A DNA stretch of 64,000 bases, taken from NCBI GenBank assembly GCA_033819885.1, contig JAQYUZ010000014.1, positions 186,001 through 250,000 of the forward strand. Reading direction: 5' to 3'. This DNA is from Microbotryomycetes sp. JL201 (lineage: Eukaryota; Basidiomycota; Microbotryomycetes). Positions within the stretch are counted from its first letter, which is position 1. The number at the start of each line of letters is the position of its first letter. The notes below the pieces were generated by a model that saw only the letters and a list, made by a program, of their open reading frames with translations, did no database searches and was not told the origin of the DNA. The translations under genes and the position numbers were made by a program. Positions 1-64,000 of the stretch are shown here, in pieces.

Positions 1-156
1 GAGTGTCTGGTTTGAATGTCGGAATGAGGACAAGGCAGAGTCGCGCGCTCGAGTCTGACCTGATTCGAGGTTGAGCGACTGCGCACGGGCCTCCTTCCGG
101 CCGTGTCTGTGCTCGCCGCCATGTCGAGCGAGACGCGTCAGTTTTGAGACTGTTTC

Positions 157-3100
157 GTGAATATGGGATCTGTGTGTGCTGATCTTCTGGCTGCTACATC
201 GTCGACAGCCGTGGCGCCGTCGCGGTTCAAGTTCAAGCCAAAGCGCAAAACACCGGCCCAAGACAGACGCGAGCCATCAGCGACCCCGTCAGTCGACTCA
301 ACAGCATTCTCTACGCCTGTCAACGCGGCTCGTGTCCTTCCTGATGCGGATGACGACGCAAATCGCACCAACGACTCGAGCGCGAACAACAACATTGGCC
401 GTGTAGATGCAAATGGCAAACACGGAAGCAGTGGTCCAGCCCACTTGTCCACTGACGGTCCCATGAAGCCCCCACCGGTACCCAAGCCCGCAAAAGCTCA
501 AGTTCGCAAGGCTCAGCCGTTCGCTCCAGGCGCTTCGTTTGGGTTGTCAGAAGCTTCATCGTCGGCTTCCCAGCAGGCATCGCAATCACAAACTCAATTG
601 AGCACACTCGGATTATCAATTTTCACTCAGGAGTCCAACGCGACGCAAGACACGCAACCGAGTAGCCAACCTTCAGCCTCTGTACCGCCACCTTCGAGTT
701 CACCACGAGCCAAATCATCCAACAAGCCATCAAGAACGGCAACGGCTGGAAAAGCTTTCACTGTTGGCGTCGCTCCTCCTCAAGCTAGTCCGACTAGGCC
801 GTCCGCTGCTTTGTTGACCAGTTCGCCTGCACGAGCAAGTGCTTTGGAGATTCAGTCGGAGGATGGACCTGTTGCGGACGCCAGACCTGCAAGTCAAGCT
901 GATTCCACTGTTCAGCAAAATCCTGCTGCTGCGAGTAAAAAAGTATCAAAGACGACAAAGCGAAAAGCGGCAGAATTGCAAACCAAAGTCGGCGAAGGCG
1001 ATCACTTGGAAGACGTCGAGACAGAGAACCATTCTACTTTGACAAAAACGACAAGAAAAGGTCGCGTTGACAAAGGCAAAGGCAAATCTGTGGATGAAAC
1101 GCCATTGCCGGCAACTGTCGAGGTTCCTTCCGCTGCAGAGCCAACGACCGAAGTAGCTGAACCGAAGAAGAAACGAGCGACTCGACGGCCTACAAAGGCT
1201 CAACTTGAAAACCAAAACCAGTCGCAGTCGTCAAACATGATGATGTCGCTGGCGATCGCAACTCAGGTGGTGGAAGGAGAAATCGATCGTGAAGAAGCAG
1301 AGAAGCGACAAGAAGAATTGCAACGACAACGACAAATGCCGAAGAAACGCGGCAGGCCAAAGAAGATTGCTGATGATACGGGGGCGGCGCAACCACCAAA
1401 AAAGAGAGGCAGACCCAAGAGAACGGTTGTCCCTGTTCAAGATGAGGAACCCGATGAGGGCGGGCGAGAGGAGGGCGAAGAAGGACCGGCGCCAGCAAAG
1501 TCTCGCAGGGCGAAGAGCAAGGCTCGCGAGAATTTGGCTGCCAACGCTGGAGCGGATGGTGGTGTCGAGAATGGAGCCGACAAGGACGCTGAGGTCTCAT
1601 CGGCGGACGACGAAAATGCTGACGACGATAACGTGCGAAGACGAGCCAGAGGTCCGGTTGCTGGTCGCGACGACGACAGTGATGATGAATTCCTCAGACG
1701 GCAGCAATCTACGCGTCGTCAAGTCCAGAGACGAGGTAACGCCAAGCGTGGCAAAACTTCAACTCTAGCCGACGAGACGGACGAACAAGAGCGCCAGGGG
1801 CAGCCCAGGCAGGCAGCGGGCGCACAGGACGGACATGACGCGTTTGATGAAGACCCCGATGGCGAGACGGCTTCAGAAAGCGAGATGCAGATCGACGGAC
1901 AGTCGCGAAAGAAGGAACGCGCCTACACTGTTCAAATGATTACCGTCGACCCAACGCAGACTACACTCGCGCAACTCGCGCACGCTCGGGATGACGTTGT
2001 TGGGCGGCTGGGTCAGCGATCACACGAAATCATGAGGAGACAGAAAGAGCTGCGCGTGTTGGCAAAGGAGAAGAGAATGCAGAGGATGGCTATGATGAAA
2101 AAAAGGCAAGAGAGGAGGATTCGGGGGCAACCAAGCGATCAAGAGACCGATCCAGGCGAGGACGAGTCGACTGACGCAAACACCGAGGCTGTCGCTGCGC
2201 CAGGAACGACAGCACCTGAACCTACTCGGATCGAGGTCGCACCCGCCCGACTTCAAGGAACAGGTGCTCCTGATGCAGGCGCCACCGTCGCAGGCGATGA
2301 GGACAATGATGACGAGGTCGAATACAACAGCGATGACGACCCAGTCAAGCGCAGTGAGAAACGTCAGCGCGCGCTTGCGCAAGGCGCTACTCTCCTTGCG
2401 GCCATGAGTGATGACGAGAATGATGTCGAGGAAGACGAGAACGCCAAGAAAGGCAGTCAAGCGGGCGGCGACGAGGATGACGAAGACGACGAAGAAACCT
2501 TTCAGGAGACGAGCGCGGTACAAATGCGAATGGTCGATGGCAAACTCGTTATTGATACAAATAGTTTGACTATTGATCGAGTTCAAGATGTGAGATTGTG
2601 CTTCTGGTACACAGACTTTTCAGTTGTCACGGTGGCTGACGAACACTCTGTCAGGCCGACCTCGCTCCTGGAAACCGAGTCGTTGTCGAAGAAGATAACC
2701 GCGACAGGTTTGTCAATTATTCTACACACAGTAGGCACGCTCGGCCGAACAAGTGGACGGCGGAAGAGACGGAACTGTTTTACGAAGGCGTCAGACAGTT
2801 TGGTACCGACTTTGAGATGATTGCCGGTTTGTTTCCGGATCGAGATCGAGCTCAGATCAAGAAAAAGTGGACAAAGGAAGACAAGATGTATCCTCAAAAG
2901 ATCACGGCTGCTTTCAATGGTAAAAAGGCCATCAGTGAGTACCCAATCAATCGCCCCAGAAACTCGTCCAAGCTTGAACTTTTGTCTGTAATCCTTCAGA
3001 TCTGGATGAATACTCAAAGCGGACGGGTTACGAACTGTCTGGTCCGGTGCCGGAAGACCCTATGGACGAGATTAATGCTCGACGGGCTGCAGAAGAGACC

Positions 3101-3361
3101 AATCGGCCGGCTAATATCGGGGGCGAGCGAAGCGTCAGTGTCAAGGTCAAGAAGCGCGAGACGACTGCGCCTGAGTCTTTTGGTGGCCCTGCGAACGATG
3201 ACGGGGCCGATGACGCACGAGAAGAAGAAAGCGACGAGGAAGAAGAAGAAACTGAGCTCGAGAGACTTGAACGCGAAGAGGCGAGAGAAAGGGAGATTCA
3301 GGCAGAGCTCGCTGCCGCTGGCGAAGAATCAGGACGCCGCAAAAAGAAGAAAAGGACTTGA
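157..3361 (+). CDS. BDP1: TFIIIB subunit B'' (BDP1-like)
   Basis: BDP1 is the B'' subunit of TFIIIB, which places RNA polymerase III on tRNA and 5S genes in the nucleus. I read three exons: 157-2589, 2655-2934 and 3000-3361, joined by a phase-0 and a phase-1 intron of 65 bases each; the phases close to give about 1024 residues. The diagnostic part is the Myb/SANT domain encoded by exon 2 (about residues 830-890), with RPNKWTAEETELFYEGVRQF and then FGTDFEMIAGLFPDRDRAQI, a BDP1 hallmark. The long N-terminal part is Ser/Gln-rich, then very charged, with two AT-hook-like KKRGRPK motifs near residues 400-420 and several acidic runs. The C-terminus is an acidic/basic Glu-Lys-rich tail ending in KKKKRT. 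The start at 157 is the first in-frame ATG. Family call is firm; the exact N-terminus is not. Confidence 0.9.
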
Positions 3362-3486
3362 AAATTGTGATTTGCGATTGACTGCGCTTTATTTTTAGTT
3401 GTTGTTGTCCGAGTTGATGCGATTGGATTTGGAAAAATGATTACAACAACCGTTTGGTATCAACACTGCGAAGAAAATTCCCAGGA

Positions 3487-4833
3487 TCAAGCGTTCGCGG
3501 CCTCCTGCTCTCTCTTTTTGCGCCGCTCCTCTGCTTCTCGCTTCAGTCGCTCGACTTTGGATTCATCGTTGCGTTTCGCAAATTTTTCGACCTTGTTTTG
3601 TAACTGCTCTTCTGCCTCTCGTTTCCTCTTCTCCTCGAGCGCAACCATTTGTCGCTCGATTTCGCGCGAGTGACGCTCGCGAGCTTGGCGAGCTCTGTCT
3701 GCTTTTGACATACCCGGTGTCAGCAGCGACTGTGAATCAGACGAGTGATTGCCAGGTGTGCGATCAGAGATTCGTTGCGAAAAGCCTCCGCCTGCCGACG
3801 ACGCGGACTTGGAAGGGTCTTGCTTTTTCGCGACAATATTGAGACCACCCGACATGAGTTGGCGCTTGTCTACGATTTCGCCGTCGTCGTTGACATCGAC
3901 GTGTTTGCCAGTTTTGCGCTCGAATTCCGAGGCAATCTCTGCTTCGGATTTCTCCTTTGGCGGTCCCTCGACCGTAAACAGTGGTTTCGTCTTGCTGTCT
4001 TTTGCGGCTTGAGCAGCGGCGACGGCCTGCTCGTGAACCTTGTCGTTTGCATCGAGATACGTCTTGAAGAATGCGCTTAGTCCTTTTGCATTCTTTGCCT
4101 CGAGTTCTGGTATCATTGCGCGCGTGCCGTCAGCCATACGTCTGTATCCCGCGGGTTTCACTTTGGTCCGACACTCACCTTCTTTCTTCTTTTCCTCTTC
4201 TTCTATCCGCCTGAGCTCCTCTTGCTGTGCGAGGTAGGCGGGCGTAACAAACTGATCCTTGTCTGCAAACTCGTCCCCTTCGCGCTCTCGTTCGCGCTGG
4301 ACCATCTTGTCCTCAGCTCTGAGCCTATCACGCTTTCTCAGCTCTGCAGTCTCGATCAAACCTGCAATGTATTTAGGCTGTGCATGAGCAGCGTGTCAGT
4401 GACTAGACGTCTGTCCGAACTTCAGAGGATCCAAGACACCCGCCTTTCTCTCGCTTGCTTCTTGCTTGCGTTGCTCTTGTGCGATTCTCTCCCCTTGTTT
4501 CATGCTATCGTACACTTCGTCGTACTCGTACACAGTCTCGTCAAGTGCGAGCTGTTGTTGTTGCAATTCGCGTTCACGCTTTGTCAGTTTGTCGCCTTTT
4601 AACGCAACAACGACTGGTGGCGCTGATGATTGTTTCTTCAATGCTGAAGCTGAAGGCATGCCTTTGCTGCCATTGTCCTCGTCATCGTCGTCGTCGCCGC
4701 CGAATGCGTTCGTCTTTGTGCTGGCGCGTGCCGACGGCTTTGCAGGCTTGAGCGTCAAAGGCTTGATCCCACCAGAAGTGCTTGGCGATTTAGACGTGGC
4801 TGCGGCGCCTAGCGACATCTTGAACGGTGGCAT
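3487..4833 (-). CDS. NSRP1/CCDC55-like splicing regulatory protein
   Basis: The protein matches the nuclear speckle splicing regulatory protein 1 family (DUF2040), which acts in pre-mRNA splicing. After a Ser/Pro/Lys-rich N-terminus come YEYDEVYDSMKQ, the junction ERK-PKYI, and a charged helical block with REREREGDEFADKDQFVTPAY, the family core. The rest is a coiled coil rich in Arg, Glu and Lys. There are two exons: 4833 down to about 4444 or 4438, and 4377-3487. The intron donor is ambiguous. A GC donor (GCGGGT, intron 4378-4443) gives ERK joined directly to PKYI as in the family; a GT donor (GTCTTG, intron 4378-4437) adds two residues. Both keep phase 0. Two start codons, 4833 and 4818, are possible; about 427-429 residues from the first. 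It is divergent from the isomerase gene at 4981 with a promoter gap of about 150 bases. Confidence 0.85.
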
Positions 4834-4980
4834 CGAGCGTGCTGCAGCACGTGACTTTCGAGTCGGCAGAGAGAAACACAAAGCTGACGAATCACAGGGT
4901 ATCCTCCTAATTCCGACAACGACATCAACCATTCGACAAAAGCTGACGCCTACTGTGGTGACCACACCGTCCTCTAAGGC

Positions 4981-6237
4981 ATGCGCACGACGCTCGCAAA
5001 GTTGCCGTCATTGCTGCGCAGTCGAGCGCAACGTCACTGCCGAGCCATGACACTCGATCAACATGTATCAGTTCGGACGAAATATAATTCGGCCGTCCTC
5101 GATGAATTCGACGAAGCAAAGCGAGTTGCCGCCAAACTGGCAGTCGACAAAGTACTTGACTTAGACAGACATCACGTTGTCGGCATTGGCAGTGGGACGA
5201 CCATCGTCTATGTCGCACAAGAGATCAAAAAGCGGATTGAAAAAGCCGGCTACGACCCGAGACACAGACTGTGAGCGAGTGTTCCATTGAAAACTGTCCT
5301 GAAAAAGATCAGTGGCTCAAAGTTGCATCCATCGCAAGGCACACTTTTGTTCCGACAGGTTGGCAAAGCAGGGCTTTATGTGTCGAGAACGGCTTGCCTG
5401 TTGTTGACTTGTGTAAGTGGCGATGGGCCAAGCGCGAAATGAATTCCGGATATCAAAGCTGAGTCGAGGGCTTGGTGCGATGCAGTGGACGTGGACGGCA
5501 TCGACATTGTGAGACACCCTTCATGGGGGTGAGAGCTAGCACTCGGAATCACAAACGCAGCTAACTACGGCCGCAGGCATTTGATGGAGCCGACGACCTA
5601 GATCCGCACTTGAACGTCGTCAAAGGCGGAGGCGCCTGCCTGTTGCAGGAGAAAATAGTCATGAAGTTGTCGGCTTACAATGTGTGAGCCTTGAAGAGGC
5701 ACCATGCAGAGTCCTCGTGCACGAGAACGGAGCTAAGTAAAACTCTCGGTTTCAAATGATGCAGCATTGTGGCAGACGAGCGCAAAGAAAGCGCCATGTT
5801 GATGCATGGGGTACGTCAGTTTTGCGATCAATTTCTGGGATATTCGGAATTGGCGTTCTGCTGTTGAATGCGATCATGCATTGCAGGAGTGGCGGCAAGG
5901 TGTGCCTGTCGAAATCATTCCTCAAGCAGTCTCTCTCGTCTGCAAGCAGCTCGCAACTGCTTTTGACCATCCATTGTGCGCAAAATTACGTCAGGGAGGA
6001 CCGGGCAAGGCTGGACCGGTAGTGACAGACAACGGCAATTTTGTGTTGGACGTGTCGGGGTGGTCTGGACGGATGATGAATCCAAGCAACGTCGCAGAGG
6101 TTGAGAGCAAAATGAAAATGATGACGGGAATCGTGGAGGTCGGACTGTTTTCCGGGTTGGTTGACGAAGTGTTTGTCGGATTCCGGTCTGGAGCTGCGAA
6201 GCGACATCTCTCGAGACGAGACACTCTTAGTTCGTAG
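4981..6237 (+). CDS. RKI1: ribose-5-phosphate isomerase (type A)
   Basis: This enzyme interconverts ribose 5-phosphate and ribulose 5-phosphate in the non-oxidative pentose phosphate pathway, in the cytosol. Six exons: 4981-5270, 5339-5412, 5486-5508, 5577-5683, 5765-5810 and 5887-6237; all phases close, giving 296 residues, or 274 from the second ATG at 5047 (MTLDQH). Family motifs in order are the substrate loop [30 protein letters not shown], the catalytic acidic segment [39 protein letters not shown] and [10 protein letters not shown], then [10 protein letters not shown] and [18 protein letters not shown]. The third exon is only 23 bases and encodes part of the active-site segment. The family symbol follows the yeast gene. 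The call is firm. Confidence 0.93.
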
Positions 6238-6369
6238 AAGCAGCATTGCCGTCAAAATTGAATGTTGTACCAAATGACAGTTCTACGAGCCCGGTGTCCG
6301 GGGACTGGCTCGGGCCGAAGAGGAAATTTGAGCTCGGGCCTCGCTCCAGCTTTCACCTCGCTCGCCAGG

Positions 6370-7722
6370 ATGGCTCGGCGAAGACGAAGCGCGCCCATGC
6401 AGGACTCTACAGACCAGCTGGGGTACCTTGACGCGGGCGAGATTGGCGACGACGATGAGCGCGCGAGCAGCGACTCGATCGACCCGCTCAGCGACGATTC
6501 GCTCGCGGCTCTCAGACGCCTGGCGCGCTACAGACCACCGCCGGACCCTTGTTAGTGCGCCATTATTCGATCAGTCGCGACTCTGATCAGGTTGATGACG
6601 CAGGGCCACGAGAGAATCGAGCGGCCGTCTTGGTCGCGCTGTTTGGATCGCGTACAGGCAAGAATCTAAATGTACTGCTGTCGACGAGAGCTTTGACGCT
6701 CAGAACATTTGTAAGTGACCCTCTTCCCGCCAGCCTTTACATGTGGCCTGCGCGCGAGCACACTCTCGGGTTGTGGGGCCGACCCGCTGACGGACCGCTG
6801 TTTATTCATGGTATAGCCGGGCAACGTCGCGCTGCCGGGTGGGAAGCAAGATGATGAAGGTCAGCTGTAGCTCGCTTCGGAACAGGTCGTCTTTGCAGGC
6901 CCTAACGATGCACGTTTCGATCATTCGTCGGTTTCAGACATCAACCTTGAAGCAACCGCACGAAGAGAAGGTACGAGGACAAGCTCTTCACGGATCTATT
7001 GGATTGACCGAATTGTTTGCTTCTGCAGCTTTCGAAGAGATAGGCTTGCCGCCAAACCCAAATGTTGTGAGGTATCTGACCACGCTGCCACCATTCTTGG
7101 CCCGGAGCTTGTTGCTCGTTACACCTGTCGTCGTGTTCATCCTCGACTCTTCGCTCAAGGTGCGACAAGCTCGGTCCATCTTCTCACTGAGTCGAATCTG
7201 ATCATTTTTTGCGGATGCTTTGCGGGACGCAGCCAAACTTGAACCCGGCCGAAGTTGACGACGTGTTCAGTTTCCCGCTGCGAGGATTCCTGCAACAACG
7301 GGGTACCGAACAAGTACTGGGCCACTCGTCCGTCCCTCAAGAAGTCCTTCAAGGCACAAAGCCGTATCACGAGCACATTGACTACCCATGGTTCGATGGC
7401 GTGCCGCACCGATATCATCACTTCGAGGCGAGACCGAAACCCATCACCGGATTGACAGCAGAGATATTGATACACGTGGCTCAGATTGCCTAGTGAGCAT
7501 GCGCTTCAAGTGGTCCTTGTTGGGTTGAGCGCAAAGTTGACATTCAGTTTTTGTGTTTGTGCGCACGTGGTCGTGTCGTGAAGTGATGAAAAGGCAGAAT
7601 TTCAAGTGTATGCTCCGGATGAGTGGCCTCAGAAGCAACTGATCGAGAGAGGGATGCAAGACCCGAGGTGGATCGCGCAGAAACGCAAGAAGCATACGGC
7701 AGTGACGCAGGAAAAGTTGTAA
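6370..7722 (+). CDS. Nudix hydrolase, coenzyme A diphosphatase-like
   Basis: The protein resembles the PCD1/NUDT7/NUDT8 group, which cleaves CoA and CoA derivatives to phosphopantetheine and 3',5'-ADP, often in peroxisomes or mitochondria. Seven exons: 6370-6550, 6604-6710, 6817-6859, 6938-6970, 7029-7159, 7233-7492 and 7584-7722; phases close to 297 residues. Key segments are WPRENRAAVLVALFGSR, LSTRALTLRTFPGNVALPGG, then the Nudix box read across three small exons as GKQDDED, seven residues and REAFEEIGL, followed by LPPFLARSLLLVTPVVVF and LNPAEVDDVFSFPL. As in NUDT7, the first acidic box position is Asp rather than Glu. The C-terminus ends in VTQEKL, which resembles no clear PTS1 tripeptide except loosely. 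The last intron (7493-7583) is placed so the ORF continues through IAYDEKAEFQVYAPDEWP, a common family ending. Confidence 0.88.
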
Positions 7723-7889
7723 TCTGTTCCGGTATGCCAAGTTTGAAGTACTCTGTTGTATCTTGATTTTGCGAGGTCGTGCACTTGTCCCTCGGTGATG
7801 TGAGTTATCAGAGGGGCCCGAGCGCGCGAATTTGAGGCACCGCCTCGATCAAGTTCGACTCCTTAACCTGCGTGCCCACTCCCCCGGCC

Positions 7890-10800
7890 ATGAGTGCAGG
7901 TGAGTACAGCAAGTCTATGGCCATCGGTTGAGGTGCATCTGGAAGCAGAATGCGCGCTTGCCGTGACCGCCTCCAAGCAGCGGACGCTCGAAGCTGCAAG
8001 CAGCGATGTCATCAAGGTCTGACGCGGCAACATGGTGTCGCAACATGCTCGCTGTTGCATTGATCCATGCTGCCGTGCACTTGATGCAGCTCGCTGACAC
8101 CTCGTTTCTTTGGCCTCGCTCGCGCTTGACGGCGTTCCCCGCACGCTGTTCGGTCTATGCAGACATACACGACAAAGCAGAATCCATCCGAAAAGCAGCG
8201 CAACATGCGTCTTCGTCCGACGCGCAAATCGCCTGGGACTCGCTCGCAGACGATGCTCGTCAAGTCGCAGACAACCTGACAACATGTGTGTGCGACGCCT
8301 TCCATGGAATGGAGCAACACAAAGTTGTCCGCTGATAACGTGCTCTAACGCCTCGCAGCCGACCTTCGCATCCAACTCGGCAAGACCGGCCTCGTCCAGG
8401 ATTGTGGCCACTTGCTCGCCACAGGCTCATCGAATGACTCGGTTCTGGACCCGGACACGCTGCAGAGCAAAACTCAATTATTGCGCGTCATCGGAAACAT
8501 GTGCTACGAGAATGGTTCGTCCGTCTCGGCCGGCAGTCTGGACCTCGCCGCCGCTGACGCTCTCCTACATGGATGTAATCAGACGATAACAGGCAGCAAG
8601 CTGACGAGGCCAAAGTGCCAGTCACCCTCGTGAAAGCGCTGCAAGCGCTGCTGTCGAGGACAGGTGAATGGACTTTGCCAGAGCTCAAATTCACAAGAGC
8701 AGCAGTGGGAGCGCTCCTGAACATGTCACTCGCTTACGGTGCGCGTCAAACACTCGTTATGCCACGTCCAAGAGAAACGGATGCTGACTGCTTGCTACGT
8801 AGACCCGATTCGAAACCAATTGTCGACCCCGGAAGCCATCGCGCTGTTGCTCGCTCTTGTCGACTCAAGACCTGCACAAAGCCGCAAACCCAGCGTGTAT
8901 GTTATCGGTTCATGGGTAAGCGGACCTTCAGCAGACCAGGACGAAGCAGAGTGGCGACAACGGATAGAGACTGGTGCATTGATCGCCACATGGGCCATGA
9001 CTATGTTGGAAGAATTGACAACCGACGGTGAGTCGACTGAGCGAGACGCGGACAATGAGAATCGCTACTGATATCTGAGTCGGACAGACAAAGCTAGTTT
9101 GGCAACGTCAGAGGGCGTCAAAGCTCTGGCATCTGTTATCGTCTCTTGCCAGGACGACTCGAATAGCCTTCCTTACAGCGGGTGGAATAATGAGGATGTA
9201 TCAGACCGCACCAGCGTCGATCTCGAACTGATTACGAATGCTTCGAGCCTGCTTGAAGCCGTCGCGATCGACCACGAACAAGCGAGACAGGCTCTCGGTT
9301 TGCGAGCACTGTCCGACGATGGAGGACTCATCTTGGCGCAACTCATGGATTTTGTCGAATCATCTAGTGTCCCACAGTACTGGTCTAAACGAGAAGGTGA
9401 CTCGAGCGGGCTCGAAAAGAGTTTCTCGCTCGTCAAATCTGCAGTTGTGCGAGCGATCGTCGAAGCACCGAATTCGGACGTCGTCATGAACAAACTGTTT
9501 GCTTTAGGCCACAAAAGCTGGCTCGTGATTCGACTTGTGAATTGGGTGCAAGAGGCTCAGCAAGGCAGAGAAGATTTGCTGATCTGCGCGTCGCACATGC
9601 TTGCCGCACTGGCAAGAAGAGGTACGTCCCGAGGTTCTGGCGGCCGAGTCGTGCACGCTGACCAAGTTCACGCGCTCTCGTACTCAGACGAACATTGTGT
9701 GTCGCTCGTGCATCAGTATGGCGTTGTCGAGCCCTTGTCACAAATCGTTCTCAGCAAGACGGCACAACAATTTGTCAAGCGTGATAGAAACGCAACGAAC
9801 CTGGGAGAGGTCACGCAGATTTTGTACGGCGTTGTCAGCCTGCTCAGGCACCTTGCAATTCCAGGCGAGTTGCTCAGTGGCCTGATTTTTTCCCGAAGTA
9901 GGCTGACACTCGTGTGGTTAGTGACAAACAAGATTATCCTGGGTGACAGTGGCATCATCGGTCCAGTATCATGCTTGCTGCGGAAAGAGCTAGACATGGT
10001 CGGACCGCTGCAAAACTCTGTTGTCGGGTTGCTCAAACATCTTAGCGCGGCAAATGGCAAGTTTTTTTTGGGGGGCAGTGTTTGTCCGCCGGATGCTGAC
10101 GCCTGGTTCACACCTTCAGTGGCAAACTCGCTTCGGATATTGGAAGCAGAATGCGCCCTTGGCGAACCCGTCTCGACACCGGTCGACCTCATCGTCTCGC
10201 TCATTTCACGGACAGATGACGTCAGACTAAGGTCAGAAGCGACCCGCGTGCTCGTCAATATTGTTCGAACCTTGTTTGCGACAAAACCTCTCGCTACAAC
10301 CGAGTTGGCCGCGGCTTCGCCCATCACGCCGACATTGACAGCTTCGGCTCAATCGAGTTTGAACGCAGAAGAGACGCTCAAGCGAAGAGGTCGACCGAAG
10401 ATTGTCAGACAAGATGTTGTCGAGGCGTTGAGTGAGATGGTCAGGTTGAGTGAAAAGTATCCGATGCTCATCAACGAGGCCATTGTGGGGTTGACGTTGC
10501 TGGCGGGCAGTGGAAGTGCAGGAGGTAAGCTGAGCCTGTCTCATAGTCGGTATCAAGGCTACGGCTGAGCGTATTGCTTTCTGCTTGCGTTTCAGCCATT
10601 TTTGTCCTCGATGCTCTGTTGAAAGAGCACGCCAAGCTCGAGCCGCTAGACCAGCAATCGTCGAACGGACAATCAGAACCTCTCACCGACTCGTCCAGAA
10701 ACCGAGCGAGGTCTTCCACACAAAGTTCGACCTCTCGTACCGCCTCACTGGCAATCAGTCCTGCCGGCGATCCACCTTGTTCGATCGAAATGATCTCAAA

Positions 10801-11173
10801 TTGGTTTGGTTCGTTCGCATCAGGTCAAATCGTTCCATCCACTCGACCTGAATCAAACTTGACAAACGGTCTCACCGCTGTCAATCAATCTCTTACGACG
10901 TCAACGCCTTTGGCGTCTGTGAACGTCAAACCCGAGATGATCGGTAACGCTTGCGCTTTGATCATCACCGTCACTAGAGGTTCAGAAGTTGCTCGAGCTG
11001 ATACTCGACAGATTGAGATCTTAAAGTCGAAACTTTTGGGACCTTTGTTGGGATGTTTGGACGTTGTCAAGGATGGACAATATCAACAAGCGACAGTAAC
11101 AAATTCGAGTTGGGGACAATTGGTAAAGACGATAGAGAGATGTGCTCAGGTCGTGGGTGCGAAACCCGCTTGA
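7890..11173 (+). CDS. armadillo-repeat protein, SmgGDS (Rap1GDS1)-like
   Basis: A 936-residue alpha-helical repeat protein resembling SmgGDS/Rap1GDS1, armadillo proteins that bind Ras/Rho-type GTPases and act as stimulators or chaperones. Eight exons: 7890-7899, 7946-8016, 8090-8285, 8359-8514, 8601-8738, 8803-9027, 9088-10524 and 10596-11173; every junction keeps phase. The first exon is only 10 bases. Repeat-like helices include QLLRVIGNMCYEN, VTLVKALQALLSRTG, FTRAAVGALLNMSLAY, DLLICASHMLAALARR and QILYGVVSLLRHLAIPG. The segments around GNMCYEN and DLLICASHMLAALAR recall SmgGDS. The exact donor/acceptor of the intron at 8515-8600 is less certain than the others. An alternative is a general armadillo/HEAT protein; the GTPase role is inferred from family likeness only. 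The gene converges with the Pumilio gene, leaving 449 bases between stops. Confidence 0.75.
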
Positions 11174-11622
11174 AAAATTTGATGAGCGAGGTTGTAATGG
11201 CGGGGAAAACAAAGAGCGTGTTGTAAAAGAATGTATCACGCCAATCTTGACGAAATGTTTTGAGAGTGCGTAAAAAAGTTTCGGATTGCGCATGTCCATA
11301 GAAGAAGAAGAAAAGCTAATCGAGCGCGAGCAAGACAAGCTGCGACAAACACTTTGCGGAAAGACAGCCACCGCCCATAGAACGAGATGCGACTGTGGAT
11401 AACGAGAAAGGTCCGACAAGGGAAAACAGGCGAAACGGACAGAGAGAGAGAGAGGAAGAGCTGCATCGTATGTCTTTCGAGTGTTTTGTACCTAGTTGAG
11501 TGAAAAACAACGTTCGACTTTGGCCCTTTCTTTTTTTGCTTTTGTTGACAAGGACTTACGTCCGAAATCGACACTGAAGACGACAAGAAACGACGGCTTG
11601 GATATATACGTGGCGCCAACGA
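11174..11622. other. convergent intergenic region
   Basis: These bases separate the 3' ends of the SmgGDS-like and Pumilio genes. I see a short GA-rich tract near 11440-11455 and no convincing coding exon; the short open frames here lack recognisable protein features. It presumably holds both 3' UTRs. Confidence 0.6.
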
Positions 11623-14600
11623 TCAGTAAAGCATGCCTCTTGCGGCCCTCTCGCTCGCCAAAAGCTTTTCGATGGCAATGAGGTGTTTCGAATAGTTTGA
11701 AGAAAACTTGCGAATGTTTGTCAACTGGATATTGACTTCGTTGAACATTAATTCACGTTGAGCGCCGACGCTCATGTTGAGAATCTTTTGAACGACGTAA
11801 TTGGCGTAAGGGTGTACGAGCATGGCTCGGATGATTGACGATCCATCGGGCGCGGGTGTCAATACCTCGTCAATAATCAAAGACCGCTCTTGGTCCGTCG
11901 CGTGCGTGACACATTTTTCCACAACGTTTGAGGCAAACTTTTGCTGAGCCAGCGGCAAGACCTGGCCAAGGATGCGACTGATGACGAGCGAGCGGTCGGC
12001 CGGGTCGCCCTTTTCGATGACCCACTGAACAACGTACTAATGGGAGCGAGTTTTCATCAGCGCGAGCATACGCGGCAGGCGTCGAGTTGAGACTCACGTT
12101 GCCGTACTGGTCTTGTATCAGCGTTTGCATTGAGCGGTGCAGCTCCTCTAGCAGCGTCGCCGTCTGTGCCGGCGGGCAATTCTCAAAGATGCGTTGCAAG
12201 ACGCGACATCCATAGGGGTGTGTTGCGAGATTATGTACTTGGCCGACGCAAGCGTCCGTGATGAACAAGAGTCGGTTGCTTGGCACGCGTTCGAGAGCTC
12301 GTTGGATAACGTGGTTGCTTTGAGCATCGCGAGCGCATTTGAGGACGTGTCCGTCCAGTTCTTTGATCAGCTTGACTTGTTGCTCAACTAGAACATATTC
12401 GAGAGCCTATGTGCTAGCGACGTCAGCAACTCTGACAGTATAGGACCACAAGAACTGACCTTTTGCACGACTCGGCAGCCATACATCTGCAAAGACAGTT
12501 GCAATACGTGGCCCTCGAGCACATTGGCCATCGCCGTCTTCTGAAGCTGGTTGCCTTGTTCGAACAATTTTTGAATGACGTCTGTGGGCATACGTTATCA
12601 ACGAACCGTCTTACTCGAGCGCGAGCGAAAGGCACCATACAATTTGCAAACACATCCGTCGACAGCTGAAGCAAGTTAGGCAAGACTTCTTCAAAAACTT
12701 TCGCGCGCTCTTCCGCCATTGATCCTTCAAGTTTTTGCTGGATGAACCGAGATCCGAGTTGATCGCCCGAAAATTCGACGATGTGTCCGAGAATGTCCTG
12801 TCGTTGAGGCAACTGGTCAGCGATGTCGTTCCTGGAAGGGCGCCAGGGACCGAGCCGATTCGACTCACGCTCAATTCCCACACCCTGTGACGACTCGTTC
12901 GGAATTCCTCCAACATCGGACTTCTCAAGGCTCTGCCCATCGTCTCTGCAGCTCCGTATCCGTGACCATACCCTGCCGAATATCCGGAATAGTTGACAGG
13001 CGCACCAACGTTCGCTTGCGACATTGGACCAGGTGCAATGTAATCGACGCTCGATCTCAAGCCCCGACCGAGAATGATCTGGTGCTGTTGACCCATTTGA
13101 TTTTGCTGGAACGCCGAGACGCCACTTTCGAACGGCGAGCCGGATGATTGGTTCATGCCAAAGGAGGGACCGGTCATGCCAGATGGGTAGGAAAACGAGC
13201 CTTGACGACTGTTATGTACAGAATTTGCGCCATAATCGGCTCCAAAAGCGACTGGCCACATGGCGGAAGCAGGTTGCTGCTGGCCGTTCGTGCGCAGATG
13301 GTCAAAAGAATACGGTCCATGACCAGGGATGTTGTTCGAGTGCGAAGATGGAGTCGATTGGTAAGATGGAGCATAACCCGAGTCGCGTCTCAGACCGTGA
13401 TGATAGTCGCTGCCGGCCGCTTGAAAGTACGCAGCCGCGTCAAAAGCCGACTGCGAGTACGGGTCCGCCTGAGACATGTGTGGCGGCACAAAAAACGACG
13501 GAAATCCTCCAGAGTTCTGACGTGACGGCGGCTCGCGACCGTTGCTAGCAAAGCTGCCTGCTCTTGTTGTGGTCGCTGACGTCGAAGAGCTTGTGGATTG
13601 CTGCCGCAGGTCGTTGTCGCGCAAATAGCGGTTGCTGCCGTTCATGTCGAGTCCTTGCATTGACAGGCTGAGCTCGTCCGGCGACATCTGAGGCATCCCT
13701 GGCGCGATCGCAGTAAACCCGGATGCTTGCAAGGTGCGTGTGCTGGACGAAGCAGACGGACTTGCGAGCGATGTGGCACCAATGACGGTAGAGGAAAAAT
13801 ATTCCCCTGCTGCAGGAGACTCGTACATGCCGTAGGATGGAGTCGCAGGCTTTGACGTGCTGCTATTGCCGATCCTGTCTGCGGCGCGCAGTTCTGTCGC
13901 CGACAGTGGCGACGAAACCGGCGGAACTTTTGTGTTGAGCTTTGCTTCGAGCGGCAAACCTGTGGCCGCTCTTGACGCGTTTGGCCGTTGTGGAATACGT
14001 ACAAGTTCGTCTTCGGCGCTTGCAAAAAGAGTCGACGAACGCAGCTCCATGGATGAGCCAGATGACTTGAGGAGCGGCCGCGAAAGACCCGACATTGTCA
14101 AGTCCTGTGCCATGACGAGTGAGCAAAACAGCAGTGGGACAAACAGACACAAGAAAAGAAATAAATCAAGAGGAGGGAAAAGGAGAAAGCGGATGTCAGC
14201 TCGTTGGTGTGACCAAAGTCCGAGGTTTTTGCGCGAGGAGCTTTGGCCTTTGAGCGGCGAAGCGAGATGAAAGGCACTCACGGCACTTGCGGTGTCTCCA
14301 CTATGTCTTGACCTGTTGTGCAGCTTGCTCGTGCTGGTATCAAATTCGCTGGGCCATCCGCCAGTCGGGTCGTCTGCGAGGGCCAAGTTGGCCTTTGCCG
14401 ATGATCTCGGCGTGCCAACGAGCTTTGAAGTCGAAGCGGACGACGGGCTCGTGTGCGAGCCAAACCCAAAGATTTCTGCTCCAACGACTAGTGATCCTCC
14501 CGGAGTGCGCTGGCCATCGCCGAGGGGCCCAGAGATGCTCCGGAGTTGCGAATGGTGATGGCTGTGGCTGTGGTGAGCGCCGAGGATGCGGGCAGAGGAT

Positions 14601-14773
14601 GATGTTGCATCGAGTGCAGGCACCGAGCGTTGTCCATGAGGTAAGGATGCGAAAGAAGGCGGCGGCAGTTGTCCCAAACTGAGTGTCTGAGGTGGTTTCG
14701 TAGAGTCGTAGCTCTGACGGCGCGGCAGGCCGAACTGGCGCGGGTTGACCACCTCGTCGAGAGCGCTGCTCAT
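11623..14773 (-). CDS. Pumilio-family (PUF) RNA-binding protein
   Basis: PUF proteins bind 3' UTR motifs and repress or localise mRNAs in the cytoplasm. Six exons on the minus strand: 14773-14282, 14104-12869, 12797-12641, 12581-12460, 12406-12098 and 12036-11623; phases close to 909 residues. The N-terminal two thirds are low-complexity Ser/Gln/Gly/Pro. The PUF domain starts after [16 protein letters not shown] and contains canonical repeats: [122 protein letters not shown] and [12 protein letters not shown]. The start HIVEFSGDQ suggests the PUM/Puf3 type. The 177-base first intron stays open in one frame, so a naive ORF would retain it; the splice sites GTGAGT and CAC-AG argue that it is removed. 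Confidence 0.93.
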
Positions 14774-15061
14774 CTTTTTTGTCGGCCGAGGGGAAGGGAC
14801 GTGCCTAGAACTATTGTCATGAGCCCGAACAGTCAGTGTCGCGTTCGATAAGCCTGCGTGTCGTCGTTCTGACGCCGACGTCTAAAAAGCGAGGCCCGAA
14901 CGGCTCGAGCGCGCGCCGCTTGCATCGTGAATGCCCACCCTGGCACGTGACAGACAGCCACGCAAGCGCGCAAATGTGTGTCTCTGAATAGTAAGCTCAC
15001 TCTGATAGCAGTTAACGCCGGCTGCGAAGCCCTGTATCGCGCGCAATCTAGCGTTTTTCTG
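14774..15061. promoter_or_regulatory. upstream region of the Pumilio gene
   Basis: This stretch lies immediately 5' of the minus-strand Pumilio start and should contain its promoter and 5' UTR. No TATA-like element or other motif stands out. Open frames on both strands here look like shadows of GC-rich sequence. Confidence 0.4.
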
Positions 15062-15534
15062 ATGGCGTCCGTGCGCTTGACGCAGTCGCTACCGAGTCCA
15101 AGCCGAAACGAGCTCGTGCACGCGAGCACAGCGTCCTTCGAGGTCAGACACCCGGTGCAAGTCTCCTCAATTGGTCTCAGTACACGTCTATGTACTCGGT
15201 ACCGGTTGTCGGAACGTGTGTCGTGTGCGGTTGCCCGTTGTCGCCGAGCGAACAAAGAACTCGCAGTCGATCCAAAGACGTGGACGCAAACAGATCCTTC
15301 ACAGGGCACGGCCTGCGTGCAGTCAGGTTCGAGTCGAGCAGTCCGGCTATGTACACTTGTCGTCGCACGCGGGAAAGAATCCGGCGCGGCACAGTTCGTC
15401 TGGGCGCGACGAACGAAGAACAAGTTGCGAGCTCTGAAATGGCCATTCTCTCGTCACGCGAAATTGATTCCGAGACATTCACGATAACATGCAAGACCAT
15501 TCTAGCAAACATCAACAAACATTCACTACAGTGA
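15062..15534 (+). CDS. possible small unknown protein
   Basis: I do not recognise this one. A two-exon reading (15062-15142 and 15181-15534, phase 0, a very short 38-base intron) gives about 144 residues, beginning MASVRLTQSLPSPSRNELV. The C-terminal part, with NEEQVASSEMAILSSREID and ETFTITCKTILANIN, has the composition of real protein, and a CVVCGCPL segment could be a small metal knuckle. Against it stand overlapping open frames on the other strand and the unusually short intron. It could be a chance ORF. Confidence 0.22.
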
Positions 15535-15714
15535 CCAACGCGGCCGCATCCCGGCCCGGGAAAATTTGCCGCAGCTCAGTGCCAGTTGCCCATCTGCCCA
15601 GTATCGGAAGACATGGCTGCGACTAGGGTGAAACGAGTAAAAAAATAATCCACTCAAAGCAAAACTTGCGCTCCTCCAGGGATCTAGCGAGCCACATGAC
15701 ACGTCATCCTGCCT

Positions 15715-16796
15715 TCACGCTCGGGCCCGCTCCCATCGTCCCTTGATGGGTGTCATGCCAAATGTCTGCCAAAACTCCCTCGAATCCATCGCACGACCAA
15801 TCTCCTGTGGCGTCCGCGGCAACGCCCGGATGTCGTGCTCGTCCATCAGCTCGACGACCCATTGCCCAGCGTCCTTGGCGGCCAAATCCGGGGCAGAAGA
15901 CGCAGCCCAGGCTGACGCAATGTCCCACCAGTCGTACACCCTCAAGTCCGTCACAATGTACCGTTGCCCTTTGAGCTTGCGTCTGCCGTCTTCCAAGCCG
16001 TCTTGCGCCTTTGGGTTCTTTGCTCGATGTACGGCGACAATGGCGCGCGCCACATCGAGGCCGTGCACGAAATGAACGCTTCCTTTGGCTGCGAGAGCTT
16101 CTTTCGAAGGGGCGATCCGTCCGAACCAGTTTGCAGGGTCTCGCATACCGCCCTGTCGCGAATCCGATCAGCGCACTATTCACGAGCAGTGAGAGCGGTA
16201 CAAAGTGACGGACCCACAAGCCACACAAATTCAAGACGAACGCGTTTTCTGTCAGACTGAGCAATTCGTCTTCCGCGATCGCCCTGTCGTTGTCCACGTT
16301 GTAGGGCGAATGCCGATCCGTCCATTTAAAGTTGGCCTTTGCAGTCTCTAGCTTTTCGGATAGATTTTGATCGCGTTTCAAGGTTGGACCTCCCTGTCCC
16401 ATGGTTCACCTCGTCAATATCGTGATGCGCGCGCGTGCATCCGCCACTCGAGCTCACGTCAAAGATGCCCGTCGAGCCCAATTGAATCCACCGAGTACCC
16501 TGCCCGTGCGCATGTTCGTACCCTTGGACCAACCTTGAACTCGTTCCCTTGCCCTTGAGCGGAAAGACGACGACGACAGTCTTGGCTGTCGGCAAGGCGT
16601 CATAGTCGTTGCTGCCGTCGTGCTCTGCATCCCATGACCACTTGAGGGTGCCATCCCTACCGTCTCGGGTAGTTGCTACATAAGAGATGTCTTTGTGGTG
16701 CTCGTCGAGCAATGGCTTTAAGAACGTGTAGGTCCATCCCCCGCCCAAGATGAGAAGATCGCAGGTTGAAGGGACTGCGTCCACAGATGAGAGCAT
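15715..16796 (-). CDS. NAD(P)-binding Rossmann-fold protein (YeeZ/atypical SDR-like)
   Basis: A 318-residue protein with the look of atypical short-chain dehydrogenase/epimerase proteins related to bacterial YeeZ. Three exons on the minus strand: 16796-16458, 16393-16214 and 16152-15715, both introns phase 0. The N-terminus has the nucleotide-binding turn LLILGGGWTYTFLKPLLDEH, then VVVVFPLKGKG, a strand WIQLGSTGIFD and the downstream WTDRHSPYNVDNDRAIAEDE typical of these proteins, LNLCGLWGGMRDPANWFGR, and VHFVHGLDVARAIVAVH. The glycine pattern differs slightly from classical GxxGxxG. The substrate is unknown. It is divergent from the Zn2Cys6 regulator at 17141 across about 340 bases, so the two might share control. 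Confidence 0.75.
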
Positions 16797-17140
16797 GATG
16801 CGAGGAGGCGCAAGCGAGGACAGCAGTGGGCCGATGGACTGCAGGCACCGCTGCATGGAAAGGTCGCGAGAGAATGCACGAGCGCTCTCGGTACGCGCCG
16901 ATCGAGACCTTTGTGCTTGACTACAAGAAGGAGCGTGGCGTGCATCCGGGAATTAATTTGGAGATCCCTTGTATGGCGCTTGCGCAATATCTGCTCACGA
17001 ATGAATATCCGTTTCGCATCACATGACTGCAGGCCGACTGGCCGTGGCTCGGCTTTCGGCGAGCTTGCTGTGCCCTTGATCGCCAACGCTGAGCACAGCA
17101 ACAGCATATACGCGAACGCCTTGTTAACTGTCTTGAACGT
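16797..17140. promoter_or_regulatory. divergent promoter region
   Basis: The gap between the Rossmann-fold gene (minus) and the Zn2Cys6 regulator (plus) must hold both promoters. I see no TATA-like box or repeat that I would name. Confidence 0.4.
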
Positions 17141-20100
17141 GTGTCGACAATGCCGCCTGATCGCAACAGTCTGGCCCAGAGTCGCGACTTGAGCGTCGAC
17201 AGCGACGCAACGACTGCCGACGCGAAGCACGACGGCCCCCGCAAACTCTCGCACGCAGCCAAGCACACGCCATCTCTCGAGAGAGGCAAGGTGAGCTGTT
17301 GTCGTGACTCGGCCCAAGATCCGCACCGAGTATCCGCTGAATCCTGGCACACACGCATCTTCAGGCGTGTTTGACGTGCAGATCTCGTAAAGTCAAGTGC
17401 GACGGCGCCGTGCCCGCATGCAACTCGTGTCGGAAGAGCGCAGTGGCCAAGGGCGAAGACCCTGCGACCATCGTGTGCGACTATGACACGCCCGAACAGC
17501 GCAAGCGACCCGTTGGCGGAGGCAAAGTATGGGGCCTCGAAGCAAAGATTGCACAACTCGAGCAACGCATCAGTGAATTGCAGCAAGAGAACGAGCAACA
17601 AAAGACCGTCATTGCCGCCGCAGGTCTCGCAGAGCAGGCGCAAATGCATTTCGGAGGCGCAGGTATGGCCACTCGACCGAGTGCCACTCACAGCGCCGAA
17701 GGTCAACGGAACAGCGGTGCAGCTGCTGTGGCTCCAGAGCTGCCGCCGCTCCCCCCTGTGCAGCCCGTCAGCACGACTGCCAACGACTTGGTTCAGGCCC
17801 CGTTCAACGCCGCCACCGTCGACCCACTCGGCCAACAGCTCGCCCCGCCGTCCATCGAGACGGTGCCCGACTTTGACACGTCAGGCGCTTCTCTCCAGCT
17901 GCCCGATGCCATGGGTCCGTTCGCAGGTCCCCGCTCGGACAAGCCGTACGGCGACATTAGCAATCACACCTACTTTGCGCAGTCGTTCGCCGTTCGCCGC
18001 GAGCACTTTCCGACGCCGACGCCACTCAACCTGCCCCAGCAGTCTCCGCTGCTCGAGCTGTTCTATCCGGGCTGGCCTCGGACGCTGCCATCGCCTCAGC
18101 TTGTGCATCGACTCGTAGAGGCATTCTTCACAAAATCCCATCTCGTGTCGGTCATGATTAACAAGCCTCGCCTGATGCGCAACTTGCAATTGCCGCCAAC
18201 TCACCCAGACTTTCCAACAACAGCATTGCTGCACGGTGTCATTGCCGTCGCATCAGATTGCGTGTCCGACGACGTGTGGCAAGGCGAAGAACGGTACTGG
18301 TCTGCCGAGGAAAGTCCGGCAGAGTGGCATGCACGTCAAGCTAAAATGGGCGTCGAGTCTGCATGGGTTAATGACGACCACTACCTCGAGGTGGCCCAAA
18401 CTGCCGTCTTGTGTTGTTTCCTCAGTTATCAAAATGCAAGGTTCGGTGAGGTTTGGTTGGAATGCGCTCAAGCGACGAGACTCGCTGTCCCCTTGGGTAT
18501 CAATCATTTGAGATCAAGCGGTGTGATCAAGAGGGCAAAATGGCAGAAGCACCTCAAGACGAGCATGCTCCAGCCGACAGAGGACGAGAGCGATTTGTTT
18601 GAGCGGTCGATCAGTGAGTCCCACATCTTGACTCTTTCGTGCCGAAAGCTCACGAACGTCTCTCCCTTCAGCTTTCTGGTTCGGTGAGGCCGTCAGAGCG
18701 AACCTTGCCTTTGGCCAAGCTGACATGAAACCGCAGCCTTTACGTGCGACCGCTTTGCGTCGGCAAGTACTGTGAGTAGCCATATTCCTCCTTTGATCGA
18801 GCTGTCTTCTGACAACGCTCGTGTAAGGGCTGGGCTACGAGCTTGGACGAGGAAGACGTGACGACGTTACTGCCTGCGCCGCCTGGCAACAAGTATCCGG
18901 TATGCCGGCGGAGTTTCGTCCGTGGGCTACACTGTTCTGATACTCTACTCAATCCAGACTGAGAACCTCAACGAGTCGCCATTATCCGTGCACAATCCCC
19001 ATTTTCTCACTTCACATCCTACACATCTGGTCCAAACTTTGCAGCTCTATCTCAAGTCTGTCGTGCTCATGGGCAGGGTCGTCACGTTTCTGCAGCGTGA
19101 GCCTCATTCAGGGACCTGTCGGCATTGTCATGATCGCTCAACCGCGTATGACAGGATCTGCTTCGGCAATCGGCGTCGGCCCGAACAACGGCAAACGCAA
19201 TCTCACCGAGTCGCCCTTTGCTAGTATCGATCCGCGCGAGTCGTAAGTCCACAATTTGGCAAATCTTCGCATCCGACTTAGACAACTTCGCGCAGTGTTT
19301 TGTTTAAGCAGCTAGACTCCGACTTGACCGCGTTCCGCAATTCCATTCCTCGACAATATCAACACGTGTCTCTTCAGGCTCATTCGGACGCTCTCATATC
19401 ACTCGTTCACGCCATTCCCCACGCTAGTACGATTCTGCTTCATGAGCCATTTGTGACGATGGCAGAGACCGATCCGTCCATGGTCAAGTGTGTCGCATCT
19501 GCGAGGGCCATATTGGAAACAATCTTCACGTTGTACAGTATGCTCGACAACGCGGCACGCTCCAAAATTCATTGCTGACGCCGACATGTTTCCAGGTTCC
19601 TCTTTTGAGCTCAGCCTGCTCGTGCCATTCATCAACTTTACCTGGGCCGTCGCGGGAAGTGAGTCAAAAGACAATACCGTCTTACAACGTACTTGGCTGA
19701 CGTGGTGTCAAGGGACCTTGGTGCGCGAGCTGGCGCTCAAACAAGTCCGAAAGCAAACAAAAGATTGTGACGAGCTAAGGTCAAGCGTCAACACGATCAT
19801 TGCTGCGATGAAATCTGGTCGAAGCAAGCTTGGGGGTGCGTGTTATTGGTTCTTGGATGTATAAGGAGCAGCGACTGATCCATTCCCCCGATCAGAGAGT
19901 ACGTCTCAAGCTCTCGAGGCCCTGCTGCAGTGCCCTTCGGCATGTTTGCCCGCCGTCGAAGTAAAGCATCACGGATTCGGATTTGCGCCCGTCATTGATG
20001 CTTCAGGCCAAACAATCTTTGTGCCGAGCAAGTCTGCCGACCCTAGAGTTCCATCCGAAGCTCTCAGATTCTTCATCGAACGACCAAAAACACCAGTTCA

Positions 20101-20590
20101 AAACATGGCAGACATGGATCCTTGGATGACCAACATCATGGCTTCAGCAGCAGCAGCTGGCAACGGTTCTTCCAATGGCCCCACATCAGATTACGACTCG
20201 ATCAGTCAGTTTTTGATGGACGCAGAGGCGACAGGCCAGATAGGTTCGCTCGACTCTTCGAATTTCGGTCCGTCTCCGTCTGCTGGAACGAGTTTAGGCC
20301 CTTCGCCTCTTGGATTGTCTTCCGTGAGCGGAGCGACGACGAACACGGATGCGACCAGTCCGGCAGACTCGTTTGGAGGTAGTGTCGGAGTAGGGGCGTC
20401 CGCAGGCGGCAACATTACTTTCCAGGAGCCTTCACCACCATTCTTGGGAGGTGCGAGAATCACAGAAATGGAAGACGTCGACATGGCTGGCTCGAGCGGC
20501 TCCGGAACGGCCCCTCAAGGACCGCGCAAGATTGTAAAACCTGCAAATTGGCCGGCTACCAGCAATTGGACGAGGTTCAAGCGCGTTTGA
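17141..20590 (+). CDS. Zn2Cys6 fungal transcription factor
   Basis: A 955-residue nuclear regulator. Eleven exons: 17141-17290, 17365-18613, 18672-18683, 18737-18771, 18828-18899, 18958-19096, 19155-19242, 19296-19537, 19596-19658, 19713-19835 and 19896-20590; all phases close. The DNA-binding cluster is split by the first intron and reads ACLTCRSRKVKCDGAVPACN, then SCRKS and a Cys in VCDYD. A linker and coiled coil follow (VWGLEAKIAQLEQRISELQQ). The middle homology region gives FTCDRFASAST-GWATSLDEEDV, the classic fungal_trans signature, and reaching it requires a 12-base exon encoding TFWF. The C-terminus is Ser/Gly/Asp-rich and acidic, a plausible activation domain. Target genes are unknown; the neighbouring divergent Rossmann gene and the SDR genes are candidates by position only. 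Confidence 0.87.
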
Positions 20591-20651
20591 GATTTGATCA
20601 ATACATCACTGCAAAGCATTTCTTTTTCCTGCTCCTCGCTCGCTGTGGGTT

Positions 20652-21776
20652 TCAAAAGTTTTCTCCGACAGCTTTGTTGCTCCAGTCCCATAATTTGATG
20701 GCATTGTCCTGAGCATGAATGGCATTTAGCAAGGGGATACGGTCCCGAACTCGAGCAGACTTGCGGTATCGAGGGCATAAGCCTTGTTTGCCTCGTCGGC
20801 AACCTGACAGTCGTCCAAGTAAGATCCGTTGTGGTTTTGCATGTCTGGATCAAATGCCGCGACAATGTGCCTGAATAAACACGAGCTGAGCAGAGCTCGG
20901 CTTTGTTCGATCTCGAAGGAGGCACTCACGTCGCTGTGCCTTGATCGAGGTTTTTCCAAGGAATGCTCTTCATTTTCTCGCTGTTGCGGTCTTTCCAGCC
21001 CATCGACTCTAACTGCTCGTCAGTCATGTTGTTGCTTACGAGGTTGGTCCAAATCGCGCCTGGATGAAGCGAGATGCTGGTGAATGGCCACTTGAGAGAA
21101 ATGCCCTTGGAGAATAGCATGTTTGCAGTTTTCGCTTGACCGTACGCTGTAAAAGGTACGTAGCTTCCTTCTTGCTCAAAATTCGGATCGTCAAACCTGA
21201 ATGGCGAGTTGCGATGACCTAGACTCGAGACGTTGACGATACGCGCTCCGGCTTTCAAACGATCCTTGACTAAACCGGTGAACAGAAAATGCCCGAGATG
21301 GTTTGTCGCGAGTTGAAGCTCGTAGCCATCGGCGCTGAGACGGCGTTCAGGAAGTGCCATGATGCCAGCATTGTTGACCAACACGTCCAAATTGACGTTC
21401 CAACTCTGGAATTCTCTCGCGCTCTCGCGCACAGTCTTGAAAGAAGACAAGTCGAGGATCAACGTCTTGACATTTGCTGCAGAATTGGCATGCTTGACAT
21501 CGGTGACGCAGTCGTCGAGTTTTTGCTGTGATCGACCGGCAAGAATTATCAATGCCGGATCGGCGGGTGCAATGTTCTTTGCCATTTCGGCTCCCAGTCC
21601 ACCTGGGCTGGCTGCGTATCCGACAAGACAGTAATGTGAGCGACTTGTCGCGGGCTCTCTAGCAGTCACAAGGGCTCACCGCCAGTGATCAAGACAGTCT
21701 TGCCCTTTATGTGCGCCGCAAGGTGCTTGACAACTTCGGAGCCATTCGTCTTTTGTCCCCAGGCAGCGAGTGGCAT
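20652..21776 (-). CDS. short-chain dehydrogenase/reductase (retinol-dehydrogenase/WWOX-like)
   Basis: A 321-residue NAD(P)-dependent SDR of the extended fungal retinol-dehydrogenase-like type. Four exons on the minus strand: 21776-21680, 21611-20930, 20870-20741 and 20708-20652. The cofactor motif is completed by splicing: VLITG-ASPGGLGAEMAKN. Then come LILDLSSFKTVRE, VNLDVLVNNAGIMALPERR, the catalytic Ser region RIVNVSSLGHR and YGQAKTANMLFS, giving the full Ser-Tyr-Lys set. SLHPGAIWTNL follows as expected. The last intron would be only 32 bases (20709-20740, with GTATCC, a GCTAAAT branch-like site and TCAG); without it the frame ends early, with it the protein ends in IKLWDWSNKAVGENF, normal for the family. 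The substrate is unknown. It is divergent from the SDR gene at 22029. Confidence 0.87.
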
Positions 21777-22028
21777 GAATGCAGACTGCTACGACGGGTG
21801 AGCAAGAGTACGGCACCCGGCACGCTTCCCCTCCTCGGTGCGATCACGTGTGGAGGCCCCGTGTTGATCGCCGTCAATTCTCTACCTGGCGCGACAGCGC
21901 CCCGGCAAGCTTGAAAGCAATGTGAGTGACATTCGACCATGCGCAACTTTCGAGCAGGTCTGCACTTTGAATTAGCTAAAACTTTTCGGGCACACGGCAA
22001 GTGGTGCCCCGCTGCGCTTTCTTCCACA
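21777..22028. promoter_or_regulatory. bidirectional promoter between two SDR genes
   Basis: About 250 bases separate the start codons of two divergently transcribed dehydrogenase genes. The sequence includes GTGATCGCACCGAGG-like GC-rich stretches but no motif I can assign. Confidence 0.45.
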
Positions 22029-22964
22029 ATGAGTGACGCCGCGCTCAAACGTGACAACGTCGCCGTCGTGACGGGTGCTGCCGTCGGTGGGATCGGGTAC
22101 AGTATCGCGCGCGTGCTGCTGGAGAGGTACGGCCTGCGCGTTGTCCTGTCGGACGTCAGCGTCGACTTGCTCGACCAGACCGCGCGCGAGCTCGTCAAGG
22201 CAGGCATCGCGGAAGAGCGCTTCATGACACACACCACAGACGTCACAAACTTCTCAGAGGTCCAGCAGCTGGCAGACGTCGCGTTCGAGACGTTTGGCAA
22301 GGTCGACGTGCTCGTCTTGAACGCTGGCGCCAGTCGTCCATCAAAGGACTTTGTCAGTCAGGACGAGGTCCAATCAAACCTCGAAGCTTGGCACTCGATC
22401 CTGAACGTCAACTTGTTCGGCGTCTTGCACGGCACCCAATCGTTTGTCGACCGCATGGTTCAGCAAGATTCGCCTGCAGCCATCGTCATTACCGGAAGCA
22501 AACAAGGAATCACTCAGCCGCCTGGCAACCCTGCTTGCAAGTGACCTCTGTTATCTCTGCACCAGCTCGCAAAAAGTGCTCACGCGTATAATGCAGACAA
22601 CGTCTCAAAGAGCGCCGTCAAATCACTTGCGGAATCTCTCTCACACAGTCTCCACTCAACCCGCGTCAGCGTCAGGCTCCTGGTACCAGGATACACCTAC
22701 ACGAAGCTCACTGGTAGCTCGCCTGCGAAAGACAAACCAGCCGCAGCGTGGTGGCCGGAACAAGTTGCCGAAGAACTCTTTGCAAGGTGGAATGAATTTT
22801 ACATTATCTGTCCCGATAATTCCGTGTCTTCCGAGTTGGATTCTGCTCGTATGCAGTGGAGTATGGGAGACATTATCGAAAAGAGGCCGGCATTGTCACG
22901 CTGGCACCCAGATTACAAGGAGGCGTTCAACCAGTTCATTGAAGAGAAGACGGGTCAGAAGTGA
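22029..22964 (+). CDS. short-chain dehydrogenase/reductase
   Basis: A 291-residue SDR. Two exons, 22029-22536 and 22597-22964. The cofactor motif is VVTGAAVGGIGYS, followed by DVDVLVLNAGAS-type sequence (VDVLVLNAGAS), the catalytic Ser in AAIVITGSKQG, and YNVSK. The intron is notable: it begins GCAAGT instead of GT and ends GCAG. Reading it as GC-AG gives GNPAYNVSKSAVKSLAESL, restoring the Tyr-x3-Lys catalytic pair; using the nearby GT instead inserts nine residues and breaks the motif. The C-terminus contains VRLLVPGYTYTKLTG and a WWPEQVAEELFARW segment seen in fungal SDRs. The start MSDAALKRDN at 22029 is preferred over the upstream ATG at 21939 because it leaves a normal SDR N-terminus. 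Confidence 0.87.
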
Positions 22965-23040
22965 ACATTGCCTGGAAAGATAGCTTGTGCAATGCAGCAG
23001 CCCTGAGCTAGAGCCGTGTGTAACAAATGGATCTCAAATC

Positions 23041-25317
23041 TCAAAACTCGGGAACAATCGGCAGAATGACCCGTGATGGATATTCGCTACCGATGTGGAT
23101 CTTGTGAGTACCAACGTTGAACTGAGCCCCTTGATTGAGAGCTCGTAGCTCAGGGTAGTTTGGGTTGGTGCCACCGATGTCGACACGTAGCGTCTCGCCT
23201 TCCTCCCAAAGCACGCCGCAGTGCCAGATGCCAATCTCCAACTCGACGACAGTTCCCGGCTCGACGAAATCGTCGTGCGAATGGGGATGGAACGGGAATT
23301 GAGGGTGGAACGTTCGCTCCCTATCGATCGCTCGGCGAGATGCTCGCAATGCTCCCATCGAGCCTTGGTAGATGACGACGCCGGCGTGATCTTCTGGAGG
23401 AATTTCGGCATACTTTTTGACCCATCGACGTTCGTACGGGACCTGAACATGCTTGAGCACGTTGCCTGGCGGGCGAAAGGTTAATCCAACAAGCTGCGAG
23501 GGAGGCAACGCAAAACGGCAGCTCACCTTGCCTGTCGAGCTTGCGTAACTCGACAAAGACGCCCATATCGTTGTGCTCGTCGCAAGACATGAACAAGTGA
23601 GCCTTGGGCAAGCCGACGATCTTGGTCTGCTTGTCAAAGGTGTACGAGAACGTTGCTTTGTCCACCCCGTCGGCAGAGTTGTAAGAGATGACTTGGCTCG
23701 TCTTTGGCTGCTCCAGCGACAGGGTTTCGTCGCCGCAAAGGAAGAATTCGTCGTACCGCGTGTTAGGTAGGGGCCAATCGGCCACAGGAATGTTCTCGAT
23801 CGGCTCCTCATCCCCCATCCGGAGTAAAGACATGCGGACCTTTGGCGTCGCGACGTCCCATCCGTTTTCGATGCCCTTGAGGAACTTGTCGAAGAAGCCG
23901 GCCAGATCCTCTGTTGAATCGAATTCGGGCGTCTTGTTGGCATACTAATCGGAAACAAAGGTGACAGTGAGAAAGCGGCGAGTCTCGTCAGCAGAGAGAG
24001 GCTTACCAAGTCGAACCACTCTTGCCACGCGCCCCATCGCAGCCATTTCTGCGACGATTGGATGCCGAGCCAGGCGTGAAGTGTGCCCATAGTGTGCAAC
24101 GATGTCACATCTGACCCAACGAGGTAGGTCGGACACTTGATTTTGGTCATGTCGACGCGCTTGTCTTGCCAGAATGGATGCGTCGCGTACGGATATTGCT
24201 TAAAGCATTCTTCGAAATCTTCAATCTCGCTGAATCCACGGATGATTATCGAGGAGATCAGCTTAAAGTTCGAGATGGTGAACATGCCTCCGCGACAGAA
24301 TTGATCGCGATACAAGTCGCTGAGGCCCTCCCAAGGTGCAACTGCGAGATAGCGAGGTTAGCACTGTCTCCGCATCGCACTAGGTCAGCTCACTGGCAGC
24401 AAGTGAGGGTGGGTTGAGAGAAGCGATCCAGTATTGCGATATTGCTAGAGCAGAGTTGCCTGCCATGCCGACCTTGCCATTGCAGTACGGTCGCTTTGCC
24501 AGAAATTCAATGACGTCGTACCCGTCTTGGGCCGTCTTGAGACCCATCAGCTCAACATTGCCTGTGCAGGATGTTAGAGCTTGCTGCTGTAAGGCGACAT
24601 CATCCCACAGGGAGCTCACCCTCTGAGTGGCCAGCGCCGCGCTCGTCAATTGAAGCGATTGCGTAGCCCTTGGGGCACCAGACAGCGGGATCTGTACGGA
24701 TTCTTCAGCTTTATGCATGCAAGCAAACTATGACCGCTGCCCACCGAGGCCTTCGAATTTCTCTGCGACGCAATTTTGCGTCAGCGCGCTGTTGTCCCGT
24801 CAGTCATTTGCACCTCATGTGACGCTCACCAAAACCGCTGCAATCACTCGGCACGATTCCACACTTCCACTTGGTGACAGGCAGCATATTGATCGCCGAG
24901 TCTGAAGATTGCAGTAATCAGTATCAGCCACGCGTCTTCGTGCAAATACCTCGTTTGCATACACTTCTTGCCGTCTGCACCATCATGATATTAGCTTGCG
25001 AGCGCCTAGACAAGCGATAGAAGCAGGTGCTTACAAGGAGACCATCCCACAACAAACGGTACCTTCTCGCCCTCTTTCAAATCGGCTGGGTAGTATAGAT
25101 CGGCGTACAGCTTGGTGCCATCGCGCACAACGATTTCAACATCGTGCTCGAGCATGATGTCGCTCTTGAGCGGCATGCAATCCAAGTCATCCCACCCTTT
25201 GCGAGTTGTGCCCGCCGTCAAGCGCTCGACTTTGCCTGGAAAGAAGCCCGTGTACCCATTGTGTCCTATGACGGGTGGATTCAGTGGCTTTGTCGGAACG
25301 TGGAAGGGCTTCGTCAT
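23041..25317 (-). CDS. CocE/NonD-type (Xaa-Pro dipeptidyl-peptidase-like) hydrolase, copy 1
   Basis: A 600-residue serine hydrolase of the CocE/NonD group, an alpha/beta hydrolase followed by a PepX_C jelly roll; known members cleave acyl esters and amides. Nine exons on the minus strand: 25317-25035, 24974-24963, 24901-24830, 24762-24745, 24691-24620, 24561-24394, 24341-24007, 23944-23527 and 23465-23041; all phases close. Segments shared with the two other copies are DIMLEHDVEIVVRDGTKLYA, VVGWSPYGKKYSAINMLP, EKFEGLDPAVWCPKGYAIAS, RGAGHSEG and the nucleophile elbow VGMAGNSALAISQYW. The C-terminal domain has GTVVELEIGIW and SEYPSRVILPIVPEF. It includes a 12-base and an 18-base exon. No signal peptide is seen, so it is probably intracellular. 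Divergent from the dioxygenase gene at 25788. The most diverged of the three copies. Confidence 0.87.
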
Positions 25318-25787
25318 GGTGCGAATGAGAAAACAAGGAGGATCCAGTTTGTCTGATCTTCCCTTGCAACCGAGCTCAGGCCACTCCAGACCCGAAGTGG
25401 TGTGCCCACTCTGACTCCCGAGCTGAAACGTTCAAAGTGGATGAAACAGGTGCCATTGCGCGGGACTGTGAGATAAAACTGTTCAAAACCCTTCAATCTC
25501 CGCGCTTTTTGATCGGCGCGAGGACTATCACTGCGGCCGCGACTGATCCGAGTGCTGCGCATCGGAAAGGGCTAATTGGAGCCATCGTTTTCAAACGGGA
25601 ATTAGAAGAAATCCTTGCCTTTCTGATAAAGGCTCAGAACCGGAAAGACGGAATCTGGGGCCCTGGCGTTCGGATCAAACGTCGGGACCGGGTCAAGCGA
25701 TGACCCCGCGACTCCTCCAGTCTTACAGCTCGAGTCTTTGACCCTCTCGTTTTCAGAGTGTTGACCTATTGAACAGCACCTTGAGAA
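25318..25787. promoter_or_regulatory. bidirectional promoter, hydrolase copy 1 / dioxygenase copy 1
   Basis: A 470-base gap separates the divergent hydrolase and PhyH-like genes. It contains a GCGGCCGC site-like block near 25535 and otherwise mixed sequence with no coding signal. The same head-to-head arrangement recurs at 51018-51402, which argues that the pairing is functional. Confidence 0.5.
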
Positions 25788-27229
25788 ATGACGCAAGTTC
25801 CTCCAGTACTCGTGCACGACACTCCCGAGCTCGACTGCCTCGACTTTAGCGGCTCCACAGTGTACAATGACTTTCGAGACGACCTCGTTCGGGACGGCTA
25901 CTGCGTCATCAAGAACGTCATACCTGAAGAAAAAGCTGCTCACTACGTCTCAGAAATCCATCAATGGCTCGAGGATTTGTAAGCTCGCGGAAACTCAGCT
26001 GGCATGCAAGCTGACATGTTTTCTGATGCGACAGCAATCTTGGTTACAAGCGGGAAGATCCTTCGACAATTCGCGAAGAGTGTCTACCTGTGATCGTCGA
26101 CAAGGGACTGAGTGGGTGTATCTTCTGAGCTTGCAGTCCAGATCGACTCCAACTCAAGAGCTTACTTCCCGGGCCGGGCCGTTTGCGCCCATCTGTCCTG
26201 CGATTGCAGTCATGGCATACGGAGCCACACACGAATCTTTCACATGGGGTGTGCGTTCCGAACCTGCTGTTATCGGTGTCTTTGAAAAACTCTTTCAGAC
26301 GGAAGACCTGATCGTCAGTTTTGACGCGATCAACGTGTCTCTGCCCCGCAAAGACAAGCCTCCTACCAAGCCGTGAGACTCATATCAATCGCAGTGCTTG
26401 ATCGGAGGATGAGTCACTGATGATTGCCACCGCACTAGTTGGCCACATCAAGACCAAGATCCCGAGCGTCCGGGCTTCCGCTGCGTCCAAGGCTTGGTCA
26501 ATTTGCTACCGAATGGTGACGAGGACGGCGGACTGGTTGTTTGTAAAGGAGGTCATCTCGTCTCTGCCGAATACCACAAAGTCTTCGCAAACGAACCCGA
26601 CCCACTGTTCCGCTGGACGGTGAGCCGAGATGCCCAATTAGTGAAACACCTTTGAACGATATCTTGCAGAACGAAAACTACTTGTTCAAAGAGGAAGGAC
26701 TGGCTTGGCTCAAGGAGCGCGGCTACGAGTGGGTCAAGGTGAACGCTGAACCCGGCGATCTCGTTCTATGTAAGAGACGGTCGGAGGTTTTCGGAAATCT
26801 GGATCCGTCGGCTGACGTGGTCATTTCGTTCCTGCTTTCAGGGGACTCGCGTACGCCTCACTACAATGCATCTCCGATAGCAGGTCGTCCTCGTTTTGCG
26901 ATATATGTGTGCTACGCTCCAGTCACTACTGCCACTCAGGAGGATTTGCTCCTGAAGAAGGCCTTGTTCGAGGAGCAATTCGGTCATTCGCATTGGCCTA
27001 TGGGTGAGTCGTGTGTTCGGAACAAACTTCACAACCTTATCTGATCTGGCGATGATTGCATATCTAAGCTTTGCAGCCGCATGTGAAAGAATTTGTCGGA
27101 CCTAAACGACGCGTGAACGGGGAAAAAGTGCCGTGTCCTCTCAATACTTGGAAGCCAAGGCAGCCACCACAACTCTCAGAGCGGGCGTACAAGCTCACCG
27201 GTATTCCCTACATCGCTGGTCGAGGCTGA
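25788..27229 (+). CDS. phytanoyl-CoA dioxygenase (PhyH)-like oxygenase, copy 1
   Basis: A 344-residue Fe(II)/2-oxoglutarate oxygenase of the PhyH type, which hydroxylates small molecules. Seven exons: 25788-25978, 26035-26111, 26210-26372, 26439-26619, 26670-26769, 26842-27003 and 27069-27229. The N-terminal block is TVYNDFRDDLVRDGYCVIKN; the iron-binding His-x-Asp is in HQDQDPERPGFRCVQG; a distal conserved segment is WDSRTPHYNASP, whose His is a likely third ligand, with an Arg nearby in GRPRFAIYVCYAP. The 3' acceptor of the last exon is the upstream AAG (27066-27068), giving ALQPHVKEFVGP like the other copies. Relative to copies 2 and 3 it has one extra intron (their 281-base exon is split 181+100). 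The substrate is unknown; pairing with the hydrolase suggests a joint pathway. Confidence 0.87.
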
Positions 27230-27232
27230 AAG

Positions 27233-27718
27233 ATGACTGCATTCTCCACCTCTGCTTGCAACGCGAATCAGTGACTATTTCGTTCGAGCTTTGATTCGGC
27301 CTGAGGAAGAGTATCCACGATTGAGCAACGTGAAGAGCCTATGAAAGTATGAGCCGGCATTGCCTTTAGCCACTCATCCATCGCGGCTGTCGTCCAAACA
27401 TTGGCGAGTCAACGCGCTGCGCCTCTCGAAGCCGACTCGGCGAGTGGATCGAAATGAAGAGTGTGGCGTCAAAGCTGTGTCTTTGATTGCTTCCGAGCAA
27501 GTCCCGCAGCTTGGCCAAACTCCCTCGCTCGACGAAGCGCTGCAGCTTTTGGCGAGCAATCGGGGTCGGAGGAACACGATTCGGTCCAAAGGAACAGTGC
27601 GGGGAAAAGTGACATTGCTGAGCTGCCGCCTTTGCTTGAGGTGACGCCGATCGACGCTGCGCTGAGAGATCTGCGATTGAGAAGCCTGACACAAATGAGC
27701 ACACGGCACAGAGACTAA
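27233..27718 (+). CDS. possible small unknown protein (94 residues)
   Basis: Unrecognised. A three-exon reading, 27233-27270, 27370-27443 and 27546-27718, closes in phase to 94 residues, starting MTAFSTSACNAN and ending IDAALRDLRLRSLTQMSTRH. The middle (AVVQTLASQRAAPLEADSA) and the acidic-then-aliphatic DIAELPPLLEVTPID look like genuine protein. Doubts: the ATG lies only three bases after the upstream gene's stop, and two long open frames run antisense. It may instead start further 3'. Confidence 0.33.
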
Positions 27719-27797
27719 GCGGCAGCACGAACACAATTGCGCACGTCGTCTGAACCCTCTACAACGACATCGCCCGGCTCTCCTATTTGTCTTCTAT

Positions 27798-28092
27798 CTA
27801 TTTGCCGAGTTGATGGCGGAACTCTCTGCGATCGTGAATGACATCCCAGTCGCCGCTTCGGGTTTCGGTGCAGGCTTTCGCGTGTTGATTGTGGAATCGA
27901 TCCATGAGCAAGCTTTGTGATTCATAGATTTGTTCACGAGACGCCGGGCCTAGGGAAGCTTGGGAGGTCCCTGAGAGGCAGGCCGCGGTTCTACGACTCC
28001 GCTGTGGCAACGCATCGCATAAGGAAACGTGTGTCGGCTTCTCACAGAGTCTCAAGCCTTTGTAGTCGATCAAGCTCGTCAGTGCTCGCCAT
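27798..28092 (-). CDS. small unknown protein (79 residues)
   Basis: Not recognised. Two exons on the minus strand, 28092-28046 and 27990-27798, with a 55-base GTGAGA...GTAG intron and closed phase, give 79 residues: MASTDELDRLQRLETL, then a C-terminal half with QIYESQSLLMDRFHNQHA and WDVIHDRREFRHQLGK. The charged, helical sequence with single spaced Cys residues resembles small organelle or scaffold proteins, but I cannot name the family. It is convergent with the small gene at 27233-27718. Confidence 0.45.
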
Positions 28093-28260
28093 CTGCCGTG
28101 CCCATCGCCGGAGCGCAACCTAGTGAATCTCTAGTCCTGACCAAAGCACGCCCTGCTTGCGGGGACTCTGAAATCGGTGACCCCTCCGCTCGAGCCCCGA
28201 CGCGATGATCTAGTAATATGGCAACATCTGAATTGGTAATGCCATGCGCCAGTCGTTCGT

Positions 28261-30248
28261 TTACTCGCTCTCGTGATTCGACGTCTTGTCCTCATCACTC
28301 TCCGCGGCGGGGTCATCTGGATATAGCGTCGCAGTCTCGACAGACTTGGCAAACCCCCAACGACCGTTCTCATCTTGTGCGCGACGCGTGAACCAGCGAC
28401 CAACCGAACGGATTCCTGTCAGGTCGATGTGATGCGTCTCCCCCACCAACTCGTCAGTAATGTTTTCTTGAGCGACATAACGAGTGTGACCAGTCGACGT
28501 TATCTGGACACAATCATCAGGTTCATATTTCCCCGATTGAGGACGAAATAACACTGACGACATGGTAGAATGGCTGGTGTCGACCGAAAGGCAAAGTGTC
28601 TACTTGCATTGCTTGTATCCCTGTGAAGCCAGTGCCTTATGTCAGAAAGGACCCTGGCTCGCCGTACTGAGAACCCTTACATTCCTCGCCTGCTTCACAG
28701 GTAGCATCCCAGCCACGAACCACTGCAATGTAGTGAAATAACCTGTGACGAAACACCCAGCCCACCGGTCTGCGTATTTCTGGAGTTTTGTACTTTGGCA
28801 CAAGATCGGCGCTGTCTTCTCGCTTGATCGAGGCAACATAGTGCGCTGTCAGGTCTTGTACCGGAAACCTGCCATAGATTTGCCTTTCAATGAAGTTGAC
28901 CATGCTGGGAAATTCTGCTTGCGTAATTGAAAGAATCCAGCGCAAATTCGTTAGTTGATCAATCGGCTCGACTTGAAGCAAGAGGTTGGCAATGGCGGCA
29001 CCGAGCAAGCCCAAATGTAAAGAAGACGGATCAAGGTTCGGATGGTGGAGGTGAGCTCTAACAGAAGCGAGAATGTTTCGTCCGACGCGAAGGCAGCACT
29101 CTGCCGGCGTTGCTGGTTCGAGCAATTCTGGCGAGTCGCCGTGCCCAACTTGTCGCAACTTTGCCAGCGCTTGCTCTTTCGTGAAGCATTCGTCACCATG
29201 AACGTCATAGTAAGTCCATGCTTCGTCACTCGGGAGCGCGACTGCGACTAGAAACACGCCAGGGAAGCTGATCGGCGCCACTCTGAGTTCGCCTGAGAAA
29301 CATCTTGTCGCCAGACTACAAAAGACACTGACGAGGGTAATCGGTATCTCAGCTCCTGGTTCGGTCCAAGCGCGCAGGACAAAATGCTGTTCAAGAAAGG
29401 AGATGAGCGAGCCCTCGCAACGCATGCTTGCGACAACGCTCACATGATCTAGCCGATGTCTCTCAAAATTTGAACGGAATCCAAGGCGTACCATCCACCT
29501 CCTGATCTGCTTCGCCATGTCTGCTGCCGAAGTCAAGTCTTCCGCAGACTTGTCTCGCCATTGATTGATTCGCGATGCAGCGGCGTCGGCGCAGTTGGCG
29601 ACCAAGAGAGGGTTCCAAGAATGTGAAGAAAAGGCTGAGAATGCTGCCACGCCGAGCTCGAACGCTTGATTGCCTTTGAGCTCGCCACTCTCGATTCTGT
29701 CAAGTGATTTGTGAGCACGTAGGCGCGGCAGACTCGGCTTCTCTGGCACACCTTGTCCAAATTTCGATACTGACTTGTGCGTGAACGGCGCGTGCGAGGG
29801 ACCAAGCCCAGTATTGTTGTGTCATCCCTTCTTCAAAGTCATCCGGATCGGCTACTCGCATTTCTTCAAGGCGATGCGCATACAGGCTACAAGCCGGATC
29901 GTTCTGCATCTGCGCAAACAGCTCGAGTCTGTTTGTTGCCGTTTGCGCGCATTGCCTTGCGATTTCGTCGGCCTTCAAGTCGTACAAGACGCGTCGTTTG
30001 AAATAGCCGAGTCCGCGAGCTTCATCGGGCGTTCCAGGCAGCACATCGATTCGAGCGTATCTATTTCGCGACAGTGTGTCCCACAATGTCACGTCTGTTG
30101 CTGCCGCGTGCCATGCCGAGCACACGCCTGAGCACTTTGCCAGTGATCGCGCGCCGTCGAGCCGAGACGCAGCCTGATAAGGCTCCGCCGCAAACGAGAA
30201 GATGCGCACGAGCAGCTCATGAGGCAAGTCGGCAACGCTCATCGTCAT
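28261..30248 (-). CDS. F-box protein, FBXO21-like (SirB1 + YccV-like domains)
   Basis: A 612-residue protein with the FBXO21 layout. FBXO21 is a substrate receptor of SCF ubiquitin ligases. Four exons on the minus strand: 30248-29775, 29740-28681, 28620-28559 and 28503-28261. The F-box is at residues about 4-60 (VADLPHELLVRIFSFAAEPY, then CSGVCSAWHAAATDVTLWDT). A transglutaminase-like SirB1 region occupies the centre (DEAWTYYDVHGDECFTKEQA, ECCLRVGRNILASVRAHL, LRWILSITQAEFPSMVNF). The C-terminus is a YccV/HspQ-like domain (VGWVFRHRLFHYIAVVRGWD, CEAGEEW, QPFYHVITSTGHTRYVAQEN). The first intron would be only 34 bases (29741-29774), so that junction is tentative; the others are good. An acidic tail follows. 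Confidence 0.82.
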
Positions 30249-30527
30249 GGCTCGCCTAGCTGGGACGGGAGAAAGAAGTACGGGAGATTGGCGAAAGTGT
30301 GGCGTAAATGTCTGATGAGATCGTTGCAGTCGAGTATTTTCATAAGTTTTAGCGTTACAGACTGTGCGTCAGGTATCGGCTGAATGCCTTGCCTTACCCA
30401 GCAGCAATCATTCCGCGCCGAAACTTGCAACCGCTCTCAAGCTCGGCTCAGCATTATATGCATAGACATTCAGAAAAATCGCGACAATTATAGTGCTGAC
30501 AACAAGCAGGTCGCTCACATCAACAAA

Positions 30528-33045
30528 TCAGAACATACGCCCCAGATCAGCCATTTCGTGATATCCTGAGACGGATTGACCAGCCGGAAGCAAGAACAGA
30601 TCGGTATTGTCGCCCGCGAAGCCACCGTTTCCCAGCAGGAAGGGCCACAAGGAATCAAGTTCCACCGGTCTGCCGTCCCAGCCCATTGCTTGTCCGAATC
30701 CGAGCATGTTCAATTGCTCGCTCCCAGCCTCGTCCGCCGTGAGTTGGGCAGGAGCAGCGTCAGCGCCGGGCTGACCGTTCGTAGTGACATTGTTACCTGC
30801 TGCAAAGGAGTGAGAGAGTCCTTCACTAGGCAAAGGCTGTTGGGGCGGAGTCGGCGCTCTGCTCGGTTCCGTCGGCCGCTCGACCTTATCTTTCGTCTTT
30901 TGATACAAATTTGGGAGCATGTCGACATAAGCATTCGGGAAGCCCGCCCTACTCAAGACGTCTCTGCCATATGACGTCGCATGTTTGAGAAGGCCGAGGT
31001 CAGCAGACGCTTGCCATGTCGACGGATTCTGCCACGTGTGCACGGCGATGACAACGATGGCGGTGAAGATGGGTTGCCAAGTCCAGCTCTTGCCAAACGG
31101 AACTGTCGACGATAAGCGCTCGAGGCAGGCCAATGTCGACCTGGCCGAGCTGAGGCAGATCGACACCGAGTTTTGCAATCGAGGAGCATATGGTCGCAAG
31201 GCTGGCTTTGTAAGCAACGGCACGACGTGAGTCGCATGGTCGAACAAGCTGATTCGATGCAGCGTGATGAGCGTGTTATGATATAGCAAATGCAAGTTGG
31301 CGGTCCACGGGAGCAGAGCGTCCGCGGCAGGGGGGTCGTTGCTGGGCCGCAGCCCTGAAGGCACACTCGCGAGCCACCGCGATAGCGATGCGTCTCGTTC
31401 ACCAATCTTGCGCAACACGTCCTCTTTCGACTTGAACTCGGTTGCCGACGAAAACAGCCATGAGAAGACAGCTTCAACCTCGTAGCACAATGTGACATAG
31501 GGCGTGAAGACGTCGACAGGATCCGGATATCCAGGGATTAGGAGCGTGGCGCTGTTGCCTATGGCCGACGGCTGGATCGAGCAGCCACGATCGTCAACTG
31601 ACGACTGCCGGCCAGATTCGAGTGTCTCGACCTTGTCAATCGCCCATGCAGAATACCAAATGCGAGCTTCCAGCATTTGCTCTGGATCTGTTCCTGTGCC
31701 ACGCGCCAAGTGCATACCGAACGATACGGCGATGCGCAATGCGAGGGCGCCAACGGTCCAAGCCAGACCGTCTCGCTCTCGTGTTCTGAGCGAGATGGTG
31801 AGCATGATTAAAGCTTGGAGGGACACACGGTACGGTCTCGACAGAATGGACGGCAAGGACTTCCATGCGAGCTCCAGATACTTGGTGCCTTCGTCTGACA
31901 GCGTGCCCGGTGGCTCCATGCTGTCTGCCGAATGTGCTATGAGCGAGTACAATAATGCCCGAGTCGAGGCTGTCAACGAGAAACGCGGTCCGTCTATGAG
32001 CTTCCTAACCTCTGCCTCGTCAAGGAAAGGGTACTGGGGAAAGGTGTTTTTGAAAAACGTGTTGACGTGCTGGTGCAGCGTCACGTTGTCCGGCAAGTGA
32101 TCACAAGGGTCGTCCAGTCCTGCAAACAGCCATTCGTCCGTCGTTGCGAGCCCATACCGGAGATGGTCTGCGAGTTGCGTGCCGGATGATGCACTATCGA
32201 GCCAGCGCAGGAGCGCCTGAGACGAGCTAGCGCCTACGAACCGACGACGTTGGTCCACGCTGTGCGTGTACCCAGATTCGGCAAAGCGATCGAGCTTGTC
32301 GCGGTGCTGTGGCGGCTGCTGCACTGCAGGGCGCGCAGGGGTCGGCATATGTGGCGGCGGGAGCGCCGTGTGGTGAGGGTTGAAGGACGAGGCAGTAGGC
32401 AGTTCCGCCGCGTGTAGCAGATGCGCCAGCGAAGACGATGTCGACGTAGATGCGACCGGATATACTGTGTGACTGATGGGCGACAGCGACTGGCTGTTTG
32501 CGCGGCTGAACGAGGGCTCGGACGAGGCGCCAGTGTCGGGCAAGCGCACTCCCGTCTTGCGTCTGACGGGGGCCAATGTAGACTTTTCACTCGGTTTCGA
32601 GCTGCCGTGTCGCGGTACGTCAGTACGACGGCCATGATGTTTGGTGGTTGCTCGCTCGGCTGGGCTCACGTTTGACATGGCACGCCAGCAGAGATGCAAG
32701 GGGTACATGACGGCTGTTGCTCGTCACATCTGCTCGTGCGCTCGTCAGTGCTGCTCTGCGTCGGACTCGATTCTTGCAGGTGCGCGCCGAACGCCAAGTC
32801 CGAGTCTGAACGCACTTTATTTTCTTGGCCCTGCAGCGATTACACGAGATGGCTAGCCTGCTGCGTACCTTCTTAGTAGGTCGCGGCGGTTCGTCTGTGG
32901 TGTCCATGTCGCTCGAGGATGGAGAGGCTAACCGAATTCGCCGCGGCGGCCTTGCAGGAAGCGCCCGCTGTGGTTGTTGCTTTCCAGATGCAACACTGAC
33001 AGCGGCCCCGCGGCCCACAAATCTTGCACCGTTTGAGTTGCTCAT
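30528..33045 (-). CDS. Zn2Cys6 fungal transcription factor, divergent from MFS copy 1
   Basis: A regulator of about 787 residues. Three exons on the minus strand: 33045-32816, 32729-32670 and 32601-30528. The zinc cluster is assembled by splicing: ISCNRCRAKKIKCDEQQPSC plus TPCISAGVPCQT, the standard six-cysteine pattern. A Ser/Pro-rich linker precedes a fungal_trans domain (HVNTFFKNTFPQYPFLDE, SLQALIMLTISLRTRERDG, ALRIAVSFGMHLARGTGTDP, EARIWYSAWAIDKVETLESG). The second intron carries a TACTGAC branch-like site. The start could also be the upstream ATG at 33090; 33045 (MSNSNGARF) is a guess. It shares a 440-base promoter gap with the TRI12-type transporter, which makes it the natural candidate regulator of the transporter and perhaps of the duplicated hydrolase/dioxygenase genes. 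Confidence 0.87.
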
Positions 33046-33486
33046 GTTCCTTGCACCACGTGCAGTGACTACGTCCTCACAGGCCCGCAAGCTGTGCGAT
33101 TTCGACTACTCTCAGCTTTTCGGCTTAGGGCGGCTCTCGTACGAACCGTCCCAGATCGACCTCGCCCTTTCATGGGCATCTTGTAATCTAGCCTGACTGT
33201 AGTAGCAAATCTGCCGCCGGATCTCACCCATTGCCGCCGCCCACCCGACATCGCTCTGGGCGTACTGATTCCGGATTCCGAATTCCGTCTTGTAACTCCG
33301 AGCGGGAACTGAGGGGATTGGCATCAAAACGAACGCGGAGGGTCCGATCGCCAAGAAGCCAAGAGGGCTTGTTCGACCACGCTCGGGTGGACCCACACGC
33401 AGTGCAAAATCTATAAAAGGTCACTCGAGGAGCCCCGCTACTTGTCTCCGCATTCTTTGTTCTCTGTCTCCACAGTTCCGTGGACA
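33046..33486. promoter_or_regulatory. divergent promoter, Zn2Cys6 regulator / MFS copy 1
   Basis: The gap contains three ATTCCG hexamers at exact 7-base spacing (33268, 33275, 33282), giving CGG/CCG triplets of the kind zinc-cluster proteins bind; the element CGCTCGGGTG at 33380-33389, also found 81 bases before MFS copy 2; and a TATA-like CTATAAAAGG at 33411-33420, about 70 bases before the transporter ATG. Confidence 0.55.
33411..33420 (+). promoter_or_regulatory. TATA-like box of MFS copy 1
   Basis: CTATAAAAGG lies about 70 bases upstream of the ATG at 33487, a normal distance for a TATA element in a regulated fungal gene. The other two transporter copies lack an equally good match at this distance. 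Confidence 0.5.
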
Positions 33487-35588
33487 ATGAAGTCTAGCTC
33501 AAAGCACCTCGAGGGCGCAGACCACGCACATGTGCATCAAGTCGACAAAAGCTATGCAGTCGACGAAGAGGGCGAGCCCGTCACAGTCGTGGGAACGATG
33601 GGTCAAGATCCAGACCACCGTCCGCATGTGCCGCTCAAAGCGTACCTTCTCGTCCTACTGTGCGGGCTTGCTGCCTTTCAGAACGTCTATTTCGGAATTG
33701 CGCCCGCTGCCAGCCAGTACACGATCGCAGGCAGCCTTCGAGCGATGGACAAACGCATTTGGATTGTCCAGGCGGGTGCCGTACCCAGTATCGCCACCGG
33801 ACCCATTTTTGCCATCATTTCTGATCTCTATGGCCGTCGCAACATGTCAGTCATATTTCAGCCGCCTCACAATCTTCCCGCGATCTCTACAGGCTGACAA
33901 ACGCGTGGCGCTGGTTCAGTGTACTCTTCGTCTGGCTTCTCGCTTGCGTTGCCGCCATTATTGCCATGACAGCCGACGGCATCAACCAAGTCATTGCGGG
34001 ACAAGCCCTCTCTGGCTTTTGCTCAGGCATCAACGGTGTCATGTTTGCCATTCCGTCGGAAGTTTTGCCGTCCAGGATTCGTGCTCATGTTCAGACTGCC
34101 GTCAATTGGGTATCTGGTCTCGCTTCGATCGTTGCACTCATCGCAATGGGTGCAGCAACCCAGAACGACCCTGTCAACGGATGGCGATGGGTTTTCAGGA
34201 CGTTACTTATTCTCAATGGCCTGATCTTTATCGGATTTGCCGCCTTCTACTTTGTCAGTTGTGCATTAATTGTTCCAAGACATGTGTCGACATTCGGAAC
34301 TAACGACAAGTGAATGTCTCGCAGCCGCCGCCGCGTACAGCCAAGCGCGTGAGCTTGATGACCAAGCTCCGTACGCTCGACTGGATCGGATACGGCCTGC
34401 TCACTGGCGGTCTCGTTCCTCTCCTGATGGGATTTGCTTGGGCTGGCGACATGAACTACGGCTGGAAGGATGCACATTCTTACGCCCCTGTCGCTGTTGG
34501 CGGCTGTGTCCTCCTCCTCTGCCTTCTCTATGGTCTGTCCAACCCTGAACGACTTTTCGCACATCTGTCACTGACAAGTGCCGCCTTTTTCCGCAGAGTG
34601 GAAGGGCACCTCGACTGGCTTTCTCGACCATCGCTTGTTCCGCGACGGCCGCAACTTTCCCATTGCGCTCGTCCTCATCGCCGTCGAGGGGTCGCTCTTC
34701 TACCTTATCAATAACATCTACGTGCGTTGAGCGCAAGCGCCTCGACCTCACAAGCTTTGAAGCTGACTCTTTGTATTTCAGACTGGCCAAGTCAACAACT
34801 TGTGGGATACGCCTGGCACGATCAACGCAAATGCCCGCGTTTTGCCCTTTTTCATGTCTGTTCAAGTCATTGCACCTATCGTCTCAATCTGTAAGAGCCC
34901 GAATCACTCGTCACTGCGTGAAAAGAGCACTCATTTTGGATATTTCTCCGCAGACGTCACCAAGACGAAAGATATCAAGTGGCCGCTCGTCGCGGGCTTC
35001 ACGTTCTTCATTGCTTGCGTCGTTGGTATTGCCGAGTCGAAACTCAACGGCACCATGGGCACTATATTCAACGGTATCGGCGGTCTGGGTTTCGCGACAC
35101 CGCTCATCTTGTTGATGACACTCGTTCAACTCTCGACGCCACCGCTCTTCATCGGTGTTGCTTCTGCCCTCGTCATCTCGGTCCGCACTCTCGGCGGTGT
35201 CGTCGGTCTCGCCATCGCAGATGCCATCTATGGTTCGAAGACCAACACTCAGATCCCGGACGCTATGGCGAAAGCTGCCGTCATGAACGGTCTTCCTCCT
35301 CAAAGTATTGGTCCTCTCATCGTCTCGTTCTTCTCTCACTCTGACCCGTCGAAGATTCCTGGTGCGACTGGTCCGATAATTGGCGCTGCCTTTGGAGCTG
35401 CCAAGCAAGTTCAAGCGGACGCGTACAGAATTGTCTGGTACGCGTTCTTGCCGGGTACGATCATCGCCGCCGTCGTTTGCGCCTTTTTCCATCAACCGCG
35501 CGACAGGATGAATTGGATCGTGGATGCTCCGCTCGATGCGCCCAAGGGCCATGACAGCGAGTCTCTTTCTGTCGTCGATGAGAAGTGA
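33487..35588 (+). CDS. TRI12-type MFS transporter, copy 1
   Basis: A 589-residue membrane transporter of the DHA2/TRI12 group, which includes toxin and siderophore pumps. Six exons: 33487-33845, 33920-34253, 34325-34532, 34597-34721, 34782-34890 and 34954-35588; phases close. The N-terminal tail has EEGEPVTVVGTMGQDP, then hydrophobic segments begin with AYLLVLLCGLAAFQNVYFGI. The MFS loop motif after TM2 is SDLYGRRN; other conserved blocks are GQALSGFCSGINGVMFAIPS, RAHVQTAVNW, LDWIGYGLLTGGLVPLLMGF and ASALVISVRTLGGVVGLAIA. I count 12-14 hydrophobic segments. The first intron acceptor is set at 33919 so the sequence reads GRRNIVLFVWLLACV, aligned with copy 2. Relative to copies 2 and 3, introns are missing at QTAVNW and MGTI-FNGIGG. 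Confidence 0.87.
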
Positions 35589-36376
35589 TTTGTACAATGC
35601 AGCTTTATGTGGGTTAAAACGCATGCGTAGCATAGAAGGTTCCCTCTCTGCTTGTGATATGCGGTGGTTTTCCATTGTGGAATACGACAGTCTCTTTATG
35701 GGTAATTGTGGCTACTAGCCAGCAGCCATGCCATATGCGCTGGCAATCCGCCAGCTGTTCGACGGTTTCCCGTTTCCCGAGACTTGCGATGTTCAAGTGT
35801 GCGGGCAATTCCCTTCAATTAACAGGTTCAAGCAATGCTCTAGGAGCAAAAGTCTGCGCAATCTCGTCGGAGCATACTACTGCCAGTGAGCGCTCACGGC
35901 ACACACTTGAAGGGATACAAACCAAGAGCCTGCCGTCGAAAGAAAGGCCTGATGACAACTTTTTGAAATAGCAAGCCAGAGTGAGCAACAAGGACGAACC
36001 GAAAACGGCGACACATTAATCTGAAACACGTTTCCTTTCACACCGTGAGGATTTGCTTTGCATTTGCCCTATAAACTGTGATTCCGTCTCTCTGAGCTTG
36101 TCAGGACCTCGCCCAGGCCAAGTCGTCGTCCGCGTGCGTGACTTGCACAGTGATCCACCGGCCGAGCGCGCGTCAGTCGGCTGATCGGCTTACGCGATGA
36201 TGTCGTTGGTGAGAATCGCTCCCACACTGGATACGGCCCGCACGGCGGGGAGTGCTGCGCTCGGAATGCCGGAAATCTCCAGGCCTCGCTCGGGTGTGGC
36301 GAGGCCCCGACTAGAAAAGCGCGCGCGAACCCCTCGTTCTCCACTCATCCTCCACTAGATCGTCTGAGCTGCCAGC
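35589..36376. other. intergenic region between MFS copies 1 and 2
   Basis: Holds the 3' end of copy 1 and the promoter of copy 2. The element CGCTCGGGTG at 36287-36296 is shared with the copy 1 promoter, and CGGAAT/CCGGAAAT-like triplets lie at 36271-36285. No convincing gene is present. Confidence 0.5.
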
Positions 36377-38466
36377 ATGGCATCCGCCAAACCCACAACG
36401 AGCCATGTCGAGAACCCCAAGCTGGCGCACATCCCCAACATCCAAGATTCGTTTGCAGTGAACGAGCAAAACGAGCCTGTGACCGTCGTCGGCACAATGG
36501 GCCAGGACCCGAACCAAAAGCCGCACATCCCCTTCAAGGCTTACGTGATCGTGCTGCTATGTGGTATCGCCGTCTTTCAAAATATCTTCTATGGCATTGC
36601 ACCCGCTGCCAATTCATATGCCATTGCTGGCTCTCTTCGGGCCATGGATAAGCGCATCTGGATCGTGCAGGCCGCTGCCGTTCCCGGTATCGCCACCGGA
36701 CCCATTTTTGCCGTGATCTCTGATCTATACGGCCGCCGAAACCTTATCCTCACTGTCTGGCTTCTCTATTGCGTTTCCGCCATCGTCGCCATGACCGCTA
36801 CCGGCATCAACCAAGTCATCGCAGGCCAAGCACTCGCCGGTTTCTGCGCCGGTATCTCTGGCGTCATGTTCGCTGTCCCTTCTGAAGTCATTCCCAGCGT
36901 GTACCGTGCACATGTGCAGACTGCTGTCAATTGGTGAGTTCCGGCCGTTTCAGGAGCTCGCTTAATGCGGCCGCTGATCGCCGATGAGAACAGGGTCGGC
37001 GGCCTCGCGTCAATTGCGGCACTCATTGCCATGGGCGCAGCAACCCAGAACGATCCTGTGAACGGCTGGCGATGGGTCTTCCGCACGTTGCTTATTCTAG
37101 ACGCCATCGTTCTCATCGGCTTTGCTGCCTTCTACTTCGTGAGTTATGGCTGGTAAAAGGCATTTCATGACATGTCTAACGTTACCTCATTCACAGCCGC
37201 CACCTCGCACCGTATCACGCGCCTCTCTTCTTGAGCGAATGAAGACTCTGGACTGGATCGGCTACGGTCTTTTGCTCGGTGGCCTCGTTCCCTTCTTGAT
37301 GGGCTTTGCCTGGGCTGGTGACATGAACTACGGCTGGAAAAGCGCTCATGCTTATGGGCCTGTCGCCGTTGGCGGCGCCGTCCTCATCGTTTGCATCCTT
37401 TACGGTCAGTCTGATGAGAGTGAACCCATCTAAATGATATCTGACAGAGACAGACATACAGAGTGGAAAGGAACCTCCACCGGTTTCCTCGACCACCGCT
37501 TGTTCCGGGAGGGTCGTAACTTTCCCATCGCGCTTGGTCTCATCGCCGTCGAGGGGTCGCTGTTCTATCTTATCAACAACATCTACACCGGTCAAGTCAA
37601 CAACTTGTGGGACAAGCCTGGAACGATCAATGCCAACGCTCGTGTGTTGCCTTTCTTCATGGCTGTTCAAGTTATTTCGCCCTTCGTTTCGATTTGTCAG
37701 TCGAGCTAGAGTCTCGAAGGTTCCACACGCGTCAAAGCTGACTATAGATCTTGCCAGACGTGACCAAGACCAAGGACATCAAATGGCCTCTCGTCGCTGG
37801 TTTCACGCTATTTATTGCATGCGTCATCGGAGAGGCCATGTCGGGTCTGAACGGCACTATGGGCACTGTCTTGTGAGCCATACCTAGGAGAGCGGGATAC
37901 TGCTGTCGTTGCTGACGTGCTCTTGAACTGATAGCAACGGCATTGGCGGTCTCGGCTTTGCCACGCCTCTTATTCTCCTGATGACGTTGGTCCAGCTGTC
38001 TACGCCTCCGCTTTTCATTGGTGTCGCCTCTGCTCTTGTCATCTCGGTCCGCACCCTTGGCGGTGTCGTTGGTCTCGCCATCGCCGAAGCCATTTATGGC
38101 TCGCGCACCAACGCCCAGATCCCAGACGCTATTGCGAAAGCCGCCGTCATGAACGGTCTTCCTCCTCAGAGCATTGGCCCGCTCATCGTCTCGTTCTTCT
38201 CTCACTCTGACCCGTCGACTATTCCTGGTGCGACTGGTCCAATCATCGGCGCTGCCTTCGGAGCCGCCAAGCAAGTTCAAGCCGACGCCTACAAGATCGT
38301 TTGGTTTGCCTTCTTGCCCGGTACCGTTATCGCAGCCATCGCATGCGCTTCTTTCCGCAACCCGAGAGACAGGATGAATTATGTCGTTGATGCTCCTTTG
38401 GAGTTGCCAAAGGGTACCATTGAAGATCAAGAAGCGAGCAGTGCGCATACAGAAGAGAAACATTGA
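36377..38466 (+). CDS. TRI12-type MFS transporter, copy 2
   Basis: A 596-residue paralogue in direct tandem with copy 1. Six exons: 36377-36933, 36994-37138, 37197-37404, 37462-37695, 37758-37872 and 37935-38466. It has the same N-terminal tag (NEPVTVVGTMGQDPNQKPH), SDLYGRRNLILTVWLLYCVS, GQALAGFCAGISGVMFAVPS, DWIGYGLLLGGLVPFLMGFA and ISVRTLGGVVGLAIAEAIYG. Its large first exon corresponds to exon 1 and part of exon 2 of copy 1, and to four exons of copy 3. Copies 1 and 2 are strikingly close in the C-terminal third, for example MNGLPPQSIGPLIVSFFSHS is identical in all three. Probably a plasma-membrane or vacuolar efflux/uptake pump; substrate unknown. Confidence 0.88.
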
Positions 38467-39330
38467 ATCACAAGGGCAGTAGTTCCGATGGGCTAGGGCG
38501 TGTATGTTTCATCAGCCTAGAGCTTGTTTGATAGGGTAAAAGGCGCGTCTGGGCAATAGAATGTTGTTTTCCCGCATAATTCTCTTCGACAAACTTTTTG
38601 CGCGTCATCTATGATCGCGGTAGCCATCTAGGCTGACTGTGAACGTTTTGACCTACTCTTTGAGATGCTTGGCTCAAGCTTGCCAGACGCGATACTGGTG
38701 ATTGGGCAGTAACCGAATCCTACAAGACCGGGCGACAGCTGTGGACGGCTCGGGAGACGTGCCGCAAGCTTGACTAAGAAATCGCCCTCGCTCATGGTCC
38801 ACGCATGAAATTCGCTTCCAGTGAACGCGAGCGAACAGTGCCATGACCGAGGAGGTTGGGCGTGCTGCGGATCTGTGTCAGTAGCTCGTCAGGCCCGTGT
38901 TCAAAAGCTCGTCAGGCCTGCTTTCTCTCTTTTCTTCAAGCCGTTTCTCTTCCACGCCGGTCGCAATGGAATGCGGAACTCCACGCTAGAGCATTCGCCA
39001 TCCCGCATGCACGAAATGACTCACGCAGCAACGCCGTCTTGAGCGCGGTCATCGGCCCCTCCGACATTCATCGGCCATGTCGACCTTTACTTGCGCGCGA
39101 GGCCGATGTGCAGGACGCTGTGAGCTCCAACGTAGCTCGTACCTGACTCACAGAGCCACGTAAGACTTGTTAGTCTCTCTCTCGACCCTCAGCTCGGTCT
39201 TTGCCTGACTGTCATTAGGATTGCAGAAGTGAGTCACCTCATTGATGACAAACATCAAGACACTCGATGGCGCTCCGACGGAGCTCACCGAGCTGTTGGG
39301 ACGCCGAACAATGCTCAAGAAGGTGTGCAA
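38467..39330. other. gene-poor region after MFS copy 2
   Basis: No gene is supported. Short open frames on both strands (for example 39148-39396 minus and 38821-39146 plus) lack recognisable features. The stretch contains the terminator region of MFS copy 2 and marks the left edge of the sparse accessory segment. Confidence 0.5.
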
Positions 39331-39365
39331 GGCGGCATCTCCGTCATCATGACGAAGATGCCGCC
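39331..39365. repeat. 35-bp near-perfect palindrome
   Basis: GGCGGCATCT at 39331-39340 is mirrored by AGATGCCGCC at 39356-39365, and the inner CGTCAT/ATGACG arms continue the symmetry round a single central base, with one mismatched pair. It could form a hairpin or bind a dimeric regulator. Confidence 0.75.
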
Positions 39366-39587
39366 TAACGACATGGGCGTAGTTGACGTGGAGCACACTA
39401 CGGTCCCGTCCAGAGAAGCCTACTCGACGCGTGTGATCTCCGACGGCGGTGCGAAAACACGAGTGGCCTGCAGGTGCGACTTGTTCGTCCCGGAGATGTC
39501 CTGCTCAGGCTGTCAAGCGCCCGCGACCTTGCTCGACAAAAATATGACCTTGCCCTGCCGTACTTCTTTGCGATCCGTTGTGCCAAA

Positions 39588-39720
39588 GGGCCGAAATCTC
39601 AAGATTTCTGGTCGTGACCCAGGATTGATCTCTAGGCGGCGGGATGCCTGTACTGGATTTTGGCGCCCCCATTCTCCAGATCAATTTTAGTCGACCAGAA
39701 ATCGTGAGGTTTCGGCCCTT
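39588..39720. repeat. imperfect inverted repeat, about 41-bp arms
   Basis: The left arm begins GGGCCGAAATCTCAAGATTT at about 39588 and continues to TCTGGTCG and then ATTGATCT. The right arm, ending near 39720, is its reverse complement with a few changes and a small gap. The spacer is about 45 bases and GC-rich. Because of the symmetry, both strands encode the same KGRNL-ISGR peptide. It resembles a small foldback element or MITE but I see no transposase and no clear target-site duplication. Confidence 0.65.
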
Positions 39721-40577
39721 CTGCACACCGAATCGCTAAAAAGTTTGGCAAGCTTTTGCGGCTCGCAGTGAAAGAATGCGAGTTGGACGAGCATTGGATG
39801 GCTGTCGCCCGCAGAGACGGCCTACTCAACCGTACAGACGCCTGTTACGAGTCGGCGATTGGCCAACCCTTAGAGCCATCGGCAATCAAAACCGCGAGCT
39901 CGTCTCGAAGCTGGGGTACTTCACGTTGAACGAACTCGAAACGAAGCAGGTGCGATCATCTCTGTCTCCCCGAGGTTTTCTGGCTGACACCCGTTTCTTC
40001 GAGGAGGCTCTTTCCGGAACTTGGCTGGCGACCGAGCCTGGCATCGCCCCAAGCATCGCAGCCACTCCGTAGCTCATTCGAAACGGTACGCACGCACCAC
40101 GGTGGTTTTCATAGCAGCTCTATCGCTTTTTCAGTAATTTGTAAACTGCTTGTAAGGCGCCTACCTGGCGAGATACTCTGAGTTCCAGCTTCTCGATGCT
40201 TGCCATCAGTGCGTTGAACCGATTCAGCAGTGTTAGTCACAGGTGAGGCAAGGGTCATATGTAGAATTCGAAGGGACTGGCCGCGCAGCGAACGGAAGCC
40301 AGGTCGGCAGACTGAAGCTTGTAATAGCAAAACCTTTTGCAGAGCACACAATACAAGTCATCATTGTGAAACAGGATAAGCCGATCTGGTTGCGGTGTAT
40401 CCGTGACCATGAGCGATTGCATTGCCGCAGAGCGCGCCAAATTGGCTCGTGCCACAATTCTAAAACCTTGAAGTGTTTAGGCCTTAAAGCCCTGGAAACC
40501 ACGCATTGCCTCTTTCCAAAATTGTTGTTACAACAGCTAGATCTAGCCCTACTGCATCACGATATCTGGGCTTCGAA
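39721..40577. other. region without a supported gene
   Basis: A plus-strand open frame (39776-40072) and the start of a 241-codon plus-strand frame (40243) lie here, with no recognised motif. The region is AT-richer than the flanking transporter genes. Confidence 0.4.
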
Positions 40578-41225
40578 CTACGAGCTAATGAAAGCGTCGA
40601 AACAGCAACGAAGAAGAGCAACCCATGCAACAATGCCACCAAGAGACACAAAGATTTTGAAAGCGAAAACCATCGTCCGGAAGGCTAACTTTGGAAACCA
40701 AAGCAGCATACTCCCGACCACTTGCCGCGCTTGCGAGGACTCGACATTTGTTTGTCTCGACGGACCCGCCACCAAAACGCCTAACGTGAACGCGGTGGCG
40801 GCCACTAGAATCAAAATTGCACCGGAAGCGCCGCTGGCCTCACAGCAAGTAAACGACCAGTGTTTGTCGGGAACAAGTCTCAAGCACGTACGTTTCAGCG
40901 GCAGCACGCCTGTAACGGTGATCCGTCAGCCAGAAACCTCCAAGCTAGCGGCCACATTTGCATTCTAAGCCAGCCGAGACAAGACTGACGCAACTCACAG
41001 ATGTGTCTCCTGCAGCTCGAGCAGCCCCGTATTCAGTGCATCAACCTGATCCAAATGACGCTGTACCAGCGTGTGCGCAGCTTGGTCACGGCGTTCAAGT
41101 CGCTCAAGGTCTCTGAGTTGCAGATCTAATCGACGAGCTTCGAGATCGTTCTGCCGCACATTCTCAGCTTCTTGATTGTGCAAGGCCGTCTCGCCAAGAG
41201 CCATGCTTGTCAAAAAACGCGTCAT
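40578..41225 (-). CDS. unknown coiled-coil protein with two membrane segments (copy A)
   Basis: Not a family I recognise. At least two exons on the minus strand, 41225-40999 and 40878-40578, phase closed, giving 175 residues or more. Exon 1 is a charged helix: NQEAENVRQNDLEARRLDLQ, then LRDLERLERRDQAAHTLVQR and HLDQVDALNTG. Exon 2 has two strongly hydrophobic stretches, GAILILVAATAFTLGVLVAG and FKIFVSLGGIVAWVALL. Exon 1 is clearly paralogous to the gene at 41807-42269 (shared pattern NQ.AEN.RQ..LE.RR.DLQ...LERL.R.D.A), which is the main reason to believe it. An in-frame stop just before the ATG means an upstream exon, if any, must join at the CTAG acceptor; a candidate ends ITLQIKGARDLGRLR near 41270. 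A 241-codon plus-strand frame overlaps it. Confidence 0.45.
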
Positions 41226-41806
41226 TGCTAGCTACGACGTGAATCGCCCCAGCGAGACTCACGCGGAGACGGCCAAGGTCACGAGCACCTTTGATCTGAA
41301 GGGTGATTCGCGCATTAGCATCACGCTGTGACCAGTGGATTTGAAAAGCACACATGTACGCTGGCCAGATAAGCGCAAGCATGCAGAGTGCCAAAGGCCT
41401 TTCAACGGCTCGATCATCGGGCCTGTGGGCACCCACCAACTTGCGAGTTTGGAGACAACTCCACTCTTTGTCCTGACGATTAAACTTTGTGGATGCACCG
41501 TAATCAAGCAGTCGATATAAAGTCTTGAATCACTGTGCCATCGACTCAACGAATTTTCGGAGGACAATGTATAATTTGAAGACTGGCCGAGATGACAATC
41601 AGACTGAGATCCGTCGACGGTCGACTAACGCTTGGTACACGCCTGATTGTGGCTCACGACAAACTTGCTGTGCAGAGTCATATTGTTCATTACATTGCCA
41701 CCATTGTTTGCGGGATCAACACGTAGAGGTACTGAGATTAAATTTCACGCTTGCACTAACAAATCACACAGACTCGGGTGACCAAAACCACTGCCAGGCA
41801 ATACCA

Positions 41807-42269
41807 TTACGAGAGAAGCTTGAAGATGACCAGGACCAGGACCAAGCAGAGGAGCAGGACGGCAAGGACTGGGCCGGTAGAACGAGGGCGAGCCATGTTG
41901 CTGATGCAGCACGGCGAATGCATCAGCGTGCAGTCTTCCAACACCTTGCAAAACCTGATACTCACTCAACAACAGCTCGCCTGTGGGGGTATTGATTTAA
42001 TCTGGATGCTCCGGCAGCGAGAGATGAAATGCTCACGCTTTCAATAATTCGATCTCAAGCTTGGCGCGATTGAGAGCATCGGTTTGATCCAATTCGCGGA
42101 GTGCAAGACGGTCTGCTGCCTCGTCGGCGCGTCTGAGTCGTTCGAGGTTCTGTCCTTGCAAGTCGATGCGGCGGCCCTCGAGCGTGTACTGGCGTTCGTT
42201 TTCGGCGTTCTGATTGTTGAACCAAGTGTTGGCTAGTGCGACGCTGTTGCAACGAGATATTAGGTTCAA
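41807..42269 (-). CDS. unknown coiled-coil protein with C-terminal membrane segment (copy B)
   Basis: Paralogue of the gene at 40578-41225. Exons on the minus strand are 42269 (or further upstream) to 42037 and 41954-41807, phase closed. The helical part reads NQNAENERQYTLEGRRIDLQ, then LERLRRADEAADRLALRELD. After a Cys-containing linker (DCTLMHSPCCIS) the protein ends in ARPRSTGPVLAVLLLCLVLV and LVIFKLLS, a single tail-anchor-like membrane helix. There is no ATG at the 5' end of this exon, so an upstream exon must exist; a segment TRTITLMCLRLKG near 42330-42370 resembles the ITLQIKG segment upstream of copy A. Function unknown; a membrane-tethered coiled coil is all that can be said. Confidence 0.42.
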
Positions 42270-42591
42270 TCGCGCATAAGCTGCGATATTATCACTGACG
42301 CCATGCTGACGGCGGGCCCCTTGGACGTCCTTTCAATCGAAGGCACATCAGTGTGATAGTACGTGTGCAAAACTTGGCTTCACTGACAGTGCATCGACGG
42401 GACTGTAGGCTGTTACGATACCCAGTGGTGAAACCATGCTGAAGAGCAGGGGAGAGAAAGAGATTTGATTCAGACAAGTAGCGTCGAGAACGATAGAAAC
42501 TCGCGACTTGGTCGTGGGCCCCACTTCAGCAACTAGGCACATCAGTTGCGCGACGCGACGTGTTGCCTCCGGCCTACAACCTCAACGCAGC

Positions 42592-45500
42592 ATGCAATAT
42601 TCATTAGGGCTGAATATTTTGGGCAGCGGCATGGACGACATTGACCCGACGTTACTGTTACTCGGCATGCCGCCAGTCAGCGAACGCGTGCTCGTTCGAG
42701 TTTATCGACCCATCCGGACCGTGATCTCGTTAAACAACACAGAGTTATTGCAGGTTTGTAGTCTATGTCATTGGTCAGACCGTCGCTGAGCGAGCTCATG
42801 TCGTTGTTCAGCTAGTGGAAGCCATGTCCAGACCAGACGGGAACGGCGGCGGCGCGTCCGGAGAACTCGAAGTGGTGCAGAACGGGAACCAGACTTCGCA
42901 CCAGCTATCAGGACGGCAATGGGTCTCTGATCGAGTTCTGCTACTGGTGAGTGAACTCCACACGATGCCCCTTCGTGTTTTGCTCAATCGCGTCCGAATC
43001 CCAGCTTCAAGTGTTTCAGCTCGAACAAGAGCTGGAACAGTTGAAATCGCAAAATCAGCCCTTACAGCAGCAGATTCTGTCTCCACAGGTGCAACAGCCA
43101 GCTGAATACGTGATGCCAGATCTTGCCATATCAGAGCCGTCACAGCAACCACAATTCCCACCAAATTCAGCTGGCGGCTCGTCGACAGACCTGCAGTCGT
43201 CCAGTGCCTCAGCTGATGGATCATCATCACCACCCACGTCAACGATCGAAACCATTGATCCTTCTTCACGCAAGCGACAGCGGTCATCGGCCTCCTCCAG
43301 TCAGCCCGAATCCTGCGCCAGACAGCCCAAGTCCAATCGATCCCTTCCTCTCTTGTCGCTGGGTGACAAGCCTGAATCTGACAGTGTCAAAGAGGGTGCG
43401 TCTCTATGCGAGATTCTCGCAAACTCCCCGGGAAATGCTGTTGACAAGTTTCATAATCTTACAGCGTACAATTTGATTAAGAAAGCTCCGCTCAATGGGC
43501 CCGGGCTGTTGCTGGACAAGGCGACCGCCAGGATGAAGCTCAACGGTCTTCCCCGCTGGGATGAACTCAAGAAGGAGTGTCTCCGCGTCGGAGGAACGCA
43601 ACTGCCAGCATTGGAGCAAGGGGAACTGCTTACTGAAGCGCTGCACAAGTTCTCATTCGTGTTCTACGTCGTATCTGAAGGTGTTCGGGTCAAGAACCGG
43701 CAGAAACTAAAAGGATCTGCTGACTCTGTGGCGAACGTACAAAAAAACGAAAAAGGTATTCTCCGCTACCCGGTCTGGATACTGCAAAAGTGGAAATGGA
43801 CGGGCAAAAACAGCAATGGATCTTTTGATCCTTTCATTTCCTTGAGCGTCGACCGTGGCATGATGTACAGGCCCAAGAAGAAAACTGCCCCCAGCTCGAA
43901 TACCCAAGATAGGGAAGCCTTGAAATTGGAACTCTGGGGCTCAAAGCCTTCAGAGAAGCTGTGAGCGGGGCGAGCTATGAAAGTCATGCTTTATTATGAC
44001 GCTAAGGCTGTTTGCCGCAGGATGCTGTTGTCGATACTTTGTTATGAAGGGAAATCGCTCGGTCCGGAGCTGGATCAGCTCGATCCGCGGATCCCCAACC
44101 AAAGCGTATTCGCTCACTTCCTCGAGCTGCCCGGCAAGGCGGCCAGCAAAGGCAAACGCAAGGTTAAAGGCAAACGCAAAAGCAAAAGCGACGACGAGGA
44201 CGAGGACGAGAGCGAGGGCGAGAGCGAGAATGGGAAGGAGCACGAGGAAGAGGGACAAAAAGGGAAAGAACAAAAGAGTGTCAGAGGAGAAAGTCAAGCT
44301 CAAGTCATCGGAGGTGGCAAATCGGTGCGTTCTGGTTGCGCGCCGGGAGGGCTAAAACGACTAGAATTAACAGACCCAATCCAGTCCGTTGGCGGAGACA
44401 TTGTGCTTGATGACATTTCTGCAGAACGAGTATCACAAGATCGAGACGACCAGCTCAGGGATAGTGCCCGACGCGCACAGGAAAGCACAAGCGATCTGAA
44501 AGAAAGTCCGGACAACGCAACATCAGACTGCGAGTCGCATATGTCCTCAGTGGCGTCTCAAGAATCCCTGTCAGACACCGGCACCGACGATGCTTTCGTG
44601 ATCGTGGCCACTTCGAGAGATGGCAACGAGGTGCACGATATCTCAGACCGTGCGATGGGCCATACGATCTGCCGACAAACACAACTCAGCCGTTCTTCAC
44701 CACAAGACGCTGATGTGGAATCATTGCGCAAGAAATTCGATGCGTTGGGTACCGATGGCGACGGTTATGAACAGCTCAGTACGATGATGGCTGGGAGCGA
44801 AACTGTACGAGCACTGTCCAGTGAGTTCTGACGCACGCCCCGTAAGATCTATGCCTTTCTGATGTCGAATTCTCATGTGCTAGATCGAACCGACGAGTTC
44901 AGACCGGCGCTTGACGCGGAGACATGTCTGACACCAGCTCATCATTGTCCGCAACTACCGGTAGCAGCGATTGGACATACACGCGATTTGTCGTTCAATT
45001 CTTTCTCCATTCCATCGTTCGATACGCCGTCTGATCAGTCGTCCGATCCCGGCAAGTGCTCATTCGGTCCCTCGTTGCGAAACCCAATTGCGAGTCATTT
45101 GACAATCCATCCAGCTTCAGACTCATCCGAGCTTCCGGCCTCATCCGAGCTCCCCGACGTAACCGAGAGAAAGGGTAATCAAGGGTTGAGCGACCTAAAA
45201 CGCATCAAACGTTACCAGCAGTCAGTGGCTGACATCAAGGAAGGTCTGGCGCCCGCGCTGCCGTGGACGAGGTCGCTATGGAACGGTTTTGCTCCCCTGC
45301 CAACCAAGCTACCCGCGATATTGTTGGCTGCGTACGAGCCTCTCGAGCTCATTGGCAGGGGCGGTTCCGGATTCGTACTCAGATGTGTGCGCCGCAAAGA
45401 CGGCCTCGAGTACGCCATCAAGCTCATCGACAAGCAACGGGTTTCTCGTGAAGGCCTGCAGCGATGCATGTGGGAGCAAGATGCCGTTGGTTTGGAGCAA

Positions 45501-46506
45501 TGGCCAGACGGGACGTCGTTTGTTCCGTACGAGGCGTACTTTTTGCGCAGGTCATCCCATGCTTCTGTCGTCCAGTTTGCCGACCTGTTCGCCGACAGCT
45601 CATATTTCTATCTTGTGATGGAGTACCACGGATCGCCGTGGAAAAAGGCCGAGAAGACTGTCGCGCAGTGCTCGAACCCGCAACAAACGCATTCTTCGTC
45701 TGAATTACTGCCAATCTTCCAACGCATGTCGTCAACCGATTTGTTCGAATTCATCGAGATGCACACCTGTTGCTCGGAAGAAACAGGGCGATTCATTTTC
45801 AACCAAGTGTTTCGTGTTGTGGCAGATTTGCGCCAGCGTGGAATTATATATCGCGGCATCACAGACCAACACATAACATGCGATCTGAATGGCATCGTAA
45901 GCAGCTTCTCTCTGGGCAAGCTAGACAACACACTCATCGCATATGTTCTTTCAGATCAAGCTCATTGACTTTAGGTCGGCTTTCGTGTTTAACCCGGTCT
46001 GTTCGCCGCCATGGTTTCCGGGCGAATACGCAAGAAGGTTTGCGTGGCAGTCAGGCTGGGTGCCCGCCGAGGCGTTATTGTTCCAACCATTCGGCCTGAT
46101 TGAGGCAGAGGTTAGCCAGCCCCTGTTTGGGCTGCTTCGTGGATTGAACTCATGATCTTTTCGCAGATTTGGTCTCTCGGCGTACTCTTACATAAGCTTT
46201 TGAGTGAGCTTACCACGTTCGTGCTCATTCGTCTGTTCTGACCGAGTTCTGTCTCGTGCAGCCGGTCAAAAACCTTTTGCAAGCGATGAAGATATCATCC
46301 GTGACCAGCGCATGCCTATTTCAGGTCGTGTCAAGCTGAGTAACGACGCGCAAAACTTGATCGACGGGTGTCTCGACGTGGATCCCGAAGACCGTTTTAC
46401 TCTGGAACAGATCGCCCGACATCCTTGGATGCAGACAAAAGCAGCAAGCTCGCTTGAGAAGACGCGAGAAATTGGCTCGGAAAATATCTGCTTAGTTGGC
46501 AGATGA
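42592..46506 (+). CDS. PAS-kinase-like pseudokinase
   Basis: A 1167-residue protein in eight exons: 42592-42753, 42812-42946, 43005-43960, 44021-44820, 44884-45896, 45955-46110, 46167-46203 and 46262-46506; every phase closes, tying the N-terminal frames to the kinase. The N-terminus has a short coiled coil (LQVFQLEQELEQLKSQ), Ser/Gln-rich sequence, an unassigned block (NLIKKAPLNGPGLLLDKA, YPVWILQKWKWTGKN), and a basic/acidic tract (KGKRKVKGKRKSKSDDEDED). The C-terminal domain (about 834-1150) resembles PAS kinases: IGRGGSGFV loop, YAIKLIDKQRV with the ATP lysine, YLVMEYHGSPW and DLFEFIEMH. Catalytic motifs are gone: HRDxKxxN is YRGITDQH, and DFG is DFR. IWSLGVLLHKLLTGQKPF and HPWM are normal. 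No PAS domain is recognised. Probably a scaffold or regulator rather than an enzyme. Confidence 0.72.
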
Positions 46507-47177
46507 TGCTATAATGTAAATCGGGCATATGTCGCGTCTGCTTATGCACATCCTAGATGCTGGAGTCTCCTCGCTGCGTCATAGTTATGTTTTCAATATC
46601 TCTTGCTTGCATGTAACCATTTGTCGAGTTGCCAGCACCCTGCACGGACTAAACGTATTGCCAGGCAACAATGCTGGTGCAAGAAGCTTCACATTTATCA
46701 TCGTTGATCTAAATGCAACCGCGCGACCCATGCTCAAGGAGGGTAAACACAAGATGGCAATCATCACTTTGAAAAGCTTGACAGAAATTTTCCCTGCCAC
46801 GCTTTCGATGCCGCAACCGGGTCAGCAAATATAACTATAGGCAAGAAAGAGGAGACGTCGTACATTTGTGCCGGACAGCGCTGAGCTTTCCACTGAAATC
46901 TTCTCTGCAGCCATGTAGTGCCGTGAGCTTTCTTGTGGGGAAGCGAAAGCAACTTTCAAGTTTCTCTGCAAATCGCGAGTTGCCCAGAGTCGGACTTCGC
47001 GGGCAGAGCCGGCATCCAAGCTGCAAGACCGGGCTCCAGTGAGGAAACAGCGGTCTAAACTGGTCCGTGTGTGCACCAACTTCGCTTTCCTTGCTTTCTC
47101 TCAGCCCACTTCCTTGCCTCGATCCAAAGTGATCTCTCCTGACAACCTACATCGAAGAAGAACTCGACTGCACAGAC
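46507..47177. promoter_or_regulatory. intergenic region before the colicin-like nuclease gene
   Basis: Contains the 3' end of the pseudokinase gene and the promoter of the nuclease gene. No TATA-like box or companion small ORF with the acidic character of a colicin immunity protein is visible. Confidence 0.45.
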
Positions 47178-48626
47178 ATGGATTGGATCGGAATCGGGAT
47201 CGAATACCAGTATGGTGGCCGCAATGGTGGTTACTCTGACGGCGGATATTGGAACTCTCCGCAAGGCAGAGAGGACCAAATGCGTGACAGCATAGAACGT
47301 GCTGAATCGCATCGCCGCCGAGCCGAAGAAAACAGACAGCATGACAATCAAAAGCAGCGAGATCAGGAAGAAAGACGTGCCCGAGAGAGAGCAGAAGACG
47401 CTCGTCGGAAGCAAGCAGAAGAGCAGGAACGTCAACGCAAATCTTCCGCGGCCGCAGAAGCTACACGTCGCGCAGCAGAAGAACGAGAGAGGGCTGAAAG
47501 GCTCCGCCAAGAGCAGGAGAGAGAACAGGAACGCTTGCGCGCTGAGGAGAACGAGCGCGCTGCATTGGGCAATCGATGTAAGTGAGATCGCCCGATCCTC
47601 TCTCTGACAGCAGCCCTGACGGCCGAGTCGCTTCATTCAGACCGCGCTGCCATCTCGGAGCAATCGTCTCGGATCGCGGCTGTCACTGAAAGCGAATTCA
47701 CCGATTACAAGCTTGAGCGCGAAAAGGCCTGCGGATTCGCTCATGTCCTCATCGAAGCTGCAAAGTATGCTACTCTCTCGGCAACGACGACGGCGCTCGA
47801 CCATTTGGGGACTGCACGTCAGCTCATCGACCTAGCTCTCGACTTCACGCCCGGCCTCTCGCTCGCAAAAGACATTGCATCCCTCGCGCGAATGCAAAAC
47901 GTCATCACGGGCGAAGCGCTGGGCGATGTCGAGGCCGGTCTGATGGCGGCGTGTATCTTAGTTCCTGGTGCCTTGAAAGGAGCGGCTGTTGGCACAGGTC
48001 AAGCTTTGCACGCCCTGCGAGCAGCTCAGGAAGGGGCGGGGATCGGAGCACACTTAGCAAAAGCGTTCGAGTACCCAGTCAATGAGGCGTGCAAATGGCT
48101 CGGACGCCTCGGAGACGGCACAGATGTCGTCAATTACGCTCCTGAAGCTACAAAGCGTCTCGCTCGGGCGCTCGAGTATACAGGAGACGTCGTCGAACGG
48201 TCATTCACCGCTGCTGAAAAGCGTGGATCTAAAGGGATTGCCACGATATCAAATGAATTGTTTGACTCTCCCGCCCTTGTTCGTGGAACCCATGCCAACG
48301 CCGGGCTCGTCCCCCTGGAAATTGGGCAGCGCCTTGAGGGTCGTCAATTCTCGTCGTTCGACGCATTTCGCAGGGCTTTCTGGACGGAGGTTGCCAACAG
48401 TAAGTATGCCCACGATCTAGGACCCCTCAGCTTGCACGACATGCAGAAAGGGCTCGCGCCTCTCGCACGAGAGGCACAGCATCACGGTGGCAGACGCACG
48501 TTCGAGTTGCACCACATGACGCCCATTCATGACGGAGGAAATGTGTACGATCTCTCTAACATTGCTATCGTCACGCCGAGGTACCACGTTGATGTTCTGG
48601 ACCGCGCATATCACTTTGCAAAGTAA
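47178..48626 (+). CDS. colicin E/S-pyocin-type HNH DNase domain protein (bacterial-type toxin architecture)
   Basis: A 461-residue gene that looks whole, in two exons (47178-47577 and 47641-48626; GTAAGT donor, TTCAG acceptor, phase 1). Parts in order: a short Gly/Tyr-rich start (MDWIGIGIEYQYGGRNGG); a long Arg/Glu coiled coil, residues about 35-132; a pre-toxin-like hydrophobic segment at about 195-245 (LALDFTPGLSLAKDIASLAR, then VITGEALGDVEAG), as found between trafficking and toxin domains of bacterial polymorphic toxins; and a C-terminal domain from about 355 with the colicin E2/E9 and S-pyocin signature: SSFDAFRRAFWTEV, QKGLAPLAREA, GGRRTFELHHMTPI, then VYDLSNIAIVTPRYHVDVLD. These bacteriocin domains cleave DNA. 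There is no signal peptide and no recognisable immunity gene. The intron and fungal neighbours show it resides in a eukaryotic genome; bacterial ancestry is inferred. Confidence 0.85.
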
Positions 48627-49657
48627 AGACCAAGAGTTGAATGATGCTCGTCTTCATAGTACGTGAATGGTTTCATAGTAGTATGTGAACTTTCCTGCGT
48701 TTGCTCTTATACTTATACTGTGAATTTTGTGTGCCAATTAAGTGCCTATGTCTATTCCACCGCTGATCAGGTCGCGGCGATCGTGTACCGTCAGTTCATC
48801 ACGCATTTGTTCCAGATTGACTGAGGGACGGAAAAAACAGCAACAGATGTGATGGCAACGCACATCTGAATGCGAAAGTGTGGTTGGAGGCGAGCGCAGG
48901 CCCGCCCGAGCTCATTGAAAAAGTGGAAGGTACGAATACTAGACTTTAAAGTAACGACTTTGGCATGACAGAGGACCCTTCTATACAGTGTCCAGCCATT
49001 GAGAAATTTGGCTCAATCACCAGACGATCCTTTGAGGGCTCAGCTTGAGTCTCTTCGCCAGCGTGAACACGGAGGCTGTCGTATATGTGACGGGACCGAT
49101 CAAGATGAGAACTTGAAAAGAATCCACTTCAAGTTGAGAACGTGAAGCGTGGCTCAAGTTTGGCTTCGCGAGCTACACAGTGCCCGTGCAGGTGAGCTTG
49201 ATGCGACCGTCTGACGGCAGAGGAGAACGAGGGCTTGCAGCAGATACACAAGCAGCAGCCAGCTGGTTTCCCGGACAATCACGACGCTGACGGCGATGGC
49301 GGACGAGCGCCCGTTCAACATTGACAGACACCCCAGGAATGCGCCGAGCTGAGGCTGGGACAGTTCCTTACGGTTTCAACGCGAGCGAGATGGATTCAAT
49401 ATGCCATGAATGCTCACGCGTCTCCGGCTGCACGCAGGCTGCCCGCTTGGACCGTTGCACCTGCTCTTCGGCGCGACACGTGTTCAAAGAATGAACTGCA
49501 ACACGAGTGAGATAGAACGAGCAGCCACACTGGCGCCAGAACTTTTGCAAGTTACAAGCCACAGAAAATTGTTGTCAAACATGTGAATACGACCTCGAGG
49601 TCGCGGCTACCCTCTGACTCAGAGGCAATACATCGCGCTGAAGCATCAGTTTCCCAC
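48627..49657. other. gene-poor region
   Basis: About one kilobase between the nuclease gene and dioxygenase copy 2. It contains AT-rich sequence near 48650-48740 with an imperfect duplication of TTTCATAGTA-like words, then mixed sequence. No supported gene and no immunity-like small ORF. Confidence 0.5.
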
Positions 49658-51017
49658 TTAAGCCACAGATTTGATGTAAGGGATACCGGTGAGTTTATAC
49701 GCTCGCTCCGATAGAGTCGGCTTTTGACGTGGTGCCCACTTGTTGAGCGGGTCCGGTTCGCCGTTTCGCATGGGCGTGACAATTTCCTTTTTGAACGGTT
49801 GAAGACCTGAAATGCACATATGTTGTTAGCACAGCCGACAGCACTTTGAGTTCGCAAGCAGATCTCACCCATTGGCCAGTGCGAGTGACCCTCTGAGTTT
49901 TCAAACATTTCCTTTTTACGCAACAGCTCCTCCTGCGTTGCGACTGACGCAGGCATGTAACATGTATACACGACGAAGCGCGGAGATGAACCTTCGGGCG
50001 AGACATTATAGTGAGGCAGGCGTGAATCCCCTGTCATTCGAAGCACGTCAGCGCTTGGATACCTAGAACTGCACAAAATCCGAGACGCACACAAAACAAG
50101 ATCGCCAGGACCGGCATTGACCTTGATCCATTCAAGCCCTTTCTCCTTGAACCACTGCAGCCCCTCGTCCTTGAACATGTAAACCTCGTTTGTCCATCGG
50201 AAAATTGGGTCCGGATCCTCGCCAAATGTTTGATGGTATTCCTCTGATACCTTGTGTCCGCCTCGCAGAACCTTGAGTCCGCCATCTTTGTCACCGCTGG
50301 GTGTCAGATTGACAAAGCCTTGCACGCAGCGGAACCCTGGCCGCTCAGGATCTTGATCCTGGTGAGCCCAGCTGCGAGTGGATCTTGAATTAGCACAGTC
50401 CAAGCCTCGTGATCGGCTTGACTACTTACGCCGTATTCTCTCCGATATCCTTGCGTCCTGGGAACGAAATGTTGATAGCATCAAAGGAGACGATGAGGTC
50501 CTCAGTCTGGTAAATTTTTTCGAAAGCGGCGATGACCCCAGGCTCGGACCGAACTTTCCACGTGAAGGACTCGTGGGATGTACCGTATCTGTAATTCGAG
50601 GTAAGTTTCGTAGCGCAAGTCTCGCTCGAGCTTGACTGACGCTGGCATCAGGCCCTTGGCCGACATGATCGGAAGGCATGCTTCTCGAATCGTTGAAGGG
50701 TCGTCTCTCTTGTATCCAAGGTTGCTGAGTGAAGCTGATGTCAACAAATGTCAAGGATTGCAGACACCTGATCGTAGCTGTAGCTCGGGCGCAAAACTCT
50801 GCAGGCGCTTGACGACTCAAACTTACAAACCCTCTAGCCACGACTGAACCTCATCGACGAGCGAAGCAGTTCGATCTCCTGGGATCGCGTTTTTGATGAC
50901 AGCGTAGCCATCACGCACAAGATCGTCGCGAAAGTCGTTGTACGTGGTCTTGCCAGACATGTCGACGCAGTCGAGGACCGGCGTTGACCGAACGATGACA
51001 GGAGGGGAAGCGGGCAT
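49658..51017 (-). CDS. phytanoyl-CoA dioxygenase (PhyH)-like oxygenase, copy 2
   Basis: A 341-residue paralogue of the gene at 25788. Six exons on the minus strand: 51017-50827, 50724-50641, 50588-50430, 50371-50091, 50030-49869 and 49806-49658. Exon lengths 84, 159, 281, 162 and 149 are identical to those of copy 3. Motifs: TTYNDFRDDLVRDGYAVIKN, LGYKRDDPSTIREACLPIMS, YGTSHESFTWKVRSEPGVIA, the iron-binding HQDQDPERPGFRCVQGFVN, then DSRLPHYNVSPEGSSPRFVV with the distal His and Arg. It ends LSERAYKLTGIPYIKSVA. No organelle-targeting peptide is evident. It is divergent from hydrolase copy 2 with 385 bases between start codons. Confidence 0.89.
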
Positions 51018-51402
51018 AGTAGAGTTTTATGCTTCTCGAGGATTGAGTATGAGCGTAAAAATTGAAGGAGAAAGAAGATGAGCAAGCGCTCGTTCGTTTT
51101 TTGGCGAAATCCGGTCTGCGGAGCTCCACCTCCGACTCCGATCCCGCTCGGTGCTTTTAGGGAGCGTAGCACACACCGGAGACTTTCCGAGAACGACAAG
51201 CATAATGATCGCACCTTTGACCGTACCTTTCCGTATTCAATTACATGATAAGTGGAGGTGGCGAGCTCGGATCGGCTACGTGGGACGGGCACGTGGGACG
51301 GGCGCGTGGGACGGGCATGCGGGTTGGGAGGACGTCAGAATGTAAAGCTCATCCTTCCCAGCAATCACTCTCTCGCAGCTTCCGGAACACACGGCCTGAC
51401 CA
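51018..51402. promoter_or_regulatory. bidirectional promoter, dioxygenase copy 2 / hydrolase copy 2
   Basis: Contains a 13-bp unit CGTGGGACGGGC(A/G) repeated three times in tandem (51279-51317), including a CACGTG E-box at 51291-51296. The core GTGGGACGG also occurs twice, inverted, in the promoter of MFS copy 3. On the minus strand, ACCGAGCGGG (51152-51143) followed by CGGAGTCGGAG (51140-51130) matches a pair of elements upstream of hydrolase copy 3. Confidence 0.6.
51279..51317 (+). repeat. 13-bp tandem repeat, three copies
   Basis: Three head-to-tail copies of CGTGGGACGGGC plus one variable base. The position in the centre of a divergent promoter suggests binding sites for one regulator rather than a chance microsatellite. 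Confidence 0.8.
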
Positions 51403-53915
51403 ATGACGACCGACTTTGAGATAGCCTACAAGCCCATCGAGTACGTAGCGAGTCTGACCTTGCCGAGCCAATGCCTGCCACAGCTGAACGGTTCGATTTC
51501 TCATGTGTGCTAGCCCACCAAAGGAAGGCGTCAACGGCTACGACGGCTTCAAGCCTGGTCAGCAAACTCTTCTTAAAAAGGGTTCGACTCGCGAGGGCTG
51601 GGACGGCGGCAGGACCGCTGCCCTCGAGAGCGACATTCTGCTCGACCATGACGTCGAGTTGGTCATGCGCGACGGCGCCAAGCTGTACGCCGATATCTAC
51701 CGTCCTCCTGGAGACGAGAAGGTGCCCTGTCTTTTGATGTGGTCGCCGTACGGTAAGACTGATACTTGTTTTGATTTTGATACTTGTCTACTCGGACGTC
51801 GATCTGATCTCTTGTATCTCGGAAATGTCCCTCAGGCAAGCGATACAGCTCAATTGACTTCCTCCCATGTGAGATTATTGCCCTGGCCCCAACGTCAAAG
51901 CACGAATTCTTAATGTTTCCGATTTCACGCAGTCTGCACGTGGCGCGTCGGCGTGAGAAACGAAGTGCGTCGAGTCAGCTTTCATGAAAGGTAGCGAACG
52001 CTAAATAGCTTCATTCGCAGGATCTCAGTGGATGGGGTCAGTTTTGGCTAAAGTGTGACCACGTTTGCGCGACTGATTCCCTTAATGCGCACCTTGGACA
52101 CTGCAAAACTTTCTTACAGAGAAATTTGAAGGCCTCGGTGAGCTATGAAGTTGCTCGTGCGCACCTGCATATTACAGACTAACTTCCTCTCGGAACGCGA
52201 CCAGACCCGCGCAAGTGGTGTCCTCGAGGGTACGCCATCGCCTCGATTGATATCCGTGGTGCCGGACACTCTGATGGTTTTGTTCAAATCATGGGCGAGA
52301 ACATGGGCGAGGACGGGTACGACGTGATTGAGGCTCTTGCCAAAATGCCCTGGTGCGACGGCAACGTGGCTATGGGAGGCAACTCTGTACGTTGCCAAAA
52401 TTGTGTCCTTGATCGCGATATTGATGATAAGCAACAGTTCCTAGCCATCGCGCAATGGCACATCGCTGCGCAACAACCGCCGTCACTCAAGTGCAGTACG
52501 TCCAGCTTGACGACTTTGAATTGCGCAGATCAGCTCAACTGACGATGTGAACGCGCAGTTGCACCGTTTGAGGGTTGCGGTGACTTGGCAAGGGAACAAT
52601 TCTGCCGAGGTGGCGTGTTTAACATTTCCAACATGGGTAAGTTATCTGGAACCTGTCCGGAATGTCGTCTCATGAGACACTTGATCACTTCAGATATGAC
52701 CAACAAGCTCATTATTAAGGGTCAGCGCGGAACAGAAGATTTTGCCGAGATGTACGACCGCCAGCCTTTGTCGTCGCCGTATTGGGAAGACAAGCGCGCC
52801 AAAATGGACAAGATCAAGGTACCGGCGTATATCACTGGATCCGATGTCTCATCGCTGCACACGATGGGCAACATTCGAGGCTTCTTGGAGATCGATGCTC
52901 CTACGTGGATTAGGTGGACTGGCATTCAGGTTCGGTCTTGAGCCCAGTGCTTTGGCAACAGCTGAATCTGATGATCCCCCAGGAATGGCCAGAGTTGTAC
53001 TGCGTCGAGCAGAACGACCGGGAACTTCGTCAATTTTACGATTACTATCTCAAGGGCATTCAGAACGGCTGGGAAAAAACACCAAAGGCACGTTCTGGGT
53101 CCGCCTGCCCAACGTAGTTTTATGAGACTGACAGAAATCCGACTGTGCAGATTCGATGGGCCCTGCTTCAGTACGGCGATCGCGACGCTATTGACAATAT
53201 TGAGCTCGATGCTTTTCCGCCTTCGCAAACGCAGTACAAGGATTTGTACTTTGACCACAATGGCAAGCTGTCCGACTCGAAACCGGAACAAGCTGGCACC
53301 GTTTCGTACCTGTCTCGGGGTGAAGGCGCCGGCGTTGTCACGTTTGATTACAAATTCGACAAGACGACGACGTTGCTTGGCATTCCAAAAGTCGAAGCGT
53401 TCATGTCATGCAAGGACCATGACGATTTCTACACTCATGTGACCCTGACCAAGTTGGATGAAAGTGGGAACGTCTTGTCACACCAAGTCGTTCCTCGCGA
53501 GCGCGCATGGGTCCCGAAGCAAGCACAAATCGAAGACAAGGATCGAACCTCGCTCTTGCTGTTCCGTGGGTCGATGGGAATCCTGCGCGCATCACAACGC
53601 AAGTACGATCCAGCGCGCAACGTATGCGGCATTAAGAACTGGCTCTTCCACCCTCACGATGCTGAAGAAAAGGTAACGCCTGGCGACATTGTCAAGCTTG
53701 ATATCGGCATCTGGTCGACTGGCATCGTGTTTTATCCGGGAGAATCCTTGCGAGTCGAGTTCGTTGGCGAAGGCTCGGTCAACCACGAATTGAGGCATTT
53801 CACAACCAAATGGCCTGCCGAGTCTACCCTGAATCACGGCACGCACAACATTTTCTTCGGTGGAGAATATCCCAGCAAGATCAATGTACCTTTTGTCGAA
53901 CTAGATCTCCAGTAG
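51403..53915 (+). CDS. CocE/NonD-type hydrolase, copy 2
   Basis: A 599-residue paralogue of the genes at 23041 and 54393. Twelve exons: 51403-51440, 51514-51752, 51836-51868, 51933-51964, 52021-52036, 52120-52137, 52205-52386, 52438-52495, 52559-52636, 52694-52929, 52983-53087 and 53151-53915; all phases close. Motifs: DILLDHDVELVMRDGAKLYA, MWSPYGKRYSSIDFLP, EKFEGLDPRKWCPRGYAIAS, IRGAGHSDGFVQIMGENMGE and the nucleophile region VAMGGNSFLAIAQWHIAAQQ, then the jelly-roll part with GDIVKLDIGIW and GEYPSKINVPFVEL. The penultimate intron starts GCACGT, a second GC-AG intron. Exons of 16 and 18 bases lie in the middle; the 18-base exon (EKFEGL) is shared with copy 1. Naive frames across this region look broken until these introns are removed. 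Confidence 0.87.
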
Positions 53916-54392
53916 CCAAAATGTATTGTGCATGATATTACACGCAGTCTGCAACGACGTGCGCCCATCGGTCCGCCGACACGTCGGCAACAATCTTGCG
54001 ACGCGGATCAAAGGGTCGCTGTAGGAGGGTTGCGAAGCCATGAATGCTGCAATGCTGTATCCGTGCTGCGCAATCTTGCCCACTCAACCGGGCGAGTCAC
54101 GTGACACATAGCCATGCAACTGTTTCCTGCAAGTCCGACCGACGAGCCGAAATCTCGTCCCTTCGGTTCCTTCTTGCAAGTTGTCGACTGCGCAATCACC
54201 TCGTCGAGTGCAAGCATGCTATTGAGGCCAGCCGCGGAACCGGCAGACGCGCTCGACCGAGCGGGGTTCGCCGTCGGAGTCGGAGTCGGGACTCCTGCTT
54301 CGACTCCGTGCACGAGGGCCCGAAAGCAAAGTCGCGCGCGTCCAGCTTGCTATCCTACCGTATCCTTGCTCGATCGTGCACTTCGATACGCC
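53916..54392. promoter_or_regulatory. intergenic region before hydrolase copy 3
   Basis: Includes ACCGAGCGGG at about 54256-54265 and CGGAGTCGGAGTCGGG at 54275-54290, both shared with the copy 2 divergent promoter, plus GACTCC repeats. No gene seen. Confidence 0.5.
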
Positions 54393-56607
54393 ATGACGAC
54401 CGACTTTGAGATTGCTTACAAGCCTATCGAGTAAGTGTTGAATACGCATTAGGCACAAGCTCTCGAACCCCCCGAGGTTGGTTACTAACCTAGTCTCATT
54501 ACTTGTCCGTAGCCCGCCAAAGGAAGGCGTGAATGGCTACGATGGCTTCAAGCCTGGCCAGCAGACTCTCCTCAAAAAGGGTTCGACTCGCGAGGGCTGG
54601 GACGGCGGCAGGACCGCTGCCCTCGAGAGCGACATTCTGCTCGACCATGACGTCGAGTTGGTCATGCGCGACGGCGCCAAGCTGTACACCGATATCTACC
54701 GTCCTCCTGGAGACGAGAAGGTGCCATGCTTGGTCATGTGGTCGCCGTATGGTAAGCTCTTTCCGCTTCCGCTTCGGCTAAGCCGGACTAAATTAGATTC
54801 CGATGGCAGGCAAGCGATACAGCTCTATCGACATGCTTCCTGGTGAGAGAGCTTCATACCGACGTCTTCTACACAGCTGATTTTCTGCTTGGGGTCTGCG
54901 CAGTCACCACATGGAGGTGTGGCATCCAGAACCAGGACCTGAGCGGCTGGGAAAAGTTTGAGGGCCTTGACCCTCGCAAGTGGTGCCCTCGCGGATATGC
55001 TATCGCATCTGTCGACATCCGAGGTGCCGGTCACTCGGACGGCCAGGTACAAATCATGGGCGAGAACATGGGTGAGGACGGATACGACGTGATCGAGGCT
55101 CTCGCCAAGCTGCCATGGTGCGACGGCAAAGTAGCCATGGGTGGCAATTCGTTCCTCGCCATCTCACAGTGGCACATTGCTGCTCAGCAGCCTCCTTCTC
55201 TCAAGTGCAGTGAGTCAGATATAGCAGCTGTCTCCAGCACTTGTGACTTTGCTGACCAGGTTTGAATGTAGTTGCTCCGTTCGAAGGTTGCGGTGACTTG
55301 GCTCGCGAGCAGTTCTGCCGTGGTGGAGTCTTTGACATCTCCAACATGGGTCAGTTGTATTTCGCGCCCATCTCAAAGCGTTGTTGACGAGTTGCTTTCC
55401 AGACTTGATCAACAAACTCATCATCAAGGGCCAGCGCGGCACAGAGGATTTCGCCGAGATGTACGACCGCCAGCCTTTGTCGTCGCCGTACTGGGAAGAC
55501 AAGCGCGCCAAGATGGACAAGATCAAAGTCCCTGCATTCATCGCTGGCTCCGATTTCTCGTCCATCCACACCATGGGCAGCATCCGCGGTTTCTTGGAGA
55601 TCGACGCCCCAACTTGGATCAGGTGGTCAGGTGTCCAGGTAAGACCCTGCCGCTTTACACTCAAACTCAAGCGATTGACCATGCTTCCACAGGAATGGCA
55701 TGAGTTGTATGTCATCGAGCAGAACGACCGAGAGCTTCGACAATTTTACGACTACTACCTCAAGGGTATCCAAAACGGCTGGGAAAAGACACCCAGGGTG
55801 AGTGCTTACGTTACGTAGTGACCGAACGTCATTCTGACTGGCCGACTGCAGATTCGCTGGGCTCTCTTGCAATTCGGCGACCGCGATGCTCTCGAGAACA
55901 TCGAGCTTGACGCCTTCCCGCCAAAGCAGACTCAGTACAAAGACTTCTACCTCGACCACAACGGCAAGCTGTCCGAGACCAAGCCAGAAAAATCCGGCAG
56001 CGCATCGTACCTGTCGCGTGGCGAAGGCGCCGGCAATGTCTCGTTTGACGTCAAGTTTGACAAGAAGACAACATTGCTCGGCATTCCAAAGTGCGAGGTA
56101 TTCATGTCCTGCAAGGACCACGACGATTTTTACACGCACGTGACTCTCAAGAAGCTTGACGAGAACGGCAACATTTTGGCTCACCAGACGATCCCGCGCG
56201 AGCGCGGCTGGGCCAAGACTCAAGCCGAAATTGAGGAGAAGGACAGGACAGCGTTGCTCCTTCATCACGGCTCAATGGGTATTCTGCGTGCCTCGCATCG
56301 CAAGTACGACCCTTCGCGCAATGTTTGCGGCATCGAAAATTGGCTCTTCCATCCTCACGAGGACGAGGAGAAGGTCACTCCTGGCGAGATTGTCAAGCTC
56401 GACATCGGAATTTGGGCCGTTGGTGTTGTCTTCTACCCCGGAGAGTCTCTCCGTGTCGAATTCACGGGAACCGGCACGCGCAACCACGAGTTGCGACACT
56501 TTACTACAAAGTGGCCGGCAGAGAGCACCTGGAACCACGGCACGCACAATGTCTTTTTCGGCGGCGAGTACCCGAGTAAGGTCATTTTGCCTCTTGTCGA
56601 GCTTTGA
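54393..56607 (+). CDS. CocE/NonD-type hydrolase, copy 3
   Basis: A 596-residue paralogue directly downstream of copy 2. Eight exons: 54393-54430, 54513-54751, 54810-54842, 54904-55209, 55272-55349, 55403-55638, 55693-55797 and 55852-56607. The 306-base fourth exon equals the sum of five exons of copy 2 (32+16+18+182+58), so copy 3 lacks four introns. Protein segments nearly identical to copy 2 include GSTREGWDGGRTAALESDIL, QRGTEDFAEMYDRQPLSSPY and QNDRELRQFYDYYLKGIQNG; the nucleophile region is VAMGGNSFLAISQWHIAAQQ. The C-terminal PepX_C-like domain has GEIVKLDIGIWAVGVVFYPG and GEYPSKVILPLVEL. It is tail to tail with dioxygenase copy 3. Confidence 0.89.
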
Positions 56608-56993
56608 GTAGCTTTTCGTACTGCGTCACACTCTGCGGTTCTGAGCTTCGGGTAGCATCATAGAGTAGTCCTTCTGGGTTTGTAAAACACACGTCGACGC
56701 TGCAGCAACATGTGCGACTTCCGAGAGCAACAGGCGAAGTGCATGCAGGTCTACTGTGCGCGGACAGCTGGCGTTTGCTTTCGGCAGAGATTGCAGCGGG
56801 TAGCGACTTCGCGCCGCTACTCCTCTTGTGTGCCCAAAGTGGCTACGTCCTTCGTTCATTTCACTGCTCTAGCTTTACTGACCCGGTCCATTGGAGAAGT
56901 GAATCATAAACAAAAATATATATGCGATTGCACACACATGAAAGCGATGAATACCCACAAACGCTACAACAAACCCCATACAGAGCTGATTCT
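56608..56993. other. convergent intergenic region
   Basis: Separates the 3' ends of hydrolase copy 3 and dioxygenase copy 3. AT-rich near 56910-56930. No gene seen. Confidence 0.55.
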
Positions 56994-58358
56994 TCAAGCT
57001 GACGACTTGATGTAAGGAATACCAGTCAACTTGTAGGCACGCTCAGAGAGCTGCGGCTTTTGCCTCGGCGACCACGTGTTTAAAGGATCAGGCTGGCCAT
57101 TTCGCATGGGCGTGACATATTCCTTGATGAAAGGTTGCAGAGCTAACGCATGAAAAGTCAGAAAACATGGCGTTGAGTGTAGATGGGTGAAGGAGCTCAC
57201 CCATAGGCCAGTGCGAGTGACCGTCAGTGTTCTCGAACAACTCCTTCTTCTTGAGGAGCTCCTCTTGAGTAGCAGTCGAGACAGGCATGTAGCAAGTGTA
57301 GACGACGAAGCGAGGGTTGTTGCCTTCAGGCGAAACGTTGTAGTGAGGTCCGCGGGAGTCCCCTGAAAAAGCGAGCGGAAGAGTCAGCGAAAGATGGAGA
57401 AAATTCTTCGGAAGTGCTTACAAAGGACGAGATCACCCGGCTCAGCGTTCACTTTGACCCATTCGTATCCTCGCTCTTGTAGCCACTTCAGCCCCTCCTC
57501 CTTGAACATGTACATCTCGTTCGTCCAGCGGAACAAGGGCTCGGGGTCATTGCCGAAGACCTTGTGGAACTCCTCAGACACTTTGTGTCCGCCCTTCAGG
57601 ATCATCAAGCCGCCATCTTTGTCTGCGCACGGCGTCAAGTTGACGAAGCCTTGCACGCAGCGGAAACCTGGACGAGCAGGGTCCTGATCTTGATGTGCCC
57701 AGCTGATTGAGAGCAAGAGATGAGTTGCGAATTTTCACAGGGTATCTCGTGGTGCTCACGCAGTGTTAGGGCCAATGTCCTTTCGGCCAGGGAAAGAGAT
57801 GTTCACAGCGTCGAACGACACGATCAGATCTTCGGTGTTGTAAAGTTTTTCGAAAGTGCCAATGACGCCAGGCTCGGATCGGACTTTCCAGGTGAATGTC
57901 TCGTGAGATGCGCCATAGCTGCGTCCATTCTTGTCAGGGAAAGTTACACATTTTCCGATCAGTTCCACTCACGCCTGCATCAAACCCTTGGCCGACATGA
58001 TCGGCAGGCACTCCTCGCGGATGGTCGAGGGGTCATCTCTCTTGTAGCCAAGGTTGCTGAAAGCGTATGTACGTGTCAGCTCTCATGATCTCCTGGGAAG
58101 ACCCTTGCGGTGGCCCCCCGCACGAGGATGCGGGGCCGAGCGTCAAGTGTTCTACACTCACAAGTCCTCGAGCCAGGTCTGCATCTCGTCAACAATAGCA
58201 GCGGCACGTTCCGCGGGCAGAGCGCCCTTGACAACAGCGTAGCCATCCCGAACGAGATCATCGCGGAAGTCGTTGTAGACGGTCTTGCCAGACATATCGA
58301 GCGTGTCGAGGACTGGTGTCGACCTGACCACGACTGGGGGAGCAGTAGGTGCTGGCAT
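56994..58358 (-). CDS. phytanoyl-CoA dioxygenase (PhyH)-like oxygenase, copy 3
   Basis: A 343-residue paralogue. Six exons on the minus strand: 58358-58162, 58056-57973, 57918-57760, 57702-57422, 57362-57201 and 57142-56994. Motifs: TVYNDFRDDLVRDGYAVVKG, LGYKRDDPSTIREECLPIMS, YGASHETFTWKVRSEPGVIG, the iron site HQDQDPARPGFRCVQGFVN, DSRGPHYNVSPEGNNPRFVV and the end LSERAYKLTGIPYIKSSA. All internal exon lengths match copy 2, so the two are the closest pair. The first exon is six bases longer through extra Ala/Pro/Thr codons (MPAPTAPPVVVRSTPVLDTL). Confidence 0.89.
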
Positions 58359-60605
58359 GTTGATGTATTTCGTGGACGGTGTGAGAGGAAGAGCAGAAAT
58401 ACCGCGAGGTCCGGACGCTTTAGCGGAATTTCGAGATTCCGAGATTTGTCGCGACGTGCCGTATTCCGATCCGCAGCATGCGTTCCAAGCCGAAAGTTTC
58501 CGTCAAAGACAGGACAGTGCTCAGATTACAACATGCAAAGAGCGGAGGACAATCTTTGGATGCAATGTTGAGGCAGCGCGATTCGGATGCCACACAAGGT
58601 CCCAAACTGAAGAAGCAGAAGAAATTCGTCTTGATGACATTCAGTGTTCTTTGCTAGTGGCGACATCCTTTGCTGAAAGATCACGAAGGTCACTGAGCCG
58701 CAACTGCGAGTCGGGTCTTATATTCGAGAACTGTGAACTCCCTAAGCGACAGAACGCTGCGATCGATCCCTTTTGACAGCTTGCCACTGCACGAAAGGCT
58801 TTCAATCCGAACAGCGATTGATTGGCGGGCAGAGGAGGCAATAGCAGCAAGCATGATCGACATTGGATTTTCGTACCTGAAGATGCACAGCTGCGCTGAT
58901 GGGGGGCTCGCCGGTCATCTCGGCTGCCGTCTGGGACGCGAGCTGGGAGCTCCCGGCGAGCGAGCTCCTCGCAAGTTTGATGGCTTTTCGGTGCAAGAGC
59001 ATTAGAGAGCAAGGGATTGTGATACAGCGCCAGCTCAAGTTTGGAGGGCCCTCAGATATCAGCGGCTTTCGCGTTTCAGAACTGGGAGAGTCTCCGGTCT
59101 CAGGATCTGGAATTCATTTTCACAAGACAGGGGAACCGAGCGTTGCCAGCACGTTCTGCCACCTGAAGACACCGGAAACTAGTCGAATGATCAAGAATGC
59201 TTCGTGGTCAAAGGATCTTTGCTCTTCGCATCCGCAGAATCGAGCATGTCGGATCTACGGCACTCCCGCCTCTTCTAAACCACTCGGGCGTGCGGGTAAA
59301 CGTAACTAGCGGATCACAGATAGCTGTGGTCCGATCTGGAACGCGCGAATAACACGAAGAGACTCTACAAAGACAGTACCAATTTGCTTGATTGCCAACG
59401 TTCAGTTCCGTAAGGGTCGTAATGACTGAAGCACAACCAGAGACTACCATGATACTCTCAAGCCGGGCACGATCCGCAGTATCCGAATTCTGAAATAATT
59501 GCAAAAAAAGGCGTCGAACACAAAGAAACGGAATGGAGAAGACGGTTGAGTAAGAAAGCGTGATCTCCGGATCGTCTTAGTCATGGTATCATTGTATCTT
59601 TGTAAGATTGGCGTCTAGTTTCCCAGCTCACAGTTTATTAGGGGACTGCTCTGCGAAAGAGGCGGCTGACAGTCGCCATTGGGCGATATTCCGATGCCGA
59701 AAGCTGCCGGATACAAAGGAAATTTTGTGTTCCCTGAGGCTGAAGCTACACCGACACGTGCCAATCATGAGAATGAAGCGATCTTCTATTCCGCGCTTCG
59801 ACGCGGATCCAGGTTCACGAGTGTGCAGGCGGCCGGTTGCCCCTTGCACGCACGCTGCATGATTGATTTGATAGGAAAATGTTCCGCACGTCTAACAAAC
59901 AAGCTCCGCAAGCTTAACTCTACGATGCATCTGCTGTAGGCGCCCAGCCGACATGATTTCTGACCTTTCCTATGCTGACAAAGTGCGGACACAAGCGAAG
60001 TTGCCTGTGCGCTCGCAGCAGCAAGCCACAGCCATGTATGATGCACGAGGTCCCAATGACAGGGAACTGGAGCTGGCGCCCTGGAGTGTGTGTAGCATCA
60101 AAGCGGTCGAGCTCTCGGCCCTTGCCTGCGTTGAAGTGGCTTCTGGGCTGCCGTCCAGACCAGAAGGTCATGGCACCCCCGTCAGGATTGGACACACAGA
60201 GATGATGTGCTCCACATGTAAATGATAGCTCCTTATATGAATGATACCCTACCAATGGCTTGAGAGCGAAAGAGAAGAGTGGCGAGGCAAGGCGTGGGCG
60301 AGCTCCACAGCTTCCAGATAGGCAGGGCATACTGCGCATATCTCATGAGCAGTGCAGAGCCGAGGCATGCTGAAGCACTCCAAGCAAGCGTTAGTTTCGT
60401 GGAAATAATGTTCTAGCACTTAGGGCTTGCTGAAATTTGCCCGACTCTTCGATTCCGGCGGGTCCGTCTGAAGAGTTGTAGATCAATCAGCTTTGTGGAC
60501 GTGGACGTGCACCTCTATCCCGATGCAACAATCCACCGAGCGACGCATTCAGTTGACTGTATTTCCCCGCATCAGGAGCCCCGCACGCGAGTTTACCCCG
60601 CGAAG
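58359..60605. other. long gene-poor region
   Basis: More than 2 kb with no supported gene. Its left edge is the promoter of dioxygenase copy 3, with CGGAAT/ATTCCG words around 58420-58470. Open frames at 58899-59309 (plus), 58641-59012 (minus) and 59920-60339 (minus) show no recognisable domain and overlap one another. Confidence 0.45.
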
Positions 60606-60631
60606 CCGTCCCACTTGGCCCGTCCCACTTG
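60606..60631. promoter_or_regulatory. two CCGTCCCACTTG elements upstream of MFS copy 3
   Basis: CCGTCCCACTTG occurs at 60606-60617 and 60620-60631. The reverse complement contains GTGGGACGG, the core of the tandem repeat in the divergent promoter at 51279-51317, suggesting a common regulator. Confidence 0.5.
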
Positions 60632-60788
60632 ACCGGTCCTCTCGCCAAGCCTTTGACGACAAAATCGCAGACGCGGGCACGCTACTCTTCTCTACTCCTC
60701 GACAAAAACTTGAACTGCGACGCTTGTCTCTCCGACACCTGCTGCGACACTTCCCGTAACCCCCTGTAACGACTTGTGGCGAAACGAG

Positions 60789-63061
60789 ATGGACACCGCT
60801 AAGGGTCAAGTCCAACATCTTGAGGATTCTAGGCTGGCCAAATTGGGTCCCAATATCCATGACACGTATGCCGTTAACGAGCGCAATGAACCCGTGACCG
60901 TCGTCGGGACATTTGGTCAAGGTGAGGATTTTTTCGGCAAAGCTTGATCGTAACTGACCCGAGACACCGGGCAGATCCAAACGAGAAACAGCATGTCTCG
61001 TGGAGAGCATATGCAATCGTCTTCTTGTGCGGCCTTGCTTCGTTTGCAAACGTTTACTTTGCGTGAGCGCGCCGGACGAAATGTTCTCCGTACTAGACAA
61101 CTGATTACAGATGCCAATTGCCAGAATTGCCCCGGCTGCCAACCAGTACAACATTGCAGGCAATCTGAACGGCATGGATAAGCGAATGTGGATTGTCCAA
61201 GCCGGTGCAATTCCGAGCATTGCTTCTGGGCCGATTATGAGTTTCATCTCCGATTTGTACGGTCGTCGTTATATCATCGTCGTCGTCTGGCTGCTGTTCA
61301 CTGTAGCGGGAATCATCTCGATGACGGCGACGAGCATCAACGCCGTGATTGGAGGTCAAGCATTGGCCGGCGTTTGCTCGGGCGTGTCGGGTCAGTATAC
61401 GGCGTCTCTCCTTTGCAAAGTCCTATGTCTGACCGCGCCTTGTTCAGGTTTGATGTTCGCCGTCCCGTCCGAGGTACTGCCTGCCATCTACCGCGCCCAT
61501 GCGCAAACGGCTGTCAACTGGTAAGTTCGAGGACATTCTGCGCGATGGACCGCTCTACCTTCAAAGTGGACGCCTCGCTGACAAAACGCTTTCGATGGGT
61601 AGGATATCTGGTCTATCGAGCATTGTGGCCTTGATTGGCATTGGCGCGGCGACCCAGAACGATCCTATTAATGGTTGGCGCTGGGCTTTCCGCGTTATGA
61701 CCCTGCTCAACGGTCTCGTCTTCATTGGTTTCGCCGCACTGTATTTCGTACGTTGGCCCATCTAAAACATATCGGCTATAAGGCTAACACCATCTGCACA
61801 ACAGCCGCCTCCCCGCACGGCGACTCGTCAGAGCTTGATGGAAAAAATTCGATCTCTTGACTGGCTCGGCTACGCACTGTTGATGGCCGGGTTGCTGCCA
61901 TTCGTGGCAGGTTTCGCCAATAGCTCGGATATGAACATTGGGTGGAAGGACGCACGTGCGTACGTGCCTGTGGTCGTTGGCTTCGTCTTCATCGGACTAT
62001 GCATTCTTTACGGTAAGGTACATGGTGTTCATCTCGTCGCGATGCAGACACTAATGTTACACGGGCTCGACAGAATGGAAAGGCACGTCTACCGGATTCC
62101 TCGACCATCGCCTGTTCAAGGACGGTCGCAACTTCCCAATCGCACTGGTTCTTGTCGCCGTCGAGGGTTCGCTGTTCTATCTGATCAACAACATCTACAC
62201 GGGCCAAGTCAACAATCTCTGGGACGTCCCAGGCAGCATCAATGCCAACGCTCGTGTGTTGCCCTTCTTCATGGCTGTACAAGTCATCTCGCCCTTTGTT
62301 TCCATTTGTCAGTCGAGCTTAATCAAGCCGTCTTGACTCGTCATAGCTGACCTCAGAGACCATCAGATGTCACTCGGACCAAGGACATTAAGTGGCCCAT
62401 TGTGGCCGGATTCACGCTGTTCATCGCCTGCGTCGTTGGCGAGGCAATGGCGGGCCTCAATGGCACAGTGGGTACCGTGTTGTGAGCGAATGGCGCGAAT
62501 CTGATCGATAGATTCGCAATGAACTGACATCGCTCACGTCTTAGCAACGCAATCGGTGGTCTCGGTTTCTCGACGCCGTTGATTTTGCTCATGACCATTG
62601 TTCAGCTATCGACACCACCGCTCTTCATTGGAGTCGCCTCTGCGCTAGTCATGTCCGTTCGAACACTCGGTGGTGTTGTTGGCCTAGCAATCGCCGACGC
62701 CATCTTCGCCTCGCGCACCAACTCCCAGATCCCCGAAGCCATTGCGAAAGCCGCTGTCATGAATGGTTTGCCGCCTCAGAGCATCGGCCCGCTCATCGTC
62801 TCGTTCTTCTCTCATTCTGACCCGTCAACTATTCCCGGTGCGACTGGTCCGATTATTGGTGCCGCTTTCCAAGCAGCAAAGCAAGTTCAAGCCGACGGCT
62901 ACAAGATCGTTTGGTTTGCCTTTTTGCCCGGCACAGTCCTCGCCGCTCTCGGCTGTGTGGCTTTCCGCAGCAACGCAGACAGAATGAATTGGGTTGTCGA
63001 CGCGCCTTTGGAGCTTCCAAAAAGCGATAGCGAGTCTCCCTCGATCGTTGATGAGAAGTAG
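60789..63061 (+). CDS. TRI12-type MFS transporter, copy 3
   Basis: A 592-residue paralogue of copies 1 and 2. Nine exons: 60789-60921, 60975-61062, 61125-61390, 61448-61520, 61603-61747, 61805-62012, 62074-62307, 62367-62481 and 62545-63061; all phases close. It shares NEPVTVVGTFGQDP, NVYFAIAPAANQYNIAGNL, SDLYGRRYIIVVVWLLFTVA, GQALAGVCSGVSGLMFAVPS, LDWLGYALLMAGLLPFVAGF and MSVRTLGGVVGLAIADAIFA. Its 5' part has three introns that copy 2 lacks; the lengths of later exons (145, 208, 234, 115) are identical to copy 2. The most diverged of the three pumps. It carries the GTGGGACGG elements 160-180 bases before its start codon. Confidence 0.88.
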
Positions 63062-63462
63062 CTCTCGTGATGGCCACCAAGTCGTTCTCGGAAGACGGAG
63101 AGCTGGGATGCGATTGACTGAGAGGGGGGGAACTTGTGTTCTTATATGTTTTCTTGTTATGTCACACTGGAATTACTTTGGGAGTTCGCTTGCGTCGTGC
63201 GGCAGTGCAGCCATCTGCCTCGGTGGAAATTGGCGTCCTTGAAACAAGTGCGCCAGAGCTTGCTTTATTCGGACCAATCTCTCGGCGGGGCACCTCAGAC
63301 TATCGCCGACAAACAAGGACGCACTGTGCGATTCGCGAAAGCCGAAGAACAGAGAGCGGAACTCTGTCAAACGTTCTCGAGTATGAAAGCTCAGTGGCAG
63401 GAAAATTCTGGATCTCGCGCAGAAGGTGCTAGATTATGTGAAGATTGCAGAATGCTCCGCAT
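63062..63462. other. convergent intergenic region
   Basis: Lies between the 3' ends of MFS copy 3 and the CBC2 gene. No gene or strong motif is visible; plus-strand frames here appear to be shadows. Confidence 0.5.
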
Positions 63463-64000
63463 TTAATCGTCCCGCTCTCCTCTGAACCGTGGGTTCTGCC
63501 GAATTATCGCTGAATCAATGACCGGGAACTTGTGGGTCCAGCGAGCACTCACATCATCATAGTCTTCTCCACCACCGAAGCCTGTAGGAACCTCTCGAGA
63601 CTGTTCTCCCATGTAAATGGCGTTCTGCTCCCGCTGCCGTTGGGCTTCCATCTCCTCGCGTGCCTTCATGTGACCCCTGCGACGGCCAACTCATCAGCGT
63701 GACATACGTAGGGTCGCAATTCGGTCTCGCATACCATCCGCCCCGGCCGGGGTCAAAGTCTTCTCGGTACTCGTCCCTGGAGTGTGGGATGTTCAGCGAT
63801 ATTGCAATTCGTCACAATGTTGCTGGTCTGAGCGATACAAGACTGACCTGACTTGACCTCCAGATTTTCCTCGGCCGTATTGCCTGTTTTCCAAGTAACC
63901 TGGATCCAAGTCCGCTCGAATGATTCGTTCGTCCAGTTTCGTGCCCGAAATGTATCTTAATGCCGCTAGTGCCTCATCATGCTGAAAGAATCTGTCACAG
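63463..64000 (-). CDS. CBC2: nuclear cap-binding complex small subunit (CBP20), C-terminal part
   Basis: CBP20 binds the 7-methylguanosine cap through an RRM together with CBP80. Only the 3' part is in the window; the 5' end lies beyond 64000. Exons on the minus strand: 63981-63848, 63776-63735, 63676-63553 and 63495-63463; a further intron begins above 63981 (TTTCAG acceptor). Translation starts [20 protein letters not shown], then [39 protein letters not shown], a charged segment [20 protein letters not shown] and the end [10 protein letters not shown]. The GRQYGRGxSGGQVRDEYR block is diagnostic of the family. Phases close through all four exons. Confidence 0.93.

Follow-up and report, generated by a model that had tools for sequence, protein, structure and literature searches.

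How does a eukaryote tolerate the warhead of a bacterial toxin when it carries two intact copies and no immunity protein (Im) can be found? Colicin DNases are textbook toxins, and a cell that makes one is understood to need a tightly binding Im partner in order to survive. The question is raised by OIV83_002900, a gene of the basidiomycete Microbotryomycetes sp. JL201 that NCBI labels as a hypothetical protein, and which already bears the PF21431 tag in the protein database. It lies in a stretch of 64,000 nucleotides, here called the window (G000:C6:186001-250000), from an assembly of 17.15 Mb. The original prediction saw in it a spliced gene joining a colicin-type DNase to bacterial pre-toxin architecture. 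The following sections consider the gene and its second copy, the descent of the DNase, and how the host might live with it.

Gene structure, domains, and fungal context

The window gene and its left neighbor are laid out as follows:

47178..48626, + strand: whole gene, two exons (OIV83_002900, 461 aa); the NCBI spliced protein, P0003, equals the window's exons
47178..47577, + strand: exon 1, N-terminus and charged helix, with a REDQM..SI.R motif common to the paralogue (translation, local alignment)
47268..47567, + strand: predicted long charged helix or coiled coil, residues 31-130 (composition only)
47578..47640, + strand: intron of 63 nt, phase 1, GTAAGT...TTCATTCAG (NCBI gene model; known from DNA and model)
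47641..48626, + strand: exon 2, with linker, PT-TG, and DNase (translation, Pfam, P0003)
47820..47987, + strand: PT-TG pre-toxin segment (PF14449), hydrophobic, with TG motif (Pfam)
48288..48596, + strand: Col-Pyo_DNase domain (PF21431), HNH fold
44832-45965 and 46204-46503 (the latter below cut-off): protein kinase, in two frames left of the gene (Pfam)

Across the splice junction P0003 reads GNR-Y-RAAI, which fits a GT at 47578 and an AG at 47639-47640, and the intron that had been predicted matches the NCBI gene model. When it is retained, the frame stops at the TGA in 47583-47585. Two nearer in-frame AG acceptors end at 47610 and 47613, and their use would lengthen exon 2 by 10 or 9 residues with the frame unbroken; the NCBI model picks 47640. 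No structured RNA was detected in the intron (z 0.16). The two exons were analyzed separately. The query used in the Pfam, PDB, protein-relative, second-copy, plasmid, and phage searches (P0002) starts at 47613 and holds ten residues more than the NCBI model, in which they are intronic.

The DNase motifs quoted in the original prediction are present in exon 2 where it had placed them, and the colicin-type assignment is borne out by PF21431, which scores 102.1 bits where 27 is the cut-off (E 3.1e-29) and aligns from 19 to 122 of its 124 positions, and by PDB sequence matches to colicins E9, E2, and E7 and to pyocins, from E 1.1e-21. The LHH and HNH profiles of Pfam match exon 2 below their cut-offs, and structural alignment of the predicted structure finds the HNH fold of colicin DNases in the window DNase. 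The pre-toxin-like segment in front of it is supported as PT-TG by a six-frame genome search (24.8 bits) and by the paralogue, where it lies over the cut-off (33.1 bits by Pfam scan, 34.1 bits by genome search), but it is borderline in the window protein, with 21.8 bits in the Pfam scan against a cut-off of 23.5. In both fungal genes the toxin domain is C-terminal behind the pre-toxin domain, which is the polymorphic-toxin order.

Upstream, exon 1 has no believable family match in Pfam at E up to 10, and no Pfam match to a trafficking leader (LXG, WXG, Rhs, TPS, PAAR). Neither exon matches a receptor-binding or translocation domain in Pfam at E up to 10. Over the 100 residues from 31 to 130, E, K, R, Q, A, and D make up 85% of the composition with no Pro or Gly, as expected for a long charged helix or coiled coil. 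The coiled coil of the original prediction thus fits the composition, but it is no conserved part, because the paralogue lacks such a stretch. The paralogue's N-terminus is more hydrophobic: the best 15-residue mean within the first 60 residues is +1.64 (at residue 22), versus -0.31 for the window protein, which by hydropathy has no signal-peptide-like hydrophobic N-terminus.

The second copy is found on another contig, and genome searches returned no third:

G000:C1:7826-9214, - strand: paralogue (L006), on contig C1 of 876 kb (coordinates derived by hand)
C1 9214 (or the second ATG at 9142) to 8872, - strand: exon 1
C1 8871-8815, - strand: intron of 57 nt, phase 1
C1 8814-7826, - strand: exon 2

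Here too, an unspliced intron would close the frame ahead of the DNase, which scores 104.4 bits for PF21431. Across 315 aligned positions, the proteins encoded by the two second exons share 43% of their residues, and both reading frames are free of stops. The copies differ at 45% of first, 39% of second, and 68% of third codon positions, and where a fourfold site encodes an unchanged amino acid, it has changed in 44 of 55 cases. With silent sites close to saturation and the proteins maintained free of stops, long purifying selection is suggested, and both copies are apparently old and kept by it. The REDQM..SI.R motif of the first exons aligns with a local score of 65, a value not reached in 500 shuffles (highest 57). 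Both introns are in phase 1 at similar places and the alignment just behind them is weak, making a common intron position likely rather than proven. The paralogue is absent from the proteins returned by the protein searches, and has possibly been missed in public annotation. The first 2 kb of C1 contain no TTAGGG or CCCTAA that would indicate a telomere.

Around the two loci, 13 of the 20 flanking frames have a Pfam match at E up to 0.001; the seven that do not include the right neighbor of the window gene (49555-50421). Beyond the kinase, farther left, come a fungal transcription-factor domain and a Zn2-Cys6 cluster, and the contig of the paralogue carries eIF5B-like pieces, RPB2, and CWC25. 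The window also contains three frames with the X-Pro dipeptidyl-peptidase C-terminal domain PepX_C (23044-24357 on the - strand; 53118-53912 and 55822-56604 on the + strand), which form a small local family. The third-codon GC of exon 2 and of the kinase frame is 0.59; that of the paralogue is 0.58, of the right neighbor 0.53, and of exon 1 0.47. Two further proteins, P0004 and P0005, with 71% and 74% identity to the window protein, come from other contigs and are counted as fungal on identity alone. An error of assembly, or bacterial contamination fused to fungal DNA, is highly improbable and was rejected: the analysis is made from DNA sequence alone and exon 1 falls below exon 2 and the neighbors in third-codon GC, but against this stand introns in both copies, two intact loci among eukaryotic genes on contigs of 357 and 876 kb, an exon 2 that resembles its two neighbors in third-codon GC, and the relatives at 71-74% identity. 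The fungal surroundings and the intact look of the gene are as the original prediction described them.

Active site and bacterial descent

The catalytic residues can be placed on the gene by alignment:

48222..48224, + strand: Arg codon aligned to colicin E9 R5 / E7 R447; Arg in 18 of 18 aligned rows
48510..48515, + strand: His-His of the HNH core (E9 H102/H103; E7 H544/H545), kept in 18 of 18 rows
48585..48587, + strand: second metal His (E9 H127; E7 H569), kept in 18 of 18 rows
48612..48614, + strand: His at +9 after the second metal His, a possible stand-in for E9 H131 / E7 H573 (at +4)

For E9 we take the numbers to be R5, R96, E100, N118, H127, and H131. In the alignment R5, G9, R96, E100, H102, H103, N118, and H127 are identical in the window protein, the paralogue, P0004, and P0005. 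The R96 and E100 of the fungal DNases are the same as in the pyocin-type rows and P0006, and the Bacillota and Streptomyces rows differ there; at these two positions the aligned fungal proteins appear more like classic DNases than their tree neighbors are.

According to a passage of PMC10386286, H544, H569, and H573 of colicin E7 bind the metal, H545 activates water, and R447 promotes catalysis. In the fungal sequences the place of H573 (E9 H131) is taken by Leu. When His is counted over 83 domains, 53 have it at +4, 19 at +9 without +4, and two at neither place, nine being unparsed; none of the 74 parsed domains has both. The 19 rows with +9 are the four fungal ones, three further proteins, and 12 locus rows, near-duplicates included. 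Within the +9 clade of the tree (see below), all 16 rows have both the Leu at +4 and the His at +9. The split between +4 and +9 follows one tree branch and is therefore taken as one event, and since the bacterial members of the +9 clade also have no +4 His, this residue does not define the DNase family. The +9 His may substitute for the third metal ligand. In its favor, a DNase-only model (mean pLDDT 88) has the helix broken between +4 and +9. Against it, structural alignments put E7 H573 at model residue 143 or 144 and not at the His, which is residue 148, and in the first model the helix is continuous through this region.

A scan of one genome per GTDB species gives 64 bacterial loci, and ten viral contigs have a DNase match, of which four (L072-L075) are in the +9 clade. 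The nearest DNase relatives are Rhs or LXG/WXG toxins, mostly from Bacillota. By tblastn the identities are 52% for Defluviitalea, 48% for Lachnospiraceae, 45% for Paenibacillus, 44% for Oceanirhabdus, 44% for Streptomyces, and 41% for Bacillus velezensis, with 42-45% for LXG-type toxins on viral contigs. By Pfam, L011 has RHS, both L014 and L072 have LXG, and L016 has a T7SS signal; on our own reading of the proteins, L008, L009, and L016 would also carry Rhs and L075 LXG. Among sampled Bacillota, the DNase family occurs in one of 398 genomes in each of two overlapping draws, both times the center genome itself.

In a tree of 82 DNase domains, from which L071 was excluded on account of a stop inside its match, the four fungal rows and 12 other +9 rows form a 16-row clade (support 97/97), and 61 other rows, Pseudomonadota where named, are set apart (100/99). 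With the fungal rows nested in this bacterial clade, the transfer from bacteria proposed in the original prediction is well supported. The kinship that it drew to colicins E2/E9 and S-pyocins holds for the family, but the closest kin are the Rhs/LXG polymorphic toxins. The four fungal rows group together in the 82-domain tree (support 73/90, 68% of bootstrap trees), and in a 27-row tree they form no clade, while forcing them together is not rejected (p-AU 0.53); the DNase tree does not firmly establish that the four fungal rows go back to one origin. The introns, the N-terminal motif, and PT-TG favor one transfer and a later duplication, which the DNase tree alone does not. Further fungal relatives may exist, because the protein searches with P0002 and one other query scored only the ~8000 candidates that share most words.

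The DNase stands behind PT-TG as in the bacteriocin and polymorphic-toxin order that had been claimed, but the Pfam scan finds PT-TG in none of the eight non-fungal +9-clade proteins for which it covers the DNase (five locus proteins, three others), so that the exact order is unseen in bacteria here. As a bacterial donor of the PT-TG part, nothing was returned: among 7326 candidates, residues 135-350 of P0003 matched only P0003, P0004, and P0005 at E up to 1.

Three other sources were considered and rejected. A classic colicin or pyocin origin has the tree and the His pattern against it, although R96 and E100 are colicin-like. For a phage origin, there is no tblastn match among 50,697 phage records. 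For a plasmid, 747 records match, none of them across more than 80% of the query, and the 15 matches listed are colicins from Salmonella and S-type pyocins from Vibrio.

Several arrangements among the relatives are recorded here for their own sake. An Oligoflexia MAG encodes a short +9-type DNase protein of ~200 aa (L012:4797-5444) with an N-terminus that looks signal-peptide-like by eye. In Lachnospiraceae, a second DNase copy with two TGA inside the match lies ~1.7 kb behind the Rhs toxin (L092, G004:C6:121935-122246), and is an orphan cassette by its listing. P0007 and P0008, each on a contig of 916,683, have near-identical middles and different DNase ends, which looks like tandem toxin cassette exchange.

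Immunity search and possible function

At nine of ten bacterial or viral-contig loci (L013 and L014 being near-identical), an Im-like frame of 67-74 residues starts within ~30 bases behind the toxin; behind the L012 DNase there is none in the remaining 679 bases. When five of the Im-like proteins are compared with PF01320, three pass the cut-off, one falls below it, and one has no match. In the fungal genome, the six-frame search with PF01320 finds nothing at E up to 10, a search with one Im-like protein gives a best E of 0.40 at 25% identity, which is chance level, and an unfiltered Im profile run, which took in the window and the 20 kb at the start of C1, finds nothing better than E 1.5. The remark in the original prediction that no immunity-like gene is visible nearby can now be extended to the whole genome, as far as six-frame PF01320 and one Im-like protein can tell. 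The search is soft, because PF01320 misses one of the five Im-like proteins and scores another below the cut-off, and an Im split by an intron, a divergent Im, or an unrelated inhibitor could be missed. The genome has a single match to SMI1/KNR4 (SUKH, PF09346), L085 (G000:C6:294885-295352, 27.8 bits), which is on the same contig ~60 kb past the DNase gene and so not adjacent. Knr4/Smi1 is a general fungal protein, and L085 is probably an ordinary fungal Knr4. A 2012 survey names SUKH proteins among the bacterial immunity partners of Tox-ColE7 (PMC3482391).

With no export leader and no Im found, the protein is most simply read as a nuclease that stays latent inside the cell. Our best explanation, which we hold tentatively, is that the two genes encode a family of such nucleases kept by selection as a cell-autonomous weapon. 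A polymorphic-toxin DNase of the Tox-ColE7 kind would have entered the basidiomycete lineage from bacteria, gained an intron, and duplicated, with selection keeping a two-gene family. Each protein would be an intracellular nuclease whose C-terminal HNH domain, with a single divalent metal, cuts DNA non-specifically. Until some trigger released it, the nuclease would be held off chromatin by its N-terminal part and the hydrophobic PT-TG, which might tether it to a membrane, build it into an oligomer, or keep it folded shut. The use might be self-destruction upon infection or non-self contact, or the destruction of invading DNA, on the model of the animal CIDE nuclease (CAD/DFF40) or of fungal Het-C. 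Because the retained intron ends the frame before the DNase in both genes, splicing would gate toxin production. Activity, location, latency, trigger, and target are what we infer rather than observe; the N-terminal part of the model is of low confidence, with pLDDT for the most part below 50, and lends the proposed latency no structural support. Also against this explanation are the third metal ligand missing from +4, through which activity could be reduced or lost, the charged helix of the window protein that has no counterpart in the paralogue, and the softness of the Im search together with the SUKH gene. A role in cell death, allorecognition, or defense may be suggested by analogy, and the present role in killing or self/non-self conflict of the original prediction is likewise conjectural. 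We are more doubtful of the stronger form of this explanation, according to which the first eukaryotic colicin-type DNase is seen here, an Rhs/LXG warhead turned into an endogenous, splice-dependent, DNA-cutting effector without Im that would be restrained by PT-TG and the N-terminal parts and freed for cell suicide or allorecognition.

The protein might instead be released by unconventional secretion, vesicles, or lysis and act as a weapon against bacteria or competing yeasts, while being kept from the cell's own nucleus. This would agree with the known use of the domain in killing neighbors, as given in PMC4548480 and PMC3482391, and with the conservation of the core residues. But the window protein's N-terminus is not signal-peptide-like by hydropathy, Pfam shows no leader, receptor-binding domain, or translocation domain, and no immunity gene was found, and we consider such an exported weapon unlikely.

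Peaceful domestication, either as a nuclease serving the repair, recycling, or uptake of DNA or as a non-catalytic fold that binds DNA or protein, has a similarly small chance. It draws on the absence of the +4 metal His from all four sequences counted as fungal, and in the 2012 survey the GHH toxin domain of teneurin is described as having become a non-catalytic signal (PMC3482391). But the other core residues are kept between copies only 43% identical, and the loss of the +4 His is no argument for a dead enzyme, because bacterial toxins beside Im-sized genes carry the same change, which is thus no mark of lost function.

Finally, the locus could be a selfish toxin-antidote element that kills cells or spores without the gene, the antidote being a non-Im protein or a product of the same gene. 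The unspliced transcript would give the N-terminal part only, so that splicing decides on the toxin in both genes, and no separate Im was found; the presence of two diverged copies on different contigs nevertheless makes this quite improbable.

Comparison with known systems

Compared with colicins E2/E7/E9 and pyocins S2/AP41 (Tox-ColE7, PF21431), the fungal genes have an intron and reside in a fungal genome. Their protein has no receptor-binding or translocation domain that could be found by Pfam and no Im that could be found, its third metal His is not at +4, and, unlike in colicin and S-pyocin bacteriocins, no adjacent Im gene was found at the fungal loci. The nearest DNase kin are the Bacillota and Actinomycetota +9 toxins (L008-L011, L014, L016, L072, L075), with 41-52% identity by tblastn, which share Leu at +4 and His at +9 with the fungal DNases. 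Unlike the fungal proteins, those scanned carry RHS (L011), LXG (L014, L072), or in L016 a T7SS signal, and are directly followed by an Im-sized gene. R96 and E100 are kept in the fungal DNases and not in the +9 bacterial rows. A C-terminal DNase match is also seen to the VPA1263 T6SS effector (NF047924), with 75.4 bits for the window protein and 67.8-76.3 bits for the paralogue, P0004, and P0005; it takes in only the last ~125 of 711 positions, far under the cut-off of 900, and the fungal protein has no T6SS part.

In open-licence PMC, no fungal case was found among the titles and abstract openings listed, nor any paper on the strain or the Pfam accession. The domain family is already known, and so is the route of toxin domains into fungi; what was not seen in print there is the combination, a eukaryotic colicin-type DNase that is spliced and duplicated and has PT-TG, with neither leader nor Im. 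In Table 2 of PMC3482391, the Tox-ColE7 row names bacteria only. This 2012 survey counts at least 13 toxin domains in fungi, and derives the CIDE nuclease and Het-C from toxin domains (PMC3482391). Het-C, the other fungal toxin domains, and the animal CIDE nuclease have different domains from the one described here, and they share the same route, from a bacterial toxin domain to a eukaryotic cell-death or conflict system (PMC3482391). The fungal DNases would lengthen the list of toxin domains known in fungi, and they offer a testable case for bacterial toxins becoming eukaryotic cell-death or defense enzymes.
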